From positions 7,886,779 through 7,950,778 of the forward strand of contig NC_030383.2 of NCBI RefSeq assembly GCF_001625215.2: DNA of 64,000 nt, read 5' to 3'. This document shows, piece after piece, positions 1 to 64,000 of this stretch (its first letter is position 1; each line of letters starts with the position of its first letter). The notes beneath the pieces are model-generated. The model worked only from the letters and a program-made list of their open reading frames with translations. It was not told the DNA's origin and made no database searches. The position numbers were made by a program, and so were the translations under genes. Source of the stretch: Daucus carota subsp. sativus. Its lineage: Eukaryota > Streptophyta > Magnoliopsida > Apiales > Apiaceae.

Positions 1-290
1 GTAGTATTTTGGAATGTTCCCTGGCTTGTCTCTATCGCCAGTAGTTGACCGTTATGTTTTGTCTTCATGGTGTCAGTCTGTGACTTGTGCAGCAAGTGTC
101 GGCTGGTACATACAGACCCGGGTAAGTTGTAAGCTTCGATGTACCCGGGTAAGAAGTCCTGCCGTGGTTGTGTACCCGGGTAAGATTGAGGATTGCCTTG
201 ATTGCCTTGTGTGGTCGACGGTCTTACTGGTGCCGGGGTACATATATGAACCCGGGTAGGCAAGACTCGGGTTATACCATATCAGCTAGT
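1..290. repeat. Left-edge segment with repeated CCCGGGTA motif
   Basis: No gene is recognised here. The segment is less AT-rich than its surroundings and holds four copies of the 8-mer CCCGGGTA, near positions 118, 146, 175 and 251; the first three are about 28-29 bases apart and followed by AG. It may be the edge of a larger element cut by the window boundary, but no terminal repeat or coding domain is visible to prove that. Confidence 0.35.
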
Positions 291-499
291 ATTAGCTTTC
301 CTTTCCTTTTCTTTTTGTTAAATTACTTAAGTTAAAGATTAATTTTATGATTGTTTTAATTTGTAAATCATTATTTCTTATTCTTTTCTGCTAACTACTA
401 TTATTTATATGTTTTAATATTTTTTTACAGAATAAGTCCTCTCTCTATTTCTATTTTACATTTTAAAAAATTATATTGACATCTATAATTCAGCCCGGG

Positions 500-502
<3 letters not shown>

Positions 503-534
<32 letters not shown>
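503..534. repeat. (TA)n microsatellite
   Basis: An uninterrupted run of TA dinucleotides about 32 bases long in AT-rich intergenic DNA. The stretch around it, 290-1000, shows no gene. Confidence 0.9.
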
Positions 535-537
<3 letters not shown>

Positions 538-1004
538 TTTTTTGATGTTAGAGATAGCTCTGGCATCCCTTAGTCCCCTCTGGTGGGAAGGGACATGACA
601 TGTTTGGCTAAGTGATGGAATGAATATAATAGATTGAGATATTTTTGAGTGATTAGTTATTATTAATTTAAAATATTTTTAATTAGTAATCTATATGTAG
701 TGGTATAATAGAGATGAGAAGAATCGAAAAGAAATTGATTCCCCAAGCCTAAACTTTAAACCTACCGTGTCAATTTAGATGATCATTTTGCTAATTTCAC
801 ACCGTAAGAATCTTTAAATGATCGTTTTTTATTTTTCACCTTTGTGCATATTTATTATATTGAGTTTGTTAGATTGGTGATACATTGAAAATGGCAAATA
901 GTAAAAAGTAATTTCAAAAGATTGTTCATATATCATACATCGAAAGAAGAGAAGTTCAACTAATTTGGGACAAATACTTTGTCAAAAGAGTCATCAATAA
1001 AATG

Positions 1005-1142
1005 AGGACGGTTGGATAACTCAGTGGTAAAGAGCTTATCCTCTGTCGTCCCAGATCCTGGGTTCGACCCTGGTTCAACCCGAGAGTTTCGTAGAACAGA
1101 TACTCATTTGTAAGGCTATAAGTCATATTTGTCAAAAAAAAA
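1005..1142 (+). mobile_element. tRNA-derived SINE with 12-bp target duplication
   Basis: A 138-bp element with a tRNA-like head. A box A-like TAACTCAGTGGT lies near 1016 and a box B-like GGTTCGACCCT near 1060, and the element ends in an A-run. It is flanked by a perfect 12-bp direct repeat, ATCAATAAAATG, at 993-1004 and 1143-1154, the signature of target-primed insertion. The head does not fold into a full tRNA and the body continues past where a tRNA would end, so this is a SINE, not a tRNA gene. The intact target duplication suggests a fairly recent insertion. Confidence 0.85.
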
Positions 1143-1329
1143 ATCAATAAAATGTAGAGAGAATAGAAGAAAGATTGTATGAAACATTAGTAATTAAATA
1201 TGAGTGGACCTAGTTTTTTTATGATGAATATGGTAAGGAAAACTATCAAGAAGTGTAATGGAGCTCTCCTTCTAAAAGATGTGGGATAAATTTCTGAGTT
1301 GAAATAATTTGAAATGAAATGATTGAAAA

Positions 1330-1690
1330 TATCAACATTCAATCTCTCACTCGATTCTTGGGGATTCTTCGATACTCGGGGATTCTTGGGGATTCTATTT
1401 ATATGATTAAGTATGTTATTAGTTGAATACTCTATCACTTAACTACCTTATAATGTGATAATTGTTTTATTAAATAATTATATTGTATATTGTTATGGAT
1501 ATTGAACTTATTTATTCAATTATTTGGTTTAAACATGTATATAACTCTTCAAATACATGTATAAAATATATTTTTAATATATTAATATTCGCCGAATCCC
1601 CCCGCACCCGAATCCCCATAATTTTAGATTTGCTGAATTCCCGTATCCCCGTACCACGCACCCCCGTACCCGCACCCGCACTCATGCTTT
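1330..1690. mobile_element. Possible MITE with GC-rich, partly inverted ends
   Basis: The left part (about 1350-1395) repeats GGGGATTC several times. The right part (about 1590-1685) carries the complementary GAATCCCC and runs of CCCGTACCC/CCCGCACCC, a composition seen at the ends of some plant hAT-type MITEs. The middle is AT-rich. No clean target duplication was found and the exact ends are unclear. It stops about 10 bases before the TATA box of the first dioxygenase gene. Confidence 0.35.
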
Positions 1691-1700
1691 CTAGATTGTG

Positions 1701-1708
1701 TATAAATA
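1701..1708 (+). promoter_or_regulatory. TATA box of first dioxygenase gene
   Basis: TATAAATA lies 38 bases before the start codon, within the decamer TATAAATACT that is also present at the same distance from the start of the second gene (5731). It implies a very short 5' untranslated region of roughly 10-20 bases. Confidence 0.65.
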
Positions 1709-1745
1709 CTACTCTGGGTAATGATGTAATGTCAAACCAGCAAGA

Positions 1746-3248
1746 ATGGCTCCTATTACTATTTCTGCATTACCCCAGGAGAAAACATTACACCCTGATT
1801 TCGTCCGGGATGAAGACGAGCGTCCCAAAGTTGCCTACAATCAGTTCAGCAACGAAATTCCAGTTATTTCTTTAGCTGGTATTAATGATGATTTGAATGG
1901 CAGAAGGCCTGAGGTGTGTCGTAAAATAGTCGAGGCCTTTGAAGACTGGGGCATTTTCCAGGTAGTTGATCACGGTATTGACAGCACTTTGATTTCTGAA
2001 ATGTATCGTCTTTCTCGTGAGTTCTTTGCTTTGCCTGCTGAGGAAAAGCTCAGGTATGATCCCACCGGTGGTAAGAAAGGCGGCTATATTGTCTCCACTC
2101 ATCTCAAGGTACATTCATATAGGCTCTGATTCGTACGTAATTAATAAAATTGGTGTGAAACCCAATCAGATACACGTTAAGGCTGATAATTTAAAACAAG
2201 TTCTTAGGTTAGTAAATGTTTCTAATTTTCGCATTGTAGTGTTCCTCATTAAGCATAGTTTTACATCATAAATTAATGACAGGACCAGAGGTAACTTAAA
2301 CCGCAACCTCGACTGAACTTCGGACCTCCACTATTCATGATATTGGGACTAGTTTAGGTCTCCACAAATGAACAAATATTAATTTTAGTCCCGGCTCTCT
2401 TGAACTTTTGGTTTTGCAACTGCAAATAATGTATTAAATTATCAATACAATACAGGGTGACAGCGCAATGGACTGGCGCGAGTTTATAGTTTGTTTGACG
2501 TACCCAATCAGTGGTCGGGACTACTCCCGATGGCCTGATAAGCCCGAGAGATGGAGGTCCATCACAGAAGACTACAGTGAGAAGTTACAAGTGCTAGGTG
2601 CCAAGTTACTAGAAGTGTTATCAGAGGCCATGGGGCTTGAGAAAGAGGCTATTGCAGAGGCCTGCGTGAATATGGAACAGAAAATGATAATTAATTACTA
2701 TCCCCCGTGCCCTGAACCCGACTTGACACTTGGATGCAGAAGGCATACGGATCCAGGTTCTATTACCCTTTTGCTTCAGGATCAGGTTGGTGGATTACAG
2801 GCCACTCGGGATGGTGGCAAAACTTGGATTACTGTTAAGCCTGTGGAAGGAGCTTTTGTTGTCAATCTGGGAGATTATGGTCACGTAAGTCATTCTCTTG
2901 TAATTAACAAATGTTTTCTTTTTTACTTAAATTGTTAGCAAATAATTAGTGTGTGCTTAAGTGCAGTATTTGAGCAATGGGAGGTTCAAAAGTGCTGATC
3001 ACCAAGCAGTAGTGAATTCAACCTATACCAGAATGTCTATCGCAACTCTCCAGTACCCAGCACCGGATGCAATAGTTTATCCGCTAAAGATCAGGGAGGG
3101 AGAGAAGCCAATTGTGGACGAGGCTATCACATTTGCTGAGATGTATAAGAGAAACATGAGTAAGCCTGGTGAGGAGGCTGCCCTCAGGAAATTGGCTAAA
3201 GAGAAGCGATTGCAAGAGGAGAAGGCCAAGTTGGAGATGAAACCTTAG
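1746..3248 (+). CDS. F3H/FNS I-type 2-oxoglutarate dioxygenase, copy 1 (mosaic residues)
   Basis: Three exons, 1746-2108, 2456-2884 and 2967-3248, give 357 residues, the usual size for Apiaceae F3H and FNS I. These soluble Fe(II)/2-oxoglutarate enzymes act on flavanones such as naringenin, either 3-hydroxylating them (F3H) or desaturating them to flavones (FNS I). The iron ligands H218 and D220 (RRHTDPG), the distal His in ADHQAVV and the 2OG-binding Arg-x-Ser in TRMSI are present. At positions known to separate parsley F3H from FNS I it is mixed: F131, E195, I200 and R216 are FNS I-like, I115 and V116 are F3H-like, and P106 and C215 match neither. R153 replaces a usual Gly. Intron 1 (347 bp) is longer than in copies 2 and 3. 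The enzyme looks intact but its reaction cannot be assigned; it may be a divergent paralogue. Confidence 0.88.
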
Positions 3249-4200
3249 AGGCAGGAGCCCAGTTTAACCCCTACTATTATCTAAGTCACAATATATTCTA
3301 TGTAAGTAATGAATAATGTCGTCGTGATATTCGATGTCTAAATAATGCACACGTCGGGGTTGAGTGGGGTGTCTGTAATCTTCTGCTGTACTCAGGTGTT
3401 TTAGTGTGTTTCCCCTGTTCTCTGTCTTGCTGCAGGGTAGCTTTGCAGGGGTTCTGCTGCAGTGTTTCTGTTTGGCCCTATACTATTATATAAATAAACC
3501 CTAATTATGAGTATAATGATGATAAATTATAAACCATCAACTATCAGATTCATGAAGCTGACACATTGGGAGGCTGTACACGAGGGTACGGCCTCTAATT
3601 TATAAGAATGTTCAAATAAATTCGTTATATGGATATGTAATAAAGAAATATGAACTAAAAATGATAATGGAATCGACGTCATTTTGTCCCTAATCTGTAT
3701 GTGTTTCGGCCGACTTATCATTAGTCATATAATTTGGCTGGCCTTTGCTGAAACAGGGAACGACGTTGGATGGCATTTTATTAGTGTGCCAGCCATAATC
3801 TCCACTCTTATATATTTAACTCAGGACTTCCTATTTTAGAAAGACTGTCATAGATGTGGTGATAGTAATTAAATACAATCAGCTCCCTCCTTTCTTTGCT
3901 CAAAGGCTATCATTGATAATCCTCTGGGTTCCCACCGATCCATATGATGTATACGAGTTCTGCAGATTCATATGATTTTATCTTGTCCTGTGTGTATGCA
4001 GAAGCATGCATGATTTTATATGAGAATGCGCAAGTCCAACCGTACATGACCCGGTTATAATTGTGACCAAATAAGTCGGTTATATAGATGCCTATTTTGC
4101 CTCTTCTTGAATACGAAAATAATGACTTCTTTTGGAGAAAAAAATATATTTACATAATTATTTGGGAAATTACCTTGTATATTGTTTTTTCAATCTTATT

Positions 4201-4508
4201 TTCAAAAATACTACATTCTCTAAAATCTTTCAAATATATTATCTTTTTGAAAATATTTTCAAAAATACAGTGGTTGCATATGCAACCATATATGCAACTG
4301 AATTTATGATTTCAAGTTCCAGTTTTCAAATGTCAGTTCTTTGGAATCTATAAAAGATGAGAAGATGAGGTCGAAAATGACATTTAAAAACTGGAACTTG
4401 AAATGAGGAATTCAGTTGCATATATGGTTGCAACCACCGTATTTTCGAAAATATTTTCAAAAAGATAGTATTTTTGGAAAGATTTTAGAGAATGTAGTAT
4501 TTTTACAA
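4201..4508. repeat. Foldback (inverted-repeat) element
   Basis: Two arms of about 130 bp are inverted copies of one another with a short central spacer. The left arm includes GTTGCATATGCAACCATATA near 4272, and the right arm its near complement near 4415; outer parts read AATACTACATTCTCTAAAATC and its complement. The overall form is that of a small MITE. No target duplication was identified, so the superfamily is unknown. Confidence 0.65.
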
Positions 4509-4784
4509 TTTGTTTTAAAAGATGGTAGTATTTTTGAAAAAATTCTTTTAAACTTGATTATGAATAAAAAAAGCTCTTATTATTTTTAGTGTAAAATATA
4601 TTTACTAGTTGAGACACTGATCTAGATATCTTGACATACATTTTGCCTGGCTTGTTTTTCATTGCAAATAAGTTTAAGTAGTACGCTTTTGACATCCTTA
4701 CGTTCAAGCAACAATGCCTGATTAATCCTAATCCTAATCATATATGAATTCTCAAAAACAACGGTACAATTATAACTTACTTAA

Positions 4785-4925
4785 AAGGGAAAGATTGTAC
4801 TGATCCAGAAATGTAGACATGCAACTTATTTCAGATACGCAAACCACGTATTTCACATTCTCATGATTGCAGCTTCAGTGCCTAATCCTAACCATACACG
4901 TAGTTATTTCAGTCGTATTGAAAAT
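4785..4925 (+). repeat. Upstream segment shared with copy 3 (see 18975-19107)
   Basis: About 140 bases resemble the segment at 18975-19107, sharing for example ATGTAGACATGCAA, GTGCCTAAT and GTCGTATTGAA/ATCGTATTGAA in the same order. The two copies lie upstream of the second and third dioxygenase genes, so this is most simply a remnant of the tandem duplication that made the gene cluster. Confidence 0.6.
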
Positions 4926-5730
4926 GTACGATATTAAGTACTTTGAATTGAAAGATTTTTACTTCTGAATTCTCTAGTTAAGTTTATTGAAAGTTTTGAC
5001 GATATAACTATTAACTAACATCACAGATTGATAAAATTTTTAGGCTTCGTTTAATGTTGTCCTCGCAGTAGACATCAATTTGCTCAAAAACAGGTGGAAA
5101 TTTATTTGGTAATTCAAAAGGAGTTTTTTGAACATTTATAAATTTGTAGGTCCACTCATACTCTTGGAAAAATTGGTGTTTTTTTTTGTTTTTATAGAAA
5201 AATATTATAAATTTCACTATCAAACCTCTTCATAATATTATTATAACTCAACATATAAATAATAAAAAAAATTATTAAACAATTATTTGATTTTACAAGC
5301 AACACTTTTCTTAAAAGCGCGACAATTTTTAACGCCACCTCCAAACAAATTCTTACGCCAGAATGAGTAGTTGCAGTTAGGTTGGGAATAAATTTGGGAA
5401 TTGGGATGCTCAAAAGAGGTTAATAAAAAACAATTTTTTGTATTTATTAAAAGATTTCAGAAGACAATTTTAAAAATAAATTTTCACTTTGACCAGCTCT
5501 CTGCGTTATGGTAACCCTCTGTAATCTTTAGTCAGTTACCAGAGTTGTTACCAGATTTTGATCAAATTAGGTGAAAATTCATGCATTCATATCAGACACT
5601 CAGCTTAAATCTCCTTTTTGTTAAGTAAATTCTGTCACGTCATTCAACAACTTATATTAGAATCCAATTTGAGGTCTCTCCCGCTATAAGAAAATGACAG
5701 AGGTGTTAAAAAGATGGACACTACCGCGTG

Positions 5731-5738
5731 TATAAATA
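5731..5738 (+). promoter_or_regulatory. TATA box of second dioxygenase gene
   Basis: TATAAATA sits 39 bases before the ATG at 5777, in the same TATAAATACT context as copy 1. An in-frame ATG at 5714 lies upstream of this TATA box and so is not the start. Confidence 0.65.
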
Positions 5739-5776
5739 CTACCTTGATTACTTGTTTAGTGTCAGCACCAACAAGA

Positions 5777-7067
5777 ATGGCTCCTATAACTATTTCTGCA
5801 TTATCTAAGGAGAAAACACTAAATCCTGATTTCGTCCGGGATGAAGACGAGCGTCCCAAAGTTGCCTACAATCAGTTCAGCAACGAAATTCCAGTTATTT
5901 CTTTAGCTGGTATCGATGATGATTCTGTTGACACGAGGTCTGAGGTATGTCGTAAAATAGTGGAGGCCTTTGAAGACTGGGGGATTTTCCAGGCGGTTGA
6001 TCACGGTATTGACACCACTTTGATTTCTGAAATGTATCGTCTTTCTCGTGAATTCTTTGCTTTGCCTGCTGAGGAAAAGCTCAGGTATGATACAACCGGT
6101 GGAAAGAGAGGCGGCTTTACTGTCTCCACTCATCTTAAGGTACATTTACCCAATCAGATACACGTTAATCTTGATAATTCAATCAAATGCTCCTTCTCAG
6201 GAATTTTTATTAGTTAGTAGTAATTTGATATGATATATATTAAAGTAATTAGTACAATACAGGGTGACAGTGCAATGGATTGGCGCGAGTTTGTAACTTA
6301 CTTCACGTACCCAATCAGTGATCGGGACTACTCCCGATGGCCTGATAAGCCTGAGGGATGGAGGTCCATCACTGAAGAATACAGTGAAAAGTTACAGGAA
6401 CTAGGTATCAAGTTACTGGAAGTGTTATCAGAGGCCATGGGGCTTGAGAAAGAGGCTATTGCGAAGGCTTGCGTGGATATGGAACAAAAAGTGTTAATTA
6501 ATTACTATCCTACATGTCCCCAACCCGACTTGACACTTGGAGTCAGAAGGCACACGGATCCAGGTGCAATCACCCTTTTGCTTCAGGATCAGGTTGGTGG
6601 ATTACAGGCCACTCGGGATGGTGGCAAAACTTGGATTACTGTTAAGCCTGTGGAAGGAGCGTTAGTTGTCAATCTGGGAGATTATGGTCACGTAAGTCAT
6701 TCCTCTCCTAATTGACAAATGTTTTCGTGTTACTTAAATTGTTGACAAACAATTAGTGTGTGCTTATGTGTAGTATTTGAGCAATGGGAGGTTCAAGAAT
6801 GCTGATCACCAAGCAGTAGTGAATTCAACCTATACTAGAATGTCGATTGCAACTTTCCAGTACCCATCCCCGGATGCAATAGTTTATCCGCTAAAGATCA
6901 GGGAGGGAGAGAAGCCAATTGTGGACGAGGCCATCACATTTGCTGAGATGTATAGGAGGATCATGAGTAAACCTGGTGAGGAGGCTGCCCTCAAGAAAGT
7001 GGCTAAAGAGAAGCACTTGCAAGAGGAAAAGGCCAAGCTGGAGATGAAACCCAAGACCGCAGCTTGA
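5777..7067 (+). CDS. F3H/FNS I-type 2-oxoglutarate dioxygenase, copy 2 (nearly FNS I)
   Basis: Exons 5777-6139, 6263-6691 and 6774-7067 give 361 residues. The start is the MAPITIS methionine shared with the other copies; the upstream in-frame ATG at 5714 is before the TATA box. The 2OG-dioxygenase core is complete (HTD iron triad residues, distal His in ADHQAVV, TRMSI). Seven of the eight residues that distinguish parsley FNS I from F3H are of the FNS I type (T106, T115, F131, E195, I200, V215, R216); only V116 is F3H-like. It is closest to copy 1 in exon 3 and in the 3' untranslated region, where both share CAGGTGTTTTAGTGTGT. Flavone synthase activity, perhaps with residual hydroxylase activity, is a reasonable inference; an assay with naringenin would settle it. 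Confidence 0.9.
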
Positions 7068-9488
7068 ATCCTAGTATTACTTAAGTCACAATCTATACAT
7101 AGGTAATAAATAATCTCCTGCTGTAGTCAGGTGTTTTAGTGTGTGTTTTAATTGTCCCCTGTTCTCTGGTGCAGTGTGTGTTTGGCTCTGTACAATATAA
7201 CTAAACAATTTATGTGTGACTGTGGTTTGTATTAGATACTGTAATTGTTACAGCAAGCCATTTGTACGTTGATTTTTAAATTTGTAAGATTTCTTTGGTT
7301 TATTTAAGTTTCTGGGTTTTTTTCATTTTTGATTTCTGGAACTTTCCTACTTCTTCATCGAAATATTAAGGAAAATTTACAAAAATATATATATGTTTCT
7401 GACTTTTGTTTACAGTTTTACTTTAACTAGTTTACATTTCTAATTTTATATTATCATTTTTTCATTATTACTTAGACCTTCAGTTTTATGTTTCTCAATT
7501 TTTAAATATACGGTCATTCTCAGATCTTAACCTCGGCCTCCTTTTCTTACTTCTTCATTTACGCAGGTAGCTGGGTTTGTACACCGTCCTTCACGAAAAC
7601 TTGAAACTTTCGGCGTCCTCAAATGGTTTCTCTCTGTGATCATCACAATCCGCACTCTCTCTCTCTAACACATATAGAGAGCACGATTTATCAATTGGAA
7701 TATCAAAGTGATTTTGTGATTATTCGAATCATCGACCACTATTTTTCTCATTTAGGCAAATTCGAACTTGATTTCTTGTATTAGTTCTTCTTCTTCAATT
7801 AATAGGCCCCGCAGGGGCAGTTTCATGGCGGTCTTGAGTTGAATCGGAGCGGCGGTAAGAGTTTTCATAAGAACTGATGTTGGAAAAGCTGCTTAATTGA
7901 GAAGCTGCGTGAAGGAGACAGATGAGAAGCTGCGCGGGAGAGAAGAAAAGTTGTGAGGGTTGAGAGAGAGAAGCGATTGAAAAGCAGTTGAGCGTTGAAA
8001 GGGTGAAGAATAGCGTTGCAGCGCTGTTTATGATAATGAACGTAATTTTGAAAAAAAGAAACTGTAGGTCGTATGTTTGTAATGTGAGAAAGGATGGGCT
8101 GTATATTTAAAAGCCCAATAATTAAGTTAGGTAGTTATAAAATTAACCCAAATATTAAACAAGTAACTCTAATCCTTTTCTAGTAAAAGGATCTTAGGAT
8201 TCAGAGCGGGGCTTTCAAATTCCACACCCGACTCATCTGTTAAAAACTATTCACCTGGCCAGTTTCATTGTCACGACACCGTCCAGCGATTAATATAAAC
8301 AGAGCTGGTGTTTTCGGCTGAAGTTTGGTTCTTTGGTGATATTAAATCGTGCCTCTGGGTGATATTAAATCGTGCCTCTTTCAGGAGTATGCAATTGGAA
8401 TTTTAAAAGATTTATTTATGTTCAACTTGGATTTAGAAAACGTCTTGGGATATTTGTTTAGAATTTTAAATCATCCTATAAAATCTGTGATATTCAATTA
8501 GAATTTTAACTTATGTTTAAAAATCAGTTGATATTCAATTGAGGTCATTTGAAATTCATTAAAAATTGTATTATTTAATAATATATTTTTTTGATGCCAT
8601 AAAATGATTAATTTTGTGGGATTGTTCAATGTATTGTTTTTAAAAATTTCATTATAATTTATAAATTTTAAAAAGTCAATGTCAATTCGAACAATTTATC
8701 AAGAATCACAGCAGGATCAAAATAAGATAAATTCTTTTAAAATTTATAAATTATATATCATTCATTACAATTTCACTTAAATATGCATAAAAATTATCCC
8801 AACCTATTCGATTTTTACCTTTTAGTTTTTTGCATCTCGATTTTCGGAAGTTCAATTTTTATTTTAAAAATTTTTCAGAATCTAAAATAAGAAACACTAA
8901 TTTTATAAATACTACAATCTTGTTCTACGCCCACACATCATCAATAACAAGCATATTATTCTTATTATTTTTTTTGTCATACTTTTCCACGCATCCTAAA
9001 TAAGTGTCTTAATGTAGAGCATACACATCCTACTTATTAAACATAAATGATCTTCAAAAATTTTAATGAATTAGTGATATTTGCGGAACATAGTTCACAA
9101 AATTCTATATTTAATAGTGATTTGATTGCAAAACATACGTAATCTTCGAGATCTCCGATAAAATAGAAGTCTTCACGAAACTTTACTCTATCTAGACTCT
9201 AATATTTTTTTAAGAACCGGCTCGAATTGGATTCACAGGCTCGATTCAATTTTTCGGTTCTGGATTAGTTTTATTCATCCTTAACTTTCTCACCCCCTAA
9301 TTAGTACAACTCAAACAACAGCATCTTACAAATTTAACAAATTTTACCTAATGATTATTTTTTTTTAATTATCTTAACCAACTATTTTAACTAACCTTAG
9401 AGATGTTCTCACAAGAGATCAATCTATAAATTGCGTACCAAGGGAAAGAGTGAATTGTATGAATTTTCAAATGTTATAACTGTGATAA
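7068..9488. other. Intergenic region, no gene seen
   Basis: AT-rich spacer between copy 2 and the repeat cluster. It contains a CT-rich run near 7660, a purine-rich stretch at 7850-8000 and a near-perfect 22-base tandem duplication (GGTGATATTAAATCGTGCCTCT, at 8335 and 8358). No reading frame with recognisable similarity was found. Confidence 0.6.
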
Positions 9489-10317
9489 CTAGTTGAGAAA
9501 CCGCGCGTTGCGGCCGCCTATAAAATTTATATTAATAATTTTATATTAATATTTGTAGAATGCAATAATTTTGTGGCTGTCCATAAAAAATATATTAATG
9601 ATTAAAAATTAATATTTGTAAGATAAAATAAATTTTATATTATAAAAATCTTGATGAAATACCAATACTAATATATAAAATTGTAAAATTGGACTATAAT
9701 TTATGGTGAAAAAATGAAAATAAATTTCTACACGTAATTAACAATTTAAAGCACGACGAATCTTAATTTTATTTGTGTTTTTTTAAAAGTAATCATGTTC
9801 CTACATTGTCACTTTCCTCCAATTTTTTTGGATTGATTATGCACAAAAACATCTAACTTAAATCCGTGAGATAGCGCCATAGCGCTCTATACTATCCTTG
9901 CCTGTAACAACCTTTATTTTGTAATACTGTATAAACAGCTTTCACTTAAAAGTTGCTTGAACGGAGTAAACAGATAATACATGAATAATATTTTCTTGTA
10001 TACAAATTAAATCATGTAAATTAACAACAACAACAAACATGTCCGATGAACAAAACATATATTATAAAAGAATAACCAACAAACATACATCACTAATAGT
10101 TAATTTATTGATATCATCCATCAAAATCATGTCAAGACTATATTCTTCTCCCGTGTTTGGATTTGTCGACTCCCACGTAGCGGTCTATAACTACCTTTGC
10201 TTGAAACAACTTTTATTTTTTTTAAATACCGTATAAACAACCTTCACTTATCGTTGCAGAAGAAAAGCACCACCGAGTCAGAAATCTAGCAAGAGAACTA
10301 TCACGAGAGAGAGGTAG
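9489..10317 (+). mobile_element. Helitron-like element, copy 1, 5' part
   Basis: This segment matches 17448-18257 almost throughout. Both begin ACTAGTTGAGAA followed by the GC-rich motif CCGCGCGTTGCGG and continue to GAGAGAGGTAG. It is AT-rich and noncoding; an internal 75-bp segment (TATAACTA...TATAAACA...GTTGC) occurs twice in each copy. The GC-rich subterminal motif and the head-to-tail arrangement with copy 2 suggest a nonautonomous Helitron, but a TC start and CTRR end were not seen, so the class is tentative. The LTR element at 10318 is inserted in it. Confidence 0.5.
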
Positions 10318-12418
10318 TGTAATATTCGTAGTTATTATTTAATTGATTATGTATATATATGTATTGTATAAATATTTTTTTTTAAAAGTATTTTATTGTG
10401 CAATATTTTATTAGTACTTTATGATGCAAGTATTTTAAATTGCAAGATTTTATTTTATTATTAAAGATATTATTAGTATTTTATTGTGTAAGATTTAAAA
10501 GTATGTTGTTAATAAGATTTTATTAATGTTTGTTTTATAAGATTTTATTAATATTTATGTGGTTTTAGTTTTAAAAAGAGTAAACATCCGTGTCCTATTT
10601 TTAATACGTAAGGTTTATCCTTATTATGATCAGTACTGTTAATTAAGATATCTTTTACGTAACAAATAGGTTATAGCTTATATATACGATAGCCTTGTGA
10701 AGGTTTTAAACACAAAAGGTACGCTTTCTTTTAACCCTACTGTTATTCTCTCCTGTCGTTCTGTTTTTCTTTATATTGTATACTGATGAAGCTGTGATGT
10801 AGAAAAATAGGTTATGTACAGTATGTTTTGAAACCCTCCTGTCATTCTCTCTGATTGTGTAGTGATACTGATATGTAAAGAAAATAGGTTATGTGCAGTA
10901 CGTTTTGAAACCCTCGTGTCATTCTCTCTATTATTTTGATTGTGTATTTTACCTGCTACTGTTATGGTTATGTGCAGTATGTTTTGAAACCCTCTTGTCT
11001 TTCTCTCTATTATTCTTATTATGTATTTTACCTGCTACTGTTATGTAAATGAAGGTTATTCCCTATTTGTTTATATGCTTAATGTATACTGTACTTATAG
11101 TGTTATGTGAATGAATGTTACTTATATTTTCGAAAATAAGTTTTCTGCAACATGAAAAAGGTTTTTTTCTCAAAACTGTATTTTTTATATTTAATTTATT
11201 ATATTTTCCATGATTTTACGAATTGTATATGTGTGTATTTTATGCATCGGTAATATGTGTGGATGTGTTAAAAATGTGTTACCAATGATATTTGTATTTG
11301 GCAAAGATTTTTAATATTTATTTACCATGTTATTAATTATTATATATTTTGATTTGGAAACAAATAAATTATTTTAGCTACTTTTATTCATTTAATTGAT
11401 TTTGTGTACATTAAAATATTTTTATATAAGATGTTTTCTGGAAACAAAAGAATAGAGATTTTTATTAGTTCTTAATTTATTTGAAAGTAATAGTTTACTC
11501 CTGTTGCTTGGATATCAGGTTTGGTCAGTTGGGCAGTGTCAGATTATATAAATATCAGTATCAGTGTTGGCCAGGTGGGCAGGGTTAAAATATATGCTAG
11601 TCCTAAACCTTACTGGTGTACTGTTAGAAATCATAGGGTTAAAAAGATTGTATCCTTATTGTCTAGTAGACTGATAATCCTTTATTTTATGATTAAAAAT
11701 CTGTGTAGGGCTCAGTGCTGCGAGTTATAAGTGATATTTTTTGCTAAGGTAAGATTACTTTTCGCACTTTCAGAATTGTTTCAAATGCTTTATACTGCTT
11801 TGTTGTGAAAGTTTGGGATTGATAAAATATTTTGAATATAAGGAATTCCCAGCTAGCTATGAATTATGAACCTGTTAGTAATTGCGTATAGTTCCGGAAC
11901 TATATTATGATACCTTACTAGGGCGTGCTTGGCACAATTTATGATACCTTAGTAAGGGGCGCATTATTGACACCTATGAACCAATGATACCGTGCCACCG
12001 GGTATTAGTGGCCTAGCGAACTGTGGAATTTACTTTATGAAATATTGGTTTATGATTTTTGGTTATGAAATTGTGAACAATGGCAAGTCTTGATAGTTTT
12101 TGGTCTGTTAGTCGAATTTGTTTTCTTACTGGGCTGTGTAGCTCACGACTTACAAATTTCAGGTTAATGTTATTGGCAAGGCTTTGGAGTTGGATTTGAT
12201 TGGAGTGGGCTAGAGTCTAATAATAGTGATCATATTTTATTTTCAGTTATTTTAGGAGCTGCGTCTCCATGAAGGATATTAGTTTATGTTTCAGAATTGA
12301 GATTTTTGAGAGATTGATTTATGATATTATGTGACTTTCTTTATATTATTTATGGATTAAATGTGGAATTTCTATTATTTGATAGAATGATAATAGTCCG
12401 AAAAATCGGGCTGTTACA
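10318..12418 (+). repeat. Left long terminal repeat
   Basis: A 2101-bp direct repeat beginning TGTAATATTCG and ending GGGCTGTTACA. The primer-binding-like TGGTATTCAGAGCC follows three bases later, at 12421. The five bases before it are GGTAG. Confidence 0.92.
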
Positions 12419-12542
12419 GTTGGTATTCAGAGCCTAGGTTAGCTTCCTGTAGACTATCTGCTAGGATTAAGTTATGTCGTTAGGGATAAAGAATTATCTT
12501 TAGAAACAAATTTTTAATATATCGTTTTTAAAATTTGTGTAG

Positions 12543-13091
12543 ATGGCAGATAATGACAATGTTTGGGGTCTGGATGAAGAGTTTGAGGACGATTTTGAGG
12601 AAGACCCCGAGGAGGACATTGAATCTGTAATTTCACTCGAGATAGATGAGGATGCTCCTCAACCCGATTATGATAGTGAGGACTCGGTTAAGGAATCTTC
12701 CTTTCCCGAGGTTGTGTGTCAGCCATGTAGGGATGATGAGATAGCCAAGTTAAAGGGAGAGAATGCATTACTAAAATTGAAAATCAAACTTAGAGAAGAA
12801 GAAGCTGAGGGAGCAAAGTTTAATTTAGAAATGAAATATAATGTTCTTTACACAGCTTACATACACCATCTTAAGGACTGCCGACATCAAAAAAGTAAGG
12901 CTGCTAGAGTGCTGGAAATAGTAAGAAGGGATACCAGAGCCTCCGAACGTTCAATAAACTTTATTTGTCGATGGCCATTATCACGATGTCCCGCATGGAT
13001 CAAGAGGATCACCACGGATTTTCTACAAGGGCATCGAAGAGCAATCGCGGCGACTAGAGCAAGGGTGACTGAGATTTTAGAAGAGATTTAG
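12543..13091 (+). CDS. Acidic ORF of the LTR element
   Basis: An open frame of 182 residues placed between the primer site and Gag. Its first 60 residues are very acidic (MADNDNVWGLDEEFEDDFEE start) and the middle is likely coiled-coil. The function is unknown to me; extra ORFs ahead of Gag occur in some plant Ty3/gypsy lineages. It is repeated in part after the second LTR. Part of a mobile-element fossil, not a host gene. Confidence 0.6.
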   Translation: MADNDNVWGLDEEFEDDFEEDPEEDIESVISLEIDEDAPQPDYDSEDSVKESSFPEVVCQPCRDDEIAKLKGENALLKLKIKLREEEAEGAKFNLEMKYNVLYTAYIHHLKDCRHQKSKAARVLEIVRRDTRASERSINFICRWPLSRCPAWIKRITTDFLQGHRRAIAATRARVTEILEEI

Positions 13092-13330
13092 TTTATTATT
13101 TATATAGTTAGTTTATGGATTGTTTCTCTTAAAAATCAAGTTGTGTAGGTCTAGCTTTTATTTGGTATTGTTTGAAGACACATTTTGTGGCCTATTTCGA
13201 GCCTAGATTAATAAATTTAGTATTATTGTTTTGACATTTTTATGAATTTCATTTATTGGAGTATGAATATATTTACCTTCTTGATAATTATGGTCCATAT
13301 TATAGATAGTTATTTTTGTTTGAAGGAATC

Positions 13331-14359
13331 ATGAGTGCTCGACGTGGAGGTGCTAACAATCGCAACAACAGAAACAACAGCGGGAGCGGTGGAAACAATA
13401 ACAATAATAATGAAGGTGGAAATATGTTGAACCAGCTCGCGCAAACCTTGGCAACACTTGTTGGAAATCAACAACCAGCTCAACGAAGTATTGTGTCAGA
13501 ATTCAAGCGTTTGAACCCCCCAACATTTGATGGTGCAACTGACCCTGCTATTGTGGAAAAATGGATCCAAGAGATGGAAAAGGCATTTGAACTGATGGGA
13601 AGTAATGATGGGCAAAAGGTTACTTTAGCTGTGTATCAATTACAGGGCAGTGCATATGATTGGTGGCTGATGGAGCAAAGGAGGAATGAGGAAAATGCTG
13701 ATCCGATGACATGGGATAGATTCAAGACGGCATTGACAGATAAATACTTTCCAAGAACTATTCGTGTGCAAAAAGAGAGGGATTTCATTAGGCTTGAGCA
13801 GGGAGATCGGACGGTAGTAGAGTATGAAGCAGAGTTTGCGAGGCTCTCCAAATATGCTCCTACCTTAGTTGCTGACGAGATCAGTCGGGCTAAAAGATTG
13901 GAGGAAGGACTTAGGGAAAATATTAGGCATGCTGTTGCAAATTTTGAGTTAACCACGTATGAGCAAGTACTTAACAAGGCATTAGTGGTTGAAAGGGGCA
14001 TAGTCGAGGCATTAAAGAAGAAAGATGAAGAAACTAAGAAGCGAAGCGAGCCTTCAGGAGGATTTAATGGTACTGGATCGTCGAAGAAGTTTAACAATCG
14101 AGGAACGGGTGGAAATGCAAACAAGGGGAATCAAGGGGGAAAGCTTCAATGTTCAAGGTGTGGTCGTAATCACTTGGATAAGGACTGCCGATGGAACACA
14201 GGAGCATGTTTCAGTTGCGGTGAGATGGGACATAGAGTTGCTGAATGTCCAAAACGTGACCCAACCAGAGACAAAGACAATGGGAACAAAGCAACCTTAG
14301 CGGCTTTACTTGGTCCAAATTATGGGCGAGTATACCAACACGAACCGAAGGAAAATTAA
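13331..14359 (+). CDS. Gag polyprotein of the LTR element
   Basis: The Gag frame shows a low-complexity Asn/Gly-rich start, a retrotransposon gag (capsid) domain with the typical WDRFKTALTDKYFP stretch, and two zinc knuckles near the C-terminus (C-x2-C-x3-H-x4-C, then the canonical C-x2-C-x4-H-x4-C). It looks whole. It stands alone without Pol, as in TR-GAG elements. A start five codons upstream, at 13316, is also possible. Confidence 0.88.
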   Translation: MSARRGGANNRNNRNNSGSGGNNNNNNEGGNMLNQLAQTLATLVGNQQPAQRSIVSEFKRLNPPTFDGATDPAIVEKWIQEMEKAFELMGSNDGQKVTLAVYQLQGSAYDWWLMEQRRNEENADPMTWDRFKTALTDKYFPRTIRVQKERDFIRLEQGDRTVVEYEAEFARLSKYAPTLVADEISRAKRLEEGLRENIRHAVANFELTTYEQVLNKALVVERGIVEALKKKDEETKKRSEPSGGFNGTGSSKKFNNRGTGGNANKGNQGGKLQCSRCGRNHLDKDCRWNTGACFSCGEMGHRVAECPKRDPTRDKDNGNKATLAALLGPNYGRVYQHEPKEN

Positions 14360-14507
14360 GGTAAGATTCTCCCTATTTTTATTTTTATTTTAAGAGTACA
14401 TTATTTTGGTAATCTAAGTTTGGTTTGAGTATACACTTGTAAGCGTCAGACACATGTATGTCTTTAGGTGTAAATTTGGGGACCAAATTTTTTTAAGGAG
14501 GGTAGAA

Positions 14508-16609
14508 TGTAATATTCGTAGTTATTATTTAATTGATTATGTATATATATGTATTGTATAAATATTTTTTTTTAAAAGTATTTTATTGTGCAATATTTTA
14601 TTAGTACTTTATGATGCAAGTATTTTAAATTGCAAGATTTTATTTTATTATTAAAGATATTATTAGTATTTTATTGTGTAAGATTTAAAAGTATGTTGTT
14701 AATAAGATTTTATTAATGTTTGTTTTATAAGATTTTATTAATATTTATGTGGTTTTAGTTTTAAAAAGAGTAAACATCCGTGTCCTATTTTTAATACGTA
14801 AGGTTTATCCTTATTATGATCAGTACTGTTAATTAAGATATCTTTTACGTAACAAATAGGTTATAGCTTATATATACGATAGCCTTGTGAAGGTTTTAAA
14901 CACAAAAGGTACGCTTTCTTTTAACCCTACTGTTATTCTCTCCTGTCGTTCTGTTTTTCTTTATATTGTATACTGATGAAGCTGTGATGTAGAAAAATAG
15001 GTTATGTACAGTATGTTTTGAAACCCTCCTGTCATTCTCTCTGATTGTGTAGTGATACTGATATGTAAAGAAAATAGGTTATGTGCAGTACGTTTTGAAA
15101 CCCTCGTGTCATTCTCTCTATTATTTTGATTGTGTATTTTACCTGCTACTGTTATGGTTATGTGCAGTATGTTTTGAAACCCTCTTGTCTTTCTCTCTAT
15201 TATTCTTATTATGTATTTTACCTGCTACTGTTATGTAAATGAAGGTTATTCCCTATTTGTTTATATGCTTAATGTATACTGTACTTATAGTGTTATGTGA
15301 ATGAATGTTACTTATATTTTCGAAAATAAGTTTTCTGCAACATGAAAAAGGTTTTTTTTTTCAAAACTGTATTTTTTATATTTAATTTATTATATTTTCC
15401 ATGATTTTACGAATTGTATATGTGTGTATTTTATGCATCGGTAATATGTGTGGATGTGTTAAAAATGTGTTACCAATGATATTTGTATTTGGCAAAGATT
15501 TTTAATATTTATTTACCATGTTATTAATTATTATATATTTTGATTTGGAAACAAATAAATTATTTTAGCTACTTTTATTCATTTAATTGATTTTGTGTAC
15601 ATTAAAATATTTTTATATAAGATGTTTTCTGGAAACAAAAGAATAGAGATTTTTATTAGTTCTTAATTTATTTGAAAGTAATAGTTTACTCCTGTTGCTT
15701 GGATATCAGGTTTGGTCAGTTGGGCAGTGTCAGATTATATAAATATCAGTATCAGTGTTGGCCAGGTGGGCAGGGTTAAAATATATGCTAGTCCTAAACC
15801 TTACTGGTGTACTGTTAGAAATCATAGGGTTAAAAAGATTGTATCCTTATTGTCTAGTAGACTGATAATCCTTTATTTTATGATTAAAAATCTGTGTAGG
15901 GCTCAGTGCTGCGAGTTATAAGTGATATTTTTTGCTAAGGTAAGATTACTTTTCGCACTTTCAGAATTGTTTCAAATGCTTTATACTGCTTTGTTGTGAA
16001 AGTTTGGGATTGATAAAATATTTTGAATATAAGGAATTCCCAGCTAGCTATGAATTATGAACCTGTTAGTAATTGCGTATAGTTCCGGAACTATATTATG
16101 ATACCTTACTAGGGCGTGCTTGGCACAATTTATGATACCTTAGTAAGGGGCGCATTATTGACACCTATGAACCAATGATACCGTGCCACCGGGTATTAGT
16201 GGCCTAGCGAACTGTGGAATTTACTTTATGAAATATTGGTTTATGATTTTTGGTTATGAAATTGTGAACAATGGCAAGTCTTGATAGTTTTTGGTCTGTT
16301 AGTCGAATTTGTTTTCTTACTGGGCTGTGTAGCTCACGACTTACAAATTTCAGGTTAATGTTATTGGCAAGGCTTTGGAGTTGGATTTGATTGGAGTGGG
16401 CTAGAGTCTAATAATAGTGATCATATTTTATTTTCAGTTATTTTAGGAGCTGCGTCTCCATGAAGGATATTAGTTTATGTTTCAGAATTGAGATTTTTGA
16501 GAGATTGATTTATGATATTATGTGACTTTCTTTATATTATTTATGGATTAAATGTGGAATTTCTATTATTTGATAGAATGATAATAGTCCGAAAAATCGG
16601 GCTGTTACA
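14508..16609 (+). repeat. Right long terminal repeat
   Basis: A 2102-bp copy of the left LTR, preceded by a polypurine stretch (AAGGAGGGT near 14495). It is followed not by host DNA but by a second partial copy of the internal region (16610-17019). Confidence 0.92.
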
Positions 16610-17019
16610 GTTGGTATTCAGAGCCTAGGTTAGCTTCCTGTAGACTATCTGCTAGGATTAAGTTATGTCGTTAGGGATAAAGAATTATCTTTAGAAACAA
16701 ATTTTTAATATATCGTTTTTAAAATTTGTGTAGATGGCAGATAATGACAATGTTTGGGGTCTGGATGAAGAGTTTGAGGACGATTTTGAGGAAGACCCCG
16801 AGGAGGACATTGAATCTGTAATTTCACTCGAGATAGATGAGGATGCTCCTCAACCCGATTATGATAGTGAGGACTCGGTTAAGGAATCTTCCTTTCCCGA
16901 GGTTGTGTGTCAGCCATGTAGGGATGATGAGATAGCCAAGTTAAAGGGAGAGAATGCATTACTAAAATTGAAACTCAAACTTAGAGAAGAAGAAGCTGAG
17001 GGAGCAAAGTTTAATTTAG

Positions 17020-17447
17020 ACAAATCAGATTAAAACTTTCAAGCTGCTATATTTCATAAATAATCTAAAACAAAATCAGATTCTGAAACTTGCTTCTAAT
17101 ATATCTGAAACTAAAAAAGGTAGGTCTAATTTTTGATATTTTTCATCCGAAAATTCAAGAAAATTTGAAAAATAGAACGGAGCGACGTGAGAGGCGCCAC
17201 CTACACGCCCCTCGCTTCTCCTTTATATAGAAACAAAAATCAGATTAAAACTTTCAAGTTACTATATTCCATAAATAATCGAAAACAAAATCAGATTCTG
17301 AAACTTACTTCTAATATATCCGAAACTAAAAAAGGTAGTTCTAATTTTTGATATTTTTCTTTCAAAAATTTCAGAAAATTAAAAAAATAGAACGGAGCGA
17401 TGTGAGAGGCGCCACCTACACGCCCCTCGCTCCTCCTTTATAAAGTA
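17020..17447 (+). repeat. Two ~213-bp tandem repeat units (3' array of Helitron-like copy 1)
   Basis: Two units, 17020-17229 and 17230-17447, run from a CAGATTAAAACTTTCAAG start to a conserved GGCGCCACCTACACGCCCCT segment and a TCCTTTATA end. The same unit occurs three times at 18378-18936. By comparison with copy 2, about 115 bp that should lie between GAGAGAGGTAG and the array is absent here, apparently lost together with the right flank of the LTR element. Confidence 0.75.
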
Positions 17448-18940
17448 TACTAGTTGAGAAGCCGCGCGTTGCGGCGGACTATAAAAATTAAATTAATGAT
17501 TTAATATTAATATTTGTAGCGTACAATAATTTTGTGACTGTTTATAAAAAGTATATTAATGATTAAAAATTAATATTTGTAGGATAAAATAAATTTTATA
17601 TTATGAAAATCTTGATGTAATACCAATACTAATATATAAAATTGCAAAATTTGGACTATAATTCATGGTGAAAAAATGAAAATAAATTTCTACACATAAT
17701 TAACAATTTAAAGCACGACGAATATTAATTTTATTTGTGTTTTTTTTAAAAAGTAATCATGTTCTTACATCGTCACCTTCCTCCAATTTTTTTAATTGAT
17801 TGTGCACAAAAACATCTAACTTAAATCCGTGAGATAGTGGTCTATAACTAACCTTGCGAATAACAACCTTTATTTTTTAATACTATATAAACAACCTTAA
17901 CTTAAAAGTTGCTTGAACGGAGCAAACAGATAATGCATGAATAATATTTTCATCTATACAAAGTAAATCATATAAACAGTAACAACAACAAACATGTCCG
18001 ATGAACAAAACAAATATTATAAAACAATAACCAACAAACATACATCACTAATAGTTAATTTATCAATATCATGTCAAGACTATATTCTTCCCCTGTGTTT
18101 GGATTTGTCGACTCCCACATAGCGGTCTATAACTACCTTTACTTGCAACAATCTTTATTTTTTTTAATACTGTATAAACAACCTTCACTTATCGTTGCAA
18201 AAGAACGGCACCACCGAGTTAGAAATCGGGCAAGAGGACTATCACAAGAGAGAGGTAGAGTTGTGGTATTGAGGAGAGAGAGTAGGTTGTGTTTAGATGA
18301 TACAAAACCCTACAACCTGTAGGGTATTTATAGGTGCAGAGAGACTTGTGTGCTACTCTTTCCCATAATTAAATAATTTGAAACAAAATCAGATTAAAAC
18401 TTTCAAGCTACTATATTCCATAAATAATCTGAAACAAAATCAGATTCTAAAACTTCCTTCTAATATATCCGAAACTAAAAAAGGTTGTTCTAATTTTTGA
18501 TATTTTTCATCCGAAAATTCTAAAAAATTAGAAAAATAGAACGAAGCAATGTGAGAGGCGCCACCTACATGCCCCTCGCTTCTCCTTTATATAGAAACAA
18601 AACCAGATTAAAACTTTTAAGCTACTATATTCCATAAATAATCTGAAATAAAATCAGATTCTGACTTGCTTCTAATATATCCGAAACTAAAAAAGGTAGT
18701 TATATCGCTTCTCCTTTATATATAAACAAAATTAGAATAAAACTTTCAAGATACTATATTTTATAAATGATCTGAAACAAAATCAGATTCTGAAACTTGC
18801 TTCTAATATATCCGAAACTAAAAAAGATAATTCTAATTTTTGATATTTTTCATCCAAAAATTCTAGAAAATTAGAAAAATAGAACGAAGCGATGTGAGAG
18901 GCGCCACCTACACGCCCCTCGCTTCTCCTTTATATAAGTA
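17448..18940 (+). mobile_element. Helitron-like element, copy 2 (uninterrupted)
   Basis: A second head-to-tail copy of the element seen at 9489. The body, 17448-18377, has the same GC-rich CCGCGCGTTGCGG start. It is followed by three array units, of which the middle one (18591-18720) is shortened. The 3' ends of units carry GAGGCGCCACC...GCCCCTCGC, able to form an imperfect hairpin shortly before the terminus, as expected for a Helitron 3' end. It is noncoding; short open frames inside are not conserved enough to call. Confidence 0.5.
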
Positions 18941-18974
18941 CATTGATTGATGATTTGTAGATGGTGTACTGCTT

Positions 18975-19107
18975 AAAAGGAAAGGACTGTAATGATCGAT
19001 ATGTAGACATGCAATCTATTTCAAATAAGTTAGAGCATGATTTTGACATTCTTGTGATTGCAGTTCAAGTGCCTAATACTACTATACATGGTTATTGCAA
19101 TCGTATT
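18975..19107 (+). repeat. Upstream segment shared with copy 2 region (4785-4925)
   Basis: The partner of the segment at 4785-4925. It begins directly after the Helitron-like element, which shows that the mobile elements were added inside a duplicated gene-spacer unit. Confidence 0.6.
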
Positions 19108-19114
19108 GAACTCA

Positions 19115-19530
19115 TCAGTTTAGCTGCTTAGACTCCAACCATCTAAAATCCTTGGCTAAAAGATGAGTGCTTACTTAAAATAAAAAAAATTAGCCAACCG
19201 CTTCAAAAACTCAACTCCAACCATGCTCATCTGTTGTCTATAAATTTAGCCAACCTCCTATGGATGGCTAAATTTGTCGAACCTCTACAGGTCTGTAAGA
19301 AGATCTGTAGGAAGATTGTACATTATTTATTACCATATTGAACTGATATATTCTATTTTAACAATTTAAAATATTAATAACATACTATTTTTAAATTATA
19401 GCCAACCAATATAGCCAGTACCATTGAAGCAAAATGTCTTACAGGTTCCGCAAATTTTACATAATGTTTTACAGGTCCAATTTAGCCAGCGATTATAGCC
19501 AACGCCGTTGGAAATGCTCTTATGCGTGCG
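19115..19530. mobile_element. Possible degraded MITE
   Basis: The ends are loosely inverted: ACTCCAACC...TTGGCTAAA on the left, and AATTTAGCCA...GCCGTTGGAAATGCTCTTA on the right. Motifs of the GAGCATTTCCAAC kind are common at ends of plant PIF/Harbinger-type MITEs. The left end is decayed and no clear target duplication is visible. Confidence 0.35.
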
Positions 19531-21250
19531 GATATCGTTTCAAATACAGCCTTGGACAATTATTTTACTTTCTTGGTCCTAAACTAGAGTGATTTTATTA
19601 ATTTTGGACACATAATTTAAATTTTATTGATAAGATAGTTATATTATTTATTTTAAAAAAATTCAAGTATGAAATATTTATTTACAAAAAAGTTAAAAAG
19701 ATAAATTATGAAAATAGATAAGCAATATATTTAAATTTTTTGACTCACCTGACTTAGAATGAAAGGAGTATTTTGAGAGGAAAGAGTTCTGGTTCTGGAT
19801 TCTCAATTTTTTCAGTGTCCCGAGTGTATAAAATATTTCGATGTGTTTGAAAAGATTTTCGCTTTTATATTTTCAAACTCCCAAATGAATAAACATCTTG
19901 ATGATTTTCGTAAGATATGTGATGTATAACAAGAAATTAAGAATATAGTATGATAAATTATGTTTAGGTTATCAGTTAACATGAATCTATACCTTCTACC
20001 TTGTCATGTATATGGATATTATACTATTAAAATCTTGAATTATTAATCACTTTTTTAGTTCCATATTGTTTGAACCTATTATTATTGTAAATATAATATT
20101 ATATATGAATCTGTATCTTTTTTTTTTGAAAAACATGTATGTACCTGTATCTTATTTTTATTTTATTATAAAGGGTGTGGATTTTTATATTACATTTTAG
20201 GCCTTAAATTCTAGGGTTTTTTCTAAAAATATATTAACTTTTTTTAAACCATCTTTCGAATTTTTATAGATTTACTTGTTGAACCCAAAATCAACATCCA
20301 ATACAACATAGCAACTCCAAGTTTTTTCCAAAAACAGGTTGCTTGAGATTACATTTGTTATAAATCTATTAAAAAAAATTGCATCCAGTTTTTTAGTTAG
20401 AGAAGGTATTCTCACAAATATTAATAAAAAATAATATTACAAAATAATTTATAAGATATTATATTTTTTTTCAAATTGCCTAAATTTTATTTCAACCGAC
20501 AATGTTTGCACAAAAATACCTACAAGATATTATGCCCTTAGCACTTACCCCTTTAGTCCATTTAACGAATTATATATTTTTTCCGGCTGCTACATCTCCC
20601 CTAAACAAATGTTTTGGCAAACATATAGAAACATTAGAATGTTGTGTTTTCATATGCAGATAATTTCATAAAAGCATTAAAATAATTCCAAAAGTTGGTG
20701 CCACCTAAAAATCTGAAAGTAAAAGGTTTCTAGTTTTGTAGTTTGCTGGAATGTGACGAGAGTTAGAGGAGGGGAAAGTAGTTGGAATGAAAGGACGCTG
20801 TTCATTCTGGTCACGCAAACCGCTAAGTTTACATTTACATTTACATTTATATGGTCTCTACAGATTTAACAATTTCTTTGCCTACGAAATAAACATTTAT
20901 ACGAGTGAGTAGGTATGAGGAAGTAGTTGGAACGAATGGTTGTGATCACATCTTCACATCCATCCTTAGGTTTACATTTCTAGAACCGTCGTAGCTAGAT
21001 GATTTTGACAAGTGATTGTTATTAATAATTTATACGTGTTATTTATTATGAATTATTTTTTTAGATTTATGAGTTTAAATCATAGATAGAGTGATGAATC
21101 CCGATATACACATAAAAAAATTTATGATTATTTTTGCTATAAATATAGTAAATAATTTTTATTTTATGTAAAATAGCGGATAGTTTGTTGCAACTATAAG
21201 CAGCCACGCCATTCTCTTTTAAATAATAAGATTGTACTCACTTGTTCTCA
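19531..21250. other. Intergenic region, no gene seen
   Basis: AT-rich spacer upstream of the third dioxygenase gene. No coding similarity, terminal repeats or tandem arrays were recognised in it. Confidence 0.6.
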
Positions 21251-21251
21251 G

Positions 21252-21260
21252 TATATATAT
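21252..21260 (+). promoter_or_regulatory. Probable TATA box of third dioxygenase gene
   Basis: TATATATAT lies about 35-40 bases before the start codon at 21294, the same spacing as in copies 1 and 2. Confidence 0.5.
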
Positions 21261-21293
21261 TTAGCTCTGTACTAAGGCATTATCGGACTTAAA

Positions 21294-22718
21294 ATGGCTC
21301 CAACAACTATTACTGCATTGGCCAAGGAAAAAACACTTAACTCTGATTTTGTCCGGGATGAGGATGAGCGTCCCAAAGTTGCCTACAATCAATTCAGCAC
21401 TGAAATTCCCATTATTTCATTAGCTGGTATCGATGATGATTCGAATGGCAGGAGACCTGAGGTGTGTCGTAAAATTGTTGAGGCCTTTGAAGACTGGGGG
21501 ATTTTCCAGGTAGTTGATCACGGTATTGACAGCGGTTTGATTGCGGAAATGTCTCGTCTGTCTCGTGAATTTTTTGCTTTGCCTGCTGAGGAGAAACTTC
21601 GGTATGATACTACTGGTGGAAAGAGAGGCGGTTTCACCATCTCCACTCATCTTCAGGTATATTCACCTTTTTTCACTTATATCATTTGTCTTAAGTGTTG
21701 TCAATTCACTCAGGGACGGAGCCACAATGGGGGCAGTAGGGGTACTTGCTCTCGTAAATTTTATAAAACGTCCAGCATCCGTTATTTTATAATTGAATAA
21801 GATGATTAATGTATGGTGCAATATACAGGGTGACGATGTGAAGGATTGGCGTGAGTTTGTTGTTTATTTTTCGTACCCAGTCGATGCTCGGGACTACTCG
21901 AGATGGCCTGATAAGCCAGAGGGATGGAGGTCTGTTACGGAGGTTTATAGTGAGAAGTTGATGGCGCTCGGTGCCAAGTTACTGGAAGTGCTATCAGAGG
22001 CCATGGGGCTTGAAAAAGAGGCTCTTACAGAGGCTTGTGTGAACATGGAACAGAAAGTGTTGATTAATTACTATCCTACATGTCCCCAACCGGACTTGAC
22101 ACTTGGAGTCAGAAGGCACACGGATCCGGGTACGATTACCATTTTGCTTCAGGACATGGTTGGGGGGTTACAGGCTACCAGGGATGGCGGCAAAACTTGG
22201 ATTACTGTTCAGCCTGTCGAGGGAGCTTTTGTCGTCAATTTGGGTGATCATGGTCATGTAAGTTCACTCTCCTTTCTCATTATGACCAATCAAATGTGCG
22301 TGCACACACAAATGTATCAGGCTTCAAATTTGCACCTTTAGAGTAATCTTGGTAACAGCTTTATTTTTATGTCATCGTTTAAAATGAGCATGAATTAAAT
22401 TGGGAATTGAGCTAGCAAGTTTGTGGTTATGTGTAGTATTTGAGCAATGGAAGGTTCAAGAATGCCGATCACCAAGCAGTAGTGAATTCAACCTCTAGCA
22501 GATTGTCCATCGCAACTTTCCAGAACCCGGCTCAGAATGCTATAGTGTATCCATTAAAGATCAGGGAGGGCGAGAAGCCAATTCTTGAGGAGGCCATGAC
22601 ATACGCTGAGATGTACAAGAAAAACATGACTAAACATATTGAGGTAGCTACCCAGAAGAAATTGGCCAAGGAGAAAAGATTGCAGAACGAGAAGGCCAAG
22701 CTGGAGACGAAATTTTAG
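21294..22718 (+). CDS. FNSI: Flavone synthase I (FNS I), copy 3
   Basis: Exons 21294-21656, 21829-22257 and 22437-22718 give 357 residues. FNS I is a soluble 2OG-Fe(II) dioxygenase that converts flavanones to flavones (apigenin, luteolin) in the cytosol; in Apiaceae it arose from F3H by tandem duplication. All eight residues reported to separate parsley FNS I from F3H are of the FNS I type: T106, T115, I116, F131, E195, I200, V215 and R216. The iron ligands (HTD, and His in ADHQAVV) and the 2OG Arg-x-Ser in SRLSI are present. From memory, its N-terminus ([16 protein letters not shown]) and C-terminus follow parsley FNS I more closely than do copies 1 and 2. H119 differs from the Val I recall in parsley FNS I. 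Of the three copies it is the best candidate for the true flavone synthase. Confidence 0.92.
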
Positions 22719-24061
22719 CTTAGGCTTTGTCCATTATTATATCTATGTTATGTTTTTCGGGTTTGTGTAATCTGCAATAATAGTGAATAAGGCCATTGTT
22801 ATACAATGTCTAAATGCTGCGTACTGTGATCAGAGTACTGTGTTAAGAAATTCATACAATCTCGTTCCTAATCCTAAACTTTCGTGTGTTTGTAGTTATG
22901 TTAAGAGCAAGTATAAAGAATATGATTGGAGTTATTACGATATTCAATGTATTAACTTACGAGGCGTCCCATATTATATTATTTTTTAATGAAAAATTTA
23001 AGAGCACCATGGGAGATTCTCTTATACTTCTAACAAACTCCACCCTTTAAAATATAAAGAATTAGTTTTTCCAAGAAGGTAAACAATATTATTTTAATGT
23101 TTTTAATTACGTATTTTAATTTTTTATATAAAAATTTAACATATATTTTATCAAAAAACATATATATTTATATTCAAAAATATAATATGCAAAAGAACAT
23201 TTGTTTACACCTAAAAATACACACAAAAGTCAAAATAACTATTATTTTTGAATATAGAGAGTAGTGACTAGAAAAATTTCGTTGCCTTTATATTTAAACG
23301 AGTAGATAGTAGTATAATCTTTATTTAAGTTGACGTTATTTTTCAAACTTGCTGGCAGGCGGCGCAATGAATCTGTATTATTTGAGGCTAAATTTATCAT
23401 ATATCCATGAATCGCTTTGCCTTCTTTACATTTTCTTATGAATTAAAATTATTACTATATATTTTTCTTTATAAAGAATTAGAATAACATGTAAACTATC
23501 GAAAAAACACATATCAAAGTTAAAAGACTCATAAAAGAGACAAACGAGTTAGTTAAAATTTTAAATAGATTTTCGGTAAAGCTATCATCCGAAAGTGCTC
23601 TGAAATAAATCTTTGCGGTAGGAAAAACACCGATTTAATGGTAAACGGATCCGGATCCGTGAATGGAGTAAAGATAAAACTTCTGAAACTGAGCATGACA
23701 ATATGACATTATCAAACACGGACGCACCTAACAATTCAGCCCCCCATTATGACTGACCTTTTCCTTTATTTAATCCTTTTTTCTTTTTCTTTACCAAAGA
23801 AAATAACAAATCTGTCAAAGAAAATACAACTAGTAATCCAGTATTGTAAGAAAGCGAAGACAAAAAACAGTTGGGTCAGCGTTGAAGACTTTTGCTAAAA
23901 TTCACGAGATTCGGGATCATAATGATGCCCTCTATTAACGCGTTACGCATTACTATTACACAAACACACAGTGTCCGATTCTTGGATCTACTCATCATCA
24001 ACCAAACCAAACATCCTATGTATTGGACTCCGAGCTGTTAGTTGAGACAAGTACATAAAAC
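22719..24061. other. Intergenic region, no gene seen
   Basis: AT-rich spacer holding the 3' end of the FNS I gene and the presumed promoter and 5' UTR of the PSI-like gene. The only local feature noted is a short palindrome, GGATCCGGATCC, near 23647. Confidence 0.6.
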
Positions 24062-27000
24062 ATGGGAGGGTTATGCACAGGGGGTACTATCAAACATCAT
24101 CGTCAAAGTCAAGGCAAAGCTGATCATGATTATTCTTCGGACAACAATTCGAAGAATATTGATAAGAAGACCAGCGATGGGCTGGAGGAAGAGGAGAGTT
24201 ATGATGGTGGAATGAATGGGTCAGCTGGTTTTGAATTTTATGAGAAGAAGAGGACTCCTCATATTTTCGATTCCGGCGAGCTTAATTTTAATATTTCTAA
24301 TCAGTTCTTGAATCGCCGATCAGCTGCTGCTCGGACTCCACCTGCCACTAAGGTACGCTACTCTCGGTTGTTTAGGCTTCTATGAAGTATAGTTTTTTTG
24401 GAATATAATTTCTTAACATTTTAAAAAAAAATTATTATGACATTAAGCCTCAGAATACGTACCATAAAATAACATAAAGAACTTGTTGGGATGGGACAGA
24501 GGGAGAGGGAGTATATTTGAAGACGCACGGGTCGCGTTTCAGTGCAAACTATGTTAAACCAGCAGAATTTATATGTATGATTCAATGGATAAATAAGGAC
24601 ATCATTTAATTTGAGTATACAAAAGTACTCTAGTTTAAAATCAAAAATATAAGATTCACTATAATACCAAGAGATTTCATTAAATATATGTATGAAATAA
24701 AATGTATAAAAAGTAGTACATGTAGTTTGTAAATAAAATTGTTTGTGCTAGAACGCTAGCCTTATTCTTGTTTCTTTGCTCCCTGTGGCAGAAAATAAGA
24801 TTGTTCCCGTGATCATAACACTGCATTTTCTTTCTTTTTTAGTTCAAGCTCTAATTCGTTTGTACACGGAATTGGTGCATCAATGTAAGGGGTAATTTTT
24901 TGGCTATATGGTAACTTAATTATGGTACCAACTCGCAGTTTCTAGGTCTGAACTAAAAAATGCTTATACATATACAAGTGAACAAGAGAATAAACTTCAA
25001 CTGTAGTATCTGCGAAAAACTTGAAGGAAAACTGTCGAGGCATAGGGAAGTGTAAACTTTAACTTGACGAGTAACATGCCACGGAGAGGTGATAAATTCC
25101 TCGATCGAATGACTGATAGGTAACTGAAATTGGCAGCAACTTGCAGTTTCATCACTTAATGGAAAAAGTTTCTGTCAACAAATCTTACCAACCTGGCCTG
25201 AATTGCCTGGTTTTCTTATGAGTCCATCTGCATTTCTATCTATAATGGTTAACTGGTGCATATCTCTTTAAAGGTTGAAATTTGGTTTTATTCAGTGGTA
25301 CATTTGCAGTTTCACATGATTTTAAAATATATGCATATTTCATAGGTTGAAGTTGTGGCAATTGAATTGTAAGCTAGGTGGAAGTACATTCTAATTGACC
25401 ATTATATGTGAAAAAATACTTTTATATTAACATTTAATTCCAGTTCACATATGTTGTTGCAAGAGTTCATAAAAGGTTTTTCCCAATTTACTGAACTGAT
25501 TCCTAGTTAGTCCAAAGTCCAGTAACCAAAGAACCATTTGACCTGATTCGTGTTAGTGACGTTGAAAGTGTTGACATTGTTTATTGCTTATAGGATGAAT
25601 TCTATGATTTTATAGATATATAGCAGGTGTATTTTGTTAAATAGTTGTGATAATTTCAGAAATAATTTGAAATCTAGTTGTATATTATGTAATACATGAT
25701 GAATAGATTGTTATTACAGAATACATGAATTAATATATAATTATGCATGTTTGGTATACAAAAATTAGGTAATGCAGAATTAGAGGAGATGTATAAATGT
25801 AATTAAACAGGTTTCAATATAATTAATATTTTGTAAACACGTTTGGTCAGAAACAACCATACCTGATATATATGTGAACAGGTATACGTTCGCACATTAC
25901 ATTTAAAAGGGCAACTACGGCAACATTTTGGTCTTTGTTAGTTTACTATGGATATATTATGCTAGTCTGCTCTCTGCTGCCATACTAAATATTGAAAGAA
26001 ATTTTTCTTGCATTTTAGGGGCCTCATATGAACTCATTTTTTGGTAAAGCTGGCATTGCTGGCCTAGAAAGGGCAGTAGATGTCCTGGACACGTTAGGAA
26101 GTAGCATGACAAACATGCACGCCGGAAGTGGATTTGCATATAATCTGGCTTCAAGGGGAAACAAAGTATCTATTCTTGCATTTGAAGTTGCTAATACCAT
26201 TGCCAAAGGTTCCAATTTGTTACAATCTATATCTGAAGAAAATATTCAAATACTTAAAGATGAGATTCTGCAATCAGATGGGGTACTGCGATTAGTTTCT
26301 ACAGATATGACAGAGCTGCTTAAAATTGCGGCTATCGACCAAAGGTTGGCCATAACTGGAAAACTTATTCTAATAGGCTTGTTTCTTCCTTCATTTCACT
26401 TACCAAAATAATTTCATTCAGAGAATTTATCATACTAATTGTTTATATGTAGGGAGGAATTAAATATATTTTCTCGAGAAGTAATCAGGTTTGGAGACCT
26501 CTGCAGGGATCCACAATGGCACAATCTGGATCGTTACTTTTTAAAGTAAGTTTTGTTCAAGGAATATGACAAAAAAAAAAAAAAAAAATTGTTCAAGGAA
26601 ATGTATTCAAATGATATATAATTCTTCAATTGAAATGTAATGTGATGATTATAATTGGATGTAACATGTCAGGTTTGATTCAGACCCTGCAGCTGGAAAA
26701 CTGCTTAGAGAACAGGCAGAGATGACAATGCAAGAACTCCTTAGTCTGGCTCAGTACACATCTGTAAGTTGTAATATCCCCTTCTATCTTGTTCCTAATT
26801 ATAAGCATTCAAAGGGATATATTCTTCATCTTACAGAGAGACTGTGTATCCTTTTCTGATAAAACAATATTCCCTCAAACAACATTGTGCATTGGTAACT
26901 GATCTTGAAGAATTTGTCCACCACGAAGTCTGGAAATCTTATATTATTATGTGATTAACATTACAATACATAGTGCTAGGATTTGGTGGTTCTGGACTTC

Positions 27001-29640
27001 TACATGATTTTGGAGATATCTTAGATGGGGTTAGAGTTTGCAATTTATACACTGCTTTGTGTGGCTAGTTTGTAAAGTAATTGTTAGACAGTTTGTATTT
27101 TTACTCATTGTAGTATATTTTGTGTTTTTGTTGGAGATAGTTTTGCTTTGCTTAGTGAACAATACTTACACACCCATATTTGCATACTCCAAATGAACCT
27201 TTTACTTCATCTAAAGGGAGTGAGGGCTATAACACAAGAGCAAGAGCGCTTTGGCACCTATAAATTGTTTTTTCCTGTTGTTTACTGTTTTCCTTGGTGG
27301 GTGGGTGGGGGGTTGTCCTAAGGTGGACTGGCTGAGACCACCTATAGTTACTGTGTCTTGTAAATGTGTATTTTGCAGGAATTATATCATGAAATGCATG
27401 CTTTGGATAGGTTTGAGCAAGATTACCAAACGAAGGTTGAAGAAGTGGAGTCTTTACATCTTCCTCGTAAAGGTTTGACATTGTGGATCTCTTTTTTTTT
27501 TCCTTATTCTGTGCTAAAATAATTGAACACGGATTTAGTTCAGAATAACAATTCAATCCAGGTCCAAGTTCTTTTTACTTTTACTACTATATCTGCATTA
27601 TGTATCATTGTGTGCTCGCAGCAGTAAATCGTTTCTGTTCTGTACAGGAGAGGGTCTCTTACTATTACATTCTGAGCTAAAGCATCAGAGGAAACTTGTA
27701 AAGAGTTTGAAAAAGAAATCACTTTGGTCTAAAAGTTTGGTGGAGGTAATGTTCTGGTATAGGAATACTTGAGACTTTGAGCCCAAACAAGTGAACTTTT
27801 GTTGAACAATAATTCAATTGTTCTTTTGTACTCCAACAATGTGGATTTGATTCATACTAGTTTTGGTAGTTTTATGTCAGTGGGGCACACAAATTGACTT
27901 CCATTCCTCACATGTTTGGTTAAAAACATCAAGATCTTGAACCAATTTTTCACTTCCATCTGAAAGAAAGTCGCATCTCTTACTATATATATTTTGTATT
28001 CAACCTTTTTATACTACCACTTTTTTTAATACAGGTAGTGGAGAAGCTTGTTGATGTAGTCACCTACATACATCAACACATCTCGGAAGTGTTTGGAAAT
28101 GATGGTACGAGTACTATGCTTGATATACAGATAGTTTTGAATTTTCAGCAGTATTTGTATGTCTATACTGTGAACTTTGATTTACATCAGTTATTGAACG
28201 CAGAAACTTTTCATTCATGAATCATGTAGCTTTGTGGTATATCAGATATCTTATCAATAGCTCATACCTTCACTTTCTGCTGTAATTAGTTTCAGGTGCA
28301 TCATCTACCGAAGAGAAGTCCTCCGGCAAGCCTGATGAAAGACTGGGCATTGCTGGTCTTGCTTTACATTATGCTCATATAGTCACTCAAATTGATAACA
28401 TCGTAAGCGCTAGTCATTCTTCTGTCTAATTGAACTGCTGTTATTTGAATGAAACTCATTGTTGGACTAGGCATCTTCACAATCCTGCCTCTCTTCCTCC
28501 TAATATTAGAATGGACTATACTGTAGGGTGTTTTAATGTCGGTGTATAAATATTTAACTGCTGTTAGTTAACCGAAGATCATTATTGTACTAGGCATCTC
28601 GTCCAACCTCTCTCCCTCCTAATATGAGAGATGGACTGTATAGTGGGTTACCAGTTAATGTGAAGAAAAGACTGCGGTCGCGTTTGCAGTCATTGGATGT
28701 TCATGAAGAAGTATGTTTCCTTGGCAAATTTCATTTGTATCAGTAGTTTATTCAAGGACACACTGTATCACTGTCTCATTTTTCATACTGTCCTCGTTTC
28801 ACAGTTGTCCATTCCTCAAATGAAAACTCAAATTGAAAGGACACTCAAATGGCTTGCTCCTATCGCTGCCGATACGACCAAGTATGTAACTCATTTTCCC
28901 GTCTGCTCATCTGCTGTGGTTCCTCCTCTGACTTCTGAGTCAATTGATCACAATAGTATCAATGAGCACAAATAGTCTTTAATTATTATTCTAAGCTAAA
29001 AACAAATTCTTTTGTGTGAATGTGAATTGGCACAGAGCGCATCAAGGTTTTGGATGGGTTGGAGAGTGGGCAAATACTGGGTCAGTGGACATATGCTTCT
29101 CATGTCTTTCCAGTGTATAAATTATTTGATACTCTATGGCCATCATGAGGACTAACAGTGTTTTCCATTTTTGACAGTATCGAATATGGCAAGACAACAA
29201 AGAATAGTGTGATTCGACTCCAGACGCTTTATCATGCTGATAAAGGGAAAATGGATCTCTACATTCTTGAACTCATTATCTGCCTTCATCGCCTGATCAG
29301 CCTCGTAAAACACAAAGACAACGGATCCAAAGCTCAGCCACTTCAATCTCCAGTTGAGAGAGAATTGGTTCCAGATCACGAGATACCGAGTGAAGTACAG
29401 AACACTATTACTCTAGAGGATGGAAATGTAATAGATAACTCGATGAACCGGCAAAAACTGTTTGGCAAGAGCAAAAGCCTAGAATTTGTAATGGGAAGGA
29501 GGAAATCACTCAAAATCCGGGCACCAAGTAGGAGTGCTGGGAGCTCCCCCAGGACCGCAACAGCTCTGGAGCGAAGGCAATCAAAGGCCAGCATTTTGGA
29601 TGTATTGGACGGAATAGAACAGCATAGTGAGCTTTCATGA
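24062..29640 (+). CDS. PSI: PSK SIMULATOR (PSI2/PSI3-like) protein, DUF3475-DUF668
   Basis: Twelve exons: 24062-24352, 26019-26344, 26453-26545, 26673-26763, 27379-27472, 27648-27745, 28035-28104, 28296-28402, 28594-28710, 28805-28881, 29036-29080 and 29178-29640, giving 623 residues. PSI proteins are plant-specific factors linked to phytosulfokine-dependent growth. The N-terminus MGGLC fits N-myristoylation and membrane attachment. DUF3475 lies near residues 145-200 ([14 protein letters not shown]) and DUF668 near 370-455 ([14 protein letters not shown]). The C-terminal SKSLEF and DVLDGIE stretches resemble PSI2/PSI3 more than PSI1. All introns are GT-AG. Intron 1 is long (1.67 kb). Intron 8 holds a decayed tandem copy of the start of exon 9. 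Confidence 0.9.
28433..28555 (+). pseudogene. Decayed tandem copy of PSI-like exon 9 start
   Basis: About 123 bp in intron 8 repeats the next 123 bp, which hold the intron end, acceptor and start of exon 9. Both copies run from AACTGCTGTTA through an ACTAGGCATCT acceptor region to a CCTCCTAATAT stretch and a TGGACT stretch. The first copy keeps an AG acceptor but its frame is closed by a stop ten codons in, so it is not expected to serve as an exon. Confidence 0.7.
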
Positions 29641-29961
29641 ATCTAGTAGGAATCATTTGCCACTTTCCAGGATTATTTTGTTTACTAAGCAAGATGTTTT
29701 GATCAGTAGAACAGCTTTTATGATTTGAATCAGTGGAGCACAACCTCAGTAACATGTACATATGTATAGTTTGGTTTTCCTCCTCCCTCTCTCCCTGTCT
29801 AATTCATATCTATAGACTTTTATCACTTTAAAGGATGTTTTGCTCAATTTTATGCATTCCAACTATTAGGTTGAGGAAAGGAGTAAATGTTAATTTTGTA
29901 TGAGCACATTTTGTTTTTGCTGATAATTATGAAAAGAATGAAAAATTGTGAAAAGAAGAAC

Positions 29962-30093
29962 AGGAATCAGATGGGTACAAGTGAGAGTGCCCCATTGTCG
30001 TAACCAGGCTTGGGGCGAACACTCGTCTCGCATATTGAAGTGCGAGTTGTGACCACTCATCATATTCCGTTAGCTGCCTGAAGGATCATGATT
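29962..30093 (-). ncRNA. SNORD13: U13-like (SNORD13) box C/D RNA gene, copy 1
   Basis: About 132 nt on the minus strand. Box C ATGATGA is at 30057-30063 and box D CTGA at 29967-29970. The flanking GGAA/TTCC can form the closing stem, with AAC/GTT extending it past a bulge. The 5' segment ATGATCCTTC is complementary to the 3' end of 18S rRNA (GAAGGATCAT), and the later GTTACGAC to the helix 45 region (GTCGTAAC). The order GATCCTT, box C, TTACGAC, GGGCAC, TACCC, CTGA matches vertebrate U13 as I recall it. U13 family RNAs direct 18S cytidine acetylation. Ends are inferred from the TATA box and closing stem. Confidence 0.78.
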
Positions 30094-30114
30094 GTTCAAG
30101 GCGCTTAGTACGCT

Positions 30115-30164
30115 TATTTATAACCAGGAGCACCAGTTTGTTTGTCGCAGCTTCGATGTGGGAC
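30115..30164 (-). promoter_or_regulatory. snRNA-type promoter (USE + TATA) of U13 copy 1
   Basis: On the minus strand the plant upstream sequence element GTCCCACATCG (30154-30164) is followed after 31 bases by TATAAATA (30115-30122), and the inferred RNA start lies 21 bases further on. In plant snRNA genes a USE-TATA gap near 33 bp goes with RNA polymerase II, a gap near 24 bp with polymerase III, so polymerase II is the better fit. Confidence 0.78.
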
Positions 30165-30708
30165 AGAGTGACAGAGTACCGAGCAGAGTTTCTTGTTTTA
30201 TTTGTTTACTATAGTCTATAGGATGTATAAAATTTTGTTCCTTCGCCATTTGTTCTTAGAATGTTTAACTTTTGGAACCGTCCTTCGTGAGGATTTATAC
30301 AGGCTTAGAGTCGAGATATATGGGTGAGAATAAAAGATTTAGTGTTAATTTAATAATTATATTTTGAATTAGAATAGAAGATAGAAATTTGGAAAATAAT
30401 TATAAATTTAAAATAAGAACCATATTATATATTTTTTTTTTTTTACAGTTATATACCAAACTCTAATTATCCTGTATCAAACAACCTATACACTACAAAA
30501 TATAATAGGAATCCGATTTAAGTTCCAATTTTGGTACTTGATTTCTTACCGGATAATGACGCTAGAGCGTTTTATTTAATAGGTTTGCCTCTCAAATTTT
30601 TGCCTCTTATCTCGCTAGTGCTCACGAGCTTCATTAATTATCTTCACGCTTTCTTGATCTCATTGATATTTATTTGAATATTGCTAGAGGAATTTTCTGT
30701 TCATGCAG

Positions 30709-32064
30709 ATGGATTCAGATAGTGATCTTAAATTTCATGATGACTCAGTTTCAGATGAAGATATCGTCCTTCACCTTGACTCTGTGTCAGATGATGATAC
30801 GGACTTTCATGATGATTTAGTTTCCAATGATGATGATGGTAACTTTGATGCTCACTATGATGATGACGGTGATGATGATAATGCTAACTTCTATGATAAC
30901 TCAGTTTCGGATGAGGGTCAAGAGAAACAAAGCTACCGGATCTTGAATGCAAGTGATATTCGAAGAATTCAAGAAAAAGATATAGCAAGTGTATGTTCTT
31001 TACTTTCGGTGACTGCACCTTCTGCACGCGTACTTTTGTACCATTACGAGTGGAACTTAGAGTCTTTAATGGAGCAATGGTTTGCTGATGAAGAACGGGT
31101 CAGAAAAGAAGTTGGGTTGGTACAAAAAGGCTTAAACACTTCCATTGGTAGTACTTTTGTAAGGTTTACTTGTGAAATTTGCTTTGATGAGTTTTGTGCT
31201 GGTGATCAGATAATGAACCGTTTCTGTGACCATAAATATTGCAAGACGTGTTTGGTTAGTTACATTAGCACTGCGATTGATGATGGACCGGGATGCTTGT
31301 CGTTGAGGTGTCCGGATCCCTCGTGCAATGCTGCAATTGGGGTGGATGTGGTTAATTTATTAGTTTATCGTCAATATATGAAAAAGTACAATGAATTTTT
31401 TGTTAGGTCTTACGTCGAAGGTAATAGTAATGTCAAATGGTGTCCTGCCCCGGATTGTGATGCTGCTATTCAGTATAATGGTGATGGTGAAAGCGGAAGC
31501 TATGAAGTTGTTTGTGATTGTTCGTGTAAGTTTTGTTGGCGGTGTACAGAGGATGGTCATCGGCCAGTTGACTGTGATACGGTTGCTAGATGGATCAAGA
31601 AAAATAAGTGTGAGGAATCAAATGTGGAATGGATACTTGCTTATACGAAGCCTTGTCCTAAATGCAAACGACCGATCCAGAAGAACGACGGTTGTATGCA
31701 CATGACATGTAATAGTATGTGTAAGCATCAGTTTTGTTGGACATGTCTACACCCCTGGTCAGATTCCCATAATTGCAATGCTTACGAAGCAGAGCTGAAC
31801 GGTGAAACTATAAAAGAGGCCAAGCGGAGAAAGGAGGCCAGAGCATTGGTGGAGAGATATACTCATTATTACGAAAGGTGGGATGCAAATCAAAGGTCAC
31901 GAATGAAAGCACAATCTGATTTAGAGATGATGCAAAGGAAGAATACTCATGTTCTTTGTGAAAGGTTTGCAGTAACCGAGCTCCAGTTTACATGTGTTAT
32001 AGAAGCCTGGCAACAGATAATTGAATGTAGGCGCGCGTTGAAATGGAGCTATGCATACGGGTAG
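30709..32064 (+). CDS. ARI: ARIADNE-type RBR E3 ubiquitin ligase, intronless, C-terminus cut by MITE
   Basis: A single open frame of 451 residues from MDSDSD (an ATG two codons earlier, at 30703, is also in frame) with homology to ARI7/ARI8. In RBR ligases ubiquitin passes from E2 to a RING2 cysteine and then to the substrate. There is an acidic N-terminus with DSVSD repeats, then a UBA-like helix region, RING1 from about residue 155 (CEICFDEF), IBR (CPAPDCD...CWRC) and RING2 from about 315 (CPKCKRPIQKNDGC). The likely catalytic Cys is in DGCMHMTC. The Ariadne domain begins but the frame ends at ...KWSYAYG, where a MITE supplies TAG. Family genes of this type are usually intron-rich, so the intronless frame suggests a retrocopy. 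Loss of part of the autoinhibitory Ariadne domain could change regulation if the protein is made. Confidence 0.85.
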   Translation: MDSDSDLKFHDDSVSDEDIVLHLDSVSDDDTDFHDDLVSNDDDGNFDAHYDDDGDDDNANFYDNSVSDEGQEKQSYRILNASDIRRIQEKDIASVCSLLSVTAPSARVLLYHYEWNLESLMEQWFADEERVRKEVGLVQKGLNTSIGSTFVRFTCEICFDEFCAGDQIMNRFCDHKYCKTCLVSYISTAIDDGPGCLSLRCPDPSCNAAIGVDVVNLLVYRQYMKKYNEFFVRSYVEGNSNVKWCPAPDCDAAIQYNGDGESGSYEVVCDCSCKFCWRCTEDGHRPVDCDTVARWIKKNKCEESNVEWILAYTKPCPKCKRPIQKNDGCMHMTCNSMCKHQFCWTCLHPWSDSHNCNAYEAELNGETIKEAKRRKEARALVERYTHYYERWDANQRSRMKAQSDLEMMQRKNTHVLCERFAVTELQFTCVIEAWQQIIECRRALKWSYAYG

Positions 32065-32250
32065 GGGTGATCAGAAAACCGCCCAAACCGCATAAACCGC
32101 CCGCACCGCACCAAACCGCACCACAAAATGCGGTTTTTAATTTTCGTGGTGCGGTTGTGGTTTGAATTTTTCACAAACCGCGCGGTGCGGTGCGGGTTGC
32201 GGTTTGACATATTAGTAGTGCGGTTCAAACCGCACCGCGATATCATAATA

Positions 32251-32290
<40 letters not shown>

Positions 32291-32798
32291 TGATTTTCGA
32301 ATAAAACTATATTATATACATATATATTATTTATAGTTATGTTACATATATTTGTTAAATCTCTTCAAATAATAGTTAATTATTATTTTATCAATCTCGC
32401 ATTACTATTATACCAAATTTGTATGAAATGATTATATTATTATAATATGCCTCTTTGTAGTTAGTACTCATATTTATTATCATATTTACAATTTTGTTTG
32501 TGTTTTTTAGTAGTTGTTGTAGTTTTGAAATGATAAATATCATATAAATTTATTACAAGAAAAGATTTTTAATTATTATATATTTAAATTTTATTTCGAA
32601 CTTCAACTAAGAGTATTTATTCTTAAGCATACAAACCGCACAAACCGCACAAACCGCACCGCATTTTTGTGGTGCGGTTTACGCGGTTTTTATGCTAGCG
32701 TGGTGCGGTTGCGGTTTGAGTTTTCAACCAAACCGCATGCGCGGTTTGGTTCGCGGTTTTAACGAAAAACCGCACCGCCCGCACCGCGATCACCCCTA
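32062..32798. mobile_element. hAT-type MITE inserted in ARIADNE coding sequence
   Basis: A 737-bp element with a perfect 11-bp terminal inverted repeat, TAGGGGTGATC...GATCACCCCTA, flanked by a perfect 8-bp target duplication, CATACGGG, at 32054-32061 and 32799-32806. The 8-bp duplication and TAGGGGTG end are the marks of the hAT superfamily. The subterminal regions are packed with AACCGCA/TGCGGTT motifs in both orientations, and the AT-rich middle has a (TA)n run near 32252-32287. There is no transposase, so it is nonautonomous. The clean ends indicate a relatively recent insertion. Confidence 0.93.
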
Positions 32799-32806
32799 CA
32801 TACGGG

Positions 32807-33220
32807 TATTTTATCCCGGAGAATGAACGTGCAAAGGCAGCATTATTTGAGTACTTGCAAGGTGAAGCTGAGGCCGGATTAGAGAGGCTTCATCGATGTG
32901 CAGAGAAGGAACTGGCTATGGTTCTGAAGGATGTTAATGCAACTGTAGATGAATTTGAAAATTTTCGGGTGAAGCTGGTGGAACTTACGAAAGTGACTAG
33001 AAATTACTTCGCAAATCTGGTGACAGCACTGGAGAACAATCTAGGTGAAAGTGAAAATAGAGGTGCGCCAGAAGGGAAGAGCAGAAAAATAGTGAAAAAT
33101 AAGACAGAAGGGAAGAGCAGAAAAATAGTGAAAAATAAGAAGAAGCAATTTAGTAAACAAAAGGAGAAAAGGAGCAAAGGAGAAAGGCATAAAAAAGAAA
33201 TAGTCTTCATACGGACCTGA
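32807..33220 (+). pseudogene. Separated 3' part of the ARIADNE gene
   Basis: This continues the ARIADNE coding frame directly after the MITE target duplication, starting YFIPENERAKAALFEYLQGE and giving 137 residues before TGA. It matches the family sequence that follows ...WTYAYG in ARI7/ARI8 (YYLPDDEHAK...EYLQGEAESGLERLHQCAEKEL). The frame is still open to its stop and the tail holds an 11-residue tandem repeat (EGKSRKIVKNK twice). It is cut off from translation by the MITE stop unless the MITE is spliced out or the stop is read through. Confidence 0.85.
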
Positions 33221-33482
33221 CCGTTACAGATCTCACAAGCCTGGATTTTAATCTATAAGGGGTCAATCAGAAACTATAAATCTTGTTTATCTAGTGATTT
33301 TGATTAGCGGTTAACGGTTAGCGAATTAAATTAGATATTTTAACTAGCCGATGAAAATAAATATTTTGATTAGTGTATTGGACTAACGATTTCTTTTAAC
33401 AATATTTGATTCATAACTGTTTGATTAGATTTTTATGACATACCAAAAGTCCAAAAACTCTAATCCAAAAAATTTCCTGAAG

Positions 33483-34035
33483 GGGTTAATTATCAAGTTG
33501 GTCACTGAAGTGGGCTTAATGTATCAAGTTGGTCACTGAACTCAAAACGGTATCAAGATGGTCACTGAAGTGGCCATAAATATCAAACAAGTACCTTGAA
33601 ATATGAGTTCAAGCACTAAAAATATTATTTATAAAGTTTTACATATTATTTTTAAATGTTACCAAAACCAAGTAAAATGTTATGACTTCTAATATTTATG
33701 ACAAAAAATTTAGATTTTATCAAATTTATTTATTATTTATTTATAATTAAAACAAAGAAATAACTATATAATAAAATATAAATAATAAATAAACTTGATA
33801 AAATCTAAATTTTTTGTCATAAATATTAGAAGTCATAACCTTTTACTTGGTTTTGGTAACATTCAAAAATAATGTGTAAAACTTTATAAATAATATTTTT
33901 AGTGCTTGAACTCAAATTTCAAGGTACTTGTTTGATATTTATGGCCACTTCAGTGACCATCTTGATACCGTTTTGAGTTCAGTGACCAACTTGATACATT
34001 AAGCCCACTTCAGTGACCAACTTGATAATTAACCC
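33483..34035. mobile_element. Mutator-like long-TIR MITE, copy 1
   Basis: A 553-bp foldback element, almost entirely two long inverted arms starting GGGTTAATTATCAAGTTGGT. It is flanked by a 10-bp direct repeat with one mismatch, TTTCCTGAAG (33473-33482) and TTTCTTGAAG (34036-34045). Long arms with a 9-11-bp target duplication fit the Mutator superfamily. The same family recurs at 56758. Confidence 0.85.
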
Positions 34036-34331
34036 TTTCTTGAAGTAGTTTTTTGAAATTTAGCTTTTTGAATCGAAACTTCTATTTCAATCCGCTACCT
34101 TTAATTCCATTTCAATTTTGCCTCTAATTCTATTTCAATTCGCTAACTCTAATTATATCTCAAAACCTCAAATGTTTTACACAGCGTTTAGCTTAATGCT
34201 AAAGGTCAACTGACAACTGACACCTCACAAGCGTGTTTTGATGGATAAAACCGTTTTTATGGTTTTCCTGAATGCTAATTTTGTAGAGCACATTTTGATT
34301 TTGCAAATGTTTGTGGAAAACAATGATGGAA

Positions 34332-34464
34332 CTGGAATCAGATGGGTACAGAAGAGAGTGCCCCATTGTCGTAACCAGGCTTGGAGCGAACACTCATCTC
34401 GCATATAAGACTGCGAGTTATGACCACTCATCATATCCCGTTAGCTGCCTGAAGGATCATGATT
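34332..34464 (-). ncRNA. SNORD13: U13-like (SNORD13) box C/D RNA gene, copy 2
   Basis: A minus-strand paralogue of the RNA at 29962-30093, about 133 nt. Box C ATGATGA (34428-34434), box D CTGA (34338-34341), the rRNA-complementary ATGATCCTTC and GTTACGAC, and GGGGCAC are all kept. The closing stem changes from GGAA/TTCC to GGGA/TTCC, a change that keeps pairing through a G-U pair. Similarity to copy 1 extends beyond the RNA on both sides, so the locus was copied as a segment. Conservation of functional boxes with variation between them supports a working RNA. Confidence 0.78.
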
Positions 34465-34485
34465 CTTCAAGGGGCTCAGTACGCT

Positions 34486-34534
34486 TATTTATAACCAGGC
34501 GGACCAGTTTGTTCGCCGCAGCCCGATGTGGGAC
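34486..34534 (-). promoter_or_regulatory. snRNA-type promoter (USE + TATA) of U13 copy 2
   Basis: Minus strand: GTCCCACATCG (34524-34534), a 30-base gap, TATAAATA (34486-34493), then 21 bases to the inferred RNA start. This is the same layout as copy 1, with one base less between USE and TATA. Confidence 0.78.
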
Positions 34535-35052
34535 GGACTATACTGAACAAGAGGATGAGATGAACTTTGAAAGCTCTACTAGGATGTATAGCTTTACCTT
34601 CCTTGCCATTTGTTTTTCGTAGAATATTAGAGAACTCTTCCATGAATCCTAACTAAACTCCAACCCAATGAAAGAAGAACCTTAAAATGTTTTAAAGATG
34701 TACTTAATTAATTAACATATAACTAGCCAAGAAAATATAAAATTTTAGGTTTCAGATAGCTTGGAATGTGTATGTTAAGAAGGACTTATATAATTTATTG
34801 ATATTAGACCGTTGGATGATACTTTCAACGACAGCATTATAACGATATTCCGTTATGAGTGTTTTCTCCTGCTGAACAGATAAATACTCATTTCACTCGA
34901 CAAGCTCTGAACAAGTAAATATCAATTTCTGTCATATAGTTAAAAACGTTGAGCAAATAAATACTCATTTCAGTCTCAAGGGAAAAAAACGCAGTGACCC
35001 ATCGGATAGTCCCCAATACAAGTCCTTCATGTCATGCACATGGCGGACCACG

Positions 35053-35535
35053 ACCCGAAAATTTAATAGCATGTCTTGCAGAAGAGAGAAAGCTGATGAG
35101 CATTGAGCATATATGAGGAGGATTCAGGAGTTTGAAACTTGAAAAACTTTGTATGAAGCACAGTTGACACGCATCTGCACGATAAGAGAACAAGGAAAGT
35201 CGGTCGCCAAGTCAAGTGTTACCTCCCTCCACGACGCTTGACATTTCTAAAAAAAATCTATGAAGCTCGATTAAAAATAAAATATCTTGCCTCCCTGTGA
35301 ATATTCAATCTGTAATATTTAATGCGTCAAATGACCGGTATTACCGGGCTTCGAGAAGTAAATAGCATCAGTATGACAAGACCAAGTAAAAGAGGACCAC
35401 TACTGATCAGCGTATGAGGAGACAGGAGTTTAATGTCTGGCTGTGTGTAACTGTGAAACACAGTTCACACGCATCCGAAACACGTCATTCTAAGTTGTAG
35501 ATAAGAGAAAACTGTAAAGTCGGTTCTTTCTGTCC
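35053..35535 (+). repeat. Diverged tandem duplication upstream of J-protein gene
   Basis: Segments about 35053-35209 and 35352-35530 share, in order, a TTAATAGCAT/GTAAATAGCAT block, ATGAGGAG...CAGGAGTTT, ACAGTT(G/C)ACACGCATC, GATAAGAGAA and AAAGTCGGT. They are too diverged for exact boundaries. They lie in the promoter region of the gene at 35766. Confidence 0.5.
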
Positions 35536-35765
35536 AATACGTTTCAAGATTACAACTAAGGCCGAGTCAGCATTACCCAACGGATAAGCTAAGAAGCAAG
35601 AATCTTCTTACTTTCAACTATATAATAATTCAAACCACCTCAACTCCACCTCATTTATTATTCCCATCCGATCTCTCTATTTATTTCTTCACATCTCCCC
35701 TTCAATCTCACATTTTCTCATCGCATTATATCCACATTCTCTCAATTATTATTTCATTCAATCCA

Positions 35766-36257
35766 ATGGCCTCTCTTTTCTCCATTTCAACTTTCCAAAT
35801 CCCAACTTCCACTACTAGTCCCAAACTTGCTCCACCGAGCGGGGTAAGGCTGCGTACATCACACTCTGTTTCCGCGGTTTCATCAACCGCGAATGCGGGT
35901 AGGAGCGGGTATTATAACACGTACATTGATCAATCAATGTCGACCAATGCATCATTATACGAAGTTCTAGGAATTCAAATGGGAGCTTCACGTCACGAGA
36001 TCAAATCAGCGTACAGGAGTCTAGCCCGAGTAATGCACCCTGATGTTGCATCATCCAGCGGACGAGGTGACTCGTCCGCTGAGGCTTTCTTGCGGATCAG
36101 TGCAGCTTATAATACTCTGTCTGATGCGCAGAAGCGCGCCGAGTATGATTTACAGATGTTAAGGACTAGGTCTCCGTGTTATTCAGCATCAGCTGTTACT
36201 TCAAGGCATAAAGGCTACACGAGCCAGAGATCATGGGAAACTGATCAGTGTTGGTAG
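35766..36257 (+). CDS. J11: Small chloroplast J-domain protein (J11/DJC23-like)
   Basis: A single exon of 163 residues. J11-type proteins are small stromal co-chaperones that stimulate Hsp70 ATPase activity. The first ~55 residues are rich in Ser/Thr and poor in acid residues, as in a plastid transit peptide. The J domain follows (LYEVLGIQMGA...YRSLARVMHPDVA...AAYNTLSDAQKRAEYD) with the essential HPD tripeptide present. The C-terminus RSWETDQCW matches the conserved end of the J11 group, supporting a full-length gene. Its size equals the ~160 residues usual for the family. The gene converges on the synaptotagmin gene to its right, with about 680 bases between stop codons. Confidence 0.92.
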   Translation: MASLFSISTFQIPTSTTSPKLAPPSGVRLRTSHSVSAVSSTANAGRSGYYNTYIDQSMSTNASLYEVLGIQMGASRHEIKSAYRSLARVMHPDVASSSGRGDSSAEAFLRISAAYNTLSDAQKRAEYDLQMLRTRSPCYSASAVTSRHKGYTSQRSWETDQCW

Positions 36258-36940
36258 CTCAACTCGGGATCGCTTAGTCATTAATTATGTAAATCGTTTA
36301 TTAGGTAGATTTGATAGTATAATGTACTAGTACAACCTTAGTGTTGTCGATAAGCTCTCAGTAAATATTTTAAAGTTACTGTTTAGCTTTTCTTTCTGTT
36401 AGTACTACGAAAGTACTGTCTCAGATTCAGCACTTGAATTTTCGCTTTTTAATAAAGTGTATAGATGTTGGGTAAATATTTTTGTTATACATATATTTAT
36501 AAACGATGAATTAACATTTTAATGCCTTTGACAATAACGAACTTTTGTGAACACTGAACAGGATCTAGTTTGCCAGTTTAAAATTCTTTGTTTCTAACTG
36601 GTAACGGTCGAGAGACTCGGCATCTTTTAGCAACTGAATGATTAAATCGCAGACCGACGAGGCAACAACTGCTATAAATTTTGTTTCTGTAATCTGTATT
36701 ACCACAATTCACCCCACACATTTCTCAACAAATAAGCTGTACAGGCTTTGTATCAGAAAGTGATTGTAGAGAATAGTTTACACAATGACTGTAAATAATG
36801 TCTGCTATTTAGCTTAAGAAAATATACAGTTTGAATTGAAATTTATGCAAAACCATTTTACATTGATCAATGCTGCTCAGTTGAAAGACATTTCAATTGT
36901 TGAAAAATGCAGGCTCTACTGTACAAATTCCGCATTTAGC

Positions 36941-39900
36941 TCAGGATGAAGTCCTCCATTGCATCTCGATCTGAATCATACCATTTTTTGAATCAATGAG
37001 GTGGTACCTCTCGTTTATCCTCTTGTTCTTTATCACGTCTGACAGGTATATGTCTACGTAACCCAGTGTTTCCTATAGTAAAATATGTTGAATATATGAG
37101 TTGATTCAGATCATAAGCATTGCTACAAACAGTTTAAATAAAACATCTGCAATTATAAAATGGCCACTCGAATTCAAGGTGTTCCACTAACTCAAGTTCT
37201 CTAAAGTCCACCATAAAATATAATATTTGCATTTTATTCTGACTTATTTTTATGGAGATCATAATGGAGTTTGTTACGTATAAACAGATGTTGTTATCTG
37301 TACCTTAGGATATAGACTCATCCTGCTTGAAGTACTAACAACTTCAACATGAATCCTGTCGTTAGTAGGTGGCTCCTCCAGCATGAATTGGAACTCCTCG
37401 TCCCATCTTGGATCCCGGTTCTTCTTCACTGTCTGCAGTGATCAAGGAACAAGCAGAGCATTTTCAAAAGTGATTTTGTTATGATATACTATGCTATTAC
37501 AAGATAGGATTACCAAAATAAAGTACCCAGTACTAAGACTCTGAGAGTATGCAGAGCATCATAGATGTAATTACCTTGGTTTTTTTAACTTCTCCTCTGA
37601 ATAATAGACGAGCTGATGGATTCGTGTGGTTTTTCCCTTCAATACTTTGACCCTCGTGAATAATAATTACAAGCAAACCACCACCAGCAGGTGTTCCATC
37701 AGGAGCCTTTTGCACCTCGTCAGAATTCTCAGTATCAAGTGGAATCTCACTACCCTTGAAAGGTTTGTAAATTGCTTCAACAACAAGCTGACCACGTAGT
37801 TTTTCATTTTGAACATCCCCAGGGTCCATGTTTTTCCGCAAATCAAGAGTTAGAACTTTGGATTCATCAGGCAAAAGATCCTTTATCGGGACAACATTCA
37901 TACCCATTTTGTCATGTGTGCCAACCTGAGCCCGGAAAAATGTCCACAAATGATAATTAAAGGCTTGACCTCGTCAAGGACAGTGTGTGTGTGTGTGTGT
38001 GTTTTGTCAAAACTTGCTTGCCTTCCACAAAAAGAAGCATTTAAATGAGAGGAAAAACTGTTACCTGCTCCCAGTCATACACAACAATCTCCAGAACCTG
38101 AGACTCAGGATCCTTGACAACTACATGGAATTCTTCATTCCATTCAGGGTTCAAGTTTTTGTGTTTTACTGTTGTTTTCTTCGATGGAAGTTTGTCTTCG
38201 CTAAGCTTTAATTTCACATAAGGATCTGAAGCACCCAAAAAATCTTTCTTTTTAAGCTTTAGTGCCCTCACAACCTTCACTTGGAGAATGCCTACAGGTC
38301 TCTTGGCGGCCCTGTCAGTAGGCAGCAACAAAATATATTTGGTCTGAGCAAACGACATGGTGATGCCTGAGGCGAAGACTAGAATGTATGCACTTACTTT
38401 GCAGGATCCATTATTTGCACTTCAAGTGCTTTTGGCCATAAATACATATTTGCAACCTGGTCCTTGATAAGATCCTGGAAGAACGGATTGAGAAATCAGA
38501 ACAAATGTTGAGGAATATTTTGAGAAGTTATACGTCACAAAAACAATAAACAATAATTAGGTAAAAAATTAGTTGCTGCGCTGCTGGAGCATAAAATTTC
38601 TACAACTTTGTTGAACTTCAAGAAGGTTAAACACAAGTCTATCCAAAGACAATAAGAATTTTGACAACATAAGCCTTATGATAGTACCTGGACAAATCGA
38701 TACAAGCCTGGAATGGACATTACATCTGCTCCAAGCAATTTTAGTCCAAAGTCAACATGAGGCTGCAGATTAAAAGTGAAAAACTTGGAGAAGCAGAAGT
38801 TCACATGGAAGTAAATTTAATTCAATCAGAAGTATATTTAGAGTTTCCTTTACCTTCTCCATGAGTGAGACTAAGATTTTTGCAAAACAAGGAAAGTTTG
38901 GAACTAATGGCTTCAAGGTAACACGTGGACAAGCAAATACTTGCAAGTCAACCGCCTGAAATGCACCAGACCAACATTACTCACAGAAATTAGGAGTCCT
39001 AATGTATAATTTCTGTGTGTGTGCTTTCCGATACCTGAACAGTGGCTCTTAGCCCAAACGCCTTTATTGCTACGAGGACATTTGGGTTCCCTGCCCACTT
39101 CAGAGATGGTTCCATTATCAATTCCTTTTCCGCAGTGGTATAAACTTTCATTCCTGAGATGAAATATCACTGACTGGATGAGCACAAAAATATTGAGGAC
39201 ATGTCGTTGGCATTCAGCTTAAAATCTCAAAATCTTGGCAGAAACAATTTATTTCCGAGTTGCAGTTTTAACTTGACATCTCAAGTACTTGGAAGAAATA
39301 TAAGATCTATAGCAGGATCCATCAGTAACCAGGATTGTGTGCATACATTAGTAGTTAGTGGTTACATGTAATAATCGGAGAAATGGAGAGTAGCTTAACC
39401 TGTTAGAACAGGAGGTAGGCTTCCTAAAGATAGAACTTCAAACTGAACTGAATCAATTTTATACTTCGGAATTTGTTCGGCAATAATGGGCTGTACAATA
39501 GTCTTAACAGTCTTGCAAATTGCCTGAAAATTATGCACCAGACATCTCAGCCATAGTATGGAGAATGTGAATTTAATGAAAGCATAAGGGGTAACAACTA
39601 AGAACTACCTTGTCCAAATAAGGCCACATGGTCTCGATGAACTTATTTAGCCAATCAACCTGAATGTAACTGTAGAATATCAATGTTGAATGCAACAAGA
39701 GAGATAAAATAATCAACTGCAATTTCGGCCCTCGTGTTTTTACTGGAACTACATAAAACTGTTCAAGGAGATGCTTGAAACAGTAGGAACTTACGCGGTC
39801 ATGGTCTGGATATTTGATCCAAACTGGTAGCTCTTGGATCAACATCTTTAAAGCTTTAGAGTCTTTCTCATCCAAACTAGGAACAGTAGGATTCTAATGA

Positions 39901-40373
39901 TCAAAGTGGAAGAACCACGGTGCAGAATAAGGTGAGAAATGTAAGTTAGTCAATGACAAGGCAAAGCAGAGGCTAGCAATTTGGTACATTAGTAGCATTC
40001 AATAGTTGCATATGAAATTTTATAAATTTGTTCACTTGCATAAGCACATACTTAAACTCACACCACACACACACATAGGTCAATCCAGATAGGTAGTTAA
40101 AAGTTAGAACAAAAGTACACTGCCAAAGATACTCATAAGTCAAAACACTGCTATTGATTTGTTATAAGCTAATATGCAGATGCAAATCTTAATCACTTTA
40201 CATATAATATATGCAAACTATTTAACAGAAGTTGTAAACAAAGTGAACATGCAAGAACTGACCTCAACATTAGTAGGCTGGAAATAGATGAAGAGATAAT
40301 AGCCGATAACAAGGCCAATTGTGATTCCCAGTCCAAACCCAAAAATTCCCATAACACTGGTCACAATACCCAT
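36941..40373 (-). CDS. SYT3: Plant synaptotagmin / extended-synaptotagmin, SYT3-like
   Basis: Twelve exons on the minus strand: 40373-40263, 39893-39795, 39659-39609, 39523-39400, 39153-39035, 38955-38854, 38762-38688, 38474-38398, 38311-38065, 37925-37575, 37432-37304 and 37072-36941; 538 residues. Plant SYTs tether ER to plasma membrane and move lipids between them. A membrane anchor (residues ~3-31), an SMP lipid-transfer domain (~70-250), C2A (~258-360) and C2B (~416-535) appear in family order. C2A keeps acidic loop residues (KKKDFLGASDPY, YDWEQVGTHDK); C2B has NHTNPSA where acidic ligands would be, suggesting a calcium-independent domain, as in SYT3. The start MGIVTSV is chosen because the family begins at this point; an in-frame ATG 11 codons upstream is less likely. 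Confidence 0.92.
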
Positions 40374-42185
40374 CTCTCTGCTAATTTGTTCTTCTTCTTT
40401 TTTCAATCAGATCACCAGAATTCTCCACAACAATTTTCTCACACCCGGAAGAAAAACATTACAAGCTGAAAAATGAAACTTTGATTTCCTTCCAAAATTC
40501 CAAGCTTAAAACCAAACCAAACATACACAGTATGGTCTCGGGAAAATAAGATGCATGCAACACAATAGGTTCCCGAGACTTGGATGTCCGCAGAAGATAC
40601 TCAGCTAGACAAAGATGTAAAAGATATGATCTTTGAGAAAAATCAACTGAAATGTTAAAGAAGATTAATATCCTACCTGATATTCAACTGTTTCTTTAAC
40701 ATACATACATATGTGCATTGAAGCATCCACCAAAGTAGAATAAGTCATGCAATAATAGTGTAGGCTCGTCGGTAGAGTGTTTTGATTGGTGGAAAAAACG
40801 AATTTATCATAGTAGGCCACAGAAAATTCTTGAAAAAGAAGTTGCATGACAAAAGAAAACAGAGAAATGGTCCCATATAGCCATTAACCAACTCAAAAGG
40901 AGTAGAGTGATATTCAACTAATTATTGATTTGATGAAGTAATATAAAAGGCTCACCAATACAATACTTAATGCGGAATAAGTAGGGGCACTCTTGTATGT
41001 TTAAGTCATTGTTCTTGCCTCTTGGAAGGAAAATAGTACTACTCATGTGTTCTAGTATGAAATAAGTACAAAATAATAAGAAATAGCAAGAAAAGTGATG
41101 GGATTATCGATATTTAATGGATAGATGTGTGAAAATAGATTAAAGTAGTGGATGAAATTGAGTTTTATATTATAAAATTTTACTATGTTTGAAAAGATTT
41201 ATAATATAAAGAAATGAGTGAGGGCATCAAAAAAGAAACAAAATCCATGAGCCAAAATTTTGAAAATAGATTTTAGAGTAGAATAAATTAATTTCTATGA
41301 ATATCTTTTCATCAAATTTTTAAAATATAAAATACCAGTTAAAATTTGATTAATTAAACTTTAAAAAAAACATATAAATTTGGATAGAAATAACAGCCGC
41401 AGATCAGGAGAAAGAGACTAGTTTGTGCGTTGGCACTTGGCCCAAAGGGGCTGCTTTGTGCGTTGGCACTTGGCACTATATTGTGCCTCAAAAATATTCA
41501 CATGGGAGCATTTTTAGTTAGAATCAAATTTAAATGTAGGATATTCTAATATTGTCCCAGTTATTTTTTTAAAATAATATTGTGAAACAGAAAATTCTGA
41601 TTTAAGACGTTATATTAATAGATCATTTCAATAATAATTTTGTGAAGAGGAAAAAGTTGCGTGAAAAAGGAAAAAAATAAATATTTATTTTATAAAAATA
41701 TGATAAGGAATGATTATACATTCTTTAAAATTAAAACATAGAAAGTAAATTTTAATTTTTTTTAAAGAGTACTATTATTGGAGCAAGTTTCTTTAGAAAT
41801 ATGTTAGAATTTACCAAACATAGGTTAAAAAAAAAGGAGACAATAATTATTTAGCAAAGAAATACCTCTGTGTATTTATATTATCTTTTTTTTCCAAAAT
41901 AATATTTAAATCTATTAATTATGATAAAACTAAAAAAAATTCCTTTTATATTCTGAATAATGTATTTATATAAACTTCAGTTAATAATAGATTAAAGAGT
42001 AATTTTTAAAAATAATTCATGTTTTGACTGCAGACAATTTTCTTCTCGATTAATTAATTATTTTTCGCTCCTATAAACGTACGGTCCGTTTATCTGCATA
42101 AAGCATAATCGGTCCTTTTTAACATTATGTTTTGCCCCAAATCTAACTTATGTTTTGTCTCCGTCCTCTGACATATCTATAGGAT
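40374..42185. other. Shared upstream region of SYT and PHP genes, no gene seen
   Basis: Divergent spacer that presumably holds both promoters. It is AT-rich, with a short duplication, TTTGTGCGTTGGCACTTGGC, near 41424 and 41454. No coding similarity or RNA gene was recognised. Confidence 0.6.
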
Positions 42186-45100
42186 ATGTTGAGTGATGGG
42201 AGTAGCAACACAGATAAAAACATGAAGGGTAAAGAAAATACAAAGAAAGTGAATGCAAAGAAGAAGAAGAAGCGAGGTGGGTCAAAGAGAAAGCTGAGTG
42301 TTGACCAGTTATCAGCTTACAAATCAGTCAGCGAATGGGTTTTCTTGGGCCAATCTTCTTCTTCTTCAAACCCCTCTTCATCTTCAGCTGTCTCTTTTGA
42401 TGATGATTTTAGGGTTGTTTTTAATCCCAAGTTTTCTGATAAATTGGTCTTTGATTTGCACTCTCATTCCATTTGTAGTGATGGGTATTTATCACCTTCT
42501 AAGCTTGTTGAAAGAGCTCATCAAAATGGGGTCAGTGCCCTCTTCTTCCTCTCTTAATATACTACTTTTCACTGCTTATCTGTGTGTAATTTTGATGGGG
42601 TGCCTTTGTTTTGTCTTAAAGATTTGATTTCTGGCTATTTTTTGCTTGTTATCTAGTAGTATATTATTAGTGTTTGTCTATGTAATTTGATTTTTTTTTT
42701 TTTTGTTTATTTGACTGTGTTCTTGTTTGGTTAGAATTTGGCTTGTTCAGAATCTGGTATTTGAGTATTATGTTTTTATTGATTTTTTGTGCAAGATTTT
42801 ACTGGATGAGTTTTAATAAGTACATTAATAGATTATAAGTAACGCTCTTGCCTGTTTCAGGATTTTAAATTTTGGTGTTTAAGTATTTGGACTTGACTGG
42901 CTTATACATACTGACGATGGTTCTCAGGATTACTTCTTTTGGTCGTTTTTGTTTCTCTTATGTTTAGTGAGGTTTTCTTTGAATATCATAAAAATATGTG
43001 TATATTAAAAAACCAAGGATGCAACTGCGTTGAATTACCCTAAGAATAGTGAATTTGTTTAATCCAGAAGGTTATCTTTTCCGGTTTTTTTTTTTCGTTG
43101 AAATTTATTTTCCTACTTCAACTACGAAGTGCCTTCCCTAGGGCAAAAGAGGGAGGAACAATCTTTAAAAGCCGCGGACTTTCTGGCAAATTGGTAGCTT
43201 GTCTTAATTGCTTAGATAAATTGGAGGAGTGATGAAGGCCCTGAAGAGTTAGAGTTGTGTTTTTTTTAACGAAGTAGACTGAAACAAAAATATATAGGCA
43301 CTTCGATTGGCCTTTAAAGAAGAAGCAACAAGAGTTTCACAGTCATGAATGTTAGTGTCCTGGATAAGGACTGAGAGACTGGCAGATATTTGAAAGTACA
43401 GATTTAGCAGCTATTATCAAACAAGCGATCAGTGCTCTTGTGATTTCGTCCAATCTATGACAGAGAAAACCCTAATTAGACATGACACAACCTTCCCAGA
43501 ATTTACTTACATCTTTTGCTCTCAAGAATTGTAGCCATTTACATTTTACAAAATTCAAATTTACAAGCCATAAATTGCAATGACAAAACCAGTTCAATCA
43601 AATAAAGCAATGCATTATCTTACCTCTCGAATCTCGAACATGTATATAACTTCTTTCCAGATTCTCAGTGACCAAGATTTATTAATCCTAGCTCTTCTCG
43701 CACAAAAATTACAATTTTTGTGATTCTTATTCTTCACAGTCGGCTGGAGAACTAGCTGACATTTCAGGATGGGGCTTATCGTCTTTCACCATGTTGAGAT
43801 GCTATCTGTAGAGGGAATTGAATTAATATTCATCTATTTTCAAATTGGAGGAATTTTTATGTAAGAACCTTAAAGTATATCTGTGAACTTTAATATATAT
43901 ATATGTGTGTGTGTCTAGAAGTATATAGCTGCTGGGGTCTGTCCTTGTAACAAGACGGCCAGTTAACTAAGGGCATTGCCTAGGGAAAAAGAGGGAGGAA
44001 CAATCTCTTCCCACTTGACTTTCTGACAGATTGTTTGCCTGAGCAAACTGCGTAGATGATTGGTTGAGTGTTGAACTGATGATTCCCCTGATAGGTGGGA
44101 GTTGCGTTCTATTTAAATGAAATAGATTGAAACAAGAATATATAGGTACTTCTATTGGTACTATATGGAAGAGGCAAGGAGAGTACCACAGTCATGAATA
44201 ATGGTTCCAGGGTATGGACTTAGCCTGGCAGGGATTAAAAGTTTCAGCTGAATGGGCATTGTAAAACAGACAATTAGTGCTCTCATCTGTTCAATTATCT
44301 ATGACAAAGACAAGATAAAGAGATAACATTTAATGCCAATATGCACTAGTAAGTCTTTCCGTTAACAGTCATTACCAGATAACTAACCAGAAAATAATGA
44401 GAATCAGCTCACATTCAAGTTATGCTAGATAATGTAAGCCAATTGGACTGCAGGGGAGTATTGGACTATCGGTTTCTCAAGGCACTCCAAATAGAAGAAA
44501 TAAAGACTTCACTTGAGTAATGACATAAAATCTTATCAATGACAACTAAGTAGGAATATTATCCTCAGATCTACGTCTATTAAGCTCCACTACATCTACA
44601 CGGCCAGATATGGGAAGAAGCCAGTTAATCTGGTGAATATTAAAGTATTCATTGAAGTTATCAAATGATCTCAAGTTGACCAGTGTCGATGTGGCAACAC
44701 TTATGAAATTAAAGAATAACCATTTCATTCTCATTTTTTTCTAATCATCTCCGGTGACCCTTGCACTAGACAGTAGACACAATGGCTGCATCAGAAAAAA
44801 CTTCAGATCAACAATTGTCTATATCTCTGTTAGTAGAAAACTAGTATAATCAATTTTAAGCTCTATGCCGTGATTTTACAGACAACCGCAGCTGTTATCA
44901 CGATCTTTCTATATTCCCTCTCTTTGCTCATAGAAAGGCAATTTCCCAAGGCAACACTGTATTCCCGTGTTAACATATATTCACTACCAAATAGAATAGA
45001 TCTATTGTAATTCAGCATCTTGCCTCGTGTAAGTGGCAGCCATCACTCCTGACTCTTCTTCTAGTAAAATAATTGTTATATGGACGTAGAGTGATGAAAT

Positions 45101-48100
45101 AAATGCAATTTAATTTTATTTCCAATGGCCGAGACGACAACAATCAATGACATGTATAATTGTGTACAGAGGAGTATTGGCTAATAGTATGTTGTGAACA
45201 AAAACTCTACACCATGTATGTACATATCTGTTAATGATCTAATATATACCCATAATTTGATATTATTACTGGTCCACTGTACTAGCATTAACATCGACCT
45301 AGTAAATGTAGTGCAATTTTTTAATTAGACCATTATGTTCAGAGCAGGTGAAAGTTCTCTCTCTGACGGATCATGATACAATGTCGGGCATCCCTGAAGC
45401 CCTGGAAGCAGCTCATAAATTTGGAATTAAGATAATCCCAGGTGTTGAAATCAGCACAATTTTTTATCCAAGGTAAATAATGTTACATCTTAGTTTATGC
45501 TGCTTTTGTATGGAGATCAATGATTTTACTGTACTTTCTCGCTGACAATATAGTGATGACTATTCACTGTTTTCTGTCAGAAAACCTATTCGCACATCCA
45601 TTTTACACTTTGCGCGAATATAGTAGCAGTTAACACATAAAAATAAAATAATCTTTTCCATTTACGTGATACTTCTGTTTAGTGTTATTAAACACAATAT
45701 GCGCATAGAAGGGCAAGTCCCCCTGGAGCATAAGCGGAATGCTGGGATTCATCGAAGACAAATAAATTTTCATATATAAATGATGGGTCGCGCTCAAGAT
45801 AGAACCCGTCCTTAATATAAAACCATAGAACCACTAAGCATCTGTTGCAGAACCCTAAATTATGAATAGATTTTCAGGATCCAAATCTAAATACATGTTT
45901 TTTGCATCATTGTGTGTGTTCAAAACTAATTTTAAAATATAATATATAAACACGACACTTTTTGCATATGCAGTTCTGCTGCAAAACCCTTATTAATACT
46001 AGAAGGCTCTAAGGGTTCTTAGGCTAATGGTTCTAAGAGGAACATGACCCTATAAATGATATATAATGTAGAATATAGTTAATTTATAGATAAGAAGATA
46101 TTTAATTGATGAAGCAACTAAATTCATTATCATATAGATCCAAAGTAGAACAATTTAAAGTCAAAGTAACGAAGAATTGCAAAGTTACTCCATTCTTCTT
46201 CGTCATCAATATTCACAAAAATCATCATTTTCACTAACATGATTTGGATTTTCAACAAAGTCTTCTTTACAAATCAGTATATACAGATATGTGTAGCTTA
46301 TATATGTCCAGTTTGATTGCTATAAGGTCCATATGGTTTTTCTATGACCAATTTCCTTTAAAAATGACCCATCTTTACAGAAGCGCGCTTAACTTGCGGT
46401 TATAATAACACTGCTTCTGTTTGATACTTTTTTGGGTTAAATGACTATATAGAGGGGAATGTGGAACAGAAGAACCTGTGCACGTTCTTGCGTACTACAG
46501 TAGTTGTGGACCAGCAAGATCTGCGGAGTTGGAGAAATTTTTGGCTAATATCAGAGATGGACGTTACCTACGTGCGAAAAACATGGTCGCAAAGCTTAAC
46601 AAGCTGAAGTTACCTCTTAAGTTGGAGCATGTCGCAAAGATTGCAGGTAGTGGTGTTGCTCCAGGGAGGGTGCATGTTGCTCGGGCTATGGTAGAAGCAG
46701 GTCACGCCGAAAATCTGAAGCAAGCTTTTGCCCGATATCTTTATGATGGAGGACCTGCTTATTCTACGTATGTGAATAAGCTAAGACTATTGTTCACTCT
46801 TATTTAGTGTTACTAGCCTTCTACTTAATAGGTATGTATTTATTATTTAATACAGTATTCATTTTACTTGTTTTTTGTCTAGGGGAAGTGAACCTGATGT
46901 AGAGGAAACAGTACAACTAATACGTGAAACAGGTGGTGTAGCTGTGCTGGCTCATCCATGGGCATTAAAAAATCCAGTTGCTATCATCAGAAGACTGAAA
47001 GAAGCTGGTCTCCACGGGTTAGAGGTTTATAGAAGAGATGGTAAATTGGCAGGTATATACATACTGTCTAATATCAATTTTTTTTTCTCTCCTCTTTGTT
47101 TCTTGGCTAATTCTAACAATTTTTGCTCAACATAAACTAACCTTCCCGTGTCATGATGCCAGCATTCTAGTTTGCATATTATATAATTTGTTGGGGATGA
47201 AGGAGTTCATTAGTCTTTATATGAGTGGAGACAATCCTATTCGAAAGTAGGTCCATAGAATCTTAACACCCCCTCACACTTTCCCAAGTAATGATGCGAG
47301 CATTCTAGTTTGCATGTCCTACAATTTGTTAAGAATAGATGAGTTCATCAGTTAAGTAGACAAAATTCTATATCAAAGTAGGTCATTAGAATAATTTCAA
47401 TTTATTTTTGGATAACTAAATATGTATAGTTTTTATTATTTATTTTTGTGCATATATCTGTATGGGTGGGTTGATAATGACCGTTATTAGTCTTATTACG
47501 GTGTCTACTTGCCTATTCAAGCTAAGCCATTCTATCACTCAGATTATATTAATATTTGAACTTTAAAAGCTAATTGTTGACTCATTCACCTTCACCCTTG
47601 GCTTCTTAAAAGAGTAACTTCTTTTCATATGATAACCTATTTTGCGAAAGTCTTATTGAATTCTGTCAAAAATTATTATAGTAAATAAATTGTGATGATC
47701 TTGTTGATAACCTATTTTGCAAATAGTCTTATTGAATTCTATCAAGAATGATTAGAGTAAATAAATTGTGATGATCTTGTAGAAAGCTAAATAATTGAAT
47801 TTTTTTAGTTTATATTTAGTTCAGTGGATGACTCTTGAATGGAGTATTGGAGTACTATATGTCCTATAATATATTTATGTTTTACAATATTCTGGAAGTG
47901 CATATATAGTACTCTAATTAGGATTCCATCTCAGACTCCTCCGGTGAACTTTTGCCTATATTTATATGTTATTCCTAATAATGAGTGTGCAGTGCTTTCT
48001 TAACTGGTATCAACTTGTTATTGAACAGCATACAGTGATCTGGCTGATGCTTACGATCTTTTGAAAGTTGGAGGATCTGATTTTCATGGAAGAGGTGGAC

Positions 48101-48438
48101 AAAGTGAGTCAAATCTTGGGAGTGTTGGTCTTCCTGTGGTTGCTGTGCACGAATTTCTTAAGGTGGCCCGACCAATATGGTGCAGAGCTATACAGGATAA
48201 TCTGGAAGATTTTGTTAGAGATCCCTCAGGATCCAATTTGGAGGCTTTAACGAGGCTCGGGAAGATTAAGTTCCCTAAGGGGACAAACTGCAGCAAATAT
48301 GAATTGATTCAGCATTGTCTGTCATCATGGTTGACCAACGAAGAAAGGCTGAATGACGAATTTGAGGCATTGAAGTTAAAGGTGACTCAGGTTTTAATTG
48401 AACAAGGCTGGGCTTCAGGCCCTGTAAGAAGTTTGTAG
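42186..48438 (+). CDS. PHP-domain metal-dependent phosphoesterase (TrpH/RNase AM-like)
   Basis: Five exons, 42186-42530, 45348-45472, 46453-46767, 46883-47052 and 48029-48438, give 454 residues. PHP enzymes use a trinuclear metal site to cleave phosphoester bonds; the bacterial TrpH/YciV relatives include a 5'-3' RNA exonuclease. Metal-binding motifs appear in order: DLHSHSICSDG (~89-99), LTDHDT (~120), GVEIS, AHPW and SDFHG. The first ~40 residues are rich in Lys (KKVNAKKKKKRGGSKRK), like a nuclear or nucleolar signal, and precede a Ser-rich linker. The catalytic core is complete, so the gene looks functional. The substrate in plants is not known to me. Intron 1 is 2.8 kb and carries two diverged direct repeats. 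Confidence 0.9.
43128..44313 (+). repeat. Diverged ~340-bp direct repeats in PHP intron 1
   Basis: Two segments, about 43128-43467 and 43969-44313, share ordered blocks such as CCTAGGG(C/A)AAA, AGAGGGAGGAACAATCT, ATATATAGGCACTTC/ATATATAGGTACTTC, CACAGTCATGAAT and CTATGACA. About 500 bp of unique intron separates them. No coding content is evident; this may be an old tandem duplication or two copies of one element. Confidence 0.65.
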
Positions 48439-50685
48439 TGATTTAGAATCAGTTAATTCATCAAAAATTTTGTCAGTGATCATTTTTGTAACAATAGCTA
48501 GCATACCTGGTTAATTGATTATATTTTGATATTATTTATTGATTATTATAAAAGTTGATTGCCCTGTGAATGTTGGTAGGACTAGAAGCAGGTCAGACCC
48601 AAGTTGCATTATACTACTGTTGTAAGACGACATCAAAACGAGGAAGCTGCAAGTTTTGGTAACTTCTGTGGAATTTCATACTAGACTAAGCAGTATGTAT
48701 ATTGATCAATTTGACCACTTTGATTGGTTCATGGTTTTTTTTATTTCTTTCCCTCTTAAGTTTAATTTTTGAACCATTCGTGTTTCTGGTGTTTGTTGGA
48801 TTTTTTGAACTGGGAATGATAAATAACCTTTACCAGTGATACACAAAATGGCCAGTACTGCCGCCCAAGGGTTGGTTCAGCTGGTTCTTGGTCACAGGTT
48901 CGACTCCCGAATATTTGTGATTATGCCTCCTCGACCAGAGCCTGTCGCTTAAGTGTCGTTTACCTTGGTTCACGTGGTTTGCAGGCTATTACGTTAGCTC
49001 TGGTGCGTACCCGAAGAGTAGCGGCTACGGGTTTCTAAGTTAAAAAAAATAAAAATGGCCAGTACAAAAGAACTTGTGGTTTGTTTCCATTTTGTAACTT
49101 TGGCTGATTTAAATTATTTGTTTAGATAATTTTATACTATAGATGACTTGGGAGTTATTAAAAGATTACAATAATAAGTTTGATAGTTTATTTATTTTAG
49201 TGTTGAAATTGTTTTTTATTAAATAAAAATTAAAAATTGATTAAAAAATGTTTATTTTGTCAATTGGTTTCTGGTTTATTTTAACTATTAACTGAATTTC
49301 TAATTTATTATATAATATTATATTTTTCAGTTTAAGATCGAAAATAATTTGAAATCTGGACACTAAACTCCAACCAAAACACGCTCCTAAACTATGCTGA
49401 CGTAAGAAAATATTCAACCGACCAAAAAAACCCACTCTTGTGTTAATTCGAGATTTATGAAAAAATAGGGGAAAGGAGTGAGTCATCAAAGTGTTGAGCT
49501 CGATTGTTGAGAGACAAGTAGAACATTAAAGCTGCAGATAAGCTGTTAATTTACACCTCAATAATAAAACACCTCCAAAGTAGAAACAACCGATGCTACG
49601 GCTCTATAACAACGTAAGCTTATGTGGTCGCCTGTAAGGTCTCTCTCCGCACCTACCTATACAGCTTCAATCCTTGAATTACTTGCACTACTTGTGTTAA
49701 CTAGTTACCTGTTTTGTAGGAAAACGACCACTCCTGTTATTCGGACCATAATGACAGTTTGTTGGGGAAGAAGCATGCATGAATATTGATTGCTTGCTTA
49801 TCGGTGTCCTCGTGAATGGCCATGCCTGCATTACGTGTTATTCTTCAACTTCACCCCCTCCTTTTCTCAATCTATGCTTGCATATCTTTCTACTTTTTGT
49901 TTCTTAGATCGAGTTGCAAACGCAAATGTTTATTACATTGCTGGTATACTTGCAACAACTACAGTCAATCGACAATCCTAATGAATCACTCAATGTAATG
50001 AAAACAGGCTACTACTATGACTATGTACTAAATTAATTTAGGTAGTTTGTTCCTTCAGATGTGTCGACATTCAAACAGTGTCTCTTTATTTTGTCAGGAC
50101 CAGGTTACCTCTGATTTTATTATGATTAATTTTTAGTGAGAAAATAATCTGATACTCAAGGACGATGGCTCATGTTATGTCGACCTATTCCAAATTTCCT
50201 TTCTTGTATAAATAGAGAATTTGAAATTTATGTTTGATGTTGTTCAATATGTACTGCTACAGGGGGCTACTGATAGTAAAGTCTATAACAGAGTTGCTAT
50301 GAGATGTGCTGGCAATGAGTATAATGATGTGTGATATCATATATATATTTAGCAATGGTCATCTCTAGTTCAGCAGGTTACAGTATAAGCTAACCATAAT
50401 TACATAATGACAGTACAGAGTAACATATTAGGACAGTTGCAGAAGGAGTTGTATTAAATGAGTTGATTTCAAGTAATGTGGCATGCATCAGTTCGTTTCT
50501 AAAAGTAATGCTGCCCTACTTGCATAAGGAATGGGAATTTCAGAGGCCTTTAAGAAGCCGAAGATTTAGTTGGCCAACCACTAATTATCTAATTTATTGC
50601 CAGGAACCTCCTCTTCCCAATAAGCTTTGCATGATCAAGTGATTTCGGCTGTGCATTTCCATCTTTCACTCAACTCAAGTTCATT
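48439..50685. other. Intergenic region with one SINE, otherwise no gene seen
   Basis: Spacer between the PHP and ABCB genes. Apart from the SINE at 48859 it shows only AT-rich sequence and short unrelated open frames. Confidence 0.6.
48859..49051 (+). mobile_element. tRNA-derived SINE with 14-bp target duplication
   Basis: A 193-bp element with a box A-like GGTTCAGCTGG, a box B-like GGTTCGACTCC and an A-rich tail. It is flanked by a perfect 14-bp repeat, AAAATGGCCAGTAC, at 48845-48858 and 49052-49065. Its body differs from the SINE at 1005, so it belongs to another family. The intact duplication suggests a recent insertion. Confidence 0.85.
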
Positions 50686-53600
50686 ATGGGAGACTTGGAA
50701 CTCCCCCCTAAGATAGATACTGATGTAAATGCAGTTTCAAAAATAAACCAGCCTGAGTCAATCTCAAGCCAAAAAGAGATTGTTTCGTTGGTTGGACTCT
50801 TTGCTGCAGCTGATACTAAGGACTATATATTGATGTTCTTTGGAAGTGTTGGATCATGTGTTCATGGTGCTGCGCTTCCTGTCTTCTTCATTTTGTTTGG
50901 TCGTATGATTGACTTGCTAGGACATATGTCTTCAGATCCTCATCGATTATCTTTGGAGGTTTCCAAGGTTGGTCTCTTCTCTCTGGACCTGTTGTTTTTC
51001 TTATAGATCAGTTCTGTGCCAAGTCTTGCTATCAGTAATCTGCTAGACCTGGTGCACACTCACAACTATTTTTCTTCTTCTATGCAGCATGCTTTGTACC
51101 TAGTTTATCTTGGACTAGTAGTGCTTGTATCAGCCTGGATTGGTCAGTTTATTTTTTAGTATTCTCTATTGGCTTTTGTCCACTGTTGCCAATACTAGTA
51201 AAGCATCAGCATCCTATTTAATTGTTGTTTCTAGGTGTCGCGTGTTGGACACAAACTGGAGAAAGACAGACAGCTCGTCTGCGGTTCAAGTATCTTCGAT
51301 CAGTCTTGAGGAAGGATATAACATTTTTTGACACTGAAGCAAGAGATAAAAATTTAGTTTTTCGCATATCAAGTGACGCCATACTGGTACAGGATGCTAT
51401 CGGTGACAAGGTTCGTACCCCAACAGCCTTAAAATTTTAAATTTGTGTTCACTCATAAACTGTGGTGTACACAATTGGCTACAGAACTTCCTTTACCTAT
51501 AACTATTTAACCTGGATCATTGCAACAACCGGTCTCAAGTCTATTGTGCACTAATACAGTTTACACTGTTGAAATATAACATAAGATCCATTTGGGGCCT
51601 TACCTTAAGGTTTTAGATGGACTGGTTCTCAACACACTCCTCTTGACTTGGCATGCTTATGGTCACACTGGTTGGCGTTTGCCATGTGATATAAACTTAC
51701 TTGGCACTTCCTCTGTTTTTTAATGCAGATAGGCCACAGCATACGATATCTTTCCCAATTCATGTTAGGATTTATTCTAGGGTTCATATCAGTTTGGAAA
51801 CTCACTCTTGTCACCTTGGCCGTTGTTCCGCTAATAGCTGTTGCTGGAGGAGGCTATACAGTTATAATGTCTACGTTGTCAGAGAAAAGTGAAGCTGCTT
51901 ATGCCGAAGCAGGAAAAATTGCAGAAGAGGTGAGTGCTGTCTCTTAAGAGTAGATAGCAGTTGTTCCAGCTAGTTTCATGAGTCATGAATAAATCTATTT
52001 CACTTCTTGGATCAGTTTATCTCCCAAGTTCGTACCGTATACTCTTTTGTGGGTGAGGATCAAGCAGTTGAAGCATACTCTAGATCACTTAAAAATGCTC
52101 TTAAACTGGGAAAGAAGGGCGGAGTGGCTAAAGGCATTGGTGTGGGTTTTACATATGGCCTTCTGTTTTGTTCTTGGGCATTACTCCTCTGGTACGCCAG
52201 TATACTTGTCAGGCATCGAGAAACAAATGGTGGCAATGCATTTACAACAATTATCAATGTCATCTTCAGTGGATTGTAAGTCCTGTAAGGAAGATAGCAA
52301 ACATGCTTATTTTGAAAAACTTGTCATGAATCTTTCACGCGACAGAAGTAAAATAATTATTTTTGTAGTGCTCTTGGTCAGGCTGCTCCAAATCTTGCCG
52401 CCATTGCTAAAGGTCGAGCCGCTGCCTCAAACATGATAAGCATGATTGAAGAAGACCTTGACCCTTCAAGAAGATCAGAAAAAGGGATGGTGTTGCCAAA
52501 AGTTGATGGACAGATTGAATTTTCTGAGGTCTGTTTCACTTATCCATCTCGGGCTGGAATGGTGTTTGAGAATCTAAGTTTTTCCTTAACTGCTGGGAAA
52601 ACTTTTGCATTTGTTGGTCCTAGTGGTTCAGGCAAAAGTACTATCATTTCGATGATACAACGTTTCTATGATCCTTGTTCAGGTATCCAAATAAGAAAGT
52701 ACAAAATTTTATGTCTTGGTCTATGGTTTTACTTAATAAGGCAATAGCTGAATTTCGATATTTTATTTTACTTTTCTGACTAGGCAAAATACTGCTAGAC
52801 AGACATGATCTGAAGGATATCCAGTTGAAATGGTTGAGAGAACAAATGGGTTTGGTTAGTCAAGAACCAACACTTTTTGCCACCACTATAGCTCTCAATA
52901 TCCTATATGGTAAAGAAGGTGCTGATATGGATAACATAATTGAAGCAGCCAAAGCTGCCAATGCACACTCTTTTATTCAGGGATTGCCTGATGGCTATCA
53001 AACTCAGGCAGGTACCCACCAAACTGAGCAGTTTTATTGACAGTCAATTCCTGTTTTTAAATCTTTGACTGACTAGCATTTTGCAATAGGTAGGAGAAGG
53101 AGGAACTCAGCTGTCTGGTGGGCAAAAACAAAGAATCGCAATTGCAAGAGCAATGCTTAGGAACCCAAAAATATTGCTTCTTGATGAGGCAACAAGTGCA
53201 CTAGATGCAGAATCAGAACTCGTAGTTCAGCAGGCACTATACAAAGTTATGTCCGGACGGACAGCCATTATTGTTGCACATAGATTATCTACTATTCGAA
53301 GTGTTGATCGGATCCTTGTCCTGAAGAATGGCCAAATAATTGAGCAGGGAAATCACTCGGAGCTAGTGTCTAAAGGTGGAGAATATGCAGCTCTCGTGAG
53401 GCTTCAAGTTGCTGACAATCTGAAAGATTCAGTTACAACTGATGAAGTTGAAATATCTGCAGTTTCTGGTTTGAAGGACCTCACTGATAATCATAGCAAC
53501 AAACACGGGACTAGTTTAATGAAATTGAAGGAGATTCAGCCAGCTGAAGACAAGCTAACATCACCGGCCTCTGCTTCAACTTCTTCAGTTTGGGAACTTG

Positions 53601-55524
53601 TTAAACTTAATGCACCAGAGTGGCCTTATGCTGTACTTGGCTCAGTTGGTGCAATTTTAGCCGGTATGTCAGCTCCGCTATTTGCTTTCGGAATCACATA
53701 TATATTGACTGCATTCTACTCCTATGACAGTCACCATATTAAACAAGAAATTGAGTGGGTTTCATTAATATTTGTTGGAGGAGCTATTTTGTGTATTCCC
53801 GTTTATTGGTTGCAACACTATTTTTATACCTTAATGGGGGAGCGGCTTACAATGAGAGTTCGCCTGTTGATGTTTACAGGTTCTTTCCTTTCTTCTTTTT
53901 ACAGCCAATTTCCATATCTTCAGTGGAATTATATATCCAGAACTAATTTCTTACTTTTAAAATCAGCTATCCTTTCCAATGAGGTTGGTTGGTTTGATTC
54001 AGATGAAAATAGTACTGGTTCATTGACATCAAAGTTGGCAGCAAATGCAACATTAGTGCGAACTTCACTGGCTGACCGTCTCTCCACAGTTGTGCAAAAC
54101 GTGGCGCTAATGGCGACTGCATTTGTCATTGCCTTCACCTTGAGTTGGCGCATATCTTCTGTTGTCATTGCTACCTTTCCCCTTCTGGTTGGAGCTTCCA
54201 TTGCTGAGGTATGTAGTAGACGAAAGAACTATGATCCTTATTTTTTTATCCAAAGCTCGTGATTTATTCGTGGAACTACAGAAATAGAAATGAATGCTAA
54301 ATTTGTTATTTATGTATGCAGCAATTATTTCTAAAAGGATTTGGAGGAGATTACAACCGTTCATACTCACGCGCAACTGCTGTGGCATGTGAAGCTATTG
54401 CCAATATCCGTACTGTTGCTGCATTCGGTGCTGAAGATCAAATGGCTCTCCAATATTCATCTGAACTTAAGGAACCAAGCAAACAGGCGCTCTTACGTGG
54501 CCATATATCAGGTTTTGGCTATGGCGTGACACAGCTCTTTGCATTTTGTTCCTATGCGCTTGGTCTCTGGTATGCATCAGTTTTAATGAAGGATAAGAAC
54601 TCAAACTTCGGAGACTTGATCAAGTGTTTCATGATATTGATAATCACTGCATTGTCAGTGGCAGAAACACTTGCTCTGGCCCCTGACATTGTCAAGGGTT
54701 CTCAAGCTTTAGGCTCGGTTTTTGAAATTCTTTACAGGAAATCAGCCATAAACTCCAATTCCCCCGATTCAATGCTATTGACCAGCATAAAAGGAGATAT
54801 AGAATTTAAGAACGTAAGTTTCAAGTACCCTGCTAGACCTGATATCACCATTTTTGATGGCTTGAATTTACAAGTTTATTCAGGAAAGAGTCTTGCTATC
54901 GTGGGCCAAAGCGGATCAGGAAAAAGTACAGTGATTCAACTCTTGATGAGATTTTACGACCCCTCTTCAGGAACAGTTTCCATCGATGGAGTTGATATCA
55001 AGACCTTCAACTTAAAATCACTGAGGCTAAAGATAGGCCTGGTGCAGCAAGAACCAGCCTTGTTCTCTACAACGATATACGACAACATCAAATATGGGAA
55101 CAAAAATGCATCCGAAATTGAGATAATGAAAGCTGCAAAAGCAGCCAATGCCCACGGCTTTATAAGTAGAATGCCAGAAGGATACCAAACTCAAGTTGGT
55201 GAAAAAGGAGTGCAATTATCAGGGGGACAGAAACAGCGAGTGGCAATTGCAAGAGCAATACTAAAAAACCCCACAATACTTCTACTGGATGAAGCTACAA
55301 GTGCTTTGGACACAGCATCTGAAAGCCAAGTGCAAGAAGCTCTTGATAAGCTAATGGTGGGAAGGACTACAGTTCTCGTGGCTCATCGATTGTCAACTAT
55401 TCGAGATGCAGACAGCATTGCAGTGCTGCAAAATGGAAAGGTGGTTGAGACTGGTACACATGAGCAGCTCATTTGTAGTCCTCAGAGTTTCTATACACAG
55501 TTAGTAAATCTGCAGCAAGGATAG
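50686..55524 (+). CDS. ABCB: ABCB-type full-size ABC transporter (ABCB13/ABCB14-like)
   Basis: Ten exons: 50686-50967, 51088-51142, 51235-51410, 51729-51929, 52016-52275, 52369-52682, 52784-53007, 53090-53879, 53967-54208 and 54322-55524; 1248 residues, the family length. ABCB13/14 members move auxin or organic acids across the plasma membrane. The order is TMD1-NBD1-TMD2-NBD2. NBD1 has Walker [10 protein letters not shown] (~408), signature LSGGQKQR (~512) and Walker [16 protein letters not shown]2 has GQSGSGKST (~1043) with the same signature and Walker B. Both sites look competent. The intron after 53007 can be read either as GC-AG (Val product) or as GT-AG shifted by four bases at each end (Ala product). 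The 87-base intron 53880-53966 is in frame and has no stop. Confidence 0.92.
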
Positions 55525-57756
55525 GCATATGGTATACATCATACAAAGTCATTGATCACTCAGTCTGCTGGACCATAACCTCAAAATTGTGTGCAACAGC
55601 CTTGTTATAAAAGCCACAATGTCATGTTTGTGATCAGACACAATGAAACTTGATAAGAATTTATATTTCCAAACATTTATTTATAATTCTTGATCATATA
55701 AATCTTTTAAAAAATTATAATAAATAAAAGTAAGTTAATAAAAATTTAGAATATTCAACTTTTTTATATTTAATTTATAAAATAGAAGTTATTAATAAAA
55801 TAAGCAAACGGGAAGAAAACCTCAATCAAGCGGCCCTGGAGTCAGGACAGAAGCAAACAAAAGCAGAATTAAGTAGAAGCGAAGTAGGTAAATAGTTGGT
55901 GATCTTCCTCAATTGCAATGCACATGCATCGTGGGATCACACTTTGTTTTCCTGTTCCAGTGAGAGACTTTGTCCTTTTGAGTGGTTAATTATTTATTTG
56001 TTATTTTCATATTATAGATTTAGTTTCAAATTTTAGATTTGGATATCATGCTAGTTATAGATGTTAGGTTAAAATTACAGATAACAGATTGTAAAGCTGA
56101 AGTGTGAGTTTTTTGAGAAGTTGACTATAATTTTTGTTTTTGATGATAGTCATATTTTAACCAAGGGTTTTTAATAGTTGGGATATTTTAACAATCTTTT
56201 ATATATTTATATATTAATATTTGATATTATAATATAAAATAGGTTCAATATAAATCTTTTAAATTATTATAAATAGAATATATATGATTTAAATTGATAA
56301 TAAATGATATAAATTTCATGCAGATTTCTTAGTAAAGGTTCCACAAGTACATCCAACATCGAGGTATATATTTATAAAAATAAGAACGTATGGAGTTAAG
56401 TTTTTTTTACCTAATCTCTATATTTTTTTACTTATAATATATATTAATAATTTTTAACTAGGGGCTTTATATGATTTGTGATGCTTTAATAAAATAATTA
56501 CTGTAAATTGGAATGTTACTCTTTGTCATGAGTAATTCTAAACTTTTTCTGTCTCGAGCACCGTGTTTGTCTTCTAGAGGAAAGTTAAATTTTATACATA
56601 TAAGTGATTTAAAATAAACTTTTGAAATACATAATAAATAATATTGTGTAGTAGTACTAGACTTAAAATAAATTTTTAGATCTGCATTTCAAATTTGAAC
56701 TGAGAAGTTAGTGTAAAATATGAATTTGAACTTACAATACAAGTTTAGAAGGAAAACGGGTTAATAATCAAGTGAGTCACCAGAGTGGGCTCGATATATC
56801 AAGTTGGTCACTGAACTAAAAACCGTCTCAAATTGGTCACTTAAGTCGGTTACACGTATCTTTAAATATGAGCTAAAGGATTAAAAATATTATTTACAGA
56901 GGTTTACGCATTATTCTTGAATGTTATCACAACTAAGTACAATGTTATGACTTCTAGTATTTATAATAATATATTTTGACTTTATCAAGTTTATTTATTA
57001 TTTATTTTTAATTAAAATAAAGGAATTAACTATATAATAAAAAATAAATAACAAATAAACTTGATAAAATTTAAATATATTATCATAAATACTAGAAGTC
57101 ATAACCTTGTACTAAGTTGGGGTAACATTCAAGAATAATGTGTAAATCTATGTAAATAATACTTTTACTCCTTGAACTCATATTTAAAGATACATGTAAC
57201 TGACTTAAGTGACCAATTTGAGACGGTTTTGAGTTCAGTGACCAACTTGATATATTAAGTCCACTTTGATGACTCACTTGATTATTAACCCGAAGGAAAA
57301 CAGCTTGGGTTTGTAACATATGCTTTGACTTATAACTGACACGGTCACTAAATGTAAATGTAGACCTGTTTATGAAAATGACAAGATATCATTAGGACCA
57401 AATAGATCAACTACCACTTAAACCACTTGAATATAGGACTATTTTATACTTACATATACACACAGAGTAGCTGGCAAACAGTTGGCTTGTGTTTTTAGCT
57501 TCTTGGGTTAGCGCCTTACAGCATTGTTTTTGTTTCTGGTGATTTTTCTGCTCTCTCTCTATCTTTTTTACAGACAATCTTTGTATCTATCTATTATGTC
57601 ATTTGGGTTTTGATTATTTGCAATTGTAGCTTCACTTGGTGCTTCATTTCTTGAATTTTCTTTATTTTTAGGGTTTAAAGAAAAGGGGTGGTTCAAGTTG
57701 TTTTCTTGATTTCAAGAAGAGCCAAGAAACAAGAAAAATAGGAAAGATCTGGGGAA
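55525..57756. other. Intergenic region between ABCB and ROP genes
   Basis: AT-rich spacer. It contains the second Mutator-like MITE (56758-57291) and, from about 57480, a CT-rich stretch likely to be the ROP 5' untranslated region. No other gene was seen. Confidence 0.6.
56758..57291. mobile_element. Mutator-like long-TIR MITE, copy 2
   Basis: A 534-bp foldback element of the same family as 33483-34035, with arms beginning GGGTTAATAATCAAGTGAGT. The flanking 10-bp target duplication, GAAGGAAAAC, at 56748-56757 and 57292-57301, is perfect. The perfect duplication confirms both the ends and the insertion mechanism. Confidence 0.92.
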
Positions 57757-60100
<2,344 letters not shown>

Positions 60101-61212
60101 TTGAAGAAATACTAGGGTTGTTAAAGTGAAAAAGACATTCCACCTTCCTTTGGTGCATCTAGTCCATTACTTTTTGCAAGTTCTCTTCATTTTACTTGTT
60201 CATCCGTGGCCAGAACACAGACCTCATTTGTAGCCCCGTGACTTGTTAGAGAATGTGTTTAATACATCTAGTAATTTGTTTTGCTCTAACTGGAAATTCA
60301 CCATCATGTAATTGTTTGCTAGTCCTGATAATATGTTTACTGAAGTTATATTCAGATCCTAACAGATATGATGTAATAATAATATTGTGCAAGACAGTTT
60401 ATTTTGGCTCTTACTATTTGTTGCAATTATTTGATAATGTAACTAACCACGGTAATTGCTGTTTTCCTTTCACATTTTTTGTTAATATGAAGGCAAATCA
60501 ACTTGAATTATTGCTTGCTAAATCCTGTAATAAATTATTTTCCTAATCTTTATCAATACTGTTAGTATCAAATTGTCTATTATCATGAGATGAACTAGTT
60601 ACAAAAAAACATTGTCCTTGTGCCAAAGATCTATACAGCGCCCAATATTTACAGCAGCATTGAAAAAAAAAAAGCGTAGTTGATGCCTATGCATAATGAT
60701 ACTTGAAATTTATTATCTTGCAATGAATTTTAGATAGCTGGATAAACTCATGGACGCCAGGTACTACAGAGTCACTTGGCAAATTGATCGGAAAAACAGA
60801 AAAAAGATATAGGTGGTCTAATATGTCTGGACCAACATGAAATTAAAAAGCACTGTAGTATTCTTAGTAATAAAATGGACACTGCACATTTAAAGAAAGA
60901 AAATACAATTCAATTTTACATACACGACCAAATTTACATGAATTGTCAACTATTTCAGGGAAGCCTTGAATTGTCAACTATTTCAGGGAAGCCAGAATTG
61001 TAAAGTATATCTCCGAGGCCAGACTTGGATGCCGGGGTTATTTCAGAAGTCTGTTTACCTCAAAACACAAATATCCGCCTGAAGTCCATATGGGTACTCA
61101 GCTATTTGATTAATATAGAGCTCTCAGCCATTGAACTATGTATGATCCACTTCAGCAAAACTTAATGTAGCCAACACTCCAATTTTCAATTTAACACAGC
61201 AAATTCCCAGTG
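60101..61212. other. Convergent spacer between ROP and VPS35
   Basis: Holds the 3' untranslated regions of two converging genes. A short direct repeat, TTGAATTGTCAACTATTTCAG, is seen in part twice near 60940-60985. No gene was recognised. Confidence 0.6.
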
Positions 61213-63289
61213 TCACACTTTGACAGCATCAAATTTCTCACCCATCACACCACCTTTCTGTTTCTGGAACTGAATATACCTCAATGTGCTGGCAAAATAA
61301 GCATTCGTAGCTGGATCCGAAGCAGTTGTGTCACTTTGCATCTCAGTCTTTATTAATTCTACAAGATCTTGAATTGCAGCACTTGTTATATGTGGATTCC
61401 CCTTCTCAAAAAAGTAGAGATACCTGTAGCATACCATGACAAGTTTACTTTTAGATTATAACCAGAACCAACAAATACAAAGGTGATCCTATGAATTATC
61501 ACAAGTGTCCACTAACTTGTTCAAGATTTCAACAAAAAGAGTTACAGGCCCACTGCTGCCCCGTGTAGCATTTGCCATCTGCTGTGCAGCATTTGCAATC
61601 CTTAATGAACGCTTGAGGCAAAGAATCACCCTGAATTCAAGATAAATGTGTTAAGCTATCATTGTCTTCTTATATCTTTAACCGATAGCCTTCAAAAAAT
61701 GCCTGCAAAAGTAAGAAATAAGTATAGATAACCAGCTGCATATAATGAAGTAAGAAGTGCCATACCTTTCTCCATCCTTAATTCCATCTGGGTTGTCAAC
61801 CCAAAAGAGATGCGAACATGCATAAACTGCTCTGCACTGGTCAGGTTTTTTTAATAGTTTCGCTGAATACTGAAACATCAATAACCAATTAAATATCATA
61901 GGATATTTGTGGACGTTCAGATCTTAAGTAAGCATAATCGAGCTTTAAGGTATTATTACCCCTGTGGCCTTGTGAGTTAAGGTGTCCCTATTCTCTACAC
62001 CAAACACATTTATCCTCTGTAGAGTCCCAATTATTAAGTGTATCGCAGTCACCTGAGCTTTGGAGTCCTATTACAAGAAAAAGCATATCAGTCACATCTA
62101 CTTTCTTCAAGATAAGAAAGGGCAAGAAACAGAAAAATAAAACTTACCGCAACTTCTTCCTCATATAAAACAAATGCCTGAGTAAAGAGTTCATAAGCAA
62201 GTGGCTCGAGTTCGCAATCACTGGCAGCCTGAACATTTAAAAAAGCATGTGCAGTTTAAGAAACAACACTCAGTGCTCGATGTTGGTAAGCAAAACAATT
62301 TAAGATCAAACTATTTGATTATATAGTAGATGCAGGAAACAAGCTTGAACAATTTAACTAGTAACAAAGTAGACTGCCAGAAGAATAGTTTTGTTTTCTT
62401 GTACATAGCACACTAGACTACTAGAGTAGTAGCAGAAACAAAAATTCACCTACCATAGAGTGTTGCAAAATCATAATGATTTTAGACTGTTTGGCACGGC
62501 TTAAAGCCACGGGCTTAAAGTGCTTTATTACTTTTAACCCAGAATATGTAATAGTCAAAAAACGACTTAAAGTTGAAAAAACAGCTGAAAGCCACAAGTT
62601 GGTATGAGGTACTTTTTTAAACAACTTAATTTATTTGAATTTGATAAATGTTAATGTCATCATTCACATTTACAACTTATAATTTTATTTTTATATTTCA
62701 ATTTTTAATAACACACAAGTCACATGAAACAAGAAAATTATCCAAAGAGATACTAACCAAAATTATCAACTTCCACTTTATACATTTAAGTAACAATAAG
62801 TCGCAAGTCAAATTTTTAAGTTTACCCAAAGGAACTCTTAAGTTTCCGTAACTACTTCTCTATACTGCTAAGAAAAGATTACCTCAGCACAATGCAAGTA
62901 CAACCTCAGTGCCAGCTCAGGTGATGGAACAGACAAAAGAGTCTCAATGGTCTGCAAAGGTTATAACCACATTATCTGACTGCAAACAAGTGGCATTAGG
63001 TAGAAGCAAAACAGACAATGATACAATTTATATGGATGAAAAAGTATTTGCTGACTGTGATCTAGAAATATAAAGTTAATCGAGCTTAAGATACTAAGTT
63101 AATAATGAAATATGAATCAAAACCTAATACTAGAGTAAATTTTGCTTTAAAAATATAGTACACTTGTCTGAGACTCTTCACTCACAAAGAACACGTTACC
63201 TGGTTTAAGAGCTGAAAAATATTCTTTGGAGTAGCAGGAACCTCTTCGCCAGTCACATCTCCGTCCTGATATTGCAATTTCCTTACCAG
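61213..63289 (-). CDS. VPS35: VPS35 retromer subunit, C-terminal 258 residues (partial)
   Basis: Seven minus-strand exons are visible: 63289-63200, 62951-62883, 62228-62148, 62067-61960, 61869-61766, 61630-61517 and 61423-61213, giving 258 residues to the stop. VPS35 is the core of the retromer, which recycles vacuolar sorting receptors from endosomes. Family stretches are clear: YELFTQAFVLYEEEV, HLIIGTLQRINVFG, HKATGYSAKLLKKPDQCRAV, HLFW and TLRYIQFQKQKGG near the end. All introns are GT-AG. The preceding exon (family FTVPPLVFS region) is not found up to 64000, so 63290-64000 is read as an intron and the gene continues beyond the window. Confidence 0.93.
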
Positions 63290-64000
63290 CTGTAACCAAA
63301 TTTGTGATTTGAACGGAAGTCTTTGTGCCAATGATATAAAAATAATAAAATTCAAGCACAGGTTCTTCCTCCAAGTTAAACCGATATATTGGTATAAACA
63401 CCATACTAAAAGATACTAAACACTAAACATAAACAACTCTGGTCCATCTTTCAGTATGTTTGCCAATCAATTAAAGTTATATCTAACTGATGCATGTAAC
63501 TGACCAATGGAAAACAACCAAAGATTAAGAAGAGCTTGTGGGATATACTTAAGACTTATTAGTAGGCTTTTACTTAATCCAGCATGATGAATATACAGCA
63601 ATGAGTTGGCTGCACTGTCAAAATCAATATGACAGATTTTTCAGTTCAGTTCATGAAGCATGCAAAGCCCAAGAAGTTAAGAACAATGAAAGACCAGTTC
63701 TTGATGCCTATGCAGGCAGATAAACAAATAGGAAGAGCAAATAGATTTTAGTATAATTTTCCCATCCACAAGGTGCTGAACTTTTTATAGGCTTGATACC
63801 ACTTTTACCAAATAAATAACGTCAGAAGACATACGGGATTGTCTCAAATATCTGCAGGGTGCATCTTCCCACTACCAGAAATATTACTAAATACATATCA
63901 AATTTAAGACAGCAATTGCTTTAGGTGTTCAAGGCATCGTTCCTTTAAAATGGAAAAACTTACTATATGTAATGCATTCTCATAATATTTTTAAAAAGTC

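What the first reader, a model, noticed from the sequence alone, without database searches (positions are those of the whole stretch)
29961..34535. Two U13-like (SNORD13) RNA genes with snRNA-type promoters flanking an ARIADNE gene
Both minus-strand segments combine a USE, a TATA box 30-31 bases on, 18S-complementary segments (ATGATCCTTC, GTTACGAC), boxes C and D and a closing stem kept by a G-U-compatible change. Each part is visible in the sequence; the U13 identity rests on recalled similarity to vertebrate U13. These loci carry no protein and would be missed by gene prediction. Duplication within 4.4 kb, with functional parts kept, suggests both may be expressed.
Basis: partly seen in the sequence, partly recalled or inferred. 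Interest (0 to 1): 0.7.

Follow-up and report, generated by a model that had tools for sequence, protein, structure and literature searches.

The report
Two plant U13 snoRNA genes
Two nearby copies of a known plant small RNA gene (U13, which most likely guides acetylation of one letter near the end of 18S ribosomal RNA), each with its own snRNA-type promoter; real and well preserved, but an ordinary member of a known family.

Summary
Both minus-strand segments match Rfam RF00304 (snoZ279/R105/R108, box C/D) at 92.5 and 91.7 bits. Each has a perfect USE, a TATA box 31 or 30 bases on, a 10-base match to the 3' end of 18S, a second element pairing 14 of 15 bases just 5' of the helix-45 cytidine, boxes C and D and a closing stem. 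USE-TATA spacing resembles this genome's U5, not U6. The 18S footprints coincide with or overlap those of yeast snR45, the proven guide. Two further copies (C7, C2) keep these parts. The U13 reading is supported, but not new in kind: plant U13 orthologues were reported in 2010 (title seen in reference lists; paper not held), and Rfam finds the loci unaided. Against: the vertebrate U13 model RF01210 was not seen to match here, for reasons these tools cannot settle; the pair has no evident 3' box; USE+TATA pairs recur in repeats. Expression and acetylation are untested. The ARIADNE gene between the copies seems unrelated.

The parts
30154..30164 (-). USE, GTCCCACATCG, 11 of 11 to consensus RTCCCACATCG (copy C3a)
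   Evidence: consensus in PMC9845283 passages
30115..30122 (-). TATA box TATAAATA, 31 bases after the USE (C3a)
29963..30089 (-). U13 snoRNA, copy C3a, about 127 nt (5' end uncertain by a few bases)
   Evidence: RF00304 covers 29963-30068; 5' part by 18S pairing
30074..30089 (-). guide 1, ATGATCCTTCAGGCAG: 10 + 4 base pairs with the 3' end of 18S (C3a)
   Evidence: identical in 4 of 4 copies
30057..30063 (-). box C ATGATGA (C3a)
30027..30046 (-). central stem-loop, CTCGCA/TGCGAG (C3a)
29997..30011 (-). guide 2, AAGCCTGGTTACGAC: 14 of 15 bases pair with GUCGUAACAAGGUUU of 18S, just 5' of the helix-45 cytidine (C3a)
29967..29970 (-). box D CTGA (C3a)
34524..34534 (-). USE, GTCCCACATCG (copy C3b)
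34486..34493 (-). TATA box TATAAATA, 30 bases after the USE (C3b)
34334..34460 (-). U13 snoRNA, copy C3b, about 127 nt
   Evidence: RF00304 covers 34334-34439
34445..34460 (-). guide 1 (C3b)
34428..34434 (-). box C ATGATGA (C3b)
34398..34417 (-). central stem-loop CTCGCA/TGCGAG (C3b)
34368..34382 (-). guide 2 (C3b)
34338..34341 (-). box D CTGA (C3b)
30688..33220 (+). ARIADNE-type gene between the copies: open stretch 30688-32064 with Pfam hits, and 32720-33220, its likely continuation by recalled resemblance only (no Pfam hit); context, not part of the RNA genes

Best explanation
Two tandem, separately promoted plant U13 (SNORD13-type) box C/D snoRNA genes. Each is probably transcribed by RNA polymerase II from a USE + TATA snRNA-type promoter into an RNA of about 130 nt. 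Boxes C and D and the closing stem would bind the core C/D proteins. The 5' guide pairs with the last bases of 18S and the second guide pairs just 5' of the helix-45 cytidine; together they leave about 12 unpaired bases of 18S, with the target cytidine in them, for the NAT10/Kre33-type acetyltransferase to make ac4C. Shown here: sequence parts, pairing potential, promoter spacing, conservation across four genomic copies, presence of an acetyltransferase domain in the genome. Inferred: transcription, cap, protein binding, acetylation.
For: RF00304 matches at 92.5 and 91.7 bits and two more genomic copies at 77.5 and 76.5. Guide 1 (16 bases) and GTTACGACAA of guide 2 are invariant in 4 of 4 copies. 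Duplex energies are -21.2 to -21.3 and -19.0 to -19.5 kcal/mol; shuffles of the same letters reach them in 2-3 of 5000 and 0 of 5000. Both matches together: 0 of 40,000 shuffles in each of three RNAs. Guide 1 falls within the yeast snR45 GS1 footprint (18S 1781-1798) and guide 2 overlaps GS2 (1760-1767); disrupting GS1 in yeast abolished, and disrupting GS2 cut by 82%, acetylation of C1773 (the transfer to plant positions is my arithmetic with a recalled 18S sequence). USE-TATA gaps are 30, 31, 32, 32 in the four U13 copies; among promoters scoring 15 or more, 30-33 in 10 of 11 U5 and 18-26 in 16 of 16 U6. Central stem: in 3 of 6 pairs at least one copy differs on both sides with pairing kept (register set by hand). 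Acetyltransferase domain PF13718 present on C1 in three pieces.
Against: RF01210 (vertebrate snoU13) was not reported at these loci: genome-wide at E up to 10 it gave three weak hits elsewhere (51 of 28,935 first-look candidates scored; whether these loci were among them is not stated), and a direct scan of 351 bases at E up to 10 did not list it, though one lower-scoring same-clan match was hidden there. The window copies have no CA(N3-12)AGTNNAA 3' box within 60 bases, 0 of 2 (1 of 4 over all copies); the test is weak: U5 13 of 24, U2 2 of 16, U6 as control 4 of 21. USE + TATA at gaps 28-35 matches 247 times in the genome (control 1; some places counted twice), and many of the listed places look like repeat arrays, so the promoter pair alone is not specific. 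The genome's own intact 18S was not found. No expression data.
Confidence: 0.9

Rival explanations
1. A box C/D snoRNA of the snoR105/R108 family that guides ordinary 2'-O-methylation through the bases before box D, with the 18S complementarity incidental.
For: It has good boxes C and D and a closing stem, and Rfam types the family as CD-box snoRNA.
Against: The bases before box D differ between copies (CACTTGTACCCAT, TTCTGTACCCAT, ATATTGAACCAAT in C3a, C3b, C7), while the cores of both 18S elements are invariant. [quoted passage not shown] The bipartite match was not reached in 40,000 shuffles.
Confidence: 0.03
2. One or both window copies are non-expressed pseudogenes beside active copies elsewhere.
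For: There are four copies in the genome, and the pair has no clear 3' box.
Against: The pair has the best promoter matches of the four (joint score 18 of 18 each, against 17 for C7 and 15 for C2) and the best RF00304 scores. Their differences avoid the boxes and guides.
Confidence: 0.08
3. Pol III transcripts with U3/U6-type promoters.
For: The USE + TATA architecture is shared with U6 and U3 genes in plants (PMC9845283 passages).
Against: The USE-TATA gap is 30-32, not 18-26 as in this genome's scored U6 promoters.
Confidence: 0.05

Closest known systems
Plant U13 orthologues (Arabidopsis; Kim et al. 2010, title seen in reference lists only) and Rfam RF00304 snoZ279/snoR105/snoR108
   Same: RF00304 matches over 106 of 106 positions.
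   Different: RF00304 starts at the closing stem and leaves out the 5' guide and the promoter; the genes here are a tandem pair. That RF00304 and Kim's U13 are the same RNAs is likely but was not read.
Vertebrate SNORD13 (U13), Rfam RF01210
   Same: Guide elements around the helix-45 cytidine, C/D class, independent transcription (PMC7277114, PMC12187516 passages).
   Different: RF01210 was not seen to match these loci. Guide 2 here has one mismatch (C3 pair) or one bulge (C7, C2).
Yeast snR45
   Same: 5' guide before box C and a second guide further 3'; guide 1 ends on the same 18S base by my arithmetic, and guide 2 overlaps GS2.
   Different: Guidance of Kre33 was shown by experiment there, not here; guide 2 pairing here spans a longer stretch of 18S than GS2.

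Membership tests
RF00304 snoZ279_R105_R108 | Covariance score over the gathering score of 54 bits | tested here: met
   92.5 and 91.7 bits
U13/SNORD13-type acetylation guide | 5' element before box C complementary to the 3' end of 18S | tested here: met
   ATGATCCTTC, 10 exact pairs plus 4, in 4 of 4 copies, against a recalled 18S end
U13/SNORD13-type acetylation guide | Second element complementary to 18S just 5' of the helix-45 cytidine | tested here: met
   14 pairs with one mismatch (C3 pair) or one bulge (C7, C2). The 18S used is the recalled canonical form; the single near-copy found in the assembly differs by one base, outside both paired stretches
U13/SNORD13-type acetylation guide | Boxes C and D with closing stem | tested here: met
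U13/SNORD13-type acetylation guide | Independent Pol II transcription, capped RNA | tested here: inconclusive
   Promoter spacing fits Pol II; no 3' box seen in the pair; no RNA data
U13/SNORD13-type acetylation guide | Required for ac4C in helix 45 | not testable with these tools
   needs an experiment
RF01210 snoU13 (vertebrate model) | Covariance score over the gathering score of 46 bits | tested here: inconclusive
   Not reported at these loci in the genome search (51 of 28,935 candidates scored) nor in the direct scan, where one same-clan overlapping match was hidden and its family and score are not shown; if that was RF01210 it scored below RF00304. The whole-window scan also lists only the best match of a clan

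The most novel reading that the evidence does not exclude
This genome keeps two U13 lineages (the C3 pair, and C7 with C2) whose guide 2 pairs with 18S differently (a mismatch against a bulge) and whose promoters differ in match to consensus, so that helix-45 acetylation might be tuned by copy choice, or one lineage might have taken on another target.
Probability: 0.05. Interest if true: 0.45.

Novelty: new member of a known kind. Interest (0 to 1): 0.22.

Why it matters
It is a clean annotation of a ribosome-modification RNA gene, with promoter spacing that argues for Pol II transcription in this plant. If RF00304 RNAs are U13, it would also explain why SnoR105 and SnoR108 are listed as orphans in a methylation survey: the Rfam model leaves out the 5' guide, and the target would be an acetylated base, not a methylated ribose. 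Four copies with copy-specific bases make a direct expression and acetylation test simple. In human cells SNORD13-dependent ac4C is reported as dispensable for growth (PMC12187516 passages), so a strong phenotype should not be assumed.

Tried and rejected
Looked for the genome's own 18S: the family search failed on the machine, an exact 40-base pattern found none, and a 41-base pattern with up to 3 mismatches found one place, which proved to be a short 18S 3'-end fragment with sequence after it. So the pairing tests use the recalled canonical 18S end. A cmscan of 51 bases at the 5' end alone, to see whether RF01210 would surface, did not show it. The first four-copy alignment used wrong positions and strand for the two outside copies and was discarded; one search replaces it. 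The 3' box test was uninformative: CA(N3-12)AGTNNAA in U2 2 of 16, U5 13 of 24, U6 4 of 21, U13 1 of 4 (I gave it 16 of 30 U2, 21 of 27 U6, and all 24 U5 and 4 U13 loci); AGTMNAA in 7 of 16, 0 of 24, 2 of 21 and 1 of 4. Duplication of the ARIADNE gene together with the RNA was rejected: the repeated stretch is about 280 bases. Relatives in other Apiaceae: G000 has no relatives in this tool and other plant genomes are not among the collections offered, so conservation outside this genome was not tested. Literature searches used; no claim is made that anything is absent from print.

Confidence in the best explanation went from 0.92 to 0.90 because of the RF01210 correction, and the Pol III rival from 0.04 to 0.05.
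Full report
What is there. Both minus-strand segments are real. cmscan of the whole window at gathering thresholds gave two hits, both to RF00304 (snoZ279_R105_R108): 29963-30068 at 92.5 bits and 34334-34439 at 91.7 bits, each over the full 106-position model. Read on the minus strand, each locus has in order a perfect USE, a TATAAATA box 31 or 30 bases on, a stretch ATGATCCTTCAGGCAG, box C, a central hairpin, a stretch AAGCCTGGTTACGAC, and box D with a closing stem. Between the copies, 0 of 11 USE, 0 of 8 TATA, 0 of 16 guide-1, 0 of 15 guide-2, 0 of 7 box C and 0 of 4 box D positions differ. Counted on positions of the first copy, 9 of 127 differ or are missing in the whole RNA (the second copy has 2 further bases), 6 of 31 in the USE-TATA spacer, 3 of 25 between TATA and RNA, and 24 of 77 in the 3' flank. 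The repeated stretch is about 280 bases (29886-30167 and 34271-34537, 84% identical) and does not include the protein gene.

Other copies. The genome search reports four places over the RF00304 cut-off: these two, and one each on C7 (77.5 bits) and C2 (76.5 bits) (51 of 8031 first-look candidates were scored). All four keep the 16 bases of guide 1, GTTACGACAA of guide 2, box D, and a box C of the form RTGATGA. In the central stem, 3 of 6 pairs have a change on both sides in at least one copy with pairing kept (register set by hand, four sequences, two of them alike). The C2 copy lies about 0.8 kb from a U6 gene and 3.4 kb from a U1 gene; the 3.1 kb around the C7 copy had no other Rfam hit.

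Pairing with 18S. Guide 1 makes 10 consecutive Watson-Crick pairs with GAAGGAUCAU at the 3' end of 18S, then 4 more across a small internal loop. Guide 2 pairs 14 of 15 bases of GUCGUAACAAGGUUU in the C3 pair, and 14 with one bulge in C7 and C2. These flank 12 bases that hold the helix-45 cytidine. Energies are -21.2 to -21.3 and -19.0 to -19.5 kcal/mol; letter shuffles of the elements reached them in 2-3 of 5000 and 0 of 5000. Shuffling whole RNAs (40,000 dinucleotide shuffles each of C3a, C3b and C7; C2 not done), a match of 8 or more on the 5' side of the cytidine occurred in 188-329 and a match of 10 or more on the 3' side in 61-79, never both. The 18S sequence used is recalled. The only near-copy found in the assembly is a fragment with one differing base, in the unpaired stretch.

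Comparison with the proven system. In yeast, snR45 guides acetylation of C1773 with GS1 on 18S 1781-1798 and GS2 on 1760-1767; disrupting GS1 abolished acetylation there and disrupting GS2 cut it by 82% (PMC5464676, section 8 read). By my arithmetic guide 1 here covers 1784-1787 and 1789-1798, and guide 2 covers 1757-1764 and 1766-1771, in yeast numbering. The same paper calls U13 a vertebrate or plant specific snoRNA and cites Kim et al. [quoted passage not shown] That paper and Bortolin-Cavaille et al. 2022 are not held, so what they say beyond their titles was not seen. I recall, without a call, that Kim et al. described three related capped RNAs as U13. An Arabidopsis methylation survey lists SnoR105 and SnoR108 among expressed snoRNAs that appear to be orphans (PMC8053127 passages); a U13-type acetylation guide would look so.

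The vertebrate model. RF01210 (snoU13) was not reported at these loci. The genome search at E up to 10 gave three weak hits elsewhere (best 17.7 bits; 51 of 28,935 first-look candidates scored, and the output does not say whether these loci were among them). A direct scan of 351 bases at E up to 10 did not list it either, but one lower-scoring overlapping match of the same clan was left out of that table and its family is not shown. So this test is open and counts mildly against close likeness to vertebrate U13.

Promoter. [quoted passage not shown] In this genome, counting promoters with a joint score of 15 or more, gaps are 30-33 in 10 of 11 U5 (24 loci examined), 18-26 in 16 of 16 U6 (27 examined), 26-35 in 7 U2 (30 examined, of which 11 are short hits of about 120 bases of doubtful identity), and 30, 31, 32, 32 in the four U13 copies. 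Three of the ten U5 gaps rest on poor TATA matches. This supports Pol II. Two cautions: USE + TATA at gaps 28-35 matches 247 times in the genome against 1 for the reversed pattern, some places counted twice and many of the listed ones apparently in repeated arrays; and no 3' box was found in the window pair.

Machinery. The NAT10/Kre33-type acetyltransferase domain PF13718 is found on C1 in three pieces within 2.4 kb, which I take for exons.

Surroundings. The gene between the copies is an ARIADNE-type ubiquitin-ligase gene on the plus strand (IBR 5.7e-20, UBA_ARI1 2e-11; Ariadne 23.3 bits against a cut-off of 23.5 and RING 20.5 against 27.3). Nothing ties it to the RNA genes.

Verdict. It is a new member of a known kind, found by standard Rfam annotation; interest is low.

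Noticed in passing
33450-34071: A 622-base stretch that matches its own reverse complement at 91% identity (two arms of about 310 bases), between the ARIADNE gene and the second U13 copy; looks like a foldback element or MITE.
   Followed up: no
32064-32720: The ARIADNE reading frame breaks off at 32064 and its likely continuation resumes in 32720-33220 (no Pfam hit there); the stretch between holds inverted and direct repeats. Intron or insertion, not resolved.
   Followed up: no
L008 and L040 (C2:35955649-35959283): The C2 copy of U13 sits near a U1 and a U6 gene, converging with U6.
   Followed up: partly
G000, many places on C1-C4: USE-like TCCCACATCG followed by a TATATAA-like box at about 30 bases recurs in tight arrays (copies about 125 bases or 7 kb apart) that were not identified; perhaps a repeat family carrying snRNA-type promoters.
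   Followed up: no
L040 1501-1620 and similar hits: Eleven of the 30 fetched RF00004 (U2) hits are only about 120 bases long; the one re-scanned (L040) was not called U2 by cmscan at gathering. Their identity is open.
   Followed up: partly
29886-29913 and 34271-34296: AAAATGTGCTC(A)TACAAAATTA(A/G)CATT is kept downstream of both U13 copies although the bases nearer the gene have diverged; possibly a 3' processing signal or a chance remnant.
   Followed up: no
L096 (C3:51682900-51683060): The only near-match to the 18S 3' end found in the assembly is a short fragment; intact rDNA seems to be missing from, or withheld in, the assembly.
   Followed up: partly
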